Assembly (NCBI GenBank): GCA_902624425.1
Contig: CACNXK010000001.1
Coordinates: forward strand, 1 to 64,000
Length of the DNA stretch: 64,000 bases
From: an uncultured SAR86 cluster bacterium
Lineage (GTDB): Bacteria > Pseudomonadota > Gammaproteobacteria > Magnimaribacterales > D2472
Direction: 5' to 3'
The position numbers were made by a program, and so were the translations under genes. The notes beneath the pieces were generated by a model. The model did not search any database. It was given only the letters and a program-made list of their open reading frames with translations, and was not told the DNA's origin. Positions 1-64,000 of the stretch are shown piece after piece. How positions within the stretch are numbered: position 1 is the stretch's first letter; every line of letters starts with the position of its first letter.

Positions 1-2282
1 GCAGCTACTCCGAAGACGTCGGTCATACTTGAATTGACTCCATCCTCGTCACTAAGATTAAGAATCATAAAATCTACAGCCATGCTGTCGCTAAACCCTA
101 TACTGGTTGTGATATTACCAATGTAATAAGCTCTAATAGAGTCAACGATTGGATTATTTGAGACTCTTTGTTGAAATTCACCTCTTTTTACATATTGAGC
201 AACAGTCGTTAATGTGTTGCCAGATGGAAGATTGGTTTCGTGTCTAAGAGTAATATCCGCTGTAAATTCTGGAGTCTTAGCTAATTGATTACCCTTAACA
301 TTCTCTCTAAGACCATATCTAAGATCTTCTTGCCCAAAGAAGTATTGATATGCATCCACATTATCTAAAACCTCATAATCAGAAGTAACTTCTGAATCTG
401 TGAAAGCCAAGTTCATATCTAAGCTGAGTGAATCTGTTAAAAATCCTGTAAATTCAACTTCAAGACCTGACATCTCTGATTCTGGGATATTGGCTACCCC
501 TCCCCTATAAGGATCTGGGTCAGTAGCTTGAAACTGAAGGTTTTCGTATGAGTATGAGAAATAAGCTAAGTTTGCTCTAGCTCTTCCATCTAAAAATGTT
601 GATTTTAAACCAAGCTCAAGTGACTCAACTGTCTCACTTTCAAATGTTGGGAAAACTAAAGCTGGCGCCACAGGTCTACCTGCTGCAACATCTTCCTCTT
701 CTGTAAATCCAAATGTAAGATTACTTCCGCCAGGCTTGAAACCTCTTGCTAAAGCAAAATATCCCATTATGTCATCAGAAAAATCAACTTCTGCAACCAC
801 TCTTGTTGTAACTTCATCAGTTGTTCCTTCCTCTTTGAAGGACTCAACATTGAGAAAGTTGGTTACATCTGTTTTAAATGTATCTTCTGAATACCTTAAT
901 CCAGATACTACTCTGAATGATTCGCTTAGGCTAAGTGTGGTTTGTCCATATACAGAAAAGGATTCTCTTCCTGGATTTGCATCAGTAAAGAAGTCAACTT
1001 CAGCAGCTGGGCCAAAAATATCAAATCTGCCAGGAATACCATAATCATGATCATAACAATAGCTTGGGTCAGCAAATGGTTCATCGCATAAGTATTTTAT
1101 TCTGCCATCTAGATCATCATCTCTGTAACCTCTGATGACATTTTCTATTTCGTGGTCCATATAAAATGCCCCAACAGTCCAATCTAGCTTTCCATTAAAT
1201 GCAGGCTCGTTAGAAATCAAATTTATTTCAAAAGTCGTTGTGTCAACTAAAGAAGTTTCAGGAGTAAATTCTGCTCTTTGATATGTTGCTCCTGCACCTA
1301 GGCCTGGTATTGATAAAACTGGGTCGAGATAGTTATGTCTATCGTTGTCCCTTACAACTAAGACATCATCTTCTTGAACGCTTGCTATTGCTTTAAGATT
1401 TGCAAAGCCAAGGTCAGATTCATATATTGCTGCAACAACCATTGATGATAGTTCATGCTGAGAAACAGTATCTTGGGAGAGCTTTCTCATGCCTGATGTT
1501 TGATCATCTATTCCTCTAATCGCGGCTCCATTTCTATCAACTTTAAAGTATTGCCCAAAGACTCTGAGGCTAGATGTATCATTAAGATCAAACATCCAGT
1601 CAGTTCTTATGCTTTTATTGTTTGCGTCATCAAGATCCTGACCTGTAAAAACGTTTTTAGTAAAACCGTCTCTTGTCGTTGAAGAAATAGAGAGCCTGGT
1701 TGCAATTTTGTCATTAACAACGAAGTTATTAGATGTGGATACCTTTCTGAGATTGTAATCTCCAAAAGTAACGTTTAGTTTTCCCTCTCCGCCTTCAGTT
1801 GTTGGTGCTTTGCTGATTACATTCACTGCCCCACCAGTTGAGTTTTGACCAAATAGTGTTCCTTGTGGGCCGCGAAGAACTTCAATTCTTTCAACATCCA
1901 AAAAGTCTGTTCCCAATGCAAAGGGTGAAGCAATAAAAACGCCATCCATATGAAAAGCTACTGAAGGAGCAGCGATGGCATTTTGGTTAGTCTCATTTCC
2001 CACACCTCTAATAGATATGATGGTTTTGTATCCCTCATTCTTTGCTACTGTTACACCTGGAACGATAGCGCTGAGATCGGTAAAGGTTGTTATATTTTTC
2101 TCTTCTATATCTGAATCAGTTAATGCAGTTACCGCTTGAGAGATATCCTGAAGACTTTCAGAACGCTTTTCAGCTGTTACTACCACTTCCTCAACTTCTT
2201 GAGCAACGATATTAAGACCGAAGAAGCCTACAAAAGTCACCAAAATAGCTTTTTGAAATAAAATATTTACATAATTTTTCAT
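1..2282 (-). CDS. TonB-dependent outer-membrane receptor (C-terminus cut by window edge)
   Basis: Outer-membrane beta-barrel transporter that imports a ligand using energy from TonB-ExbBD. The frame is open from an ATG at 2282 to the window edge (760 codons), so the extreme C-terminus is missing. The first 28 or so residues are a signal peptide, followed by a TonB-box-like stretch EEVVVTAEKR, then the plug domain with ISIRGVGNET and GPQGTLFGQNSTGGAV, as in the large TonB receptors of marine and sphingomonad-like bacteria. A GGGG Shine-Dalgarno lies 8 nt before the ATG. The leader carries a tandem glutamine-riboswitch-like RNA and a sigma70-type promoter. The purine permease is divergent from it. 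The substrate cannot be read from sequence; a nitrogen-containing ligand is inferred from the riboswitch and neighbour. Confidence 0.95.
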   Translation of the reverse strand, partial: MKNYVNILFQKAILVTFVGFFGLNIVAQEVEEVVVTAEKRSESLQDISQAVTALTDSDIEEKNITTFTDLSAIVPGVTVAKNEGYKTIISIRGVGNETNQNAIAAPSVAFHMDGVFIASPFALGTDFLDVERIEVLRGPQGTLFGQNSTGGAVNVISKAPTTEGGEGKLNVTFGDYNLRKVSTSNNFVVNDKIATRLSISSTTRDGFTKNVFTGQDLDDANNKSIRTDWMFDLNDTSSLRVFGQYFKVDRNGAAIRGIDDQTSGMRKLSQDTVSQHELSSMVVAAIYESDLGFANLKAIASVQEDDVLVVRDNDRHNYLDPVLSIPGLGAGATYQRAEFTPETSLVDTTTFEINLISNEPAFNGKLDWTVGAFYMDHEIENVIRGYRDDDLDGRIKYLCDEPFADPSYCYDHDYGIPGRFDIFGPAAEVDFFTDANPGRESFSVYGQTTLSLSESFRVVSGLRYSEDTFKTDVTNFLNVESFKEEGTTDEVTTRVVAEVDFSDDIMGYFALARGFKPGGSNLTFGFTEEEDVAAGRPVAPALVFPTFESETVESLELGLKSTFLDGRARANLAYFSYSYENLQFQATDPDPYRGGVANIPESEMSGLEVEFTGFLTDSLSLDMNLAFTDSEVTSDYEVLDNVDAYQYFFGQEDLRYGLRENVKGNQLAKTPEFTADITLRHETNLPSGNTLTTVAQYVKRGEFQQRVSNNPIVDSIRAYYIGNITTSIGFSDSMAVDFMILNLSDEDGVNSSMTDVFGVA

Positions 2283-2316
2283 AAAATTTTCCCCGTAAAG
2301 TTTTTTATTTTGTATT

Positions 2317-2357
2317 TTGTCTGCAGGACAATTGAGGTTAAACTCGATCTGTTTAAC
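2317..2357 (-). other. Two leader hairpins between the aptamers and the receptor start
   Basis: On the minus strand, a perfect 7-bp stem GTTAAAC/GTTTAAC with a 7-nt loop (2357-2337) is followed by a 5-bp stem TTGTC/GACAA with a 5-nt loop (2331-2317). Neither is followed by a U-run, so they do not look like an intrinsic terminator. They are candidates for the expression platform of the riboswitch, acting on translation or Rho. The rest of the 2283-2653 gap holds no gene, and I see no convincing promoter for the divergent permease. Confidence 0.4.
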
Positions 2358-2362
2358 AAGCG

Positions 2363-2460
2363 GCGTTCCTTCGGTTTTACCCTACTTCCGTCTCCTAAGA
2401 GATGAACGATTTTTGCGTTCCTTCAGCTTTCACTTACTTCCGACTCCGAAGAGTTGAACG
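2363..2460 (-). promoter_or_regulatory. Tandem glnA RNA (glutamine riboswitch) aptamers in the TonB-receptor leader
   Basis: Two 46-nt units, read on the minus strand at 2460-2415 and 2408-2363, are separated by 6 nt. Each begins CGTTC and ends GAAGGAACGC, so the ends pair as P1 (CGTTC/GAACG). Each has a 4-bp P2 with a tetraloop: ACTC-TTCG-GAGT in the first and TCTC-TTAG-GAGA in the second, a compensatory change. This is followed by the conserved CGGAAGTA and a short P3 (AGT-GAAA-GCT in the first, GG...CC in the second). This arrangement matches the glnA RNA / L-glutamine riboswitch as I remember it, a class known from cyanobacteria and marine metagenomes and often found in tandem. The units sit 80 nt upstream of the receptor ATG, in its transcribed leader. 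Confidence 0.88.
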
Positions 2461-2538
2461 ATTTTAACTCACTATTAACTCAAATAATTGAGCTCCTTTT
2501 TAACCATGGAGATGGTGCAAATCAAATCACAATGTAAA

Positions 2539-2567
2539 ATAATACTTTCTAAAATTTAACTTAACAA
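2539..2567 (-). promoter_or_regulatory. Sigma70-type promoter of the TonB receptor
   Basis: On the minus strand, TTGTTA (2567-2562), a 17-bp spacer and TATTAT (2544-2539) predict a start near 2531. That gives a leader of roughly 250 nt that contains both riboswitch aptamers. A small inverted repeat CTCAA-TTAT-TTGAG (2492-2479) lies between promoter and aptamers. Confidence 0.55.
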
Positions 2568-2653
2568 GCTTCAAATCAACATTTGGCGACTTTTTTTGTT
2601 TTTTTTGCTTTAAAAAGTAAATTAATAACTTGAAACCTGTAAAATTCCCTTTA

Positions 2654-3943
2654 ATGCTAGAAAAAATCTTCAAACTTGAATCAAATAATACTTCTCTAGG
2701 ACAGGAGGTTTTAGCCGGTGTTACGACCTTTGTAACAATGGCATATATTATTTTTGTTAATCCTCAAATGATGGCTGTGAGCGGTATGGACTTGGGTGCA
2801 AGCTTTGTAGGCACATGCCTAGCAGCATCATTGGCTTGCATCATTATGGGTATTTATTCTAACTGGCCAGTGAGTTTGGCTCCGGGTATGGGTTTGAATG
2901 CCTTTTTTACCTATACAGTGGTAGGCGAAATGGGATACTCGTGGGAAGTAGCTTTGGGCGCAGTGTTTTTAGCAGGTGTGCTATTTTTTATAATGAGTGT
3001 TACCAGATTAAGAAGGTGGATGCTGGATAGCATTCCCCTCAACCTTCGTATTGCTATGGGAGCCGGAGTTGGTCTTTTCATAGGCTTCATAGGTTTAAAA
3101 AACGGAGGGTTAATCGTTGCTAATAATGCAACTTTTCTCAGTCTTGGTGATTTTACAAACTCTGAAACATTATTAGCTGCATTAGGCTTTTTAATAATTT
3201 GTTCATTATCAGTAAGAAATATTCCTGGATCTATCCTTATAGGTGTAATTGTCATAACAATATCTTCAATTTTACTTGGGCTTATTGAGTTTCGTGGATT
3301 AGTCTCTATGCCTCCAAGTATTGCTCCAACATTTATGAAAATGGATATCCTTGGTGCACTTGATATCGCAATGCTGAGTGTTGTGATGTCATTCTTGTTT
3401 GTAAATTTATTTGATACTGCTGGAACCTTGTTGGGTGTTGCAACAAGAGCAAAAATTACTGATGAATATGGAAATGCAAAGAACTTTGATAAGGCTCTAA
3501 AAGCTGATAGTGGCTCTAGCATATTTGGAACTTTTTTTGGTTGCTCTCCGGTGACAAGTTATGTGGAGAGCTCTGCTGGAGTTGAGGCTGGGGGAAGGAC
3601 TGGTTTAACTACAGTTATAGTTGGTCTTTTATTTTTAGTTGCAATATTCTTCTCTCCTTTAGCTGCAATAGTTCCTGCTTATGCCACTGCTGGGGCTTTA
3701 ATTTATGTATCTATTTTAATGATGAGCGGTATGGAAAAACTAAACTGGTCTGATTCGACAGAGCTTTTACCAGCTTTAGTTATTATCGTTATGATTCCCC
3801 TCACTTTTTCTATTGCGAATGGAATTGCGCTTGGATTTTTAGCATATGTTGTGCTTAAGGTTTCAAGTGGTCAAATCAAAAATATCTCATCTGGTGCATG
3901 GTTTTTAACTATTGTTTTTGTTTCGAAGTTTCTCTTTTTATAA
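2654..3943 (+). CDS. NCS2-family purine (guanine/hypoxanthine/xanthine) permease, AzgA type
   Basis: Inner-membrane purine:proton symporter of the AzgA branch of NCS2. Family marks are the N-terminus MLEKIFKL followed by EVLAGVTTFVTMAYI, then NLFDTAGTLLGV near residue 260 and a late GCSPVTSYVESSAGVEAGGR loop. About 12 hydrophobic segments span 429 residues, the usual length. I chose the ATG at 2654, which matches the family start. A TTG eight codons earlier (2630) is also open. Neither has a clear Shine-Dalgarno. The gene is divergent from the riboswitch-controlled TonB receptor, and purines are nitrogen-rich, which suggests that outer and inner steps of one uptake route are paired here. That link is inference. 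Confidence 0.9.
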   Translation: MLEKIFKLESNNTSLGQEVLAGVTTFVTMAYIIFVNPQMMAVSGMDLGASFVGTCLAASLACIIMGIYSNWPVSLAPGMGLNAFFTYTVVGEMGYSWEVALGAVFLAGVLFFIMSVTRLRRWMLDSIPLNLRIAMGAGVGLFIGFIGLKNGGLIVANNATFLSLGDFTNSETLLAALGFLIICSLSVRNIPGSILIGVIVITISSILLGLIEFRGLVSMPPSIAPTFMKMDILGALDIAMLSVVMSFLFVNLFDTAGTLLGVATRAKITDEYGNAKNFDKALKADSGSSIFGTFFGCSPVTSYVESSAGVEAGGRTGLTTVIVGLLFLVAIFFSPLAAIVPAYATAGALIYVSILMMSGMEKLNWSDSTELLPALVIIVMIPLTFSIANGIALGFLAYVVLKVSSGQIKNISSGAWFLTIVFVSKFLFL

Positions 3944-3945
3944 AA

Positions 3946-5472
3946 ATGATGCGTTGCTTCTCTGGGATTTTTGCCATCTTTTTTACTATTTATTCATTTG
4001 GATCAGCGCATCATCAACCAGCAGTATTTATCGAACAAACTGAAATTATTGGCAGCTTACATGAAAATAAGAAAGTTGAGTTATTTCTTGGTCTGCCTTT
4101 TGCAGAACCGCCTCTGGGAGATTTAAGATGGGAAAGGCCAAATGCTTGGATCCCGAACTCAACAATAAAGATTGTTGCTAAAGAATTTAAGCCAGCATGT
4201 TTTCAAAATCAAAGAATCGTTAACTGGTATAAAAGGCTTATTAAAGATTTCGGTGGAGATCCAAAAACTTTTGACATACCAGAATTTAGTGAAGATTGTC
4301 TTTATCTAAATTTATGGCGTCCTACAGGACCAAAAAAAGATTTGCCTGTTATTGTTTATATTCATGGTGGAAGTAACAAAGCTGGTTGGTCATATGAGCC
4401 TAACTATCTTGGCCATAATATCGCTAGTCAAGACTTTATATTAATAAGTATTCCATATCGCTTAGGCGTATTCGGTTTTTTTTCTCATCCTGAGGTTGAG
4501 AGTCCAAACCTGGCTTTATTTGATCAGCTGTTAGCTCTAGAGTGGATTCAGAAATATGTTTCGTTTTTTGGTGGTGATCCATCAAATGTAACTTTAATTG
4601 GTGAGTCAGCAGGTGCAGGTGGAATAAGTCATTTAATAGCTTCTCCACTAAGCAAAAATTTATTTCACAGAGCTGTTCATCAAAGCGGAGGTTCATCTTT
4701 TACTTATCCAACTTCAAGTTCTGGGGTTAAGGCACTTGCAGACCGATTTAGTAAATCGTTTGAAGATCCTTCAATTAAAGGTCTTAAAAATCTTAGTGCA
4801 GATCAAGTACTAAAGGTTTCAGAAAATGTTTATGCTGACCACTATTTTAATTATGTGATTGATGGTCTCTCGATAGAACAGAGTCTATCTGAAGCATTTG
4901 AAAATGGAAATATTCAAAATGTCGATCTTATTGTTGGAACTAATAATGATGAGTGGTCTCTTTATTTTGATGGCAATGTTGATGTTGGCCTTTGGCTTGA
5001 TCAAGAAGTAAGCCAAGAGAAGAAGGCGAAGCTTTTGGAGCTTCTTGTTAATATTGAAGATCCTGTAAGAAAAATGAATCTCTTAATCACAGCTAAAAAC
5101 TTTGTTTGCCCTTCTTTGTTTATGGCAAGAAAACTTAGGGAAAATGGTAATGAAACTTGGGTCTATCAATTTAATAGGGTCAGAGATGGTAAGTTAGCAA
5201 AAAAATTTGGCGCTTTTCATGGTGCAGAGCTTCCATACGTCTTTAATACTCATGATGATTGGCTCCCGACAAATGAAGTAGATATAGATCTTACGTTAGC
5301 AATTCAATCTTATTGGTTGTCTTTTGCAAAGACTGGAAATCCTAATGATAAAGTTTCTCCATTATGGCCAGTCTATGAGGCAATTAATGATCCTTCTCTT
5401 GTACTAGATGCAAAAATATTCTCAAGACAGCATGAGAGTTCAGATATTTGCAGAATAATGGAATTATTTTAA
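3946..5472 (+). CDS. Secreted type-B carboxylesterase (alpha/beta hydrolase)
   Basis: Esterase of the carboxylesterase/cholinesterase (COesterase) family, 508 aa. It has a signal peptide (MMRCFSGIFAIFFTIYSFGSA) and so probably acts in the periplasm or outside the cell. Catalytic features are the oxyanion stretch YIHGGSN, the nucleophile elbow GESAGAGG, the acid in NNDEWSLY and the histidine in AFHGAELPYVF. The Cys pair around SEDCLYLNLWRP is typical. The frame is open upstream into the permease gene, but the ATG at 3946, 2 nt after the permease stop, gives the clean signal peptide. It is probably co-transcribed with the permease. It converges on the next gene, sharing the bases TTAA for both stop codons. 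Substrate unknown. Confidence 0.88.
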   Translation: MMRCFSGIFAIFFTIYSFGSAHHQPAVFIEQTEIIGSLHENKKVELFLGLPFAEPPLGDLRWERPNAWIPNSTIKIVAKEFKPACFQNQRIVNWYKRLIKDFGGDPKTFDIPEFSEDCLYLNLWRPTGPKKDLPVIVYIHGGSNKAGWSYEPNYLGHNIASQDFILISIPYRLGVFGFFSHPEVESPNLALFDQLLALEWIQKYVSFFGGDPSNVTLIGESAGAGGISHLIASPLSKNLFHRAVHQSGGSSFTYPTSSSGVKALADRFSKSFEDPSIKGLKNLSADQVLKVSENVYADHYFNYVIDGLSIEQSLSEAFENGNIQNVDLIVGTNNDEWSLYFDGNVDVGLWLDQEVSQEKKAKLLELLVNIEDPVRKMNLLITAKNFVCPSLFMARKLRENGNETWVYQFNRVRDGKLAKKFGAFHGAELPYVFNTHDDWLPTNEVDIDLTLAIQSYWLSFAKTGNPNDKVSPLWPVYEAINDPSLVLDAKIFSRQHESSDICRIMELF

Positions 5473-6059
5473 AAGTTGGCAGGGTTTTTAGGTGTAAAGG
5501 CGTTGTAATATTCTCTAATATTTAATATGTCCTTCTGATCATCACCCGTCGGCATAAACTCTTTGCCGAACACTAATTCCTTCTTCAAAAAGTCCAGTGA
5601 AACTAAAACAACTCCTGAGTTGAGTTCACGTGCGATTCTCAAGAAACCTGTTTTCCATTCTCCCACTTTTGATCTTGTTCCTTCTGGAGCAAGGCCAATT
5701 AGTCCATTCTTTTTGTCTTCAACTTGTCTCAAAAGGTCTTTTATAAGTCCTCCCGGTTTAGATCTATCAACTGGGATTCCGCCCATGTATTTCATGAACT
5801 TTCCTAGCAAACCTTTAAAGACTGTATGTTTCCCTATGAAATATACTTTCAGATCAACCGCGGCTATAGCTGCCAAACCAACAACTGCATCCCAGTTCGA
5901 AGTATGCGGTGCAACGATTGCCACAAACTTCTTGTTCTCGTATAGGTCTGAGATTTGCCCTTTAATCTTCCAGCCCGAAAGTTTCATTAATATTTTTCCT
6001 AACAATTGAAAAAACTTTGGTCTATTTGCTTTATAGCTCTGGGGAAACTTAAACTTCAT
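5469..6059 (-). CDS. PlsC-like 1-acyl-glycerol-phosphate acyltransferase family protein
   Basis: Membrane-associated acyltransferase of the PlsC/LPLAT superfamily, 196 aa. Block I is HTSNWDA (HX4D) near residue 52, block II-like IGKHTVFKGLLGKFMKYMGG is followed by PVDRSK, and block III is PEGTRSKVGEWKTGF. This pattern (the lysine-rich PEGTRS and GFLRIA) matches the short PlsC relatives that are often annotated as glycerol acyltransferase rather than the housekeeping plsC. The second, longer PlsC copy at 40.2 kb is the better candidate for the essential enzyme. It stands alone, convergent with the esterase. Confidence 0.8.
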   Translation of the reverse strand: MKFKFPQSYKANRPKFFQLLGKILMKLSGWKIKGQISDLYENKKFVAIVAPHTSNWDAVVGLAAIAAVDLKVYFIGKHTVFKGLLGKFMKYMGGIPVDRSKPGGLIKDLLRQVEDKKNGLIGLAPEGTRSKVGEWKTGFLRIARELNSGVVLVSLDFLKKELVFGKEFMPTGDDQKDILNIREYYNAFTPKNPANF

Positions 6060-6118
6060 TTTTTTGTTGTGTATATTTTCAGAGAGTATAGTAAATTAAG
6101 CTAAGAATGTCTTATTTT

Positions 6119-7327
6119 TCAAACTCGTGGTCGCTGCAGTTGAGCGATTGATTTCTCCATAATGTTCAAGCCATCTTTAATCAATTTATCTTCTATTATT
6201 AAACTTGGCGCAATTCTTATAGTGTTGTTGTTAGCTTTTAAAACCATGAGTCCATTTTTATAGCACTGCTGAAGGACTGTATCCAGATTGATAGTTTCGG
6301 TGATTTTAAGTTTACAACCAATCCAAAGCCCTGCTGTATTTATTCTCTCGAAGCAATCGAGATTCTTGTTAATCTCTTTAAGTTTTTTAATAAATAATTT
6401 TTCTTTTCTAAGCACGTTTTTAAGAACTGTTTTTTTTGACATTGAGTTTATGACTTCAAGAGCTACAGAACATGCAAGAGGGTTGCCTCCAAATGTAGTT
6501 CCGTGAGCGCCAACTTGCATCGATTCAGCTATATGATCTTTTGTCAGAATTGCTCCAATTGGAAAACCATTACCTAAACCTTTTGCGGTAGTAACGATAT
6601 CTGGTTTTATGTTGAATTGTTCATATGCAAAAAGAGTTCCGGTTCTTCCAACTCCTGACTGGACCTCATCCAATATGATAAGTACATTCTTTTCCTTACA
6701 TAGTTTTTTTACTTTTGCCAAAAAGTTTTTCTTGGCTTTTATAATACCCGCTTCGCCCTGGACTAACTCAAGAACAACCGCTGCTGTTTTCTTTGTAATT
6801 ACTTTTTCTAGTCCTTTTATTTCATTGTAAGGATGGTGTTTTATGCCAGATGGCATTGGTCCAAATCCCGCAGTCATTCTCTCTGATCCATTTAAAGCAA
6901 TAGTCATCATAGTTCTTCCATGAAAAGCATCAGCAAAAGCAACAATTTCATTTTTATGCTTTCCATAATGAGTATTTGCATATTTTCTTGCCGTTTTAAC
7001 AGCAGCCTCCATTGCCTCCGCTCCAGAGTTAGCAAAGAAGACTTTCTCAGCAAAAGTTAGCTTACAAAGTTTTTTTGCAAGGTCTAGCGCAGGAGCATTT
7101 GTCATAGCATTGGATAAATGCCAAATCTTTTTTGACTGCTCGTTAAGGACTTTTACTAAAGGGGGATAGCAATGACCAAGGCTTGTAACTGCGATCCCTG
7201 AAGCAAAATCAATATACTTTTTTTTCTTGTCATCCCAAACTATAGAGCCTTTTGCTTTAGAAGGAATAAAATTGGCTGGATTATAGACGGGCATCATATA
7301 ATCATCGAATTGTTTTCTTGTTGCCAT
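6119..7327 (-). CDS. argD: Class-III PLP aminotransferase, acetylornithine/4-aminobutyrate type
   Basis: PLP-dependent transaminase (fold type I, class III), 402 aa, the length of ArgD. Visible marks are NSGAEAMEAAVKTAR (phosphate cup), FHGRT, the aspartate that binds the pyridine nitrogen in LDEVQSGVGRTG, the Schiff-base lysine in TAKGLGNGFPIGA and HGTTFGGNPLAC. The combination GTTFGGNPLAC favours acetylornithine aminotransferase over GabT, but substrate cannot be fixed from sequence and no arg neighbours are present. A TATAAT at 7339-7334 ends six bases before the ATG, so the mRNA may be leaderless. Confidence 0.85.
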   Translation of the reverse strand: MATRKQFDDYMMPVYNPANFIPSKAKGSIVWDDKKKKYIDFASGIAVTSLGHCYPPLVKVLNEQSKKIWHLSNAMTNAPALDLAKKLCKLTFAEKVFFANSGAEAMEAAVKTARKYANTHYGKHKNEIVAFADAFHGRTMMTIALNGSERMTAGFGPMPSGIKHHPYNEIKGLEKVITKKTAAVVLELVQGEAGIIKAKKNFLAKVKKLCKEKNVLIILDEVQSGVGRTGTLFAYEQFNIKPDIVTTAKGLGNGFPIGAILTKDHIAESMQVGAHGTTFGGNPLACSVALEVINSMSKKTVLKNVLRKEKLFIKKLKEINKNLDCFERINTAGLWIGCKLKITETINLDTVLQQCYKNGLMVLKANNNTIRIAPSLIIEDKLIKDGLNIMEKSIAQLQRPRV

Positions 7328-7333
7328 GCTCTA

Positions 7334-7339
7334 ATTATA
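7334..7339 (-). promoter_or_regulatory. -10 hexamer placed for a leaderless aminotransferase mRNA
   Basis: TATAAT lies exactly 6 nt before the ATG at 7327, which predicts transcription starting at the A of the start codon. The -35 region has no good match, so support is from the -10 and its spacing only. Confidence 0.35.
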
Positions 7340-7399
7340 CGTGATTTTAGCGAAAAACATTATAGGTAATAGGTTTAGCAGTTGAGTTAATACTCAGAT

Positions 7400-8245
7400 T
7401 TATTTGTCTTTGTTGTGCTCTATTAATAGCGTTGGCACATTACAGTTGTGGGATTTAATGGTTGCAACTAGGGTTCCTTTTTTGAGACCCTCTTTTATGG
7501 GGGTTATCTCAACACCACTACTAACTAGTCTTTTGTGAGCATCTTCAATTGAATCAACTTCCCAGGCAAGGCCCCAAAGTTCATCGGCCAATTCTTTTTT
7601 ATCTTTCTGCTCAATAACCTCTATTGTGGTTGCGTTTGTCCTAAAAAAAAGCATTCTCCTTTTCCAGTGCTCGATGGTTTTATCTAAGGCTAATCTAATT
7701 TTATAAACACCTTCATAAATACTTATAAATTCATCTGCGTCCTGTGTGTTTATTACAACATGATCAAGCTTTTTTACATTTGAGGTATCTTGGCTTGCAT
7801 ACTTTTGAAGATATCCTTCAGTATGTTCTATGATGAAGACGAATAACTCTCTAGTAAGTGTTTTGGGTAAAAAGATATTTTTCCAACGCCTTATCTTTTC
7901 ATCTTTTTCATTAGTTGCCTCACCAGAGCTTATCTCAACTTCATGTCCATCTTTATTTAGAACTTCTTTAACATGTTCTATATTTTGTGTTCCTAAAACA
8001 ATCCCCGCCAGATGGTCGCCTTTATCTGCAAGTAAAGAATTTACAAAATCTGTGCCAGGTCCTGCATCACATGGTGATAGTAGCTCTAAATATGTATTCT
8101 CTAAGTTAAATATTGCATTTCTTGTCCCTAATTCTGCATGCTTGCCTTTCCAGCACGGGGTAATACCAAGAATTTTTTCATAATCATTTATAGCCAGATT
8201 TAGATCTTTTACTGCAATTATTAAGTGGTCTACAGATGAAATCAT
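7400..8245 (-). CDS. VOC (glyoxalase/dioxygenase fold) protein with two modules
   Basis: 281-aa cytosolic protein with two vicinal-oxygen-chelate halves. The first opens VDHLIIAVKDL and runs to about residue 115, with TYLELLSPC at a strand that often supplies a metal ligand. The second opens KLDHVVINTQD near residue 155 and contains TTIEVIEQ. This resembles the Glyoxalase_3 / glyoxalase-like family, whose members include enzymes of unknown substrate. It is the last gene of a compact minus-strand run (MerC, SMR transporter, YrbL, nucleosidase). No function is claimed beyond the fold. Confidence 0.75.
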   Translation of the reverse strand: MISSVDHLIIAVKDLNLAINDYEKILGITPCWKGKHAELGTRNAIFNLENTYLELLSPCDAGPGTDFVNSLLADKGDHLAGIVLGTQNIEHVKEVLNKDGHEVEISSGEATNEKDEKIRRWKNIFLPKTLTRELFVFIIEHTEGYLQKYASQDTSNVKKLDHVVINTQDADEFISIYEGVYKIRLALDKTIEHWKRRMLFFRTNATTIEVIEQKDKKELADELWGLAWEVDSIEDAHKRLVSSGVEITPIKEGLKKGTLVATIKSHNCNVPTLLIEHNKDK

Positions 8246-8252
8246 TTTCTTA

Positions 8253-8792
8253 TTAATCTTCTATATCATTAATTCTTTCAATAAATAGCTTTGCACCGAG
8301 TGAAACATTATCTACCCAATCATGCTTTGCCTCGTCATTGGCATTATCTGAAATGAATTTAAAGCATCTAAAGCTAATATTTTTTAATTTACACACTTTT
8401 GCTATAGCAAAAGCTTCCATGTCAACAATATCTGTTTTTAACACTGGGGTTTTGGTTACAAACTTATCTCCTGTGCCGCATGTAACTCCATCTCTACCAA
8501 AAGTGATTTCAAGAGAGTCTTCGAAAGGAGTTTGTCCAACTTTAAAGCCAAGCGGTGAGGCATCCATATCACGCTGAAAGAAAGTTGCCACCTCAACTAA
8601 TCCACTTACATTTGTATTCAATGATCCGGCTGTTCCAAAATTTATGATTTTTTTTGGATTATGTTTTTGTATAGCATTTAATGTGTTGATAGCTGCATTA
8701 ACTTTTCCAACGCCAATATATTCTATTTGATGGCCAGGAAGATCCTCTCTTCTTAGCTCATCTTCAATGGCAACCAGTATAAGAGTGCTCAT
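8253..8792 (-). CDS. MTA/SAH-nucleosidase-like phosphorylase-superfamily protein
   Basis: Purine nucleoside phosphorylase superfamily (PNP_UDP_1), nearest to 5'-methylthioadenosine/S-adenosylhomocysteine nucleosidase. Visible are NFGTAGSL (glycine-rich strand), CGTGDKFV, the substrate-binding glutamate in VDMEAFAIAKVC and the catalytic aspartate in FISDNAN. At 179 aa it is about 50 residues shorter than Escherichia coli MTAN, mainly in the N-terminal half, so activity is likely but substrate is open (MTA, SAH or another nucleoside). Its ATG overlaps the stop of yrbL by 4 nt, indicating translational coupling. Confidence 0.78.
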   Translation of the reverse strand: MSTLILVAIEDELRREDLPGHQIEYIGVGKVNAAINTLNAIQKHNPKKIINFGTAGSLNTNVSGLVEVATFFQRDMDASPLGFKVGQTPFEDSLEITFGRDGVTCGTGDKFVTKTPVLKTDIVDMEAFAIAKVCKLKNISFRCFKFISDNANDEAKHDWVDNVSLGAKLFIERINDIED

Positions 8793-9424
8793 TTCCAGCT
8801 TCCCTTTCTGCCTGAGAGATCCCAGTCAATCCTCGAATACATCAATTCTATTCTTCTTTTAATATATCTATTTGCAAAAGTTTCACTAATCTCTGGTAAT
8901 GGAATAAATGACATGCAGCCTAGGCCATCAATGATTTTTAATATGAGTCCAGAGTCACTCTCTTTCACAGCTAGGTTGTGAGGTATTATATTTTTTGTGA
9001 GTAATTTGGTTTCTTGCAGAAATATTTCAAACTCTTTTAGAGCTTTATTAATTTCCTTGGTTCTGCCTTTGCTAAATAAATATTCTTCTAGGTTTGGAGC
9101 TATTTGATCATTATTTGTAATAAGCTCAGTACATGAAGCTAGTCCTTCACTGGTTTGAACAAACGCATACCATTTTGCAAGATGTTGCCAGATTTTTTCG
9201 GTGTTTTTCTTTATCGCTTTTTGTTTATATGCCTTTTCTTCTCTCAGATTATCATCAAAGCTTTTTTCTGATCTAAGCTTTTTATACCATGGCGCATTGG
9301 AATACATCTTTTTAATAACTTCCTGTTTGCTTATTTTTAAGCATAAATTCTTGTCACCAGGATGAATGAAACAAATCCTATTCCCGCCCTCTGCAAATGG
9401 TTTAACTCCTTGAAGATTGATCAT
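8789..9424 (-). CDS. yrbL: YrbL family protein
   Basis: 211-aa member of the YrbL family, named for a PhoP/PmrA-regulated gene of enterics with a protein-kinase-like fold and unknown biochemical role. The signature is the N-terminus GVKPFAEGGNRICFIHPGDKN followed by CLKISK, equivalent to the FAEGGxRxCFxHP glycine-rich segment of the family. Downstream, LNLAVKE-type catalytic residues appear as IIPHNLAVKE and the DxG position as KIIDGLG. It lies between an SMR transporter and the nucleosidase with 4-nt overlaps or gaps, so it is part of an operon. Confidence 0.8.
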   Translation of the reverse strand: MINLQGVKPFAEGGNRICFIHPGDKNLCLKISKQEVIKKMYSNAPWYKKLRSEKSFDDNLREEKAYKQKAIKKNTEKIWQHLAKWYAFVQTSEGLASCTELITNNDQIAPNLEEYLFSKGRTKEINKALKEFEIFLQETKLLTKNIIPHNLAVKESDSGLILKIIDGLGCMSFIPLPEISETFANRYIKRRIELMYSRIDWDLSGRKGSWK

Positions 9425-9428
9425 TTTT

Positions 9429-9755
9429 TCAATTTACTGACTTATAAATATTTACAATCGTAACACCAATAACAATAAGGAAAAGCCCAAGGATAGATTG
9501 CCAATTAAGTGTTTGCTTATAAATAACATAGCTTAATAGTGCTATTGTGAAGACTCCTATTCCCGACCAACTGGCGTAAACAATTGATAATGGTAGTTTT
9601 TGTGTGACTATGGCCAAAAAATAAAAAGATATTCCATAAGAAAAAAGTAAAACTGTAGTTGGTAATGGCTTAGAAAAGTTTTGTGATGCTGGCAATAACA
9701 TTGTTCCAATTACCTCAAAAATTATTGCGAGGAAAAGAACAATATAGGGATTCAT
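9429..9755 (-). CDS. Small multidrug resistance (SMR/EmrE-like) transporter
   Basis: 108-aa inner-membrane protein with four hydrophobic helices. The essential glutamate of the SMR family is present at residue 14 (IIFEVIGTMLL), and helix 3 has VYASWSGIGVFTI, matching the YAxWxGxG signature. SMR proteins are dimeric proton antiporters for cationic compounds or guanidinium; the sequence does not separate these. It is 4 nt upstream of yrbL and 19 nt downstream of the MerC gene in the same direction. Confidence 0.85.
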   Translation of the reverse strand: MNPYIVLFLAIIFEVIGTMLLPASQNFSKPLPTTVLLFSYGISFYFLAIVTQKLPLSIVYASWSGIGVFTIALLSYVIYKQTLNWQSILGLFLIVIGVTIVNIYKSVN

Positions 9756-9774
9756 TAAGGTTTATTAATGCTTA

Positions 9775-10173
9775 CTAGGTAATATCGTGGCAGTCACATT
9801 CAAGCTCCTTACAAAGCTGATAGTTTTGAGCATGCGCATAAACCACTAGAGCTGATCCTATAAGTGTAAAAATAGTTACGTATGCCTCAGAAAGAAAAGA
9901 TTCTGATAATGCTGTTGCAATTAGTGTGATGAGACCAACCAACCCTATAAGAAATACTATATTGTCTTTATGGTTTGATACGCCGGTTACAAGAGCATAA
10001 ATGCTAATAGGTAGTGCCAAAAATAGAATCGCCCAATGAATAAATTCATTATCTATTGAAAGCGCTGCTGCTCCAGAGGTAACAATTAAGAAAGATGGAA
10101 CTAGCAAGCAGTGCAGTGCACAAGCTATGGATAGCCCGGCAGCGAACTTATCAGTAATTGGATGAGTCTTCAT
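9775..10173 (-). CDS. MerC-domain membrane protein
   Basis: 132-aa protein with four predicted membrane helices and the MerC hallmark of paired cysteines in helix 1 (CALHCLLVPS, residues 18-22). MerC proteins move mercuric or other soft metal ions, but chromosomal copies in marine bacteria are common without other mer genes, as here. The C-terminus ends CKELECDCHDIT, a second cluster of cysteines plus histidine that could bind metal. A TATAAT-like element lies about 10 nt upstream of the start, so this may begin the operon running to 7.4 kb. Confidence 0.75.
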   Translation of the reverse strand: MKTHPITDKFAAGLSIACALHCLLVPSFLIVTSGAAALSIDNEFIHWAILFLALPISIYALVTGVSNHKDNIVFLIGLVGLITLIATALSESFLSEAYVTIFTLIGSALVVYAHAQNYQLCKELECDCHDIT

Positions 10174-10206
10174 AATAAAGTTAATTATACAATATTTGTC
10201 AATAGT

Positions 10207-11244
10207 CTAGTTTGGTAGCTGGGTGATCCACTCTCTTACCATTTCAACTGCTTCCTGATGAGTTAAAGCTCTCCCTGACTCTGGCATCATTATTCCAGGA
10301 TCCATGGACTCCATTCTATAGAGCAAAATAGATTCATCTGGCCTTCCTGGGACTATAGAATATTTATTACCACCACTTCCACGCCCTGTTGCTACTGGTT
10401 TCTTATAAATACCTAAATTGATATCTCTTGTTTCTACCAGATCTAAATAGAGTCCGGTGGAGTTTGCATTTCCTGTTCGTGAGTGGCAATGACCACAATT
10501 TACATCTAAATAAGATCTTGCCCTGTCATTAATGTTTTGAGTTTCATCCCTCCAGTCAACAGGAGAAATAATATCTTTAGGAAACGTATTTATGATTTCT
10601 CTTTTCATCCAATAATTAAGTTGATTAAATTCGCCATCGGCAAAATGAAAGTCCTTATTAATATTCTTTGCTTTTGGACCAATTGGAGTAATAGCACCTT
10701 TTGCCGCATGACACTCTTTACACTGATTAGCGTTTGGAACTCTATATCGCACCTGTCTTTCATCGCCCATAAAATCTATCCAAGATGCATTTATAGTTTT
10801 GCCGGCTATTTTTTTATAAGCCTCATCTTGACTCTCATTCCATGCATAAGATACTGCTTTCCATCCATCTTTCTTTCTTAACAATAATCTGGTTTCTAGG
10901 AGTTGTTTTCCGAGCTCGGGATATCTTTCATCCACTGGATAATAAAATGTTTTTATCAAGGCTGAGCCTTCTGGAAAATCAAATACCCAGTCTTTAACAT
11001 AGGTAGCTTGAGTATTGTCGGGAACATAGACCCATCTTTGTTTGTAGGAATAGTCAGAGAATAGTGTTGATATTAATTCATAGGGAATAACTTTTTCATG
11101 CGGCTCTTGAGCAGATGCATCTAGAAAAAATTCAAATTCTGACAATTTGTTTGGAAAAGATTCAGCTAAGATCAAATTACTGTTTACTGAAAAAGAATTA
11201 GAGCTGAATATTAATAAAAATAAACAGCAAGTAATGCTTCTCAT
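10207..11244 (-). CDS. Secreted diheme c-type cytochrome, SO2930-like
   Basis: 345-aa periplasmic protein: signal peptide MRSITCCLFLLIFSSNSFS, then two CXXCH heme-attachment motifs, CKECH near residue 175 and CGHCH near residue 250, with a possible distal methionine in MDPGIMMPESGR. The spacing and the flanking PNANQCKECH and LDVNCGHCH segments match the SO2930 family of diheme cytochromes. Members are usually adjacent to a parallel beta-helix protein, and here that gene ends 5 nt upstream. The electron partner is unknown. Heme attachment would need cytochrome c maturation genes, which are not in this window. Confidence 0.8.
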   Translation of the reverse strand: MRSITCCLFLLIFSSNSFSVNSNLILAESFPNKLSEFEFFLDASAQEPHEKVIPYELISTLFSDYSYKQRWVYVPDNTQATYVKDWVFDFPEGSALIKTFYYPVDERYPELGKQLLETRLLLRKKDGWKAVSYAWNESQDEAYKKIAGKTINASWIDFMGDERQVRYRVPNANQCKECHAAKGAITPIGPKAKNINKDFHFADGEFNQLNYWMKREIINTFPKDIISPVDWRDETQNINDRARSYLDVNCGHCHSRTGNANSTGLYLDLVETRDINLGIYKKPVATGRGSGGNKYSIVPGRPDESILLYRMESMDPGIMMPESGRALTHQEAVEMVREWITQLPN

Positions 11245-11249
11245 ATGAA

Positions 11250-12467
11250 TTAAAAGGTTTCTATACTTATTGCGCGTAGCGGAACTATTTCTCCACTAAA
11301 GTCATTTTTATTAGTGTTAGTTGGGTTGGAAAATCCAAGCATATATTTAATTGGTTTGATTGTCAGGAAGCTTGCATTATCCTCATCAATAACAAGTTTT
11401 TCTTCATCTGGCTGCCCGAGAATTATTTGTGAAAATGGAACAATGCCATCCCAAAAAATATCTGGCATGTTTCCTCCGCTTATGTCATAAAGTGCTTTTG
11501 CCAAGTCACCTGTATCTAGGTCAGGATCAAATCCACTAGGTCCATAGGTATTTCCATGAACCTGAATATTTTTCGGATGTGGATAATAATTTGGGTCTTC
11601 GGTTTCATCTCCATAAGAAACTATAGAAAGATTCACTGTACCGTTCCCGCTCATAACATTATTAAAAATCTCGACGTCTGAGTTTGCCATTATAATAATG
11701 CCTGTTCCTCTGGGGACTTCGCCAACGATGTTACCCTCAGGTGCAAAATTATCCGTATCATTATCAATAGATTTATTATCAAATACTCTTATATGATGTC
11801 CGCCTTGTTGTGGCAGATCTGGTAAATCAAAAACTAAAATACCGCCAGTGTTGTGGGAAGCTAAATTGTTGTAAACATCTGCATAATATGAATTCTCAAT
11901 TTCAATTCCAGCGACGTTATATTGAGCAACACTATTTCTTACAATAATATTTTTAGACTGGCCAACATATATTCCTGCATCGGATGCACCAATTGCCACA
12001 CAACCATCGATCAGAACATCTTCTGATTCAACTGGATAAAACCCATAAGCCCCATTTGTACTTTTAGGTCCACCAGTCCACTCAGTTTTAAGATTTATCA
12101 TATTGATGCCTTTAGCTCCTATTACTTTTAGAGCATCTCCTTTTGCATCTAGTATTGAGAAATCTCTGAGGGTAACTTTATCCGATGTAACTAATAAGCC
12201 TTGCGCACCAGATTGTTGATTCTTAAAATCTAGAATTGTGCTATCCATGCCCTCACCCATGACGGTCACATTATCTACATCAAGCGATAATCCATCTTCA
12301 AATTCATAGTAGCCGCCTTTAATAATTAAAGTGTCGCCTTCTTCCATAAGAATCAATGCTTCCTGGAGTCTTTCATGAGCATCTGGGCCTGGCCCTACAT
12401 AAAACTCTTTTGCAAAAAGGTTAAGAGCAACTAATAAGGTAATAGAAAAGAAAGAAATTCTTTTCAT
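11250..12467 (-). CDS. Secreted parallel beta-helix protein
   Basis: 405-aa exported protein with signal peptide MKRISFFSITLLVALNLFA and repeated beta-helix rungs from about residue 45 to 330 (for example NIIVRNSVAQYNVAGIEIEN then ADVYNNLASHNTGGILVFD). This is the right-handed beta-helix / NosD-like fold. It ends near residue 360 with a partner-like tail. It pairs with the diheme cytochrome downstream, 5 nt away, as in other genomes. The frame is open to 12524, but the extra 19 residues would destroy the signal peptide, so the start is ATG 12467. The Cys-rich peptide gene ends 13 nt upstream and the Shine-Dalgarno here is poor. Confidence 0.82.
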   Translation of the reverse strand: MKRISFFSITLLVALNLFAKEFYVGPGPDAHERLQEALILMEEGDTLIIKGGYYEFEDGLSLDVDNVTVMGEGMDSTILDFKNQQSGAQGLLVTSDKVTLRDFSILDAKGDALKVIGAKGINMINLKTEWTGGPKSTNGAYGFYPVESEDVLIDGCVAIGASDAGIYVGQSKNIIVRNSVAQYNVAGIEIENSYYADVYNNLASHNTGGILVFDLPDLPQQGGHHIRVFDNKSIDNDTDNFAPEGNIVGEVPRGTGIIIMANSDVEIFNNVMSGNGTVNLSIVSYGDETEDPNYYPHPKNIQVHGNTYGPSGFDPDLDTGDLAKALYDISGGNMPDIFWDGIVPFSQIILGQPDEEKLVIDEDNASFLTIKPIKYMLGFSNPTNTNKNDFSGEIVPLRAISIETF

Positions 12468-12480
12468 GTTTTTCAAATTT

Positions 12481-12528
12481 TTACTTTGAGCAGCAGGAGC
12501 ACTCGCAGCAATCGCAACAATCACACAT
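12481..12528 (-). CDS. Putative 15-aa cysteine-rich leader peptide
   Basis: ATG at 12528-12526 opens a 15-codon frame, MCDCCDCCECSCCSK, ending TAA 13 nt before the beta-helix start. Eight of 15 residues are cysteine, alternating with acidic residues. A TATAAT (12540-12535) lies six bases before the ATG, predicting a leaderless transcript that would begin with this peptide. Cys-rich upstream ORFs are known as sensors of copper or cysteine supply that control a downstream gene through translation; this one could do the same for the beta-helix/cytochrome pair. Conservation is untested. The frame is also open upstream into the SnoaL-like gene, which is a shadow. Confidence 0.5.
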   Translation of the reverse strand: MCDCCDCCECSCCSK

Positions 12529-12534
12529 ACCTGT

Positions 12535-12540
12535 ATTATA
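12535..12540 (-). promoter_or_regulatory. -10 element before the Cys-rich peptide
   Basis: TATAAT is 6 nt before the peptide ATG. Seventeen bases upstream is only a weak TTCAAT. If real, the beta-helix/cytochrome pair has its own promoter separate from the SnoaL gene. Confidence 0.4.
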
Positions 12541-12595
12541 AACTAACTTGGTTATGTATTGAATGCTTCTCTTTTGCTTACGATCAAATATATAC

Positions 12596-13048
12596 TCAGT
12601 CAGCCTGTTGAGTTTGCATGCCGATATCAGCTGCAATAGAGTTCGGGACAAGCATGGTAAGCGCATAGTGGGCTATTTTCCACTCATTATTAACTAATTT
12701 AACGACTCCGGTTCCTCTGCAGTGTCCTAGCTTTTCATTGTGAAGAATTTCATCAAACCAGCGTGTGTCGCCATCTCCTTCCCAATTACGCTCGATAACT
12801 TTATAAGTCCAGCCATGCCCATCTGCAAAAGCTGGTTGGGCATATGATTTAAATTCCTGCACAGTCCAACGTTCGGTTTTGTCTGTGCCTAAAAATACAG
12901 CATCTGAACTATAGCGATCAAAGTAACTTTTAAAATTTCCATTATGTGCATCTTCGTGGAGACCATCTAGTAAATTATTAATCTCATGCTGATCATCTGC
13001 ATTAATATTAAAGACAATAAAAAGGCCTAATATTATTAATTTTTTCAT
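12596..13048 (-). CDS. Exported SnoaL-like / NTF2-fold protein
   Basis: 150-aa protein with signal peptide MKKLIILGLFIVFNINA and an NTF2-like domain. The N-terminal helix HEINNLLDGLHEDAHNGN, then YFDRYSSDAVFLGTDKTERW, is the SnoaL_3/DUF4440 pattern, ending with RGTGVVKLVNNEWKIAHYAL. Such proteins bind small ligands or act as cyclases or isomerases; periplasmic ones are mostly uncharacterised. It lies upstream of the Cys-rich peptide with 67 nt between, and downstream of two small membrane proteins. Confidence 0.8.
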   Translation of the reverse strand: MKKLIILGLFIVFNINADDQHEINNLLDGLHEDAHNGNFKSYFDRYSSDAVFLGTDKTERWTVQEFKSYAQPAFADGHGWTYKVIERNWEGDGDTRWFDEILHNEKLGHCRGTGVVKLVNNEWKIAHYALTMLVPNSIAADIGMQTQQAD

Positions 13049-13056
13049 TTTACTAT

Positions 13057-13344
13057 CTAGGTTATTAGTTTAGGTATTATCCCTAGCTGAGAAAGGATAC
13101 CAAAGGTAATTAACAATATAATGCTAGCGGGTATCTGAAGATTTTTCTTTTCAACCCAATCAAATGAGTGTTCTGTAAGTTTTCTTATCCATTTATCAGC
13201 TTTATCCATCAATTTAAGAGCTTTTCTCGTCCAATTGTCAGTTGCATCAATTAGTAGCAAAGAAAGTACAGCGATGATAAGCCAGACAACTCCATTTAAG
13301 ATCATATCAATAATCCAACCAACTACTACCCAATTTATTTCCAT
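13057..13344 (-). CDS. Small membrane protein, unknown function
   Basis: 95 aa with two hydrophobic segments (about 6-32 and 72-92) flanking a charged, amphipathic middle (NWTRKALKLMDKADKWIRKL). I do not recognise a family. It lies 2 nt downstream of another small membrane protein and 8 nt upstream of the SnoaL-like gene, so all three are probably one transcript. Confidence 0.6.
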   Translation of the reverse strand: MEINWVVVGWIIDMILNGVVWLIIAVLSLLLIDATDNWTRKALKLMDKADKWIRKLTEHSFDWVEKKNLQIPASIILLITFGILSQLGIIPKLIT

Positions 13345-13346
13345 AT

Positions 13347-13553
13347 TTATTCGCTATTTTTTAAGAGTTGTTTTCTATAAATGATAATACTTATCCAAAT
13401 TAAAAGGACCAGCCCCATTAGTACTATCTTCACCCCAAGAATTTGATCGAGTCCAGGAATAATTATCATTACCCAAGGTCCGAAGAGTAAAACTAGTATA
13501 CCGCCAACAAAAGAATCGCTTTTCTTAAGAAAGGTATGTATTTTTTCTTTCAT
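13347..13553 (-). CDS. Small two-helix membrane protein, unknown function
   Basis: 68 aa; an amphipathic basic N-terminus (MKEKIHTFLKKSD) is followed by hydrophobic segments at about 16-33 and 40-60. No family recognised. It is the first gene of the minus-strand run and is divergent from the GNAT gene, with a 69-bp AT-rich gap between them. Confidence 0.55.
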   Translation of the reverse strand: MKEKIHTFLKKSDSFVGGILVLLFGPWVMIIIPGLDQILGVKIVLMGLVLLIWISIIIYRKQLLKNSE

Positions 13554-13622
13554 TTATTCAGAGATTATTAAGTAGATTAAGTTTTCTACATTTATTAAAC
13601 TTGATTAACAAACATTATACTC

Positions 13623-14204
13623 ATGGATATACCCAAGATAGTCAAATCGTCATCCTCCGATTTAGAGCAAGTGAAGGCCGTTCTTACGTTGGGTTTTTCA
13701 TCTGATGCTTTATTAAGGTGGGTCTTTCCTGATGCATCTTCTTACTTGAAATGCTTCGATATTTGGATGGAAGAGTTTTCTAAAATAGCTTTTGAAAACA
13801 ATATTGTTTACTCAGAAGAAAACTTTTTCGGGTCATCTCTTTGGCATCCTCCTGGAGTTGAGTTTGACAATTCAGTTCTGGAGCCAACTTTTGAACATAT
13901 TCCGTTAGAACGAATAGAGGCTGTTGTTAAATTTTTTGAAGAATTTGAAAAATATCATCCAGATGATGCCTGGTACTTACCATTTATTGGAGTTGACCCC
14001 TCACAACAAAGAAAGGGTATAGGTTCTTTTTTATTGAAAGAGGCTCTTAAAATGATAGATGAAAAAGGTGATAGAGCTTATCTTGAAGCGTCTAATGAAT
14101 TGAATAAAGCATTGTATGAAAGACATGGCTTTATTGAAATTGGAAGGGTGCAATTTGGAGACTCACCACCCGCATTTCCGATGATAAGAGAGTCAAATAA
14201 ATAA
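13623..14204 (+). CDS. GNAT-family N-acetyltransferase
   Basis: 193-aa acetyl-CoA-dependent acyltransferase. Motif A is VDPSQQRKGIGSFLLKEAL (Q/R-x-x-G-x-G), preceded by the strand WYLPFIG and followed by motif B AYLEASNELNKALYERHGF. The layout is like GNATs that act on amines or small molecules. Start ATG at 13623 follows a TATACT by only 2 nt, so initiation details are unclear. It is isolated between minus-strand genes. Confidence 0.85.
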   Translation: MDIPKIVKSSSSDLEQVKAVLTLGFSSDALLRWVFPDASSYLKCFDIWMEEFSKIAFENNIVYSEENFFGSSLWHPPGVEFDNSVLEPTFEHIPLERIEAVVKFFEEFEKYHPDDAWYLPFIGVDPSQQRKGIGSFLLKEALKMIDEKGDRAYLEASNELNKALYERHGFIEIGRVQFGDSPPAFPMIRESNK

Positions 14205-14226
14205 TTATTTCTTTTTTCAAACATTT

Positions 14227-14448
14227 CTAAAATGGAAAAAATCTGCTATTTCCAGTAAAGATAAACTTTATCAACCAACCTATTATGTTTGGAACTAATG
14301 CAGTTAAATTGATTAGTGAGAGTTCGGTGTCTAGATCGCTAACAGATAAGACTACATAAATAAGCCAGCAGGTCATTAAAAATCCGAGCCAGTGAATTAC
14401 TGAACAAAGTTTTACCAAAAAACTATTCTTTTGCTTTTTTAGCATCAT
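14227..14448 (-). CDS. Small membrane protein, unknown
   Basis: 73 aa, two hydrophobic segments (about 14-34 and 46-64) after a basic N-terminus. It overlaps the 3' end of the lipoprotein gene by 26 nt in another frame, so it may be translationally coupled. No family recognised; it could be spurious, but the two helices with positive-inside charges are protein-like. Confidence 0.45.
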   Translation of the reverse strand: MMLKKQKNSFLVKLCSVIHWLGFLMTCWLIYVVLSVSDLDTELSLINLTALVPNIIGWLIKFIFTGNSRFFPF

Positions 14449-14881
14449 AAAAAATTACATCATGCCCTTTTTTTTCAAGGCATTTCTCAAGACCGGAATA
14501 TTCTCTAAACTTCTTTGTTGCATTTGTAACAAAAATTGTTGAACCTCCTAAGACGCCTCCCACAGTTCCTGCTGCGACATAAATAGGCGCAAAAACTCCA
14601 CTTGCAGTGGCAATTGTATAAAGTCCGCCTAATGCTAAATAAGATCCAAAACCAATACCGACTTTTGAAGATCTATTTGCTCTATTGTTAGATGTTTTTA
14701 TACATTCATCTAACTCATTCTCAAAAGCATAAAGATCTGTATCGGATGACCTTTTTACATATACAGGCGTATCAACTAACTGTAAATACTCTTCAGCATC
14801 AGGTTTTACATTGATAGTATTGGAAACGCATGAGGATAAAACAAATAGTAATAGAAAAAAAAATAAACCCTTAGTTTGCAT
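14423..14881 (-). CDS. Lipoprotein with glycine-rich membrane-like segment
   Basis: 152 aa. Signal peptide with lipobox LSSC at about residues 14-17, so it is lipidated. Residues 75-120 form a glycine- and alanine-rich hydrophobic stretch (YVAAGTVGGVLGGSTIF) resembling a glycine-zipper segment. AGAGG lies about 10 nt before the ATG, a good Shine-Dalgarno. Role unknown. It sits directly left of the GC-rich sulfotransferase island. Confidence 0.65.
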   Translation of the reverse strand: MQTKGLFFFLLLFVLSSCVSNTINVKPDAEEYLQLVDTPVYVKRSSDTDLYAFENELDECIKTSNNRANRSSKVGIGFGSYLALGGLYTIATASGVFAPIYVAAGTVGGVLGGSTIFVTNATKKFREYSGLEKCLEKKGHDVIFYDAKKAKE

Positions 14882-14954
14882 AATTTTCTACCTCTAAATC
14901 ACTGTTTAAAATTACTCCACCGTGACGAATTGTTTGCGTCGTGTCGTGATCATG

Positions 14955-15653
14955 CTAACGCTCGTAACCCATTGCATCGAACTCGATCCTGCAGTTCTTA
15001 TATATTTGGTCCTTTACTTTCTGCGACAACAGCTCGGAAGCAGGCCTTCTGTTAGTTCGGAATTTGTGTTTGGTTTGTGGATAGTGCGCGACAATATCAA
15101 ATTCAAGCCTGTCGCCGAGGGTCGTGAGGTCTTCCTGCATATTGTCAAAATTGACAATGAAATCGACAATAGGTTTTTCACCGTCTGAATAGGTTGGGTA
15201 ATTGACATAACGCTTCTTCTTCAGAACACGCTCAAGCTCCTTGTCAAAACTCCAGTTCTTTTTTCCGCGCGCATGATAATAGATATGTGATACAACCTTT
15301 TCGTACGGATGCCTTTCGATCGAAAAAGTGAAGTAATCATCGAAAGTTTTTTTGCCGACGTACTCGCGAATCGCAACAGCCGGCATATGATTGAAAAACT
15401 TGCCACGGCGTCTGGCGCGTAAAAATTTCATCTTGCGTGCCTTTATCATATTGCGATATCGCTGCTCTCCAAGACCACCGTAGTTCTGAGGTAACGTGCC
15501 ACCCATGTCCAGCCTGACGAGTTCGTCTTCAAACGATATCGGAGTGATGATGTCATCGGGACCACAGGCTTGGCTCAGACCAACCTCCATGCTTGTGCCC
15601 GAGGTTTTACGGGTCTTTACGAAAATAAACTTCTTTGCGTGGCTAACGATCAT
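14955..15653 (-). CDS. Sulfotransferase-family P-loop protein (GC-rich island)
   Basis: 232-aa PAPS-dependent sulfotransferase relative. The 5'-phosphosulfate loop is KTRKTSGTSMEVGL (residues 13-26) and the 3'-phosphate site is SIERHPYEKVVSHIYYH (about 130-146), both typical of the Sulfotransfer_2 group that modifies carbohydrates. GC content is far above the neighbours. It overlaps the other sulfotransferase by 11 nt, so the two act as a unit. Substrate is unknown; a surface polysaccharide is plausible for marine bacteria. Confidence 0.82.
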   Translation of the reverse strand: MIVSHAKKFIFVKTRKTSGTSMEVGLSQACGPDDIITPISFEDELVRLDMGGTLPQNYGGLGEQRYRNMIKARKMKFLRARRRGKFFNHMPAVAIREYVGKKTFDDYFTFSIERHPYEKVVSHIYYHARGKKNWSFDKELERVLKKKRYVNYPTYSDGEKPIVDFIVNFDNMQEDLTTLGDRLEFDIVAHYPQTKHKFRTNRRPASELLSQKVKDQIYKNCRIEFDAMGYER

Positions 15654-16446
15654 TGGTTGCTCTGCTGATTGGACTAAGTCCTTTCTTGCGCCGATAGATA
15701 GCTATTTTTCTCGAAGCATCAATGGGTTGCAAAATTCTCTGCCAAAAACGTTTTTTCTCCGGATACCGACTGTTAGATTTATCCGGTAAAACGCCGTCCA
15801 GAACAACTTCCCAATCCGGCGATGATTCGTATCCACAACCGACCAGATCTGGTGTCATTGTGCCGTGGATTGCCTGCTGTTGAACGATGCGACCGAGATG
15901 TTTTCGCCAGACACCGACACTGGTCGGTCCAATAGGACGGACGCCGCGCATTGCAACTTTTGACTTTTCAGACACTTGCGCGTGTTCATGGTACTCAGAA
16001 AATTTGTGTTGTTTCTCAAGCCATGGAAATTTTGCAGTGATTTGGCTTTGTGTGGCGTCAGGGTTATTTACGAAATCCTCGTACCGGATATTGAGAAAAC
16101 GATCGTGGCCGAACAATGGGCGTGCACAGGCATGCAATTCACGCCAAAGTCTAATGTTCGAGTAGTACATATCCTCGCTCTTACCATGCCGGCTAACGAT
16201 GACATCACGCGGATCGCGCGTTACGTAAATGACATAGAGATTAGGATCGTCGATGACTCCTGGCATGTACAACGTATCTTTGGGTCGTTTCGTGATAACC
16301 ACATCGTTGTTTTCTGCGGTTACGAGGTGAAAGCGAATCTCATGGTCATAATGCTTGTTTGTCCGAAAACAGGTGACCATCACCTCGTGCAAGAGAGTAG
16401 TACCGGATCGCGGCGAGCAGGCAACTATGTGAATGTGCTTAAACAG
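15643..16446 (-). CDS. Sulfotransferase with probable CTG start (GC-rich island)
   Basis: PAPS-dependent sulfotransferase, 267 aa from the CTG at 16446. The essential 5'-PSB loop VACSPRSGTTLLHEV lies upstream of the first ATG/TTG starts (16392 is TTG, 16380 ATG), so translation must begin earlier. A GGGGAG Shine-Dalgarno lies 7 nt before CTG 16446, and an in-frame TGA sits three codons upstream of that CTG, itself preceded by ATG GGG AGT. The 3'-phosphate site is YVTRDPRDVIVSRHGKS. Either the gene uses CTG or it was broken by a recent nonsense change. Its stop overlaps the next sulfotransferase. Confidence 0.75.
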   Translation of the reverse strand: MFKHIHIVACSPRSGTTLLHEVMVTCFRTNKHYDHEIRFHLVTAENNDVVITKRPKDTLYMPGVIDDPNLYVIYVTRDPRDVIVSRHGKSEDMYYSNIRLWRELHACARPLFGHDRFLNIRYEDFVNNPDATQSQITAKFPWLEKQHKFSEYHEHAQVSEKSKVAMRGVRPIGPTSVGVWRKHLGRIVQQQAIHGTMTPDLVGCGYESSPDWEVVLDGVLPDKSNSRYPEKKRFWQRILQPIDASRKIAIYRRKKGLSPISRATNDR

Positions 16447-16562
16447 ACGTCAACTCCCCATTATTCGACTGTAACAGAGTTGTTGTAGCAAGGTTTCCAT
16501 TATTTTGGTTTGTCTCCAATTTTTTATTTTATATTAGTTTTTGTAGAATATAATTTTAAATT

Positions 16563-17051
16563 ATGGAATACGCGGTAAAGGAATGTGGAAGGTGTGGAGT
16601 AAAAACCTCATCTTATAAGTTGCTAGAAATCAAAAATAAAACTAATAATAATTATAAGAAAAAGTACTTCTGTCACGGTCCCAATACAATAAATTGTTAC
16701 GATAAAGTGAGACCAATGAGAGTTGGGGATATCTTTAGATTAATTTTCGCACCTATAACGTTTGTTCTGGGTTTTATTAAAAAAGTCCTTGGTATCTTTC
16801 TTATACCAATAAAAATTATCATGTATCCATTCAAATTGGTATATCGGCATAACAAAAGGATAAGAAATGCTATGGTTTATATCTTTGGTATTGTTGTCTT
16901 TATTTTGATGAAAGTTTTGGCCGTCCTAAGATTTGTTGGTATAAAAGTAATGGATCAAGATGGTGACGGGAAGGTTGATTTAAATGATTTTGCTATTGCA
17001 AAAAGGAAAGTCAGAGATTTTTTTGACAAATCCAAAAAAGAGACTAAATGA
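16563..17051 (+). CDS. Membrane protein with zinc-ribbon-like N-terminus and C-terminal EF-hand
   Basis: 162 aa. An N-terminal CGRCG pair and a second pair (YFCHGPNTINCYD) about 28 residues later resemble a zinc ribbon. Two hydrophobic hairpin-like regions follow (about 60-90 and 103-128). The C-terminus has a canonical EF-hand calcium loop DQDGDGKVDLND (about 136-147). I know no named family with this order. A TATAAT eight bases before the ATG suggests an almost leaderless mRNA. It sits at the right edge of the sulfotransferase island but has host-like low GC. Confidence 0.7.
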   Translation: MEYAVKECGRCGVKTSSYKLLEIKNKTNNNYKKKYFCHGPNTINCYDKVRPMRVGDIFRLIFAPITFVLGFIKKVLGIFLIPIKIIMYPFKLVYRHNKRIRNAMVYIFGIVVFILMKVLAVLRFVGIKVMDQDGDGKVDLNDFAIAKRKVRDFFDKSKKETK

Positions 17052-17060
17052 AAATTAGAA

Positions 17061-17516
17061 CTAAGCAATCTCTATACCTGCTTTTTTATATCTAGCTAGA
17101 ATATCTTCTTCATCCCAATCTTTTGGCATGGTGGACCGAAGACCTTTTTCATTTAATACTTTATCTTCTTCTTTTGTGATGAGGATGCCGCCCTCTTTTA
17201 TGTATCTATTCAAAATTCGTAGCAAACTTGCTTCATTTATTTCCTCTAAACTGTAAAGTTTTTCTATGATTATTTTCAACGGTATAGGGTGGTCATATCT
17301 TAGGTTTTTTATATCTTTTTCTTTGCTTGCTCTTATAGATCTTGCCCTTTTCTTTGAAAATTTTGTAGGTTTGTTTACACCTGTTTCCCATATAAAAAAT
17401 ATGGCTTCTCTGATAATTTTTCGGGGTCCTGTTTTATTATTTCCAAGTTCCTCTAATCTTCTGCAGGAAGATATAATTGAAGCGATTTCGCTTAAATGAC
17501 TATTTTGTGTTGTCAT
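17061..17516 (-). CDS. Hypothetical soluble protein downstream of glmS
   Basis: 151 aa, no signal peptide or membrane segment, charged and helical in appearance, with PIPLKIIIEKLYSLEEINEASL as a possible helix-turn-helix-like stretch. Family not recognised. It starts 5 nt after the glmS stop codon in the same direction, so it is probably the last gene of the long atp-glmU-glmS transcript. It converges on the EF-hand gene with 9 nt between stops. Confidence 0.6.
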   Translation of the reverse strand: MTTQNSHLSEIASIISSCRRLEELGNNKTGPRKIIREAIFFIWETGVNKPTKFSKKRARSIRASKEKDIKNLRYDHPIPLKIIIEKLYSLEEINEASLLRILNRYIKEGGILITKEEDKVLNEKGLRSTMPKDWDEEDILARYKKAGIEIA

Positions 17517-17521
17517 AAAAT

Positions 17522-19348
17522 CTATTCGACGGTTACAGATTTAGCGAGATTTCGTGGCTGATCTAAGTCTGTTCCTCTTAGACAAGCAACCTCATAAGCT
17601 AGTATCTGTAGGGGTATGGTATACACAATAGGTGCATTGTAGTCACCGCATTTAGGCATATTGATAAATTTCCCTTTTTTGATTTCAATTGTCGATCCTG
17701 CGTTCCCAAAAACATATAAAGTTCCGCCTCTTGCTTTTACTTCCTCCAAGTTTGATAAGAGCTTTTCGACTAGGCTATCCTCAGGTGCCAACGCCACAAC
17801 TGGGATAGTTTCGTCAACCAATGCTAATGGGCCATGCTTTAACTCCCCTGCTGGATATGCTTCTGCATGTATATAAGATATTTCTTTCAATTTAAGGGCG
17901 CCCTCTTGAGCTATGGAAAAGTACATGCCTCTTCCTAAAAATAATGCATTATCATTTGATGAAATGTTATTCGTAATTGTGTTTATTTCATCTTTTAATT
18001 TAAAAGCTTCTCTTATAAGAGCGGGTGTCTCTCTTAAATCTTGGGCTGCTTGTTTGCGCTTCTCTTGGTTTTTATCCTGACTTTTGGAAATTGAGAGTGC
18101 TAGTATTAATAAAGCTGCTAATTGGGTTGTAAATGCTTTTGTTGAAGCTACTCCTATTTCTGGCCCTGCGTTTGTAAAAATTTTCCAGTCTGATTCTCTG
18201 GCCATTGTGCTAGTAGGCACATTACATATTGAAACAATGCCCAAATATTTTTCCTCCTTGGCATAATTGAGTGCTGCAAGAGTATCTGCAGTTTCTCCAG
18301 ATTGAGAAATTGTGACAAAAAGCGTATTGTCCTCAACGATTGGATTCCTGTATCTATATTCACTAGCAAAGTCTATATAGCAGGGAATTTCGCATATGTC
18401 TTCAAACCATTTTCTTGCTGTTTTCGCAGCATGAAGACTTGTTCCACAGGCTACAAATTGAACTCTCTTCACATCTTTAAAAGAGTTTGAGGAGCCCAAT
18501 CCAAAAACATTATCTAAAACATCACTTTCGCCAAGCCTTCCATTAATTGTATTGCCAATGCAGTCAGGTTGCTCATAGATTTCTTTTTCCATGAAATGTT
18601 TGTATTCTCCTTTTGTTGTTGCTGTTGCTGCACCGTCAATCTTCAGCTCTTCTCTCTCAACTATAATTCCCTCTTGATCATAAATAACAACATCTTCTTT
18701 GGTAATGACTGCAAAATCGCCGTCCTCTAACATGTGGAATTTTTCAGTAATGTTTACAATAGCTAGCGGATCTGAGGCAACAAAATTTTCTTCTATCCCC
18801 AAGCCAACCAGCAGCGGGCTTTTTTGTCTTGCTGCATAAACTTTGCCTTTCTCTTCTTTGCAAACAACAGCTATCGAATAGGCGCCATTTAGCTCAGTTG
18901 TTGCCTTCATAAGAGCTTGTAACGTATCTTGGCTTTCTTTTTTATAAAAATGAACTAGATGAGCGATTAATTCAGAATCTGTTTCAGAGGCTATTTCATA
19001 ACCCTTGTTTCTTAGAGAACATCTAATCTCTTCATGATTTTCAATTATTCCATTATGAACGATATAGATGTCATCATGCGATCCGTGGGGGTGTGCGTTT
19101 TCTTCTGAAGGTGCGCCATGAGTTGCCCATCTGGTATGGGCTATACCAGAAAAAGCTTTTGGCTTTTCAGAAATCATTATCTCTTCTAGTTTTGATACTT
19201 TGCCAAGTGATCGCAATCTTAAAATTTCTTCATCTTTGTTAAGAACAACGCCCGCGGAATCATAACCTCTGTACTCCATTAGTTGAAGGCCTTTAATTAG
19301 GATCTTTCCAACGCTTCTTGATGAAGCAGCTCCAATAATTCCACACAT
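17522..19348 (-). CDS. glmS: Glucosamine-6-phosphate synthase (glutamine-dependent)
   Basis: Makes glucosamine-6-phosphate from fructose-6-phosphate and glutamine, the first step to UDP-GlcNAc for peptidoglycan and lipid A. 608 aa, full length. The N-terminal nucleophile Cys2 (MCGIIGA) starts the glutaminase domain (1-240, with HTRWATHG and HNGIIENHEEIR). Two SIS isomerase domains follow, with CGTSLHAAKTARKWFE, SQSGETADT and the C-terminal DQPRNLAKSVTVE. It follows glmU by 2 nt, the usual order after the atp operon in many gammaproteobacteria. No glmS ribozyme or obvious separate leader is present. Confidence 0.97.
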   Translation of the reverse strand: MCGIIGAASSRSVGKILIKGLQLMEYRGYDSAGVVLNKDEEILRLRSLGKVSKLEEIMISEKPKAFSGIAHTRWATHGAPSEENAHPHGSHDDIYIVHNGIIENHEEIRCSLRNKGYEIASETDSELIAHLVHFYKKESQDTLQALMKATTELNGAYSIAVVCKEEKGKVYAARQKSPLLVGLGIEENFVASDPLAIVNITEKFHMLEDGDFAVITKEDVVIYDQEGIIVEREELKIDGAATATTKGEYKHFMEKEIYEQPDCIGNTINGRLGESDVLDNVFGLGSSNSFKDVKRVQFVACGTSLHAAKTARKWFEDICEIPCYIDFASEYRYRNPIVEDNTLFVTISQSGETADTLAALNYAKEEKYLGIVSICNVPTSTMARESDWKIFTNAGPEIGVASTKAFTTQLAALLILALSISKSQDKNQEKRKQAAQDLRETPALIREAFKLKDEINTITNNISSNDNALFLGRGMYFSIAQEGALKLKEISYIHAEAYPAGELKHGPLALVDETIPVVALAPEDSLVEKLLSNLEEVKARGGTLYVFGNAGSTIEIKKGKFINMPKCGDYNAPIVYTIPLQILAYEVACLRGTDLDQPRNLAKSVTVE

Positions 19349-19350
19349 GT

Positions 19351-20703
19351 TTATTTTTTATTCTTTGCCCAGTTTTCTTTGTTTTTCTGTTTTCCCCTAC
19401 CAACACCTAAAGCATTGTCAGGAACATCTTTGGTAATTGTAGAGCCAGCCCCAACGTATGCGTTTTTCCCGATATTTATGGGTGCTACTAATGATGAGTT
19501 TGTCCCTATGAAGGAACCATCTCCAACTTCTGTTTTGTGTTTATCTTTTCCGTCATAGTTACAGGTAATTGTTCCAGCACCGATGTTAACATCATCACCT
19601 ATGTCCGCATCACCAAGGTATGTAAAGTGATTTGCTTTTGACGATCTACCAATCTTAGTTTTTTTTGTTTCAACAAAGTTGCCAACCTTAGCGCTATCTT
19701 CAATAACACTTCCCTCCCTTAACCTAGCATAAGGGCCAATGGAGCAGTCTGCCCCAATCTTGGCAGAATCTATATGTGAGAAAGGGAGTATCTTGGTATT
19801 GTCGCCAATTTTAGTGTTACAAATAATTGTATTTGCTCCTACTTCAACATTGTTGCCAAACTCAACATCACCTTCCAGAATTACATTTACATCTATCGAA
19901 CAGTCTGAACCTGCTTTAACATCGCCTCTAACATCAACTCTTGTTTTATCTATTAATGTAATGCCTTTTTTTAATAGCTCTTCTGTATTCATAACTCTTA
20001 AAACCCTCTCCAGCTCCTCCTGTTCTTTTCGACTGTTAGCTCCCATTGTCTCATCTTGTGGCGAGTTTAATGTGTTTATTTTAAACCCATTATTGGTTGC
20101 AATACCAATCAAGTCTGTTAAATAAAACTCTTTAGCGGAATTTTCATTATTTATTTGTGGGATAAGTGTTTTTAAGACGCTTCCATTTGCCACCAAAATA
20201 CCAGTAAATATTTCTTTTATTCTTTTTTGTAAATCTGTGGCATCTTTTTCTTCAACTATACTTATGGCAAAATTGTTTTCATCTTTTATGACTCTGCCAT
20301 ACCCAGTTGGGTCTTTAAGTGTTGTTGTTAATATTGATATTTCAGAGTCTATTAAGCATAAATCTTGCAGCGTTTTCCTTTTTATGAGGGGAACATCTCC
20401 GTAAAGAATTAAAACCTTTTCACTATCGTTTATATTATCAATTGTCGTTTTTACTGCATCTGCTGTCCCTAATTGTTCTTTTTGCAGAAATGTTTGTGCA
20501 TCAACCGATAGTTTTGATATTTCATTTTCAACACCCTCTTTGTCAAAACCAACAACCACAGAAATGTCACTTGAAATTTGTTTTGCTTTTAAAAGAAGGT
20601 GATGGAGCATTGTTTTTCCGCCAAGCTTTTGTAAAACCTTTGCTTTTTGAGAAAGCATTCTGGTGCCTTTGCCGCCAGCTAATATTATGGTGTGAATGTT
20701 CAA
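19351..20703 (-). CDS. glmU: Bifunctional GlcN-1-P acetyltransferase / UDP-GlcNAc pyrophosphorylase
   Basis: Catalyses the last two steps to UDP-GlcNAc. 450 aa. The uridyltransferase domain starts IILAGGKGTRM (residues 6-16) and includes EQLGTADAV and YGDVPLI. The left-handed beta-helix acetyltransferase domain begins near residue 250 with hexapeptide repeats, including GPYARLREGSVI and NYDGKDKHKTEVGDG, the active-site region. It follows atpC by 23 nt and precedes glmS by 2 nt, so it is likely part of the ATP-synthase transcript. Confidence 0.97.
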   Translation of the reverse strand: MNIHTIILAGGKGTRMLSQKAKVLQKLGGKTMLHHLLLKAKQISSDISVVVGFDKEGVENEISKLSVDAQTFLQKEQLGTADAVKTTIDNINDSEKVLILYGDVPLIKRKTLQDLCLIDSEISILTTTLKDPTGYGRVIKDENNFAISIVEEKDATDLQKRIKEIFTGILVANGSVLKTLIPQINNENSAKEFYLTDLIGIATNNGFKINTLNSPQDETMGANSRKEQEELERVLRVMNTEELLKKGITLIDKTRVDVRGDVKAGSDCSIDVNVILEGDVEFGNNVEVGANTIICNTKIGDNTKILPFSHIDSAKIGADCSIGPYARLREGSVIEDSAKVGNFVETKKTKIGRSSKANHFTYLGDADIGDDVNIGAGTITCNYDGKDKHKTEVGDGSFIGTNSSLVAPINIGKNAYVGAGSTITKDVPDNALGVGRGKQKNKENWAKNKK

Positions 20704-20726
20704 TTTTTTAGGTCTTTTAGCCTATG

Positions 20727-21139
20727 CTAAATCTTTTTACGAAGTTTTTGAATAGTTTTAAGTCTTGCTGCTGCTTCTGCCAACTGAGAAGCTGCCTTTG
20801 CAAAATCAACATTATCTTTATTGTCAGCTAAATCTTTTTCGGCTTGCTCTTTTGCTGCAATTGCTTTCGCTTCATCCATGCTATCTGCTCTCTCTGCGAC
20901 ATCAGAAAGCACTGTAACAACATCTGGTTGAACTTCTATAAATCCTCCACTGCAAAAGAAAGTTTCCTCATTATCTCCATTGCAAACTCTCACTGGACCT
21001 GGCATTAAGCCTGTTAACAAGGGAGAGTGACCTGGCGCAATTCCGATTTCTCCAAGGGAGCCAGTTGCGTATAGCATATCGGCTGATCCTGAGAAAATTT
21101 CTTCATTTGAGGAAACGATGCTTACTTTAAACTCACTCA

Positions 21140-21140
<1 letters not shown>
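20727..21140 (-). CDS. atpC: ATP synthase F1 subunit epsilon
   Basis: 137-aa epsilon subunit of the F1 central stalk, which couples rotation to catalysis and inhibits ATP hydrolysis. The N-terminal beta-sandwich opens FKVSIVSSNEEIFSG and includes GEIGIAPGHSPLLTGLMPG; the C-terminal helical pair is alanine-rich (AKAIAAKEQAEKDLADNKD). Its ATG overlaps the atpD stop by one base (TAATG), so translation is coupled. Confidence 0.97.
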
Positions 21141-23394
<2,254 letters not shown>

Positions 23395-23397
23395 TTC

Positions 23398-24942
23398 TTA
23401 ATAAGTTTGGGTTTTTTTAAAATCTTCTACTAGTTCTTTAAACTGTTTCTCAATATCGTCGTCCCAGTCACCAGTATCATTAATTTGTTTTTTTAGATCT
23501 GCTTTTTCCGAGTCGAAGTAAGCTAATAAGGCTGATTCAAAATCTCCAACCTTATCAATCTCCACATCTTTCATGTGACCCTTGTCAGCAGCGTAAAGAC
23601 TCAAAGCTTGATCAGCTACACTCATTGGAGAGTACTGTTTTTGTTTTAACAGTTCTGTAATTCGTTTACCATGCTCAAGCTGTTCTTTGGTTGCATCGTC
23701 AAGGTCGGATGCGAACTGTGAGAATGCCGCAAGTTCTCTGTATTGAGCAAGATCTGTTCTAATTCCACCGCTAAGTTTTTTAATTATCTTGGTTTGTGCA
23801 GCTCCTCCTACCCTTGATACAGAAAGCCCTGGATCAATAGCTGGTCTAATGCCTGAATTAAAGAGGTCTGTTTCAAGAAATATTTGCCCGTCAGTAATTG
23901 AAATTACATTAGTTGGAACAAAAGCGGAAACATCTCCAGCTTGTGTTTCAATAATAGGCAGAGCTGTTAAAGATCCTGTTTTGCCTTTCACTTTTCCATC
24001 TGTAATTTTTTCTACATATTCTGCATTTACTCGAGCTGCTCTTTCTAAGAGTCTTGAATGAAGATAAAAGACATCCCCAGGGAAAGCTTCTCTTCCTGGA
24101 GGCCTTCTAAGCAAGAGTGATATCTCTCTATATGCAACAGCTTGTTTTGATAGGTCATCATAAACGATTAATGCGTCCTGTCCTGTGTCTCTAAAATACT
24201 CTCCCATTGCACAACCAGAATATGCTGATAGATATTGCATTGCAGCTGGATCTGCAGCGGCAGCTGAAACAACAATTGTGTGCTCCATAGCGCCGTACTC
24301 TTCAAGCTTCGCTACCACGTTGGCAATAGTTGATTGCTTTTGGCCGATAGCTACATAAATACACTTAATTCCTGTGCCTTTTTGGTTGATTATTGCATCA
24401 ATGGCTACAGCTGTTTTTCCAGTTTGCCTATCGCCAATAATGAGCTCTCTTTGGCCCCTCCCTATTGGAACCATTGCATCGATTGATTTGAGACCAATTT
24501 GTACTGGTTGATCCACTGATTGTCTAGCAATAACTCCTGGTGCAACAACTTCAATAGGAGCAGTAAGTTTTGTTTTAATTTCTCCCTTTCCGTCGATTGG
24601 ATTTCCTAAAGCATCTACAACTCGCCCGAGCATTTCCTCACCAACAGGAACTTCTAAAATTTTACCTGTACATGTAACTTTTTGCCCCTCACTTAGCCCA
24701 AGGTAGTCGCCCAAAACAACAACACCAACCGAGTCTTGTTCTAGGTTTAGAGCTAATCCAAAGACTCCATTTTCAAACTCTACAAGCTCACCATACATAA
24801 CATCACCCATTCCGTGTATTCTGATAATTCCATCAGAAACATTGACAATGGTTCCCTCATTTTTGGTTTCAGCTTTTAGATCAAGCCCTGAAATTTTGTC
24901 CTTAAGAACACTAGAAATTTCAGATGGGTTTAGTCCACTCAT
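23398..24942 (-). CDS. atpA: ATP synthase F1 subunit alpha
   Basis: Non-catalytic nucleotide-binding alpha subunit, 514 aa. Walker A GDRQTGKT near residue 170, Walker [12 protein letters not shown], and the signature [11 protein letters not shown] are visible; the N-terminal beta-barrel contains [13 protein letters not shown]. It lies 3 nt upstream of atpG. Confidence 0.98.
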
Positions 24943-24951
24943 ATTTTCACC

Positions 24952-25485
24952 TTATATATTTAATTGGTTAATTAGTTTTTTAATTCTTCCTTTGATAGAT
25001 AAATCCAATACCTCATCTCCGATCTTTACAACAAATCCAGCTTTCAAACCTGAATCGCTTGTAAAGGAAATAGTTGAGCTATCTCCATGTTTATCTTGTA
25101 ATTTATTTAAGATAATTTCCTTTGTTGTTTCTGAGATATTGTTGGGTGCCGTGACCTCAATTACTTTGCTTTCGTTATGTTTCAGCATTAAGTCCTCATA
25201 AATCTCAGCAATAACTTCAAGCAGGTTGAGCCTATCATTCTCTCCAAGAACATCTAGAAGGTTTTCAGTAAGTTTAACTGGTTGATTGGAGAATAAACCT
25301 TTTAAGGTTGTTACAACTACTGATTTTTCTTCTGGGCTTTCAATAAGCTTGTTGATGCTGGGATCTGAACAGGCCTCAGATAGAACTTTTAGATCTCCGA
25401 ACATCTCATTTATTTGACCTTCTTCCACAGCTGCAAGAAATGCAGCTTTTGCATAGGGTCTTGCTTGTGGTTTTAGGTCATACAT
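24952..25485 (-). CDS. atpH: ATP synthase F1 subunit delta
   Basis: Peripheral-stalk subunit delta (OSCP), 177 aa, joining F1 to the b subunits. The N-terminal domain opens ARPYAKAAFLAAVEEG and the C-terminal part has VKIGDEVLDLSIKGRIKKL, the delta signature with the D-x-S-x-x-G-R-L pattern. Canonical order after atpF (2-nt gap). Confidence 0.96.
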   Translation of the reverse strand: MYDLKPQARPYAKAAFLAAVEEGQINEMFGDLKVLSEACSDPSINKLIESPEEKSVVVTTLKGLFSNQPVKLTENLLDVLGENDRLNLLEVIAEIYEDLMLKHNESKVIEVTAPNNISETTKEIILNKLQDKHGDSSTISFTSDSGLKAGFVVKIGDEVLDLSIKGRIKKLINQLNI

Positions 25486-25487
25486 TT

Positions 25488-25958
25488 TTAAATTTCCTCG
25501 GCTGCTTTTTTTATTATGTTTTCGTGCTTCTTCTCATCAATTTCTTCATCAATTATTTTTGATGCGGTCTCAACAACAATAGATGAAAGTTGTTTTTTTA
25601 ATTCTTCGCGAGTTTTATTAGTTTCGTTTTCAAGTTTCTTAGATCCTGATTCAATAATCTTTTCTGCCTCTACTTCAGCTTTTGCTTTGGCATCATTTAA
25701 AATTTGTGAAGATCTATTGTTAGCTTTTTCAACGATAGATGCTGCTTCCTTTTTAGCTTCTTTAAGCTCTTTTTCATATGTAAGCTTAGCTTCTTCTAAA
25801 GAGTCATCAGCCTGTTTTGCAGCCTCAAGACCTGCGGCCATTTTGTTTTCTCTTTCCTCCATAGTGGAAAGAATTGGTGGCCATATATATTTGTAACAAA
25901 TGTAAACAAACACTGCAAAAATCAATGCTTGTGAAATTAATGTAGCGTTTATATTCAT
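25488..25958 (-). CDS. atpF: ATP synthase F0 subunit b
   Basis: Peripheral-stalk subunit b, 156 aa. One N-terminal membrane helix (about 4-26, ATLISQALIFAVFVYICYKY) followed by IWPPI and a long charged coiled coil rich in Lys, Glu and Ala to the C-terminus. Canonical length and position between atpE and atpH. Confidence 0.96.
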   Translation of the reverse strand: MNINATLISQALIFAVFVYICYKYIWPPILSTMEERENKMAAGLEAAKQADDSLEEAKLTYEKELKEAKKEAASIVEKANNRSSQILNDAKAKAEVEAEKIIESGSKKLENETNKTREELKKQLSSIVVETASKIIDEEIDEKKHENIIKKAAEEI

Positions 25959-25964
25959 TTGTGA

Positions 25965-26216
<252 letters not shown>

Positions 26217-26224
26217 TTATAAAC

Positions 26225-27146
<922 letters not shown>

Positions 27147-27154
27147 GGATAATT

Positions 27155-27985
27155 CTAAAGTTTAAGAAGTTTTTGAATTATAGTTTCTAACTCGTCTGGT
27201 GAGTGATAAAAAATTGATACTTTCCCGGTCTTAGTTGTTTTTGTTTCTATTTCTGTTTTGTGCCCAAAATTTCCACTAATTTCATCTTCGATATTTAGTG
27301 TATCTCTATCTTTTTCTTTTGTTTTTGTTGTTTTTTTAGCTGGTTTTAGTAGTGCTTCGGCTTGTCTTACAGTCAGTTTTTTTTGAGAAATTGCTTCTGC
27401 TAGTTGTTCTGCTTTTGTAGTCTCAAGCCCTGACAAAATTTTTGCATGTCCTTTCTCCAAAACTCCTTGTGAAATCATGTCCAATATTTTCGATGACAAA
27501 GACAGTATTCTCATAGAGTTTGCTATTGTGCTTCTTGCTTTACCGGTTGCTTTAGCAATTTCGTCTTGAGTTAAATCAAATTCTCTTTTTAGTCTGTCAT
27601 AACCCCTTGCTTCTTCAACTGGATTTAAGTCTTCTCTCTGCAGATTTTCTATGAGCGCAGCTTCAAGAGCTTCTTGATCCTTTTTTTGATTTACAAGAGA
27701 AGGAATTGTTTTTAAGCCAGCAATTTTTGAAGCTCTAACTCTTCTTTCTCCCGCTATAACCTCAAACTTATCAAGTCCAATCTCTCGGACCAAGATTGGA
27801 GATAAAACCCCATGTTTTTTGATTGAGTCAGCGAGTTCTTGAATTTTTGTATCATCAAACTCTTGACGAGGTTGGAATCTTCCAGCTGTTATTTTTTCTA
27901 GGTCGATTTCTTTTGTTGTTGTTGGTAGTTTTTGGTCACCCAGCAGGGCATCTAGTCCGCGGTTTAAAGATTTGTTATCGCTCAT
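27155..27985 (-). CDS. parB: Chromosome-partitioning protein ParB
   Basis: CTP-binding DNA clamp that loads at parS and spreads, for origin segregation with ParA. 276 aa. N-terminal ParB/Srx domain: PRQEFDDTKIQELADSIKKHG, GERRVRASKIAG (GERRxRA CTP motif) and LIENLQREDLNPVEEA; the helix-turn-helix follows (TQDEIAKATGKARSTIANSMR); the C-terminus is the dimer domain. I chose ATG 27985; a TTG two codons earlier (27991) is possible. It overlaps the parA end by 11 nt. A parS-like site is present 10 kb away in recF. Confidence 0.95.
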   Translation of the reverse strand: MSDNKSLNRGLDALLGDQKLPTTTKEIDLEKITAGRFQPRQEFDDTKIQELADSIKKHGVLSPILVREIGLDKFEVIAGERRVRASKIAGLKTIPSLVNQKKDQEALEAALIENLQREDLNPVEEARGYDRLKREFDLTQDEIAKATGKARSTIANSMRILSLSSKILDMISQGVLEKGHAKILSGLETTKAEQLAEAISQKKLTVRQAEALLKPAKKTTKTKEKDRDTLNIEDEISGNFGHKTEIETKTTKTGKVSIFYHSPDELETIIQKLLKL

Positions 27986-28739
27986 TCTCAACTCTTCTTA
28001 TAAGCTCCCCAGCTAGAGCCAGGTATGCCATTGCGCCAAAAGAATCTGCTTTATGTTGTAGTGCAGAAATTCCGAAGCTTGGGGCTTCAGCAAGTTTAAC
28101 ATTTCTTGGTATGAGTGTATTGAATAAAACTTTCTCGAAATGTGTTTCGAGCTCTCTTGAAACCTCTTTTGCTAAATTGTTTCTCATATCCACCATTGTT
28201 CTAATAATACCGATCACCCTATTGTTGGTGTTGGTTTTGGATGAAAGTGCATTTATGGTATTAATAAGGTCAGTTAGCCCCTCTAGTGAATAGTACTCAC
28301 ACTGGAGTGGAATTAATGTGCCTACTGATGAAATTAAGGCCTCTGTCGTTAGTTGGTTTAAGGTTGGTGGGGTATCAATAATTGTATAGTCATATGTGTT
28401 TTGCAACTCGTCAAGTTGTGATGTGAGAAAGCCTTGCTTGTGATTATCTCTTATATCAACATCAAGCGCGATTAACTCTTGTCCTCCTGGAACAATTGAA
28501 TAACCATCTCTACTTTCTTTAATTACCTCTTTAATGTTTTTTCCCTCAAAATAAGTTGCATAAAGTGTCTCGGTCTCGTTTTTGGTAATTCCTGCTGCAG
28601 ATGTTGCGTTTCCTTGTGGATCCATATCTATTAAGAGGGTTTTTCTGCCGGTTGCTGCCAAGCTTGCGGCTAGGTTTACAGCTGTTGTTGTTTTTCCTAC
28701 ACCGCCCTTTTGATTGGCTATGGCTAAGGTTTTATTCAT
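27975..28739 (-). CDS. parA: Chromosome-partitioning ATPase ParA (Soj)
   Basis: Deviant Walker-A ATPase, 254 aa. KGGVGKTTTAVNLAASLA (residues 11-28) carries the signature lysine, IDMDPQGNATSA is the A' box and TIIDTPPTLNQLT the Walker B. Its ATG overlaps the rsmG stop (8 nt), matching the common mnmG-rsmG-parA-parB order near replication origins. Confidence 0.96.
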   Translation of the reverse strand: MNKTLAIANQKGGVGKTTTAVNLAASLAATGRKTLLIDMDPQGNATSAAGITKNETETLYATYFEGKNIKEVIKESRDGYSIVPGGQELIALDVDIRDNHKQGFLTSQLDELQNTYDYTIIDTPPTLNQLTTEALISSVGTLIPLQCEYYSLEGLTDLINTINALSSKTNTNNRVIGIIRTMVDMRNNLAKEVSRELETHFEKVLFNTLIPRNVKLAEAPSFGISALQHKADSFGAMAYLALAGELIRRVENER

Positions 28740-29298
28740 TTTGTATTTTTAGTATGTGTTTTTCTTTTTCGTTTTCTATTTTTATTATTTCATAGTTTTC
28801 TTTTGATATGTTGGCTTCTGCGATCTCTTTGTTGATAGTCTCAAGCTTTCCTTTTAATAACATGAGGGTAAAGGGTTTCTCTAAAAAACTATTAGCAATA
28901 TCTATTGTTTTTTTTGCAGAGGCAAACGCTTTGGTCACAACGCAATCTACTTTATTTTTTATTTTTGTATTTTTGTTTGAGCTCCCAATTATTGTTGCAT
29001 TGTTTATTTCCAAAGTTTTGATTGTCTTTTTTAGGTGATAATTCTTTTTGTTGTTTTTTTCTGACAAATATATGTTTTTGTTTTCATTAAAAATTGCTAG
29101 AGGTATGCCTGGTAGTCCGCTTCCTGTTCCTATGTCCAAAATGTTTTTATATTGCTTTATGTGTTTTGTCAGGGCTGCAGCTTCTGCAATACCCTCATCA
29201 ATTATTTCCTCTGTGTTTTTTTTTGATATTAGGTTATGTTTTTTATTGAACTTAATTGTTTCTTTTTTAAACAGCTCTATTTTGCCGCTATGTGACAT
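28732..29298 (-). CDS. rsmG: 16S rRNA (guanine-527-N7) methyltransferase
   Basis: SAM-dependent methyltransferase RsmG (GidB), 188 aa from the ATG at 29298. Motif I is ILDIGTGSGLPGIPLAI, followed by LSEKNNKKNYHLK and the later VVTKAFASAKKTID (the GRAxA-like position of the family). An upstream TTG at 29319 would add seven residues that do not resemble the family. The 5' end overlaps the mnmG 3' end. The gene is unusually A-rich, with many Lys and Asn codons. Confidence 0.92.
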   Translation of the reverse strand: MSHSGKIELFKKETIKFNKKHNLISKKNTEEIIDEGIAEAAALTKHIKQYKNILDIGTGSGLPGIPLAIFNENKNIYLSEKNNKKNYHLKKTIKTLEINNATIIGSSNKNTKIKNKVDCVVTKAFASAKKTIDIANSFLEKPFTLMLLKGKLETINKEIAEANISKENYEIIKIENEKEKHILKIQNE

Positions 29299-31108
29299 CT
29301 CTGTTTCTATCTTTTGCAATTGCCACAGTGATTAGGCTTATTGCTGCAGGTGTTATGCCCTCTAATCTCGATGCGTCGCCGATTGTTTTTGGCCTGCTCG
29401 CAGAAAGCTTCTCTTTTACTTCGGTTGATAGCCCTTCTATTTCAATAAAGTTTATTGTTTCGGGTATGATTTTTTTTAGATTTTTCTCATTCCTTTTAAT
29501 TTCTCGTAGTTGTTTTTTTATATAGCCCTCGTATTTGCATTCATTCGCAAGTCGCTCGAGGTTTTTCTTATCTTTGGTTTCTATGAGTTTTGCAATTTTT
29601 TTTAGGTCTGGGTTTGGTTTTTTTAAGTAGTCTTTTAGTTTTTGTTTTTTGTTTCCGGCTAGGACTGTTATAGTTTCGTTAAGCTTCTTGAAGTTTTTAT
29701 ATGCCTCTTCTTGCTCTGAGTATCTATTATACTGCTCGTTCTCGACAAACCCTTTTTTGTAGAATTTCTCTATAAGTCTTTGTTCGGCGTTGTCCTGTGA
29801 AAACATTAGTCTGTGTTCGGCTCTGCTGGTGAACATCCTGTAGGGTTCTGTCACGCCAAGATTTGTAAGGTCGTCTATTAGTACACCTATATACCCGTCA
29901 TGCCTTTCCAGTATAAGGTTTTCCTCGTTGCATATTTTAAGGCTCGCGTTTACTCCAGCCATTAAGCCTTGGGCAGCCGCTTCCTCGTATCCTGTGGTGC
30001 CGTTTATTTGGCCTGCTAAATACAAATTCTTAACATCTATAAGCTCGAGCGTTTTATTAAGAGCTCTCGGGTCTACGAAATCATACTCTACTGCGTAGCC
30101 ATATTCCGTAATTTCTGCATCCTCCATGCCTTTTATTGTTTGTATAAATCTTTTTTGGTTTTCTTCGGGAAGGCTTGTTGATATTCCGTTTGGATAAACA
30201 AGATCTACATCTACTCCTTCTGGCTCGATGAAAATTTGATGGCTTTCTTTTAGTGGGAATTTGTGAATTTTATCCTCTATTGAGGGACAATACCTGGGCC
30301 CTATACCGACTATGTTTCCAGAATACATGGCAGATTTTTTTATATTATCTGAAATTTCCTTATGCGTCTGAGGGTTGGTTCTTGTTATATAGCAGCTTAT
30401 TTGTTTTATATGTTTATTGTTTTTGCCTTTTTTTGACATCCATGGTGTTGGTTCTTCGCCCGGCTGCTCTTCCATGCTTTCCAAATCAAGCGATGATAGC
30501 TTTATTCTTGCTGGGGTGCCTGTTTTAAGTCTCCCCATGGGTAATTTTAAAGAATAAAGTTTATTTGCTAGCTTTACTGAAGCTTTGTCACCAACCCTGC
30601 CACCTTCAGTTTTTTTGTTACCTTTGTACATTATTCCTTTTAAGAAGGTTCCGGTGGTTAAAATTATCGCCTTTCCTTCTATTCTTTTGCCGCTATCTAA
30701 AAGAACGGCTTCTGCTTTGTGGTTATTAATTTCAATGTCTTCGACCTCTGCTTCTATGACTTCGATATCAGTCCCTTTTATTATTTTTTGTACTGCCTCT
30801 TTGTATTTATCTCTGTCGCACTGAACTCTGAGCGATCGGACAGTTTGCCCTTTTCTTGTGTTCAGGGTCCTATATTGGATTCCGGAAGCATCGGTTGCTT
30901 CAGCCATAATGCCGCCAGCTGCATCAATCTCTTTGACAAGATGTGTTTTTCCTAAGCCTCCAATTGCGGGATTGCAAGACATCTGACCTATAGAATTTTC
31001 TGATATGCTAATCAAGCAAGTTTTAAGCTTTTTCCTGTGTGCAGCATGGGCAGCTTCGCATCCTGCGTGACCACCACCTATAACAATTACGTCATATTTA
31101 TTATTCAT
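29288..31108 (-). CDS. mnmG: tRNA uridine-34 modification FAD enzyme MnmG (GidA)
   Basis: Together with MnmE installs (carboxymethyl)aminomethyl groups at U34 of tRNAs. 606 aa, slightly shorter than the Escherichia coli protein. FAD-binding VIVIGGGHAGCEAAHAA at the N-terminus; SCNPAIGGLGKTHLVKEIDA, the catalytic Cys region CYITRTNPQTH, and GQINGTTGYEEAAAQG are family signatures. It is the first gene of mnmG-rsmG-parAB and starts next to the 208-bp AT-rich gap that is a candidate oriC. Confidence 0.96.
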   Translation of the reverse strand: MNNKYDVIVIGGGHAGCEAAHAAHRKKLKTCLISISENSIGQMSCNPAIGGLGKTHLVKEIDAAGGIMAEATDASGIQYRTLNTRKGQTVRSLRVQCDRDKYKEAVQKIIKGTDIEVIEAEVEDIEINNHKAEAVLLDSGKRIEGKAIILTTGTFLKGIMYKGNKKTEGGRVGDKASVKLANKLYSLKLPMGRLKTGTPARIKLSSLDLESMEEQPGEEPTPWMSKKGKNNKHIKQISCYITRTNPQTHKEISDNIKKSAMYSGNIVGIGPRYCPSIEDKIHKFPLKESHQIFIEPEGVDVDLVYPNGISTSLPEENQKRFIQTIKGMEDAEITEYGYAVEYDFVDPRALNKTLELIDVKNLYLAGQINGTTGYEEAAAQGLMAGVNASLKICNEENLILERHDGYIGVLIDDLTNLGVTEPYRMFTSRAEHRLMFSQDNAEQRLIEKFYKKGFVENEQYNRYSEQEEAYKNFKKLNETITVLAGNKKQKLKDYLKKPNPDLKKIAKLIETKDKKNLERLANECKYEGYIKKQLREIKRNEKNLKKIIPETINFIEIEGLSTEVKEKLSASRPKTIGDASRLEGITPAAISLITVAIAKDRNRDVT

Positions 31109-31316
31109 AATAATATTAATTATATATATTTATTGTTGTTATTATTAGGCATACAAAAAACTGTTGATAAGTCATCAAAAGCCAGACAAGCAAGGGATTT
31201 TCGGCTTCTAACAAGCATGTACAGAACCCCTTAATTAAAACAAATCAAAACGGTTGAAATCTTGTGTATAAAAAATAAGACTAAAAATAACTAACAACTT
31301 ATCAACAAACAATTAA
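31109..31316. other. Candidate replication origin (oriC) between mnmG and mnmE
   Basis: 208 bp without a gene. It contains a DnaA box in consensus TTATACACA (minus strand, 31271-31263) and two one-mismatch boxes TTATCAACA (minus 31170-31162 and plus 31299-31307). Next to mnmG is a very AT-rich stretch (31109-31155) that could be the unwinding element. The mnmG-adjacent position matches the origin of enterobacteria and vibrios. Strand composition flips here. The alternative is the rpmH-dnaA gap, which has one perfect DnaA box. Confidence 0.55.
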
Positions 31317-32636
31317 CTACTTTCCAATACAAAAACTTGAAAAAATCTCACCCAAAAGCTCATCACTCGTTTTTATTCCAACAACCTCAGCTAACAAATC
31401 TCTACAAACCTTTAAGTTTTCAGCAACAACATCGAGTGATTCGTTTGCTTCAATTGAAGATGATATATGGCTCAACTTAGAAGATACTTCAGAAAAAATA
31501 CTTATATGTCTCTCCCTGACCAAATAAGTAAGATTTTTTTCATTTTTATTAACAGACAACCTCTCATCTAAAATTTTACGCAGGTCACTTAGTCCATCCA
31601 TTTCTTTTGCTGACACAAACAAATCAAACCCTGATGGTCTTTTATCTGATACATCTATCTTGTTGTAAACCAAAAGATGTTTTTGTTCACCAAGCAGCTC
31701 TTGAAAAAAAGAAACAGAGCTCTCAGTCTCTTCATCAAAAACAAGAATTACCAGATCAGATTTTTTTATTTCATCAAAACTAATGTTTATACCAGCGCCT
31801 TCAATGAGATCATCAGTGTCCCTAACTCCAGCACTGTCACCCAAGGTTAACACTATGTTTTGGAGAACAAGCTCTGAGTCTATAAGATCTCTTGTGGTAC
31901 CAGCTACTGAAGAGACGATTGACCTGTCCCTACTCAACAAAGCGTTAAACAAAGATGATTTCCCAGAATTGGGAGGCCCAGCAATCAAAACTTGAGGCTT
32001 GTTAAGACTGTTCTTCCTCGAAGAGCAAGCGCCTGCAAAACTTGAAAACTCAGCAGAAAGGCGAGACATATCAGACCCAAGCTCTGTTAGATTTTGAACA
32101 AAGACTTCGTCTTCATCAGTGAAATCTATTTCACCCTCAACCAAAACACGAAGAGCATCTAACCGCCCAGAAAAATCAAAAATCTTGCTTTCAAAGTCAC
32201 CACTAAGAACCAATGAAACCTTTGAGGCCTCTTCTTTAGAAGAAGCTGAAATTAGATCACTAACAGCCTCAGCCTGACTTAAAGATATTTTATTGTTTAA
32301 AAAAGCCCTCTTAGAAAACTCACCCGGCTCAGCCTCCTTAAAACCAACAGCATCAAATGCCTCTACAACCTTACTCATTACCGCAAGCCCACCATGAGCA
32401 TAAACCTCAAAGCCGTCTTCACCAGTAAAGCTTTTAGGCCCTTTAAAAAAAACAACCGCCACCGAATCAATAAATCTTTCTTTGTATAACATCTCAGTCT
32501 TATAAAAATAGCGCGGCTCAACAAGCTGTGAACTAAAGAGCTTAGGGAGAGCGTCGAGAGAGCCTTTTCCAGAAACCCTAAAAACACAAATTGCAGATTG
32601 CGCCGGTGGCGTAGCAAGCGCGTAAATTATAGACAT
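31317..32636 (-). CDS. mnmE: tRNA modification GTPase MnmE (TrmE)
   Basis: Partner of MnmG in U34 modification. 439 aa. N-terminal tetrahydrofolate-binding domain (YALATPPAQSAICVFRVSG), helical domain interrupted by a G domain with AGPPNSGKSSLFNALL (G1), SVAGTTRDLID (G2), LGDSAGVRDTDD (G3) and VYNKID (G4), and the C-terminal catalytic motif FCIGK. The coding strand is G- and T-rich, unlike mnmG just to the left. It starts directly after the yidC stop. Confidence 0.97.
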   Translation of the reverse strand: MSIIYALATPPAQSAICVFRVSGKGSLDALPKLFSSQLVEPRYFYKTEMLYKERFIDSVAVVFFKGPKSFTGEDGFEVYAHGGLAVMSKVVEAFDAVGFKEAEPGEFSKRAFLNNKISLSQAEAVSDLISASSKEEASKVSLVLSGDFESKIFDFSGRLDALRVLVEGEIDFTDEDEVFVQNLTELGSDMSRLSAEFSSFAGACSSRKNSLNKPQVLIAGPPNSGKSSLFNALLSRDRSIVSSVAGTTRDLIDSELVLQNIVLTLGDSAGVRDTDDLIEGAGINISFDEIKKSDLVILVFDEETESSVSFFQELLGEQKHLLVYNKIDVSDKRPSGFDLFVSAKEMDGLSDLRKILDERLSVNKNEKNLTYLVRERHISIFSEVSSKLSHISSSIEANESLDVVAENLKVCRDLLAEVVGIKTSDELLGEIFSSFCIGK

Positions 32637-34172
32637 TTATTTATCTTCTAATGCGCCAAGCTCCCTATAAAGCATTGTTTGTTGAACCAGTTGGACACCA
32701 GAGTTTGCAACAGAGTACAAAACAAGACCTGAAGGGAAAAAAAGAAATAATACAGATATGCCAACAGGCATAAACTTCATAACAGCAACCTGTGTTGGAT
32801 CGGCATTCGGCGGAGTTGGGTTAAGTCGAGTTGTTAGGTACATAAGCACAGCCATTAAAACAGGAAGAACAAAAAACGGATCTGGAGCAGAAAGGTCCTG
32901 AAGCCACAAACCAAAAGGCGCATGTCTTAACTCTAGACTCTCGCGCAAAACAAAAAACAAGGCTATAAAAAATGGAAAAGATGCCAGCAGAGGCAAACAA
33001 CCGCCCATTGGGTTAACACCCTCTTTCCTATATAAAGTCATCATTTCCATGCTAAGTTTTTGGCGATCGTTTTTATAGCGTTCCTGTATCCTTTGCATTT
33101 CTGGCTGAACACGTCTCATGTTAGCCATTGACCGAAAACCCTTCCCAGTTAAAGGCCAAAAAACAACCTTAATAAGAATCGTTAACACAATTATTGAAAG
33201 CCCCCAATTATTAACAAAACCATTAATAACAGTAAGAAGAGCAGCTAAAGGCTGCGCCAAAAACCAAAACCATCCCATATCTATTGTGAGCTCTAAGTCT
33301 TCAGCAACCGCAATGAGGTCTTTCCTGATTTTAGGGCCTATATAAAGCATATGTTCAAAAGAATTACTATTGGATGATTCAACAATGTACCCAAAACTAT
33401 ATATATCAGACCCATCAGAGGGCTCGCGAGCAAAATATCTGTAAAGGTTTTCTTGAGAACCAATTAAAGCAGCCAAGAAATATTTCTGAACCGAAGCAAC
33501 CCAACCTCCGCGCTCATCAAAACTAACGTTGTCGATGTTTCTGAAACGGTAAGACACGTACGGGTCATCTTTGGTGTTAAAAGCAACACCAACATATGAA
33601 CTACGAGAGATAAACATGTCATCTAGGTCAAAACCCCTACCCGTGGTTCTTAGCATTTGGGCATAAGGCTTTAAAACAACCGAAGAATCAACAGAGTCTT
33701 TAATGTAAACCTCGTAACCATCAGACAAAGCTATTGTTTTAGATAAAACACCAGACTTTAGAACAATCTTTTCTTTGGTCGATTCCTCAACAGAGAAACT
33801 AGGTTTGTTTGAAAGACCAGCACTTTCAAGACCGGCAAAACCCGAGGCCACGTAAAACCTCATTTGCTCACCATCACTATCAAGGCCTGAACCAAGAACC
33901 CTAACACCACCATCAGATCCAGGCACAACCGGATAGTCTTTTAAACGAGAGCTCAATATGTTTCCGCTCACAGTATCAACAACGATTTCTAAAAGAGAGT
34001 TTTCCAAAATATGTATTTGGGATTCGTTGAAACTAGATAAATAGTTAGTACTTACTTCTTCCTTATCCAATGCAGTTGATATATTTTGCTCACTTGTATA
34101 TGAGTAATACAACAGGTACCCAAACAAGGCAACAAAGAACAAATATAAAAACCTAAAATTAAAATTTTTCAT
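32637..34172 (-). CDS. yidC: Membrane protein insertase YidC
   Basis: Inserts and folds inner-membrane proteins with or without SecYEG. 511 aa. N-terminal membrane anchor (FLYLFFVALFGYLLYYSY), a large periplasmic domain to about residue 300, then the conserved five-helix core with GFRSMANMRRVQPEMQRI, YRKEGVNPMGGCLPLLASFP and LYSVANSGVQLVQQ. Conserved order rpmH-rnpA-yidC-mnmE; the usual yidD is not visible between rnpA and yidC, which abut. Confidence 0.97.
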   Translation of the reverse strand: MKNFNFRFLYLFFVALFGYLLYYSYTSEQNISTALDKEEVSTNYLSSFNESQIHILENSLLEIVVDTVSGNILSSRLKDYPVVPGSDGGVRVLGSGLDSDGEQMRFYVASGFAGLESAGLSNKPSFSVEESTKEKIVLKSGVLSKTIALSDGYEVYIKDSVDSSVVLKPYAQMLRTTGRGFDLDDMFISRSSYVGVAFNTKDDPYVSYRFRNIDNVSFDERGGWVASVQKYFLAALIGSQENLYRYFAREPSDGSDIYSFGYIVESSNSNSFEHMLYIGPKIRKDLIAVAEDLELTIDMGWFWFLAQPLAALLTVINGFVNNWGLSIIVLTILIKVVFWPLTGKGFRSMANMRRVQPEMQRIQERYKNDRQKLSMEMMTLYRKEGVNPMGGCLPLLASFPFFIALFFVLRESLELRHAPFGLWLQDLSAPDPFFVLPVLMAVLMYLTTRLNPTPPNADPTQVAVMKFMPVGISVLFLFFPSGLVLYSVANSGVQLVQQTMLYRELGALEDK

Positions 34173-34541
34173 TTACAGAACTGCCTTTTTCATTAATGCA
34201 TTAATTTCATTATAAGCTTCTTTGTAATTAAGAGCTAAAAAATCCTTCCTTATGATTAGCTTAATGCCATAAGATTTTGAGTCAAAGCCTGTATCAAAAA
34301 TAATAGACTTTATTCTTCTCTTAATTTTGTTTCTATCAACAGCTTTAGGAAAAATATTTTTAGGCGTTGAGATAAAAATACCATGTTTGCTGGTTAAAGA
34401 TGCAGCTACAAAACTGCTTGAATAGATCTTTTTTAATTGGTTTAAAGTCAAGCTAAGCAGATAAAACTTTTCTACCCTTTCTTCTTCTTCTAGATAAGAT
34501 TGCTCGGCCGGCTTTTGTTGCCATGCGCGCTCTAAAACCAT
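34173..34541 (-). CDS. rnpA: RNase P protein component, overlapping rpmH
   Basis: Protein cofactor of RNase P for tRNA 5' maturation. 122 aa from ATG 34541. The RNR-like motif is [15 protein letters not shown] and the fold's first part is [17 protein letters not shown]. From this ATG the first 29 codons overlap the rpmH gene in another frame (89 nt). The only later alternatives are a TTG at 34451, just past the rpmH stop, which would remove the conserved F-x-x-L segment. An N-terminal extension overlapping rpmH is known in Thermus. Confidence 0.85.
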
Positions 34542-34587
34542 GGGTTCTTTTTCTTTTTAGGTTGCTTGGTTGAAAGGTTCTTTTCAT
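34453..34587 (-). CDS. rpmH: 50S ribosomal protein L34
   Basis: 44 aa, full length: [18 protein letters not shown] then [20 protein letters not shown]. The open frame extends upstream but the family start is the ATG at 34587. It is the first gene of rpmH-rnpA-yidC-mnmE, with a TATAAT at 34618-34613 and its 3' end doubling as the 5' coding part of rnpA. Confidence 0.97.
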
Positions 34588-34612
34588 GGTTATAAGTAAA
34601 AAATAGACGTGC

Positions 34613-34643
34613 ATTATACATAAAATAACCAAATTTATGTCAA
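34613..34643 (-). promoter_or_regulatory. Promoter of rpmH
   Basis: TTGACA (34643-34638) and TATAAT (34618-34613) on the minus strand, with a long 19-bp spacer; predicted start about 20 nt before rpmH. Confidence 0.45.
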
Positions 34644-34661
34644 AAAAAAGATATAAAGTTA

Positions 34662-34689
34662 TTGACAACTTATCCACAGGAAATACTAT
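34662..34689 (+). promoter_or_regulatory. dnaA promoter with a DnaA box in its spacer
   Basis: TTGACA (34662-34667), a 16-bp spacer, and TACTAT (34684-34689). The spacer holds a perfect DnaA box TTATCCACA (34670-34678), the expected arrangement for DnaA autorepression. The remaining 57 nt to the TTG start include a GAGG Shine-Dalgarno. Confidence 0.6.
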
Positions 34690-34746
34690 TACTTATTCTG
34701 TAGATATCTTGTTGATTTTTGCTAGACTACAGTCAAGAGGAAAAAA

Positions 34747-36042
34747 TTGAAAAACTGGAATCAAATATCAAAAAAACTTGAAAAAAAGCTCTCCCAGGAT
34801 GAGTTTAATACTTGGATAAGGCCTCTTCAAGGAGAATTTAAACAGAACTCTCTAGAAATTTCAGCGCCAAACGATTTTGTTTTAAATTATGTTTCAAACA
34901 ACCTTAAAAGCCACATATCTGAAGTCTTAGCATCAAAAAAAACAAAAATTATATTTAAGGACAAAAATAATGAGACATTTGTCGATAAATATGTTGAAAA
35001 GGCCTCTAATAAAAGAAAAAGCAATCCAGGATTAGTTGAATCATTTGTATTTGATACTTTTGTAGAGGGTAAATCAAACCATTTGGCTCTTGCAGCGTCC
35101 AAACAAGTTGCCCAAAACCCAACAGGTGACTATAACCCACTATTCATTTATGGTGGTGTTGGGCTTGGAAAAACGCATTTAATGCATGCAGTGGGAAATG
35201 AAATATTGAATCAAGATCCATCAAAAAGAGTGATTTATGTTCACTCTGAAAAGTTTGTTGCAGACATGGTAAAAGCACTACAACTTAATGCAATAAACGA
35301 ATTTAAGAACTTTTACAGGACTGCCGACGCATTATTGATTGACGATATTCAGTTTTTTGCTGGGAAAGAACAATCCCAAGAGGAGTTTTTTCATACTTTT
35401 AATGCCCTTTTAGACAGAAATAATCAAATGGTTTTGACGTGTGACAAATATCCAAAAGAAATTGATGGTTTGGAAGAAAGATTAAAATCAAGACTAGGGT
35501 GGGGTTTGCCAGTAGTTATTGATCCACCAGAACTAGAAACAAGAGCTGCTGTTCTTCTTGCAAAAGCATCATCCATGGGGTGCCACCTTCCAAACGAATG
35601 CGCTATTTACATAGCTCAGCGAATTAGATCAAACATTAGAGAACTTGAAGGGGCGCTAAAAAGAGTGGTTGCTAATGCAAAATTTACAAATCAAGATATA
35701 GACATCCCCTTAGTTAAAGACGCTTTAAAAGATCTTTTTGTAATATCTGCAAAAATGGTAAGCATAGACAACATTCAAAAAACCGTCGCTGAATACTACA
35801 ACATAAAACTTTCAGATTTGCTCTCAAAAAGAAGAAGTCGCTCTATAACAAGGCCAAGACAACTAGCAATGTCCCTCACAAAAAGACTTACAAATCACAG
35901 CCTGCCTGAAATTGGAGAAGCATTTAATGGAAGAGACCACACAACAGTCATTCATGCTTGCAAAAAAATTAAAGAATTAAGAGTTGAGAACAGTTCTCTA
36001 GAAGAGGATTACAAAAATCTAATAAGGTCCCTAACAAACTGA
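34747..36042 (+). CDS. dnaA: Chromosomal replication initiator DnaA
   Basis: AAA+ initiator, 431 aa. Domain I opens [22 protein letters not shown]; domain III has Walker [17 protein letters not shown] and Walker [10 protein letters not shown]; domain IV has the DnaA-box-binding [11 protein letters not shown]. Start is TTG at 34747, with AAGAGG 6 nt upstream. It is shorter than the Escherichia coli protein because the linker (domain II) is brief. It overlaps dnaN by one base (TGATG). Likely autoregulated. Confidence 0.97.
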
Positions 36043-37145
36043 TGAAATTTACCATAAGCAAAACAGAGATTGTAAAAGCTTTGTCTTCAACTCTTGGGGT
36101 GGTTGAAAAAAGGCAAGCACTGCCCATTCTTTCAAATATACTTTTATCGGTAGATGAAAACAACCTTTCAATAACTGCTACAGACCTTGAATCAGAGGTT
36201 AAAACAAACTGCATGCCATTAAGTGTTGAAAGCACAGGATCTACAACAGCGCCTGCTAAAAAATTAAATGAATTATGTAGGCTTTTGCCTGATGGTTCAG
36301 AAGTATCTATTTTTCTTAATGGCGACAAGTTATCTGTAGAGTCTGGTTCAGGCAAGTATTCAATTTCAACACTGCCCAGTGAAGACTTTCCTGTTTTTGA
36401 TGTTGTAAGCGAAAACACAGAATTCACAATTTTAGGTTCTGTACTAAGAAACCTAATAAGCAAAACATCCTTCGCAATGGGTAATCAAGACTGGAGACAT
36501 TATTTAAACGGTATGTTCATAAGTGTTGAGGATAAGAATATAACAGTGGTCACAACAGATGCACACAGGCTGGCTATTTCAACCAACAGCACAATAAAAA
36601 GCGTATCTGGTGAAGTATCTGGCATCATTCCAAGAAAATCTATTAACGAAATAGGTAAACTACTATCTGATTCCTCTGAGGAAGTTTCTCTATCCCTGGG
36701 CACCAATACAATTATGCTTAAGACAGATTCAACATCTTTTGTAAGCAAACTAATAGAAGGAAAGTTCCCAAACTATGAACAAGTGCTTCCATCTGGTGAG
36801 AGCTCAGTCTTGAAAGTTAATACAAAACACTTATCTGAAATTTTAAGCAGGGTTAGTGTCTTATCTAGTGATAAATTTAAAGGAATTAAGCTCAACATTG
36901 CATCCAATAGTGTAGTTGTTTCGGCCAACAATCCAGAGCAAGAAGAGGGGGAAGAAAGCTTTAAGTCTGATTATAGTGGGGATGAAATGGAGATCGCCTT
37001 CAATGTAAATTACATTCAAGAGGTTTTATCAAACATTGATTCAAATGATTGTAATATCAACTTATATGGCTCAGATAAAAGTTGTCTTATTAGCCCCTCT
37101 GACGATCCAGACCTAAAATATGTAGTAATGCCGCTTTTAATTTAA
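36042..37145 (+). CDS. dnaN: DNA polymerase III beta sliding clamp
   Basis: 367 aa ring clamp: three similar domains; N-terminal [34 protein letters not shown], and the C-terminal DDPDLKYVVMPLLI that forms the protein-binding pocket (the usual ending MPMRL is MPLLI here). Coupled to dnaA by a 1-nt overlap and followed by recF after 2 nt. Confidence 0.97.
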   Translation: MKFTISKTEIVKALSSTLGVVEKRQALPILSNILLSVDENNLSITATDLESEVKTNCMPLSVESTGSTTAPAKKLNELCRLLPDGSEVSIFLNGDKLSVESGSGKYSISTLPSEDFPVFDVVSENTEFTILGSVLRNLISKTSFAMGNQDWRHYLNGMFISVEDKNITVVTTDAHRLAISTNSTIKSVSGEVSGIIPRKSINEIGKLLSDSSEEVSLSLGTNTIMLKTDSTSFVSKLIEGKFPNYEQVLPSGESSVLKVNTKHLSEILSRVSVLSSDKFKGIKLNIASNSVVVSANNPEQEEGEESFKSDYSGDEMEIAFNVNYIQEVLSNIDSNDCNINLYGSDKSCLISPSDDPDLKYVVMPLLI

Positions 37146-37147
37146 AA

Positions 37148-40146
<2,999 letters not shown>

Positions 40147-40168
40147 TCATTTGTACTCATAACAAAAT

Positions 40169-40882
40169 CTAATCTGTACCCATGGATGCCATATTATTCA
40201 TCCATTCTTCTAAATTTTTTGTCATTTCTTGAGAGTTTGCACCACTAATAGGGTCCCCAATAACAACCTGAACAGTTCCTGGGAACTTTAAAAACTTTTT
40301 ATTCCTCCAGTAAAGACCAGAATCATGATATATAGGTATTAAATCGACACCATTTTTTATAGCCAAATCAGCTGCACTCCTTGCAAATTTTCCAACAACA
40401 GTATTAGGTCTCTTCCTTGTCCCTTCTGGAAAAACAAGAACTGAAAAACCACCTTTAATCCTCTTAGAACCATTTCTAATAACTTTTTTTGCAGATTCCA
40501 ATTTCTTCAATCGGTTTATTTTAATTGGCTGCAGCAAGTTTACAGCCCAGCCAAAAAAAGGCACATATATAATCTCTCTCTTTATAATTGTGGTCAGTGG
40601 ATTACAAAGTGTTTGTAGGTAAAGTGATTCCCATAGACCTTGATGGTTAGAAGCTATAACAACAGGTTTCTGACTATTAATTTTACCTAAAACTCTCCAA
40701 TTAATATCACATATAAGCCTCAATATCTTGAGTAAAATTTTTATATAGTTCGTTGTTAAGGAATATCTTTTTTTAATGTTAATAAAAGGTGAAACAGCAA
40801 CAAAAAAAACTGCGAAAACGATTACTGAAATATAAAAATATAAGCTAAATAATAAGCTTCTACAAAATAAATTAAATTTCAA
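40169..40882 (-). CDS. plsC: 1-acyl-sn-glycerol-3-phosphate acyltransferase
   Basis: Second step of phosphatidic acid synthesis, inner-membrane associated. 237 aa with N-terminal membrane segment (about 10-32). Block I NHQGLWESL uses HX4E rather than HX4D; block III is VFPEGTRKRPN; block IV is DLIPIYHDSG. Position after gyrB and before the glycyl-tRNA synthetase matches the conserved block of pseudomonads and relatives. Other function (a lyso-lipid acyltransferase) is possible. Confidence 0.88.
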   Translation of the reverse strand: MKFNLFCRSLLFSLYFYISVIVFAVFFVAVSPFINIKKRYSLTTNYIKILLKILRLICDINWRVLGKINSQKPVVIASNHQGLWESLYLQTLCNPLTTIIKREIIYVPFFGWAVNLLQPIKINRLKKLESAKKVIRNGSKRIKGGFSVLVFPEGTRKRPNTVVGKFARSAADLAIKNGVDLIPIYHDSGLYWRNKKFLKFPGTVQVVIGDPISGANSQEMTKNLEEWMNNMASMGTD

Positions 40883-40884
40883 GG

Positions 40885-42246
40885 TTATTGTAGTAAAAGA
40901 TCTTTTAAAAGATCCTTTAGATCTTGGACATCTACTCTCTGTTGTTCCATAGTATCTCTATTTCTAACAGTCACAGTTCTGTCATTTAATGTATCAAAAT
41001 CAATTGTGATACAAACAGGTGTACCAATTTCATCATGTTTTCTGTAACTTTTCCCTATATTTCCTGTATTTTCAAGAACAATTCTGCCCAATCCTAGCTT
41101 TTGAAGACCATCTTTTACATCTTTAGAAAAGTCAACAATTGTCGAATCATTCTTTTTTATTGGTATAATAGCTGCTTTTATAGGTGCTAGATGCGGTTTT
41201 ATTGCTAAAACAACTCTTTTCTTACCATTTTCCAATGTTTCTTCTTTATATGATTCATTTAATATGGCTAAAACGCCCCTATCAACACCAGCAGAAGGTT
41301 CAATAACATATGGTACCTCCCATGCTTTTGTTTCAATGTCTTGTACCGCAAGCCTGGCATTTGATTCTTTGTTTTTATTAATTTTTGCATCAATATCTAA
41401 TTCATCCTGATTTTTTGAGTGCGAGCCAAGGTCAAAGTCAGTTCTGTTTGCAATTCCCTCTAATTCTTCAACACCATGAGGAAACTTATACATTAAATCA
41501 ACAGTTGCCTTAGAATAATGAGAGAGCTCTTCTTGTGGAACATTTAGGACCTCAATATTATCCTTTTCAATTCCTTGCTCAACCCACCAGTTTATTCGTT
41601 CTTCAACCCAATACTTGTGCCATTCTTCATCATTACCCTTTTTGACAAAAAACTCTAATTCCATTTGCTCAAACTCTCTAACTCTGAATATAAAATTTCT
41701 TGGGGTAATTTCGTTCCTAAAAGCTTTACCAATTTGCGCTATTCCAAAAGGAATTGTTTTTGAAGTTGCATCAACAACATTTTTAAAATTAGTAAATATT
41801 TGCTGTGCAGTTTCAGGTCGCAAATAAGCATAAGAATCGTCATCCGAAACAGGCCCAATATTAGTTTTAAACATCAGGTTAAAAGGTCTAGGTTCAGTAA
41901 GGTTTGAGGATCCACAATGTAAGCACTTACTATCTTTAATATGATCTTCCCTCATGCGATTATTACAATCCTTGCAGTCAACCAATGGATCAGTAAATGT
42001 ATCCTCGTGACCAGAGTATTTAAGCACTTTTTTGTTAGTTAATATTGCAGCATCAAGACCCTCAACATCATCTCTTGAATAAACCATTTTTGTCCACCAA
42101 GACTTTTTAAGATTTTCTTTAAGTTCTACACCAAGAGGTCCATAATCATATAAGCCTTGAAGCCCGCCATATATTTCATTTGTTTGAAAAATAAATCCAC
42201 GCCTTTTGCATAGTGCTACTAATTGGTCCATTGATTGAGCTGGCAT
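40885..42246 (-). CDS. glyQS: Glycyl-tRNA synthetase, homodimeric (alpha2) type
   Basis: Charges tRNA-Gly. 453 aa single-chain class II enzyme. N-terminal [26 protein letters not shown], a CXXC-type zinc segment (CKDCN and CLHCG), motif 2 region [24 protein letters not shown] with [17 protein letters not shown], and motif 3 [13 protein letters not shown]. The C-terminal anticodon-binding domain contains [13 protein letters not shown]. Gammaproteobacteria usually have the glyQ/glyS tetramer at this locus. It ends 2 nt before plsC. Confidence 0.94.
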
Positions 42247-42317
42247 TTTTTCTAGACGTATATCCTCTCATGAAGATATTAATATATTATTAACAATATC
42301 GTAAGCAATATCTAATA

Positions 42318-43175
42318 ATGAGATTATTTTTTTATATACTTTCACCATTCAACTTAAGGCTTGGATATTTTTTTTGTGACCTTCTCTCCTTAATAATTTT
42401 TGTTCTAAATACAGAGATGGTGAAAATATCAAGGATAAATATAAAAATAGCTAATCAAGGAAAAAGTAAAAACGAAATTGAGGATATTGTAAAAAGATCG
42501 ATCAAGGAAAGTATAAGATCTTACTATGAGACATTATTTTCTTTGTCGAGAAGTCAAAATACACAAAACAAAAAAATTTTTAAGGTTGAAAATAGATACC
42601 TTTTTTCCCAAACAAATAGGGATTTGGGCCTTATTATGCTCTCGATGCATAATAGAAGTGTTGATTTGTTGTTAAATCAACTTACCAACCAAGAACAAAT
42701 TACTGCTATCTTTAAGCCAATTAAAATAGGGTTTTTAAATGACTTTGTAAGAAAAAATAGACAAAGAAGTGGCTCAAAAGTGTTTGAAACAAATCTAAAA
42801 GGTGTCAAAGAGCTGTTTTCAGCTCTTAAGAAAGGAGAAACTATAGCAATGGCAGCTGACCAGGTGCCAGCGCGTGGTATGGGCATATATGAGGAGTTTT
42901 TTGGTAAAAATGTATATACAACAAATTTAATACCATCACTCCACGCAAAAACAAACGCACCTATTATTTCAGTTGCAATGCATTCAGATATTACTAATGG
43001 GCACCTTTATATTAGATACAGCTCAAAATATCTTTATTCTGATAATGCCACTTTCGATGCAAAAGCCATGAACAAAGAGATTGAGACAATGATCAACATT
43101 AACCAAGCAGACTATAACTGGGAGTACAAAAGATTTAGAAGACAGCAAACTGAAGATAAAAATATCTATAAATAA
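42318..43175 (+). CDS. LpxL/HtrB-like lysophospholipid or lipid A acyltransferase
   Basis: 285-aa membrane acyltransferase. N-terminal hydrophobic anchor; catalytic motif LSMHNRSVDLL contains HX4D; AADQVPARGMGIYEEFFGK and the following TTNLIPSLHAKTNAPII are the substrate-side motifs of the LpxL family. In pseudomonads a homologue sits at the same place between glyQ and trkA. It converges on trkH with no gap at all. Confidence 0.85.
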   Translation: MRLFFYILSPFNLRLGYFFCDLLSLIIFVLNTEMVKISRINIKIANQGKSKNEIEDIVKRSIKESIRSYYETLFSLSRSQNTQNKKIFKVENRYLFSQTNRDLGLIMLSMHNRSVDLLLNQLTNQEQITAIFKPIKIGFLNDFVRKNRQRSGSKVFETNLKGVKELFSALKKGETIAMAADQVPARGMGIYEEFFGKNVYTTNLIPSLHAKTNAPIISVAMHSDITNGHLYIRYSSKYLYSDNATFDAKAMNKEIETMININQADYNWEYKRFRRQQTEDKNIYK

Positions 43176-44606
43176 TTATCTGCGCCAGAATGCGGGCATA
43201 AGAACAACCAAGAATGTAAAAATCTCAAGTCGTCCCAAGATCATTGCAAAGCAAAGAATAAGTTTTGTCGCCGAAGGAACACTTGCATAGTTCGAAGCAA
43301 TCTCTCCTAACCCAGGACCAAGATTGTTTAAGCATGCACCAACTGCCGAAAATGCACTTATGAAATCTAGGCCTGTTGCGAGCACAAGTAAAAATAAAAC
43401 CATGAAAGAAATTATATATATTGAAAAGAAACCCCAAACAGCCTCTGACACATTGCTATCTACAACTTTCTTACCCAACTTGATTGTGTTTATGGAATCA
43501 GGATGAATAATTTTAAAGATTTGCTTATAAGCATGTTTTAACATTATTAAAACACGCCAAGACTTAATGCCGCCCCCCACAGAACCAGAGCATGCTCCAA
43601 TGAAGGCGCCAACCAACAACATGAAACTTATATAAGTAGGCCAAGATGAATACTCCTCAGTGAGAAAACCAGTAGTTGTAAGTATTGATACAGTTTGGAA
43701 AATACCGTTTCTAATTGGGTCTTCAATATTGTTTGAAATTAGTGACAAACAAACTAAAGAAAGAATAACTATTAATGCAGAGATAAAGAATCTCAACTCT
43801 GGATCATAAAAATATTTAAGGACTTGCTTTCTATATATAGCGCTGTAATGAACTGCAAAACTCATAGCCGATAGAAGCATAAAAACAATACAGACAACCT
43901 CAATGGAAAGGCTATCGTAATAACCAATGCTTAAATCATGTGTTGAAAAACCGCCTATAGAAACAGTACTAAAAGCATGACTCACCGCATCAAAATAATC
44001 CATTCCTGCAAAACGATATGCAAGAACACATAAAACAGTTAGAACTAAATAAATAGACCAAAGAGCTCTTGCTGTGGAGGTAATGCGTGGCGTTAACCTT
44101 TGTTCACTCATAGGGCCTGGTGTTTGTGTCTTGAATAATTGACCACCCCCAATACCGAGTAGAGGCATAACAGCAATCGCTAAAACAATTAACCCCATGC
44201 CGCCAAGCCATTGCAATAGTTGTCTATATATCAATAAAGATTTAGGCAGCTCATCTAAACCAGCAAAAACTGTTGCTCCTGTTGTGGTAATTCCTGACAT
44301 AGACTCAAAGAATGAATCTACAACACTAAAACCAAATAAAATAAAAGGAATTGAGCCTGAGACGGATAACACAATCCAAAAAAGAACAGTTATAACAAAA
44401 CCATCACTCAGAGAAAGCTCCTGCTCATTATCTTTGGTCAAAAACCAACAAAGAAATCCTAAAGCTATAAGTAAAGACATACCTGATCCAAAAACAGCTA
44501 CAAGACTTTCTTCATAAAAGACAGCCACCAATAATGGGATAGCAAATGACACCCCAAACATAATTAATAGCAGACCAAAGAAATTTAAAATCTTTTCTTG
44601 ATTCAA
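43176..44606 (-). CDS. trkH: Potassium uptake protein TrkH
   Basis: Potassium channel subunit, 476 aa, about 10-12 membrane segments with four pore loops: SGITTTGATVFAGLD, STVSIGGFSTHDLS, SILTTTGFLTEEYSS and the last near ACLNNLGPGLGEI. The glycines of the four filters are visible. It follows trkA by a single base, an operon encoding channel and regulator. Confidence 0.95.
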   Translation of the reverse strand: MNQEKILNFFGLLLIMFGVSFAIPLLVAVFYEESLVAVFGSGMSLLIALGFLCWFLTKDNEQELSLSDGFVITVLFWIVLSVSGSIPFILFGFSVVDSFFESMSGITTTGATVFAGLDELPKSLLIYRQLLQWLGGMGLIVLAIAVMPLLGIGGGQLFKTQTPGPMSEQRLTPRITSTARALWSIYLVLTVLCVLAYRFAGMDYFDAVSHAFSTVSIGGFSTHDLSIGYYDSLSIEVVCIVFMLLSAMSFAVHYSAIYRKQVLKYFYDPELRFFISALIVILSLVCLSLISNNIEDPIRNGIFQTVSILTTTGFLTEEYSSWPTYISFMLLVGAFIGACSGSVGGGIKSWRVLIMLKHAYKQIFKIIHPDSINTIKLGKKVVDSNVSEAVWGFFSIYIISFMVLFLLVLATGLDFISAFSAVGACLNNLGPGLGEIASNYASVPSATKLILCFAMILGRLEIFTFLVVLMPAFWRR

Positions 44607-45962
44607 TTAAACCTCTTTAAAATAATTTTCTATCTCAGATATAGCTTTTTTATCTGTAAAAAACACAATTAGATGATCATCAATATTTAACATTAGGTCG
44701 TCTGCAGGCATCATGATTTTATCGTCCCTAACAATTGCGCCAATGCTTGCTTCCTCAGGTATTGGTAACTCAAATACCGGTTTCCCAATAAAGTTAGATG
44801 TAAAAGGATTAGAGTGAACAACACCCTCTACAGCTTCTGCACCTGAATGCATTTTTAAAAGAACGTCTTGAGCAAAGTCTGCTTCTCGAAGATCCTGCAT
44901 AACAAGAGATATAGTTAACCTGTAAGGAGCTATCACATTGTCGATAAACCTCTTAGGAATTATATCCATATAAGAAATATTATTTACCAAGATCATTGTT
45001 TTTTTTGCACCAAGTTTTTTTGCTAGGAAAGATGACATTATGTTGGCCTCATCATCATTTGTTAAAGCACAAAAGACATCAGTCTGATCTATATTTTCAC
45101 TAGACAACAAATCTTCATCGGAACCACTTCCGTGAAGAACTATTGATCTTTCAAGCTCTTCTGAAAGAAACTTGCACCGTGTCTTGTCTCTTTCAACTAA
45201 CTTGACATTGAAACTTGATTCAAGATCTTTTGCTAAATTGAAACCAATCTTTCCTCCACCCACAATAAATATTCTTGAATGTTGAGAATGGTCCTCCTGA
45301 ACCTCATTAACAACTAAATCAATATTTTCAGCAGATGTAACAAAATAAAGCTCATCATTTTCTTTAATTATTGTAGAGCCTGAGGGTTTAATCGGCTTAT
45401 TCTTCCTGTAAATAACTGGTACATACGTTTCAACGTTTGGCATATCATCATTTATATTTCTTAGCTCCTTTCCGACAAGCTTCCCTTTTTTTGATGCCTT
45501 AACAGCAATAAGCTTAACTTTTCCATCTGCAAAGGTCTCAATTTGATTGGTGCCAGGGTGTCTAATAAGCTGAGATAAATGATCTGTTATATCCTTTTCC
45601 GGACTTATCGGGATGTCTATTGAATCCTGAAATGACTCAAATGAGTTTAAATAAGATGAATCGCTTAATCTACAAATTGTTTTTTTTACAGCAAAAGTCT
45701 CTTTTGCAATTTGGCAAGAAACTATATTTACCTCATCATTATTTGTAAGTGCTAAAAGGATTGTATCTGAGTCGCACCCAGCTCTTTTGAGAGTAATTGG
45801 ATGACTTGCATGACCAGAAACTGTTCTTAAATCTAGTCTTGAGTCCAAATCTGATAATTTTTCATCATTGCTATCAATCACAGTCACGTCATAACCATTT
45901 GATGATAAATTTGCAGATAAACTGCCACCAACTTGCCCTGCGCCTAAAATTACAACTTTCAT
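44607..45962 (-). CDS. trkA: Potassium uptake regulator TrkA
   Basis: 451-aa cytoplasmic NAD(H)/ATP-binding gating subunit for TrkH. Two RCK_N domains, VVILGAGQVGGSLSANL at the start and IFIVGGGKIGFNLAKDLE near residue 234, each with a following RCK_C domain. In many relatives rsmB lies between trkA and fmt; here only 55 nt separate trkA from fmt. Confidence 0.96.
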   Translation of the reverse strand: MKVVILGAGQVGGSLSANLSSNGYDVTVIDSNDEKLSDLDSRLDLRTVSGHASHPITLKRAGCDSDTILLALTNNDEVNIVSCQIAKETFAVKKTICRLSDSSYLNSFESFQDSIDIPISPEKDITDHLSQLIRHPGTNQIETFADGKVKLIAVKASKKGKLVGKELRNINDDMPNVETYVPVIYRKNKPIKPSGSTIIKENDELYFVTSAENIDLVVNEVQEDHSQHSRIFIVGGGKIGFNLAKDLESSFNVKLVERDKTRCKFLSEELERSIVLHGSGSDEDLLSSENIDQTDVFCALTNDDEANIMSSFLAKKLGAKKTMILVNNISYMDIIPKRFIDNVIAPYRLTISLVMQDLREADFAQDVLLKMHSGAEAVEGVVHSNPFTSNFIGKPVFELPIPEEASIGAIVRDDKIMMPADDLMLNIDDHLIVFFTDKKAISEIENYFKEV

Positions 45963-46017
45963 AGGTGCTACGGTATACCTCTTTTAAAAAAAATTAAAGT
46001 TTTATAACAAATTATAT

Positions 46018-46929
46018 TTAGACGAAGAAATCTTTGTAAGAGTTATAAATATCGTTAGAGTTAATTATTTTTTTACCCGGAAGTTGTATGTGAGTAATTA
46101 CTATTGCGGAATCACTTGTTTTTATAAAGATCCCATCTTTGTTGATATCTATAATAGAGCCTGGCATCGCAGTACTCTCAGATAGAAATAAACCCATTTC
46201 ATGCACTTTTATAGGAATCTCATTATGCACAAAAAAGGTACCCGGCCAACCAAAAAAAGCTCTATGCTTGTTTAAAATTTCATCTGTGGTTTTATTAAAA
46301 TTAATCTTTCCATCCGCTTTTGAAATTTTGTTACAGTAAGAAGCATCTTTTTCTTTTTGAGTAACAGGCACCAAACCATTAGAAATTTTGTTTATAACAT
46401 CAACGATATTTTCTTTTGCTTTTGAAACCAACTTATCTTCAAGTGTTAATCTATTGTCTTTACTTGAGATATCCACTTCAATCACATCAAAAACTGGACC
46501 GTCATCAAGAGATTCAGTCATTTCCATAAATGAAATAGCTGTTTTCTTATCGCCATTTAATAAGGCTGATTGTATTGGTGAAGCCCCTCTGTATAGAGGA
46601 AGTTTAGAAAAGTGAACGTTTAAAGGAGAAATTTTTGCATGATCTAAGATTTCTTTTGGAATTATGGTGCCAAAAGATGAAAGAACCAAGAAATCACAAG
46701 GGTATTCACAAATTACTTTGATTGTCTCATCAGAAAAACTTTCGACTTTAAGGCAAGGTAAATTAGAGCTTTCAGCAAACTTAGCTACTTCTGTTGGTTC
46801 AGCGGGCTTATTTCTTGCAGACCTTTTATCAGGCTGAGTTAAAACTAGAGAGACATTAAAAGAACTTTTATCAAGCTGAGAAAGTATTTCAGCTGAAAAT
46901 TTAGGACTGCCTGCAAATATTATATTCAT
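46018..46929 (-). CDS. fmt: Methionyl-tRNA formyltransferase
   Basis: Formylates initiator Met-tRNA. 303 aa. N-terminal IIFAGSPKFSAEIL, the catalytic triad region LNVHFSKLPLYRGASPIQSALL with the Asn and His, and MEMTESLDDGPVF including the active Asp. C-terminal OB domain present (HNEIPIKVHEMGL). It follows def by 28 nt; together they form the formylation-deformylation pair. Confidence 0.96.
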   Translation of the reverse strand: MNIIFAGSPKFSAEILSQLDKSSFNVSLVLTQPDKRSARNKPAEPTEVAKFAESSNLPCLKVESFSDETIKVICEYPCDFLVLSSFGTIIPKEILDHAKISPLNVHFSKLPLYRGASPIQSALLNGDKKTAISFMEMTESLDDGPVFDVIEVDISSKDNRLTLEDKLVSKAKENIVDVINKISNGLVPVTQKEKDASYCNKISKADGKINFNKTTDEILNKHRAFFGWPGTFFVHNEIPIKVHEMGLFLSESTAMPGSIIDINKDGIFIKTSDSAIVITHIQLPGKKIINSNDIYNSYKDFFV

Positions 46930-46957
46930 AATTTCTTTTAAAATCGCTTAAAATCTA

Positions 46958-47461
46958 TTAAGTTCTTCTATTTTCAAGTTTTTTCCTAATTCTGTCTCTT
47001 TTTATAGAGCTAAGATAGTCAACAAAAAGCTTACCATCAAGGTGATCTATTTCATGTTGAGCACAAACGGTAAATATACCTTCAGGTTCTTCTTGATGAA
47101 AATCACCTTTCAAATCCTGCCACTTAAGAAGTATTTTAGATGGTCTTGATATTTCCTCATTAAACCCAGGTATCGATAAGCAACCTTCCTCATAAGTAAA
47201 GGGACTTTTGTCTAATATATCATACTCAGGATTCACAAAAATTCTTGGATTATCTCTTTCTTCACTTAGGTCCATTACTACCAGCCTTATATGTACATCA
47301 ATTTGAGTGGCTGCGAGCCCTATACCATCAGCTTCATACATTGTTTCTAACATTTTGTGTGCTAGAGTTACTAGACTTTTGTCGAAAATAGTAATTTTTT
47401 TAGCAACCTTTCTCAGTTTAGGATCTGGGAATATAAGGATTTTGTAGTCTGACATGGCCAT
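46958..47461 (-). CDS. def: Peptide deformylase
   Basis: Removes N-terminal formyl groups. 167 aa metalloenzyme with all three motifs: GIGLAATQID, EGCLSIPG (Cys ligand) and QHEIDHLDG (HEXXH). AAGGA lies about 7 nt before ATG 47461; the third codon is also ATG. Divergent from purE. Confidence 0.97.
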   Translation of the reverse strand: MAMSDYKILIFPDPKLRKVAKKITIFDKSLVTLAHKMLETMYEADGIGLAATQIDVHIRLVVMDLSEERDNPRIFVNPEYDILDKSPFTYEEGCLSIPGFNEEISRPSKILLKWQDLKGDFHQEEPEGIFTVCAQHEIDHLDGKLFVDYLSSIKRDRIRKKLENRRT

Positions 47462-47477
47462 ATTCTATCCTTTTTTA

Positions 47478-47506
47478 CTGTCAAATAAAGCTTTTTTATT
47501 TATAAT
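47478..47506 (+). promoter_or_regulatory. Leaderless purE promoter
   Basis: CTGTCA (47478-47483), 17-bp spacer, TATAAT (47501-47506), then six bases to the purE ATG at 47513. The predicted transcription start is the A of the start codon, and there is no Shine-Dalgarno. Confidence 0.55.
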
Positions 47507-47512
47507 ACTTTC

Positions 47513-47998
47513 ATGTCAGTGGCAATATTAATGGGATCAGATTCCGATTTAGACGTTGTAAGCAAGTCTTTTGATGTTCTGGATAGTTTTGGAGTTAAAT
47601 ATACCAAGAATGTACTTTCAGCCCACAGAACGCCAGCTGAAGTCCTAAATCTTGTAAATAATGCTGAAAACAATGGAATTAAGGTATTTATTGCTGCTGC
47701 TGGTATGGCTGCGCACTTAGCTGGTGTTGTAGCTGCACATACTACTTTGCCAGTTATTGGCATTCCAATACCTTCAGGATCCTTAAATGGAATGGATTCG
47801 TTGTTATCTACCGTTCAAATGCCACCTGGAATACCAGTTGCCACAGTTGCAATTGGATCTTCAGGTGCAAAAAATGCGGCCATTTTGGCTGTTCAAATCC
47901 TTGCAACCAGTGATGATTCTCTCAAACAAAAACTTTCTGATTATAAAGTCAATATGAAAGAAGAAGTCCTAGTAAAGGATGCAAACCTAAACTCTTAA
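47513..47998 (+). CDS. purE: N5-carboxyaminoimidazole ribonucleotide mutase
   Basis: Purine biosynthesis step converting N5-CAIR to CAIR. 161 aa class I PurE: MGSDSDLDVV, SAHRTPAEV with the catalytic His, and AAGMAAHLAGVVAAHT. No purK is adjacent, although class I PurE needs N5-CAIR from PurK, so purK should be elsewhere. It begins a plus-strand run purE-tsaC-hemF-aroE with minimal gaps. Confidence 0.96.
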   Translation: MSVAILMGSDSDLDVVSKSFDVLDSFGVKYTKNVLSAHRTPAEVLNLVNNAENNGIKVFIAAAGMAAHLAGVVAAHTTLPVIGIPIPSGSLNGMDSLLSTVQMPPGIPVATVAIGSSGAKNAAILAVQILATSDDSLKQKLSDYKVNMKEEVLVKDANLNS

Positions 47999-48001
47999 TC
48001 T

Positions 48002-48550
48002 GTGCTTTATTTAAATGTTGAGGAATCAGCAAGTTGGTTAGCTGATGGAAAGATCCTAATTCATCCAACTGAGGGAGTTTGGGGTATTGGATGTGATGCA
48101 AAAAATAAGAAAGCTGTTGATAGGGTGTTCGACCTTAAGAAAAGAGACCCTTCAAAAAAATTTATCCTTCTTTCACCATCTATTAAATCTGTTAAAAAGT
48201 TTTGCTTAATAAATGATAATGATATGAAAATATTACAAAAAGAGTGGCCTGGACCTACAACATTTATACTGGAAATAGGTTCAAGCAAGTATAGACATAT
48301 TTCATATTTAGATAGACTTGCAGTAAGAGTTAGTGCTCACTTACCCATTATTAATCTGCTAGCTTTATTTAGATCTGAAATGGTTTCAACGTCAGCAAAC
48401 CAAAGTGGTGAAAAAGAGTTAAAAACTAAAGATGACATAGCTAGCTTTTTTAATTATGATGATGTCGCAATTTTTGACGAAAAGCTTGGCAACCTAACAA
48501 AACCAACAAAGATATTTGATCTTAAGTTAAATAGTTACATTAGAAAATGA
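48002..48550 (+). CDS. tsaC: Threonylcarbamoyl-AMP synthase
   Basis: First step of t6A37 formation in ANN-decoding tRNAs. 182 aa, the short TsaC/YrdC form without the Sua5 domain. ILIHPTEGVWGIGCDA, VFDLKKRDPSKKFILL, WPGPTTFIL and VSTSANQSGE are the conserved YrdC motifs. Start is GTG at 48002, 3 nt after purE. The stop overlaps the hemF ATG by 4 nt. Confidence 0.94.
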   Translation: MLYLNVEESASWLADGKILIHPTEGVWGIGCDAKNKKAVDRVFDLKKRDPSKKFILLSPSIKSVKKFCLINDNDMKILQKEWPGPTTFILEIGSSKYRHISYLDRLAVRVSAHLPIINLLALFRSEMVSTSANQSGEKELKTKDDIASFFNYDDVAIFDEKLGNLTKPTKIFDLKLNSYIRK

Positions 48551-49446
48551 GCAAAGACATAGAGAAATATTTTTTAAATATTCAAGATCAAATTTTGCTC
48601 AGTTTGTTGTCCTTAGAATCTCCTAAAAATAGAAAACCACTAGTAGACAATTGGAAATCTAATATCGGCAAAGGCAAAACATGCGTTATTGAAAATGGCA
48701 GCGTTTTTGAAAAGGCTGTTGTCACTTTTTCATCAGTATCTGGAAAAAAACTTCCAAGCAGCTCAGGTATCTTTAAAGATTCAAAAAAAATAAAGAAATT
48801 TAAAGCTATGGGCGTCTCAGTAATTTGTCACCCAAAGAATCCAATGGCCCCGACGTCACATTTTAACGTGCGGACTTTCATTGTTTTCGATAAGAAAGAC
48901 AAAAAAAGTTGGTGGATTGGCGGTGGTTGTGATTTAACACCCTTTTTTCCTTATAAATCTGACATTACTCTTTGGCATAAGTCTTTAAAATCTATGTTTG
49001 ACTCATTTAATAAGAGTTTTTATGAGAAATTTGCCAAAGAGTGCGATGAATATTTCTTTTTACCTCACAGAAACGAAAGAAGAGGAGTGGGTGGAGTCTT
49101 TTTCGACAACTTAAACTACAAAACTCACGAAGATAGTTTGCATCTTTTAGAATGCTTGGGTAAAGAATATACAGGCACCTACTGTAAAATTCTCCAAAAA
49201 AGGCGAAAGGAAAAATATTCAAAAAAACATAGGCTTTTTCAGCAGATAAGGCGAGGACGTTATGCTGAATTCAATCTTCTTCATGATAGAGGAACTAAAT
49301 TCGGTCTTGATTCTGGAGGAAGAGTAAAATCTATCTTATCCTCAATGCCTCCATCTACATCTTGGATTTATGATATGCCAAAAGACTTGAAGAGATATGA
49401 AACAAGACTGCTCAAAATACTTGACAACACTTGGGTGGCTAATTAA
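48547..49446 (+). CDS. hemF: Oxygen-dependent coproporphyrinogen III oxidase
   Basis: Heme synthesis: oxidative decarboxylation of coproporphyrinogen III, using O2. 299 aa. Family motifs MGVSVICHPKNPMAPTSHFN, WWIGGGCDLTPFFPY, RNERRGVGGVFFDNL and the late GRYAEFNLLHDRGTKFGL. It sits in tsaC-hemF-aroE, a gene order kept in many gammaproteobacteria. Confidence 0.96.
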   Translation: MSKDIEKYFLNIQDQILLSLLSLESPKNRKPLVDNWKSNIGKGKTCVIENGSVFEKAVVTFSSVSGKKLPSSSGIFKDSKKIKKFKAMGVSVICHPKNPMAPTSHFNVRTFIVFDKKDKKSWWIGGGCDLTPFFPYKSDITLWHKSLKSMFDSFNKSFYEKFAKECDEYFFLPHRNERRGVGGVFFDNLNYKTHEDSLHLLECLGKEYTGTYCKILQKRRKEKYSKKHRLFQQIRRGRYAEFNLLHDRGTKFGLDSGGRVKSILSSMPPSTSWIYDMPKDLKRYETRLLKILDNTWVAN

Positions 49447-50268
49447 ATGCCTAAAATTAACAAGTTGGGCGTAATAGGCTCTCCTATTGATCATTCTCTA
49501 TCTCCTTTTATACATTCAAGATTTGCAAGACAAGCAAAAATTAACATTGATTACAGACCTTACAAAGTTGAGCCAGATGAAGTTAATATATTTCTAAAGG
49601 ATTTCTTTGCAGACAAGAACTCCCTAGGCCTCAATGTAACTTTACCTTTAAAAAAAGAGGTCTTTAAGCTTTGTGACAGTAAATCACAAGAAGTTAGTTT
49701 TATAGAAGCTGCAAACACTCTTATAAAAAAAAATAGAGGTTTACATGCTGAAACTACTGACAGTACAGGTCTTATTAAAGATCTAGATGAAAAAAAAATT
49801 GAGCTGGGTAACCAAAAAGTTCTAATGATAGGTGCAGGTGATGCAGCTGAGAGCATTCTGTTTGGAGTTACAAAACAAAAACCAGAAAATTTATTTATAA
49901 GTAACAGAACAATCGAAAAAGCTGAGAGATTGGCAAGTAAGTACAATGAATTTTGTGACATAGTTGTTTTAGAAGATGATAAAAAAATTGATGCAGACGT
50001 TGTCATTAACACCAGTTCAGCAGGCATAACGGGAGAATTCCTAGAGCCGAAGATGATCAATATTAAAGAATCAACAACAGTCTACGATCTAAATTATTCA
50101 ATCAACGAAACTCCTTTTTGCAAATGGGCTGAAGCCTTTACTGAAAAAGTTCATGATGGGACTGGAATGCTTGTACAGCAAGCCGCAAAATCATTTGAGT
50201 TTTGGTTTAGTTTTGAGGTTGATGTAAAAAAAGTTCTCAAAGAAATTGAGCAATTTAAAAATGAGTGA
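49447..50268 (+). CDS. aroE: Shikimate 5-dehydrogenase
   Basis: NADPH-dependent reduction of 3-dehydroshikimate. 273 aa. GVIGSPIDHSLSPFIHS, the catalytic Lys in NVTLPLKKEVF, nucleotide fold VLMIGAGDAAESIL, NRTIEKAERLA, and the C-terminal DGTGMLVQQAAKSF. It follows hemF directly and overlaps the YheV-like gene by 8 nt. Confidence 0.95.
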   Translation: MPKINKLGVIGSPIDHSLSPFIHSRFARQAKINIDYRPYKVEPDEVNIFLKDFFADKNSLGLNVTLPLKKEVFKLCDSKSQEVSFIEAANTLIKKNRGLHAETTDSTGLIKDLDEKKIELGNQKVLMIGAGDAAESILFGVTKQKPENLFISNRTIEKAERLASKYNEFCDIVVLEDDKKIDADVVINTSSAGITGEFLEPKMINIKESTTVYDLNYSINETPFCKWAEAFTEKVHDGTGMLVQQAAKSFEFWFSFEVDVKKVLKEIEQFKNE

Positions 50269-50395
50269 TTTTAGAAGATTTGTAGCCGGAGCGATATGTC
50301 CAAGTTGCAAAAGAAGAGATACGATTGCGCTTACTGCAGACGACAAGAAAATATTCTGTGTAAGCTGTGATTTTGAGGAATATAAAAGCGAATAG
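50261..50395 (+). CDS. YheV-like zinc-ribbon mini-protein
   Basis: 44 aa beginning MSDFRRFVAGAICPSCKRRD. Two CXXC pairs, CPSC (13-16) and CVSC (33-36), form a zinc ribbon. The RRFxAGAxCPxC start is the signature of the YheV family of putative metal-binding proteins. The ATG overlaps the end of aroE (ATGAGTGA), so it is translated with it. Role unknown. Confidence 0.8.
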   Translation: MSDFRRFVAGAICPSCKRRDTIALTADDKKIFCVSCDFEEYKSE

Positions 50396-50414
50396 ATATA
50401 TTCTTTTACTTGAG

Positions 50415-50420
50415 TATAAT
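50415..50420 (+). promoter_or_regulatory. Candidate -10 of the cox operon
   Basis: TATAAT at 50415-50420 in the 107-bp gap before coxB. The -35 is not convincing, and several further AT-rich -10-like hexamers lie at 50450-50475, so the exact start is uncertain. Confidence 0.35.
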
Positions 50421-50502
50421 GCGCCTGAGAAAGCAAAAAAAACTATTAATATAATATATTTTTATAATATAATATAACCAGAATTTATTAAGAGATTGGG
50501 AA

Positions 50503-51657
50503 GTGTTTCAGAGACTTAAAAATAATTACAGAACTATTTTTTATTCTCTTCTGACTACTTCATTTTACCCTGCTAAAGCCTTTGCGCAGTGGGATAACAT
50601 GAATATGAGAGAAGGAGTAACGCAAGTGAGCAGAGATGTTTTCGAATTGCATATGCTCATTTTTTATATATGTGTTGCGATTGGTACTCTGGTCTTTGGA
50701 GTAATGTTTTTCTCTTTGTTCAGGTACACCAAAAAAAGAAATCCAGTGCCGGCAACATTTCATGAAAGCACAAAACTTGAGTTCGCGTGGACATTAGTAC
50801 CATTTTTAATTCTTGTAGCAATGGCAGTCCCAGCTTCAAAGACGCTTCAAGATATCTATCAAGACGAGGAAGGAGAAATAAACATTCAAGTAGTGGGATA
50901 TCAGTGGAAATGGGAATACAAATACTTAGAAGATGATATAAATTTCTTCTCAAACTTAAGCACAGATCAAGATGAAATCTATAATCTTGTTCCTAAAGGA
51001 GAAAACTACCTGCTAGAGGTAGATGAGCCTCTAATAATTCCTGTAAATACAAGGGTAAGATTTTTAATAACAGCAAATGACGTTATTCACTCTTGGTGGG
51101 TTCCGGATTTTGCTATTAAACAAGATGCAATACCTGGATTCATAAATACTGCTTGGACTAAAGTTGAAGAGCCAGGAATTTATAGAGGAAACTGCACAGA
51201 GCTTTGTGGTAAAAATCATGGCTTCATGCCTGTTGTAGTAAAGGTTGTTGAACAAGAAGAGTACGACAATTGGATAATATCTAAGAAGAATGAAGCAATA
51301 AAATTAGCTGAGTTAACTGAGAAGGAGTGGTCATTGGCTGAATTAACTTCCAGAGGAGAAGGGGTTTACGAAAAAAACTGTGTTGCTTGTCACCAAGCAT
51401 CTGGACAAGGAATGCCACCGATATTTCCTGCATTAGCTGGGAGTGAGATTGCTCTTTATGACAAATCTAGACATTTAGAAATACTTATGGAGGGTGTCCA
51501 AGGCGCAGCTATGCAGTCTTATGCAAATCAATTATCAGAAGTAGATATGGCAGCTGTAATTACCTATACAAGACAAGCTTGGGGTAATGCAGAAAATGGA
51601 GATGGAGCCTACGTAGTTCCAAAAGACATTGTAGAATACAAAAAACCTAAAATTTAA
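50503..51657 (+). CDS. coxB: Cytochrome c oxidase subunit II fused to cytochrome c
   Basis: CuA-carrying subunit of an aa3/caa3 oxidase, 384 aa. Signal-like N-terminus, two membrane helices (about 45-70 and 90-112), CuA ligands in [18 protein letters not shown], and an extra C-terminal c-type heme domain with CVACH near residue 300 and [11 protein letters not shown]. Start is GTG 50503, after a GGGAA. First gene of the oxidase cluster. Confidence 0.95.
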
Positions 51658-51668
51658 GAGAGAAAAAT

Positions 51669-53252
51669 ATGAGTGCAGTTATAGAAAGCCATCACGATGA
51701 TCACCATCACGGTCCTGCAAAAGGGATAATGAGATGGGTGCTTACCACCAACCATAAAGATATAGGCAGTTTATATCTATGGTTCAGTTTCGCAATGTTC
51801 TTAATCGGCGGAGCAATGGCAATGGTTATAAGAGCAGAGCTATTCCAGCCTGGCATGCAGATAGTTGAACCAGCATTTTATAATCAGATGTTAACTCTTC
51901 ATGGCCTCATAATGGTTTTTGGAGCAGTAATGCCAGCATTTGTTGGTCTTGCAAACTGGCTAGTGCCAATGATGATAGGCGCTCCAGACATGGCCTTGCC
52001 GAGATTAAATAATTTAAGTTTTTGGATATTACCATTTGCATTCGGTATTTTGCTTTCTTCATTATTTATGGAGGGCGGAGCACCAAACTTTGGCTGGACC
52101 TTCTATGCTCCTTTATCAACAACGTATGCTCCACCAAGTGTGACTTTCTTTATTTTCTCAGTTCATATTATGGGAGCCTCATCAATTATGGGATCCATTA
52201 ATGTGATCGTAACCATAATGAATATGAGAGCTCCAGGAATGGATCTAATGAAAATGCCACTTTTTGTTTGGTCATGGTTAATTACTGCTTATTTATTAAT
52301 AGCTGTTATGCCAGTGTTGGCTGGAGCCGTAACCATGATGTTGATGGATATTCATTTTGGTACAAGTTTCTTCAATGCTGCTGGTGGCGGTGATCCAGTA
52401 CTCTTCCAGCATATTTTCTGGTTTTTTGGGCACCCTGAAGTTTATATTATGATTCTGCCAGCCTTTGGCATAACCTCCCACATTATTGAAACCTTTGCAC
52501 GAAAACAATTATTTGGATACTCATCAATGGTTTGGGCAATGTTGTCGATTGCCATACTATCTTTTGTAGTTTGGGCTCATCATATGTTTACGGTCGGTAT
52601 GCCTCTTGCCGCGGAGCTTTTCTTTATGTGGGCAACAATGTTAATTGCTGTTCCCACAGGAGTTAAAGTTTTTAACTGGGTTGCAACAATGTTTAGAGGA
52701 TCAATTACATATGAGACACCAATGCTGTTTGCAATTGCTTTTGTAGTTCTCTTTACAATTGGTGGATTTTCAGGACTTATGCTTGCAATAACACCTGCAG
52801 ATTTTCAATATCACGATACATATTTTGTTGTAGCTCACTTCCACTACGTATTAGTTCCAGGATCTGTTTTTTCAATTATGGCAGCCGTTTATTATTGGAT
52901 ACCTAAGTGGACAGGAAACATGTATGACGAAAGACTTTCAAGACTTCATTTCTGGTTATCATTTGTTGGAGTCAATGTAACGTTCTTCCCTCAACACTGG
53001 ATTGGCCTTGCGGGAATGCCAAGAAGATATCCAGACTATGCATTACAATTCGCAGATTGGAATATGGTCTCAACTGCTGGAGCTTTTTTATTTGGAGCCT
53101 CACAGGTACTTTTCTTATTTATCGTTTTAAAAACTGTCTTAGGTGGAAAGAAAGCTACGCCAGAAGTTTGGGAAGGGGCGCGCGGACTAGAGTGGACTGT
53201 AGACTCCCCAGCTCCGTATCATACATTCTCTACACCTCCAAAAGTTAGCTAA
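51669..53252 (+). CDS. coxA: Cytochrome c oxidase subunit I
   Basis: Catalytic heme a / a3-CuB subunit, 527 aa, 12 membrane helices. CuB histidine and cross-linked tyrosine region [25 protein letters not shown] and the paired heme histidines in [12 protein letters not shown]. The K- and D-channel pattern is of the A family. The His-rich N-terminus [10 protein letters not shown] is notable. The stop overlaps the next ATG by one base. Confidence 0.98.
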
Positions 53253-53803
53253 TGAATAATTCTGCGAAGAAAACATTAAAATATCTCTCACTTGCAGTCT
53301 TTGGGATGTTTTTCTTTTCTTTTGCACTAGTTCCTCTTTACGATGTTTTTTGTGAGGTAACAGGACTTAATGGGAAAATATCACAATCTGAAGAAGCATC
53401 AGCATATGAATCACAGATAGGCAGAGATTTAACAGTCCAATTTGTATCACATAACGCAGAACAAATGCCTTGGGTTTTCAAGCCTTCGGAAAGAATTATG
53501 AAAGTTAAGACAGGTAAATATAGTAACGCAACCTTTTATGTAAAAAACAACACAAATAAACCTATGACTGCAAGAGCTATACCAAGTGTTGCTCCAAGTA
53601 ATGCAAATGAGTATCTAAAAAAACTAGAATGTTTTTGTTTTGAAGAACAATTCCTTAACCCTGGCGAAGAAGCATTATTGCCGGTTAGGTTTATCTTTGA
53701 TTCTGATATACCAGATTCAATAAATAATGTTGCGCTTTCTTATACAATATTTGATATTACAAATTATGATGAGGTAGAAATTGCTCATCATGATATGAGG
53801 TAA
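53252..53803 (+). CDS. ctaG: Cytochrome c oxidase assembly protein (Cox11/CtaG)
   Basis: Copper chaperone that builds CuB. 183 aa, N-terminal membrane helix (about 12-32), then YDVFCEVTGLNGK and the copper-binding CFCFEEQ near residue 130. Placed between coxA and coxC, as is usual in proteobacteria. Confidence 0.95.
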   Translation: MNNSAKKTLKYLSLAVFGMFFFSFALVPLYDVFCEVTGLNGKISQSEEASAYESQIGRDLTVQFVSHNAEQMPWVFKPSERIMKVKTGKYSNATFYVKNNTNKPMTARAIPSVAPSNANEYLKKLECFCFEEQFLNPGEEALLPVRFIFDSDIPDSINNVALSYTIFDITNYDEVEIAHHDMR

Positions 53804-53805
53804 AA

Positions 53806-54711
53806 ATGGAATATCAAAAATACTATGTTCCTGAATCGAGCAAATTTCCCATTTTTGCCGCTGCATCTTTATTCATTCTTGTTATGGGCGCATCATCAAC
53901 GATTAATTCCCTTGATGATCCCGACAGTAATGCAAGCCTAGTTCTCTACACAGGTCTTGCATGCTTTCTTGCAACATTATTTTTTTGGTTTAGACAGGTA
54001 GTAAAAGAAAACAATGCAGGTTTAGAAAGTCAGCAACTATCTCAGTCATTTGTGTATGGTATGGCATGGTTTATTTTCTCAGAGGTGATGTTTTTTGCTG
54101 CTTTCTTTGGTGCCCTATTTTATGTAAGAAGCTTTGCAGTGCCGTGGCTTGGTGGAGAAGGTGAAAAAGGCTTAGCAAATATGTTATGGCAAGACTTTGA
54201 AGCTGCTTGGCCATTAATAAATACTCCAGATGGAGGGAAGGGCTTTGTGATTGCTGCTAAAAGCATGAGTTTTCCTGGATGGGAAAACATAACCCATTGG
54301 CTCCCTCTATACAACACTGTTGTTCTTCTTAGCTCCAGCGTAACAGTGCATTTTGCTCACCTTGGGCTCAAAAAAGGCAACAAAAAAGCTTTTAATATTT
54401 GGCTCGGCGTAACTGTTTTTCTTGCTTTGATATTTGTTGGACTTCAAGCGCTTGAATATTATGAAGCATACGAACATTTTGGACTGACTCTTGAGTCAGG
54501 TATTTATGGATCAACATTTTTCATGCTTACTGGATTCCATGGCTTCCATGTAATGCTTGGAGGCGTAATGTTGGCAATTATGTTAATTAGATCAGTTCTT
54601 TACGGGCACTTTAACGAACATAAACATTTTGGATTCGAAGCAGCATCATGGTACTGGCACTTCGTAGATGTAGTGTGGGTAATGCTATTTCTTTTTGTCT
54701 ATATTTTATAA
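53806..54711 (+). CDS. coxC: Cytochrome c oxidase subunit III
   Basis: 301 aa, seven membrane segments. Hallmarks are SEVMFFAAFFGALFYVRS, TGFHGFHVMLGG and the C-terminal EAASWYWHFVDVVWVMLF. A loop of about 60 residues after helix 3 (WLGGEGEKGLANM onward) is longer than in many homologues. Its end overlaps the DUF2909 gene on the other strand by 6 nt. Confidence 0.96.
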   Translation: MEYQKYYVPESSKFPIFAAASLFILVMGASSTINSLDDPDSNASLVLYTGLACFLATLFFWFRQVVKENNAGLESQQLSQSFVYGMAWFIFSEVMFFAAFFGALFYVRSFAVPWLGGEGEKGLANMLWQDFEAAWPLINTPDGGKGFVIAAKSMSFPGWENITHWLPLYNTVVLLSSSVTVHFAHLGLKKGNKKAFNIWLGVTVFLALIFVGLQALEYYEAYEHFGLTLESGIYGSTFFMLTGFHGFHVMLGGVMLAIMLIRSVLYGHFNEHKHFGFEAASWYWHFVDVVWVMLFLFVYIL

Positions 54712-54924
54712 ATCTTCGGGCAACATATAAGAGTTACCAAGTTCACCAGTTGATAGACCATATGCTACTAAAATTATTAACAAGATTGCCAAGGTGACTC
54801 TAATGCCGAGACTATATACTGTTCTTTTACCTTGCCCTCTATCCGTAAATAGGAAGACTAGACTCGAAGCAATGGTCGCCAAGATCCCAGCTATTAATAA
54901 AATGATTATAGGTTTAACTGTCAT
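54706..54924 (-). CDS. DUF2909 twin-helix membrane protein
   Basis: 72 aa with two hydrophobic helices (about 4-25 and 40-60) separated by FTDRGQGKRTVYSLGIRV, the DUF2909 pattern. In gammaproteobacteria this family often lies in reverse orientation between coxC and SURF1, as here. Function unknown; a role in oxidase assembly is inference from position. Confidence 0.8.
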   Translation of the reverse strand: MTVKPIIILLIAGILATIASSLVFLFTDRGQGKRTVYSLGIRVTLAILLIILVAYGLSTGELGNSYMLPEDL

Positions 54925-54948
54925 AACGTTAGTATTGTATAGGTAAAG

Positions 54949-55644
54949 ATGAAAATAACTAAATCAAGACTAGCAGCAACAATTTTCTACATTATTTTTG
55001 GATCTGTCTTTGTATTTTTGGGATTTTGGCAAATAGAAAGAGGAGCAGAAAAAGATCAAATTGTTAGCAATTTTGAAGAAGCTCAAATGAAACAACCATT
55101 ACCCATTAGCAATAATTCTAAAAAATGGGATAGGGTGTACGTTAATGGAGCCTTAGATAAATCAAAGACCATATTCATTGATAATACAATTTATAAAGGA
55201 GCACTTGGATATAAGGTAGTTGCTCCCCTAATCTTAGATATGGATGAGATAATTTTGGTAGATTTTGGATGGACAAAACAACCCGAAAGAAGGGGAGACG
55301 TTAAAACAGTAGAAATATCAAGCAATCAAAATATTTCAGTAACCGGAGTTCTTGAGCAACCAGAGCTTGGATTAGTGCTTTCAGATGAGTTGTTTTCTTC
55401 ATCTTGGCCAAAAATATCACAATCAAAGTCAATCGATGCACTTCAAGAATTATTTGATGAAAAAATCTATCCCTTTATACTTTTATCTGATTTTAGAAAA
55501 GACTCAGATCTTACTTATATTAAGCCAGTTGTAACCAACATGCCGCCAGTAAAGCATTATGGGTATGCGGGTCAATGGTTTGCAATGTTCATAGCTTTAA
55601 CAATAATGTATATATATTTTTTAAGGAAATCTACAAATGAATAA
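54949..55644 (+). CDS. SURF1-family oxidase assembly protein
   Basis: 231 aa with two membrane helices, at about 9-28 and the C-terminus (WFAMFIALTIMYIYFL). LGFWQIERGAEKDQIV matches the SURF1 N-terminal signature and HYGYAGQWFAMF the C-terminal one. Helps insert heme a into subunit I. AGG lies about 6 nt before the ATG. It overlaps the next gene by 8 nt. Confidence 0.93.
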   Translation: MKITKSRLAATIFYIIFGSVFVFLGFWQIERGAEKDQIVSNFEEAQMKQPLPISNNSKKWDRVYVNGALDKSKTIFIDNTIYKGALGYKVVAPLILDMDEIILVDFGWTKQPERRGDVKTVEISSNQNISVTGVLEQPELGLVLSDELFSSSWPKISQSKSIDALQELFDEKIYPFILLSDFRKDSDLTYIKPVVTNMPPVKHYGYAGQWFAMFIALTIMYIYFLRKSTNE

Positions 55645-56188
55645 AAAGGCTTTTCTACTTTTTTTGCTCTTAACGCCTTTGATAATCATTGTGTCATCAA
55701 CGCTTGCGTTTAGGTTTGGCTACAGTCCAGAAGGTACTAAAAACAATGGAATATTCTTTGATGAATTCACTGACATTTCCTCTAATGTGAAAAGTCAAAA
55801 TAGTGATCAATTCTTAGACTTTAGCGATGGTAAATGGGTTTTTGCCATTTACCATAGTGACAAAGTAAGATCGCTAGAAAATATACAACTAATGAAGCAA
55901 CTTAACATCGCATTAAATAGAGATATTAATAGGGTAAAGAGAGTCTTAATACATGATAAAAAACTTGACCAAGATTTTATCAATACAATAAGCAATGACT
56001 TTCCAAGGCAAGAGTACTTTTTAGACTCTGAATCAAAGATTAAAAATATTCTGTTAAATAAATCATCTGAAGAGCTAATCGCCTCAAGTTATATTTTTAT
56101 AATAGATCCCTATGGCCGACTAGTAATGTTTTTCCCTAACAACCTCGACCCAAAAAAAATACTCAAAGATATGAAAACATTAATATGA
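55637..56188 (+). CDS. Oxidase-cluster membrane protein of thioredoxin-like layout
   Basis: 183 aa, one N-terminal membrane helix (5-27), then a domain with a predicted strand-helix order (KWVFAIYHSD, RVLIHDKKL, YIFIIDPYGRLVMFFP) resembling thioredoxin/SCO folds but with no CXXC. A protein like this commonly separates SURF1 and cox15 in gammaproteobacteria. Coupled at both ends by overlaps of 8 and 4 nt. Confidence 0.7.
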   Translation: MNKKAFLLFLLLTPLIIIVSSTLAFRFGYSPEGTKNNGIFFDEFTDISSNVKSQNSDQFLDFSDGKWVFAIYHSDKVRSLENIQLMKQLNIALNRDINRVKRVLIHDKKLDQDFINTISNDFPRQEYFLDSESKIKNILLNKSSEELIASSYIFIIDPYGRLVMFFPNNLDPKKILKDMKTLI

Positions 56189-57159
56189 TAAGCATTAGGA
56201 ATATATCATTATTTGGCGGCTTATTTTCAATAGTCGTAATTGCTCTTGGTGCATGGACAAGATTAGTTGATGCTGGTCTTGGCTGTCCTGATTGGCCAGG
56301 ATGTTATGGCTTCGTAACATTTCCTACTACTGAAGAAGAAATTGCAATTGCTGAAAGCAGATATCCAACATTTCCATATGAAATAGATAAAGCCATACCT
56401 GAAGTCGTTCATAGGTATTTTGCGGCTTCGCTTGGTCTTGTTGCTATTGCACTTGTCTTTATTGCAATTAGGCAAAAAGTCGAAAATTCTCTGAAATATC
56501 TATCCATATTCTTATTATTTTTTATTTGTTGCCAAGGATTATTCGGATACTTGACTGTGAGTTTGTTGCTTTTACCAATAATTGTAACTGGCCACTTATT
56601 TGGAGGATTTATAACATTAAGCCTATTCTTCTTTATTTTTCTTAAAGCAGCTAATTTTAAGTTTATGCATTACATAGACATTGAAAAATATAAATATTTA
56701 GCACTGGGTTGTTTAATCGTCCTTTTAGTACAAATTTTTCTTGGCGCTTGGACTAGCACTAATTATGCATCACTTGCTTGTCCAGATTTTCCAACTTGCC
56801 AGGGAAGTTTTTCTCCTGAGATGGACTTTGAGTCAGGCTTCAATCTTAAACAAGAAGTTGGACCAAATTATTTATTTGGTTTACTAGATAATCCAGCAAG
56901 GGTGGCCATACACTACTCACATAGGGTAACTGCACTTTTGCTAACAGCCATAATGATTATTCTTATTGCCTGCCTTTGGTTTACAAATGCAGCACCGCTA
57001 GCATCAACACTTGGATTGGTTTTATTGTTGCAAATCTCGTTAGGCATCATGAATGTTGTTTATGTTCTTCCTTTATATATCGCAATTGCTCATAACCTTG
57101 TGGCCGCAATGCTACTATTAGTAACACTTTTAATAAATTATTTAGCATTTAAAAGATGA
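56185..57159 (+). CDS. ctaA: Heme A synthase (Cox15/CtaA)
   Basis: Converts heme O to heme A. 324 aa, eight membrane helices in two repeats. Motifs GAWTRLVDAGLGCPDWPGCYG and the repeat GAWTSTNYASLACPDFPTCQG, with histidines in VVHRYFAAS, TGHLFGG, HYSHR and AIAHNLVAA. Overlaps upstream and downstream genes by 4 nt each. Confidence 0.94.
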   Translation: MISIRNISLFGGLFSIVVIALGAWTRLVDAGLGCPDWPGCYGFVTFPTTEEEIAIAESRYPTFPYEIDKAIPEVVHRYFAASLGLVAIALVFIAIRQKVENSLKYLSIFLLFFICCQGLFGYLTVSLLLLPIIVTGHLFGGFITLSLFFFIFLKAANFKFMHYIDIEKYKYLALGCLIVLLVQIFLGAWTSTNYASLACPDFPTCQGSFSPEMDFESGFNLKQEVGPNYLFGLLDNPARVAIHYSHRVTALLLTAIMIILIACLWFTNAAPLASTLGLVLLLQISLGIMNVVYVLPLYIAIAHNLVAAMLLLVTLLINYLAFKR

Positions 57160-58013
57160 ACCTAATAAAAAGCTACTTTGAGCTAACTAAACCGAAAGTA
57201 GTGATGATGATGTTAATAACAGCAATTGTTGGTATGTTGTTGGCATCTAAAACCTTGCCGCCTCTATCATTAATAGTCATATCATTGTTGGGCATTGGGC
57301 TTTGCGCATCTTCAGCTGCAACCATCAATCAGATAATAGACAGGAATATAGATGCAAATATGTCAAGAACATCTGAGAGACCACTACCACAGGGAAATAT
57401 TACAACACTAAATGCAAGTATATTTGCATTAATCTTAATGATTGCTGGAACAACAATCCTTGTTCTAAAAGTAAACACTCTTACAGCGCTTCTCACAGTT
57501 TCATCTTTGATAGGATATGCATTCATCTATACAGTCTTTTTAAAGAGAGCAACTCCACAAAATATTGTAATTGGCGGCCTTGCTGGTGCTGCACCGCCAC
57601 TTCTGGGGTGGACATCAATTTCAAACTCAATTGATCCAAATGCTCTTTTATTAGTTTTGATAATCTTTGTGTGGACACCTCCTCACTTTTGGGCTTTAGC
57701 AATCTACAGAAGAGAAGATTATGCAAAAGAAGCAATCCCAATGCTACCAGTTACTCATGGTATTAAATTCACAAAACTACAAATAATCCTTTACACAATT
57801 CTGCTTCTAATTGTTAGCATTCTTCCATATATAGTCCTGATGTCTGGAAGAATTTATTTATTCTCAGCATTATTTTTAGGTTTATTTTATTTGTATTCCT
57901 CAATAAAAATGTATTTAACAGATGATGAAAAATATCCAATGATATCTTTTCAGTACTCTGTTTATTATATTTTTCTTATATTTATTGCTCTCTTGGCAGA
58001 CCATTTTATTTAA
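57156..58013 (+). CDS. ctaB: Protoheme IX farnesyltransferase
   Basis: Makes heme O, substrate of CtaA. 285 aa UbiA-superfamily prenyltransferase with nine helices. First Asp-rich motif NQIIDRNIDANMSRT and SERPLPQGN; second region VWTPPHFWALAIYRREDY. Canonical neighbour of ctaA. Confidence 0.95.
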   Translation: MNLIKSYFELTKPKVVMMMLITAIVGMLLASKTLPPLSLIVISLLGIGLCASSAATINQIIDRNIDANMSRTSERPLPQGNITTLNASIFALILMIAGTTILVLKVNTLTALLTVSSLIGYAFIYTVFLKRATPQNIVIGGLAGAAPPLLGWTSISNSIDPNALLLVLIIFVWTPPHFWALAIYRREDYAKEAIPMLPVTHGIKFTKLQIILYTILLLIVSILPYIVLMSGRIYLFSALFLGLFYLYSSIKMYLTDDEKYPMISFQYSVYYIFLIFIALLADHFI

Positions 58014-58014
58014 T

Positions 58015-58659
58015 ATGAAAAATAACATAAGACTATCATTAGCCTTAATCTTTATTTTCATAGCCATAATCATGGTCGGTTTTGTAAACAAACTTACTGC
58101 GCCAAGAATTCTTAGTAATGAGGAATTACTAATAAATGGATTTTATAGGCTAAGAGAACCCATTGAGATATCAGATTTCAGACTAGAAAAAAATGATGGT
58201 ACATTCTTCACCAAGTCGGATTTAAACGATAAATGGACAATTATGTATTTTGGATTCACAAGCTGCCCAAGTGAATGCCCTGTGACAATGAGCGAGCTTA
58301 GGAAATTAATCAACGCTTTAAGAGAAAAAGATTTCAAGCTTAGCGATAAGCAATGGGTGCTTGTAACAATAGATCCCGAAAGGGATAGCGCAGCAGACAT
58401 TGATTTTTATGCTTCTAGATTTGACCCGGAGTTTATAGGATTAAGAGGCGATAGGGCAACACTCCTGAGTTTAACTACACAATTAAATGTAGCAAAAGTG
58501 CAACCAATGAAACATGAGATGCATGACATAGAAGAATTAAGTGATCATATAAATAACATAGTCTTTATTAACAAAGACGCACAATATTTTGGCTTCTTCA
58601 GACCACCATTTGAAATGTCAAAGTTGTCATTAACCTACCAATCAATTACAACTCAATAA
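58015..58659 (+). CDS. SCO1/SenC copper-delivery protein
   Basis: 214 aa, membrane-anchored thioredoxin-like copper chaperone for CuA. Signal anchor at 8-26, CXXXC motif TSCPSECPVTMSEL and the later copper-binding His in LSDHINNIVFI. The upstream extension to 57985 lies inside ctaB; ATG 58015, 1 nt after the ctaB stop, is preferred. Confidence 0.93.
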   Translation: MKNNIRLSLALIFIFIAIIMVGFVNKLTAPRILSNEELLINGFYRLREPIEISDFRLEKNDGTFFTKSDLNDKWTIMYFGFTSCPSECPVTMSELRKLINALREKDFKLSDKQWVLVTIDPERDSAADIDFYASRFDPEFIGLRGDRATLLSLTTQLNVAKVQPMKHEMHDIEELSDHINNIVFINKDAQYFGFFRPPFEMSKLSLTYQSITTQ

Positions 58660-58666
58660 AATAACC

Positions 58667-58695
58667 TTGTTTTATCTTATCTTCGTACCTATATT
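58667..58695 (+). promoter_or_regulatory. Leaderless promoter of the TPR gene
   Basis: TTGTTT (58667-58672), 17-bp spacer, TATATT (58690-58695), then six bases to ATG 58702. The predicted start is the A of ATG. Confidence 0.55.
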
Positions 58696-58701
58696 AATAA
58701 T

Positions 58702-59151
58702 ATGAAATTACTACATATCTGCTTTCTTTCTCTCATATTTGCACTTACAGTTGAAGTTAGTGCTTCAAAATATGACAAAGAGAGCGCATCTGACTTATAT
58801 AAGAAAGCTACCAAGCAACTTAAAGAAGAAGATTATAAAAACGCACTTAAAACTCTCAAAAAATATACAAAATCAAAAAAAAGAGACTCAGATGGCTGGA
58901 CACTTTTAGCATTTACAAACAGAAAGCTTAAAAACTATGATGAAGCTGAAAGTTTATATAATAAAGCACTTAGACTTGACCCTAAAAACAAAGTAGCAAT
59001 TGAATATCAAGGTGAGCTATTTGTTGAATTAAATAGACTTGATGAAGCAAACGCTAACCTCGCCAAATTAAGGCAATTATGCCCAAATTCCTGCGAAGAG
59101 CTTGAAATGCTCGAAAAATACATATCAGGAAGCCAAGTAAAGTCTTGGTAG
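58702..59151 (+). CDS. Exported tetratricopeptide-repeat protein
   Basis: 149 aa; signal peptide MKLLHICFLSLIFALTVEVSA, then about three TPR units (SDLYKKATKQLKEEDYKNAL, DGWTLLAFTNRKLKNYDEAE, AIEYQGELFVELNRLDEANA). Two cysteines, CPNSC, near the C-terminus could form a disulfide. Partner unknown. Confidence 0.85.
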   Translation: MKLLHICFLSLIFALTVEVSASKYDKESASDLYKKATKQLKEEDYKNALKTLKKYTKSKKRDSDGWTLLAFTNRKLKNYDEAESLYNKALRLDPKNKVAIEYQGELFVELNRLDEANANLAKLRQLCPNSCEELEMLEKYISGSQVKSW

Positions 59152-59167
59152 TCGCAACTTCGCTCTG

Positions 59168-59911
59168 TTGATACAAGAAAAGATTCTAAAACTTGAAAAT
59201 CTTATTGAAGAGGCTTCGAACATTGTTTTCCTCACTGGAGCAGGGATAAGCACTAACTCTGGACTTCCAGATTTTAGAAGTGATAACGGGTTCTGGAAAA
59301 CTAATAAACCAATAATGTTTAGGGATTTTCTTAATTCTTATGAAGCTAGAAAGCTCTCTTGGGAAAGAAATATATCACTAAATAGAGTCTTAGAAAAAAT
59401 AAAGCCAAATACAGGACACCTATTTATAAAAAAGGTTCTAGATGCAAAAAAAGGCTATTTAATAACACAAAATATTGATGGATTACACCACAAATCGGGA
59501 ATAAAAACTGAAAATATTATAGAGATACACGGCAATGCAACAAAAGCTAAATGCCTTGATTGTCAAAAAGAGCTTGATCTTAAACCATTTCATGATGCTA
59601 TCCTCAATAAAAAGAAAATTCCGAACTGTCCGTCATGTTTTGGCTTGGTAAAGGTTGCAACTATTTCCTTTGGGCAACCAATGAATATGAACGATTTCGA
59701 AAATGCTAAAGACAAAATTGCTGAAAGTGATCTATTAATTGTTCTTGGGTCGTCTCTTCAAGTTCAGCCAGTAGCCTCTTTGCCAGAATATGCTCTTCGA
59801 AACGAAAAAAAATTAGTAATTGTTAATAATGACTCAACAAGCCTCGATCAATTTGCAGACGTATTTATTAATGATGATATTTGTAAGACTGTAGAACAGG
59901 TCAATATCTAA
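59168..59911 (+). CDS. cobB: Sirtuin-family NAD-dependent deacylase
   Basis: 247 aa Sir2 protein. NAD site FLTGAGISTNSGLPDFRS, TQNIDGLHH, catalytic His in IEIHGNATKAKC, four zinc cysteines (CLDC and CPSC), and VLGSSLQVQP. Start is TTG 59168; no in-frame ATG lies before the NAD motif and no clear Shine-Dalgarno is seen. It converges on the phosphotransferase gene, overlapping 4 nt. Confidence 0.92.
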   Translation: MIQEKILKLENLIEEASNIVFLTGAGISTNSGLPDFRSDNGFWKTNKPIMFRDFLNSYEARKLSWERNISLNRVLEKIKPNTGHLFIKKVLDAKKGYLITQNIDGLHHKSGIKTENIIEIHGNATKAKCLDCQKELDLKPFHDAILNKKKIPNCPSCFGLVKVATISFGQPMNMNDFENAKDKIAESDLLIVLGSSLQVQPVASLPEYALRNEKKLVIVNNDSTSLDQFADVFINDDICKTVEQVNI

Positions 59912-60966
59912 GAATCATAAACTTTATTAACTTCGCTATCCAAAAATTCAGTAGTGAAGTTATTTATGTGAAAATCTGAGTCCAAAGGCATAATCTCGTT
60001 ATAGATTAATCTTTTTCCAACTCTGACCATTATTACTGAAAATTTAAATAAAGCTAAAACCCTGAAATAGTCTATATTTTCTGCTGATAAGTTTGTCGCA
60101 GTCTCCCAAATAGAAATCCCATCACTTTGACTCATTGAGCCATCTAATCTGTCAACACCTAACCCAATACTATTACACTCATCAACAGCAAAACCCCAAG
60201 CAAGGTCCATCAATGGGTCACCCAGGCTAGCCATTTCCCAGTCAAGAAGCGCAGAGCATTTATAGTTTTTATATAAGACATTCCCTATTCTCGAATCACC
60301 CCAGCATAATGAAACTTTCTGAAGTTTAGGCTTGTTTGAGATTAGCCAATCATAAGCTCTAGAACAAACTGGGTGAGTCTCATTTTCCATTCCCCAATCT
60401 AAAAACTCCTTATAGTATGCAAGGTCTTTACCAAGCAAGTCATCTTCCACTTTAAAACCACAACTTAATAAATCCTCATCAGATAAGTTCAGATTATGAA
60501 AATCACACAAGTTATTTAGCCACCCTAACCAAACTGAATGTCTTTGATCTTTGTTAGCTTTTCCCATCATGCCTTCAGGATCCATATGATGAGGCGGATT
60601 GTCGGTTGGAGCGCTACCATCCACATATCTCATAACATAAAATTCAGAGCCTAAAATATCGTCACTATAATTCTCAAACATAATTTGGGGTGTTGGAAGG
60701 CCTTTTGATCTTAGCAGCTTCATAATAGAAGCTTGTTTCTTTAAATCATATTCAGGAAATACTTGATAACCGGTTGGCCTTAGCCTTAAAACAAGACTTT
60801 CCGATACGTTCTCACCATTGACATCAAAAACAAAGGTTTCATTTGAAAATCCTGAAGCAATGGAGCTTTCATGAGGAGCCACCTCACATTCGCCATATAT
60901 TTCCTTGAGCCAAGCTTTAAGCTTGAGAAGTTTTTCATCAAAATTTTTATCTGTTGATACTGACAT
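59908..60966 (-). CDS. APH-family phosphotransferase (acyl-CoA dehydrogenase-associated type)
   Basis: 352 aa, aminoglycoside-phosphotransferase fold. LVLRLRPTGYQVFPEYDLKK holds the ATP-binding lysine-type region; the catalytic loop is CWGDSRIGNVLY, with W in place of the usual His; and the metal site is LLDWEMASLGDPLMDLAW. This variety is the one found with or fused to acyl-CoA dehydrogenases (ACAD10-like), thought to phosphorylate hydroxyacyl or terpenoid compounds rather than antibiotics. It overlaps the next gene by one base. Confidence 0.85.
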   Translation of the reverse strand: MSVSTDKNFDEKLLKLKAWLKEIYGECEVAPHESSIASGFSNETFVFDVNGENVSESLVLRLRPTGYQVFPEYDLKKQASIMKLLRSKGLPTPQIMFENYSDDILGSEFYVMRYVDGSAPTDNPPHHMDPEGMMGKANKDQRHSVWLGWLNNLCDFHNLNLSDEDLLSCGFKVEDDLLGKDLAYYKEFLDWGMENETHPVCSRAYDWLISNKPKLQKVSLCWGDSRIGNVLYKNYKCSALLDWEMASLGDPLMDLAWGFAVDECNSIGLGVDRLDGSMSQSDGISIWETATNLSAENIDYFRVLALFKFSVIMVRVGKRLIYNEIMPLDSDFHINNFTTEFLDSEVNKVYDS

Positions 60967-62066
60967 TAAGGCTTATCAAAAAGATCCACAAAACCACTTG
61001 GTTCATGTGCCCCAAGAATAAGTTGCTCTAAAACACCTCTTCCGTTATGAGTTTTATCACCTATTTTTAATTTAGCATTTGAGAGAGCTTGAATGTGTAA
61101 ATAAGGAGGATCACCTGGATCGTCATTAAGATCATATTGATCAAAGAGTTCAGCAGAACCACCCTTGTCATGACCATGCCCCCATTCAGGATGCATATAT
61201 CCAAGACCACACATAAAAACTTTCATGCCACAATCAATAATCATTTCAATATTATTACCTTTTTTGTCGGAAGCAGTAATTATCATAGATTTAACCCTTC
61301 TAGACTTAGGTGAGTAGGAAACTTTCTTTTCAACTTTTAATAATTCGATCTCGCCTTCAAATTCAGCTCCTTGCATGATTGCTAAAACCGTATCAGGTGT
61401 TCCATCTGCTTTATCAATAAAATATATATGCACTGACAGGTCATCAAAGTGAAAGGGCGCCCACAACCAATAAAACTGCGGCATATTAAAAGGTACAACT
61501 GGTTGACTATCATAAGCACCTACAGGTCTTACACCCCATGACCTATCTCTTGTTCCAACAAATGTATCTTCATTTACATCTATTTGTTCATTGTTAATTT
61601 TAATTGTCCCAGACCATTCTCCCTGTTGCGTTAATCTGCAAGTATCCATAATCATTCTTGGTCCATTGAATAATTGCATTTGAGGTTCCCGCATAGGCTC
61701 AAACCTACCAGTGATTACTAAATCTACTTCAAAATTATTTTCAGTATCAGTTAAAGATACCCTTAATTTTTTTAATGGCTCGATAACTTCAACTTTTAGG
61801 GGACCAACTTTAGTATCAAGTCTTTCTAAATTTAAGACTCTTGATGCTCTTGAATTGTATTGTTTTCCTTTATAAGCAAGGGTAAATGCTCCATCCATAA
61901 TATTTAGATTTGGATAGACGCAAAGCACTGCACCAAAGTATATGTCGTCTGTTTTGGAGTAGCCATTAAAGAAATACCTGTCATAAAAGTTTCTTTCTGT
62001 TCCAACCTCAGAAACAGGCTTTGAAATTTGATGTATCGGATAATCGTCTGCTTTAGTAAGAGTCAT
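60966..62066 (-). CDS. DUF7064/7065-like protein, possibly beta-barrel hydratase-related
   Basis: 366 aa, soluble, strand-rich with repeats of charged and aromatic residues and GTRDRSWGVRPVG near residue 180, which I recall from the DUF7064/7065 pair (related to the AttH/CrtC lipocalin-like fold). No signal peptide. Coupled to the APH-type kinase (TAATG) and 3 nt after the dehydrogenase, so the three probably share a pathway for a hydrophobic carbon source. The identification is by motif memory only. Confidence 0.6.
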   Translation of the reverse strand: MTLTKADDYPIHQISKPVSEVGTERNFYDRYFFNGYSKTDDIYFGAVLCVYPNLNIMDGAFTLAYKGKQYNSRASRVLNLERLDTKVGPLKVEVIEPLKKLRVSLTDTENNFEVDLVITGRFEPMREPQMQLFNGPRMIMDTCRLTQQGEWSGTIKINNEQIDVNEDTFVGTRDRSWGVRPVGAYDSQPVVPFNMPQFYWLWAPFHFDDLSVHIYFIDKADGTPDTVLAIMQGAEFEGEIELLKVEKKVSYSPKSRRVKSMIITASDKKGNNIEMIIDCGMKVFMCGLGYMHPEWGHGHDKGGSAELFDQYDLNDDPGDPPYLHIQALSNAKLKIGDKTHNGRGVLEQLILGAHEPSGFVDLFDKP

Positions 62067-62069
62067 AGT

Positions 62070-63068
62070 TTATATAGTAATGATTACCTTTCCTTTAGCT
62101 TTTCTATTTTGTAAATGGGCAATAGCATCTGCAGCATTATCAAGAGAGAACTTATCAGAAACTTCAGGATTGATTTTTCCATCACTGTGAAGTTTGAACA
62201 AATCCATGAAGTTATCCTTATTACCTTTCGAATCAATCCCAGTCCACGCTCCCCAAAAAACTCCAACAATTTGACATCCTTTTAATAAGGCTAAATTTAG
62301 TGGTATCTTTGGTATTTCACCGGCAGCAAAACCTATAACTAAATATCTTCCCTCCCAAGCTATTGCTCTCAATGCTGCTTCAGAATAATTAGAGCCAACT
62401 GGATCATAAATTACATTAGCTCCAATACCCCCAGTGAGTTCTTTAATCTTTCCTGAGAGCTCTTTTTGCTGATCTCTAGTTAAGTCACCTACAGGATATA
62501 TAAAACCCTCATCAGCACCGTGCTGTAAGCAAACATCAACTTTTTCTTGAGATGATGCAGCTGCAATAACTTTTGCCCCCATTGCTTTACCTAGATCGAC
62601 CGCAGCAAGTCCGACACCTCCGGCTGCTCCTAAAACTAACAATGTTTCATTCTCTTGAAGGTTTGCTCTTTGCTTAAGTGCATATAAAGTTGTGCCATAG
62701 GTCATAGAAAGCGCAGCAGCAGTTTCGAAGTCCATTGATTCTGGAATTGGCATCACGGATTCTTTAGGTGCCACTATCTTTTCTGCAAAAGCTCCCATTC
62801 CAGTCATTGCAAAAACTTTATCACCCTCTTTAAAACCATCTACATCATCACCGACTTTTTCAACAACGCCAGCAGCTTCACCACCAGGAGTAAATGGAAG
62901 TGGAGGTTGAAACTGATACAAACCCTGTATCATTAAAACATCTGGAAAGTTAACACTTGCAGCCTTAACATCTATTAAAACTTGACCAGGGCCAACATCT
63001 GGTTCAGAAACTTGATTAATTTCAAGCTTTTCAACTCCTCCAAGCTCAACACATTGTAATGCCTTCAT
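62070..63068 (-). CDS. Zinc-independent quinone oxidoreductase-type MDR dehydrogenase
   Basis: 332 aa NADPH:quinone oxidoreductase (Qor) / crotonyl-CoA-reductase-like medium-chain dehydrogenase. N-terminal catalytic domain with VKAASVNFPDVLMIQGLYQ and PFTPGGEAAGVVEKVG; nucleotide fold LVLGAAGGVGLAAVDLGKA. Structural and catalytic zinc ligands are absent. It lies 2 nt downstream of gshA and 3 nt upstream of the DUF7065-like gene. Confidence 0.9.
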   Translation of the reverse strand: MKALQCVELGGVEKLEINQVSEPDVGPGQVLIDVKAASVNFPDVLMIQGLYQFQPPLPFTPGGEAAGVVEKVGDDVDGFKEGDKVFAMTGMGAFAEKIVAPKESVMPIPESMDFETAAALSMTYGTTLYALKQRANLQENETLLVLGAAGGVGLAAVDLGKAMGAKVIAAASSQEKVDVCLQHGADEGFIYPVGDLTRDQQKELSGKIKELTGGIGANVIYDPVGSNYSEAALRAIAWEGRYLVIGFAAGEIPKIPLNLALLKGCQIVGVFWGAWTGIDSKGNKDNFMDLFKLHSDGKINPEVSDKFSLDNAADAIAHLQNRKAKGKVIITI

Positions 63069-63070
63069 AT

Positions 63071-64000
63071 TTATCCCCTTACTTTGTCGTTATATTGTTC
63101 CACATACTGATCTAATTCAATACCTTTTTTTGACTCTATCTCTTGAAGTAGTTCAATTGATTTTGATTTTTCAGCTTCCAAGATATCTATATTTTTTGGT
63201 TTCTTATCTCTTAATTCATTCATCTTTTTCATACTATCTTCTAAAACATGATTTTTAAAACTTTGATTCAAATCAAAAATGTTGTTAAGTAATGCCATGC
63301 TTTTATTTTTCTTGTTTAAACAATTTGATACCGAGTTTTCAAATTCAGGATCAACTGAATTTAATTCTTTTGAAATCGACAGTAATTCTTCAGAAATTTT
63401 AGATATCTTGTTTCTTATAGTTGACGTTTTGCCATTAAATGAAAGATCCAGATCCAGATTTGACCCAGAATGAATCGCTAATTCATAGTTTTTATTTATC
63501 TCATCATACTCCGATTGATTCATTGGTTTTGATTCAGATATTAAGCAATGAATAAGAAACACATCCAATAAACGCATTTCATCCTTAGATATTCCAACAA
63601 GGCTATCAGGAGATAAATCAATACCTCTTACCTCCACATATTCAATACCTTGAGCAGAAAGAAGCTCTATTGGTCGACTTTCAGAGATACCCTTTCTTTT
63701 AGGCCTAATTGAGTCATATAGCTCATTTTCTATTTGCAAAATGCCCGAAGATATTTGTTGCCTTTCATTATTATGATCATATAAACCTAGTTTTTTAAAG
63801 ACTTCATATTCCTCAAATATTCCCTTTTTTAGTGAACTTATAAAACTTTCAAGAGAGTTATATTTAATATCAAGAGCTTGTTGATGATAACTTTGATAGC
63901 CAACCTCGCTCATCCTGAGAGACGTAGCATGTTCATCAAACAGATCCGACCCCTTTATATTTTTAATTGAATGACTTCTACCAGAAACAAAAGATTTGTC
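63071..64000 (-). CDS. gshA: Glutamate-cysteine ligase (N-terminus cut by window edge)
   Basis: First step of glutathione synthesis. 309 codons plus stop are in the window; the frame continues past 64000. The first visible residues, DKSFVSGRSHSIKNI and then ATSLRMSEVGYQSYHQQ, match the proteobacterial class 1 GshA, as does the later LQIENELYDSIRPKR and GIEYVEVRGIDLSPDS. About 210 N-terminal residues should lie outside. The internal ATG at 63913 is not the start. Confidence 0.93.
   Translation of the reverse strand, partial: DKSFVSGRSHSIKNIKGSDLFDEHATSLRMSEVGYQSYHQQALDIKYNSLESFISSLKKGIFEEYEVFKKLGLYDHNNERQQISSGILQIENELYDSIRPKRKGISESRPIELLSAQGIEYVEVRGIDLSPDSLVGISKDEMRLLDVFLIHCLISESKPMNQSEYDEINKNYELAIHSGSNLDLDLSFNGKTSTIRNKISKISEELLSISKELNSVDPEFENSVSNCLNKKNKSMALLNNIFDLNQSFKNHVLEDSMKKMNELRDKKPKNIDILEAEKSKSIELLQEIESKKGIELDQYVEQYNDKVRG

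Follow-up and report, generated by a model that had tools for sequence, protein, structure and literature searches.

The window analysed here is a 64 kb stretch of DNA from a SAR86 bacterium. The features at its left end are a gene for a TonB-dependent receptor (TBDR), the leader of this gene and a divergent permease gene, as follows.

3..2282, minus strand: TBDR, its 3′ end cut off by the edge of the window and contig
2291..2294, minus strand: GGGG Shine-Dalgarno (SD) sequence, invariant in congeners
2321..2328, minus strand: conserved TCCTGCAG element, a possible anti-SD
2337..2357, minus strand: hairpin C, GTTAAAC/GTTTAAC, which may form part of the expression platform
2360..2410, minus strand: glutamine-I aptamer unit 2, RF01739 match of 59.6 bits
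2412..2462, minus strand: glutamine-I aptamer unit 1, RF01739 match of 63.5 bits
2479..2492, minus strand: hairpin B, CTCAA/TTGAG, its stem maintained by two-sided changes
2493..2516, minus strand: 5′ module with the stem ACCAT/ATGGT (2516-2512 with 2507-2503) and the pseudoknot CTCC/GGAG (2511-2508 with 2496-2493)
2539..2567, minus strand: putative sigma70-type promoter TTGTTA-17-TATTAT, from which transcription is expected to start near 2532
2630..3943, plus strand: AzgA-type purine permease (NCS2), divergent (PF00860, 1.4e-45; AZG1, 1.1e-63)

The receptor contains the Plug (PF07715, 1.5e-17) and barrel (PF00593, 6.9e-29) domains, both above cut-off, and its protein relatives at 81-89% identity come from SAR86 single-cell genomes and bins. 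An earlier sequence-only reading had described two leader units with the plan of the glnA RNA in a gammaproteobacterium; SAR86 is such a host. When the window was searched with the Rfam models by Infernal, both units matched RF01739 over its full length (model positions 1-53) and above its gathering score of 35 bits, and nothing else in the 64 kb matched an Rfam family. Glutamine-II (Downstream-peptide, RF01704) was rejected as the family, with 15.4 and 11 bits against a threshold of 33. The units lie where they had been placed, at 2363-2460, but are slightly longer, spanning 2462-2360. The compensatory change in P2 from ACTC/GAGT to TCTC/GAGA is present in the sequence, and so are the hairpin at 2357-2337 and the GGGG at 2294-2291 that the same reading had listed. 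In the sense orientation, the aptamer pair ends 77 nt 5′ of the TBDR ATG at 2282, on the same strand.

All consensus core positions are kept in the RF01739 alignment of the window aptamers. The conserved core, CGGAAGUA and GAAGGAACG, and P1 are present in both window units as well as in all eight congeneric TBDR leaders that could be read. P3 of unit 2 contains a non-standard pair in the window genome (GGGTAAAACC), as opposed to GGTGAAAACC in the congeners. The refutation tests run on the sequence were all favourable to a tandem glutamine riboswitch on the TBDR, for which ligand binding is predicted.

Upstream of the aptamers, the putative promoter ends 77 nt 5′ of the first unit; its scan score (9/12) is by itself not above chance, and both hexamers are invariant across 8 congeneric leaders. 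The 5′ module, comprising the stem/pseudoknot and hairpin B, is common to the leaders of the TBDR, the type II and type I glutamine synthetases (GSII and GSI) and one AmtB. Among 17 leaders, the pseudoknot occurs in a compensatory (TTCC/GGAA) and a wobble (CTCC/GGGG) variant and is mismatched only once, and hairpin B shows many two-sided changes (CCC/GGG, CCCGT/GTGGG, CCCAT/ATGGG, CCT/AGG). In one congener, the TBDR leader (L061, G003) is devoid of the whole 5′ pseudoknot/hairpin block (cf. window 2512-2488) and retains both aptamers. The sequence TGCACCAT...ATGGT in the 5′ module could also be taken for the relic of an NtrC site, but the covariation of the pseudoknot and the hairpin is better suited to an RNA element. 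A small upstream ORF in this module (ATG GTT AAA...) was rejected because length differences in the loop of hairpin B would break its reading frame.

Downstream of the aptamers, hairpin C is paired in 100% of the cells of an alignment of 16 leaders, with one-sided wobble changes only. The CTGCA of the TCCTGCAG element is found in 16/16 leaders, and its pairing with the SD is inconsistent among them. The receptor strand has no intrinsic terminator from the aptamers to the ATG, which rules out a terminator as the expression platform. Folding with P1 forced or forbidden produced no consistent change in SD accessibility in seven groups of leaders, and the thermodynamic stability of the whole leader was indistinguishable from that of shuffled sequences. 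We infer that control is translational rather than transcriptional.

We then define f1 and g1 as the family and genus of the window, and f2 to f4 as other families of the order. RF01739 matches above the cut-off are found in 36 of 61 genomes, consisting of the window's genome and its relatives. One more match, upstream of GSII, is found in the genome that contains the window (0.96 Mb, 78.5% complete); this leader is probably also tandem, because the fragment 5′ of the aptamer ends in GAAGGAACGC at the contig edge. The aptamer targets in g1 are GSII (mostly tandem), the operon of a TorF-like porin and AmtB (double or triple) and the TBDR. Tandem aptamers with both units precede the TBDR in 8/8 g1 genomes with a readable leader, a count that leaves out G006 (receptor start off the contig) and G009 (no receptor match). 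The f4 aptamers are located on GSII, on TorF-AmtB and, in one genome, on GSI, and a genus of f3, g16, carries the aptamer on glutamate synthase. In a sample of the class, 3 of 369 genomes exceeded the RF01739 cut-off, two of which are SAR86.

The genes of the Ntr system are distributed differently between g1 and the other f1 genomes. Sigma54 (searched with two models), full-length NtrC and GlnD are each absent from all ten g1 genomes, versus presence in 26/27, 27/27 and 26/27 other f1 genomes, respectively; PII is found in 1/10 versus 27/27, and the sole g1 PII gene resides in the AmtB operon of G006. If a gene were present, incompleteness would hide it from all ten g1 genomes with a probability of ~6e-9. 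As sigma54, NtrC, PII and GlnD exist in f2 and E. coli, their absence from g1 represents a loss. The family f4, with aptamers on GSII and AmtB, is also devoid of sigma54, full NtrC, PII and GlnD. In f3, g16 is without sigma54 and has only the receiver and C-terminal parts of NtrC; in G044, G047 and G053, a single short frame matches only NtrC residues 1-154 and 372-463, a pattern suggestive of the loss of the AAA+ domain for sigma54 activation.

The TBDR orthologues outside g1, mostly at 54-73% identity, are all without the aptamer. We searched their upstream regions for a sigma54-type element, defined as a strict TGGCAY-N5-TTGCW within 250 nt, and detected it in 26 of the 29 aptamer-less loci. 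Such sites number 29 in 0.9 Mb of strand from these loci, so that 0.008 are expected per locus (binomial 1e-51, a value that ignores the relatedness of the loci). The element is missing from all g1 TBDR leaders. In the sister genera within f1, it is also present at 12/15 GSII genes and 13/13 AmtB operons, as well as 2/2 AmtB operons in f2, and it was not found on the f3 orthologues or on GSII and the TBDR in f2. Thus, the sister genera have both the sigma54 gene in the genome and the element upstream, and g1 has neither. Across whole genomes, the motif is not clearly rarer in g1, which lacks sigma54, and its counts do not discriminate for regulon loss; the argument therefore rests on the position of the sites. 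Taken together, the g1 aptamers and the sister-genus sites at GSII, AmtB and the TBDR indicate that the same three units carry either switch. The sites in the sister genera would be NtrC-dependent.

It is likely that a tandem riboswitch replaced the sigma54/NtrC-type control of a purine-linked TBDR and turns it off at high glutamine, a reading supported at the sequence level by the aptamers and their conservation, the Ntr gene loss, the sister-genus sites and the purine neighbours. On the scale of the regulon, g1 probably dropped sigma54-NtrC-GlnD and nearly all PII, while GSII, TorF-AmtB and the TBDR each moved to tandem or triple glutamine riboswitches. In the proposed mechanism, a sigma70-type promoter would transcribe the tandem glutamine-I leader of the TBDR, the ancestral sigma54 (NtrC-type) promoter having been replaced after g1 lost sigma54, NtrC, GlnD and nearly all PII. 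Under plentiful glutamine, both aptamers would be bound and TBDR expression would fall; under scarce glutamine, the TBDR would be made and would import a compound rich in nitrogen, for which a purine is the most likely candidate. This proposed regulon-wide change from sigma54/NtrC-type control to RNA sensing, together with the purine neighbourhood of the receptor, is what goes beyond the sequence-only reading.

The AzgA-type permease adjoins the TBDR in nearly all relatives, in which a phosphoribosyltransferase that closely resembles purine enzymes comes after the TBDR; GMP synthase (GuaA) and IMP dehydrogenase (GuaB) are near the TBDR at about half of the loci. Because these genes adjoin it, purine uptake is the likely role of the TBDR and our best guess. 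Purines are nitrogen-rich and their de novo synthesis uses up glutamine, so glutamine control of the TBDR would be sensible. The strongest rival, which we regard as unlikely but deserving of real weight, is that the substrate of the TBDR is not a purine but an iron-siderophore or some other compound, so that the TBDR is linked to nitrogen indirectly. By sequence, its nearest named models and structures are indeed siderophore, colicin and B12 receptors, mostly over the plug. However, the conserved purine neighbours argue against such a substrate, and both the sigma54 and the riboswitch states of the TBDR indicate nitrogen.

The direction of switching could also be the reverse, so that glutamine raises TBDR expression; this seems rather improbable. 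Sigma54 promoters with NtrC act at low glutamine, and an ON switch would invert this logic: in g1, the same element stands on GSII and AmtB, in the position of the sister sigma54 promoters. In favor of an ON switch, the predicted SD accessibility shows no consistent effect of P1 and the platform is a candidate only. Moreover, cyanobacterial glutamine riboswitches turn the gene on upon glutamine, and both experimentally studied types, gifB and type 2, are activated by glutamine binding (PMC6316151). The gifB riboswitch belongs to the same aptamer class and is likewise tied to nitrogen status, but it activates an inhibitor of glutamine synthetase (PMC6316151), whereas the SAR86 element precedes uptake and assimilation genes. 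Repression is therefore expected in SAR86.

As for which control is older, a tree built from 55 receptors places the aptamer TBDRs in one clade (100/100). The sister of this clade (99/97) consists of sigma54-type orthologues, and additional sigma54-type clades lie outside. This nesting and the Ntr genes of f2 suggest that sigma54 control is older and the riboswitch derived. The opposite polarity, by which the sister genera gained sigma54 promoters and g1 kept an older RNA control without any replacement, is a poor prospect. It draws on the f2 and f3 orthologues without either element, on the aptamers in other families of the order and on the poorly resolved GSII tree, which was built to see if gene and leader module had moved together between g1 and f4 and in which f4 does not group with g1. 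The well-supported nesting of the aptamer TBDRs among sigma54-type orthologues speaks against it, as does the occurrence of the Ntr genes in f2 and E. coli, which makes their absence from g1 a loss. It is very improbable that the aptamers have ceased to report glutamine, either as relics or because they bind a different ligand: the disturbed P3 pair of unit 2 in the window genome would fit, and a covariance score does not reveal ligand specificity, but the consensus core is fully kept, both units are found in 8/8 congeneric leaders, and the same units also belong to genes for glutamine synthetase and the ammonium transporter.

The SAR86 element shares sequence, structure and tandem layout with the known glutamine-I riboswitch (glnA RNA, RF01739), and differs in its TBDR target, its SAR86 gammaproteobacterial host and the addition to the leader of a 5′ pseudoknot/hairpin module and a 3′ hairpin C, which are common to several genes. 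Targets already known are GS, PII, GOGAT and Amt (PMC2864571), and a phage case exists (PMC9004378). According to a 2018 review, glutamine riboswitches are restricted to cyanobacteria, and sequences from uncultured organisms in the environment are the sole source of the links to GS, PII and Amt (PMC6316151). Tandem glutamine aptamers are also known, with 157 doublets and 4 triplets (PMC9481103); like these pseudo-cooperative riboswitches, the SAR86 leaders hold two aptamers of the same class, with triplets on AmtB, but no expression platform belonging to each unit is identifiable here. The Ntr system (sigma54, NtrBC, PII, GlnD) governs the same three transcription units in the sister genera, judging from the promoter motifs; it is a protein cascade with promoter activation and is absent in g1.

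In the literature searched, mostly outside subscription journals, we found no report of a TBDR target, in agreement with the sequence-only reading, nor of a SAR86 host or a replacement of sigma54/Ntr. Hence the riboswitch class is old, and the target, the host and the wholesale Ntr replacement appear undescribed. If true, an abundant ocean lineage has, in the course of genome streamlining, replaced a global nitrogen regulon based on proteins target by target with a single class of riboswitch. SAR86 would be one host accounting for the environmental riboswitch sequences linked to GS, PII and Amt, and the targets of the class would extend to outer-membrane uptake. The sigma54 promoters of the sister genera provide an independent mark of the TBDR as a nitrogen-responsive gene.

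Several other aptamer loci were observed. Three aptamers in a row precede TorF-AmtB at L045, L047 and L048, where the loop ACAGGA of an inter-aptamer hairpin is complementary to a conserved TCCTG downstream. In other SAR86 genera, the aptamer is located upstream of short YRG-rich proteins (L085, L087, L088, L069); the only one tested, from L085, gave a weak match below cut-off to DUF4278, a domain in cyanobacterial glutamine synthetase inhibitors. Very short conserved ORFs (e.g. MNALNIQKK...) are directly preceded by tandem aptamers at L062, L063, L065, L070, L072, L073, L082 and L036, with an SD-sequestering hairpin, CATCTTTTTAAAAGGAGATG, beside P1; these ORFs possibly encode small nitrogen regulators. 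At L058, L064 and L084, two conserved genes come after the aptamer, the first of which encodes a circularly permuted ATP-grasp protein (PF14403 in L064). At L078, L079 and L080, it precedes a protein of 71-74 aa (weak DUF4177 match in L080, the one tested), after which come a second small gene and an apparent amino-acid permease gene. In a non-SAR86 gammaproteobacterium with a 1.1 Mb genome (G344), single aptamers are found upstream of apparent genes for the large and small subunits of glutamate synthase (L215 and L216), each followed by a strong hairpin, CACCAAAC/GTTTGGTG, identical in both.
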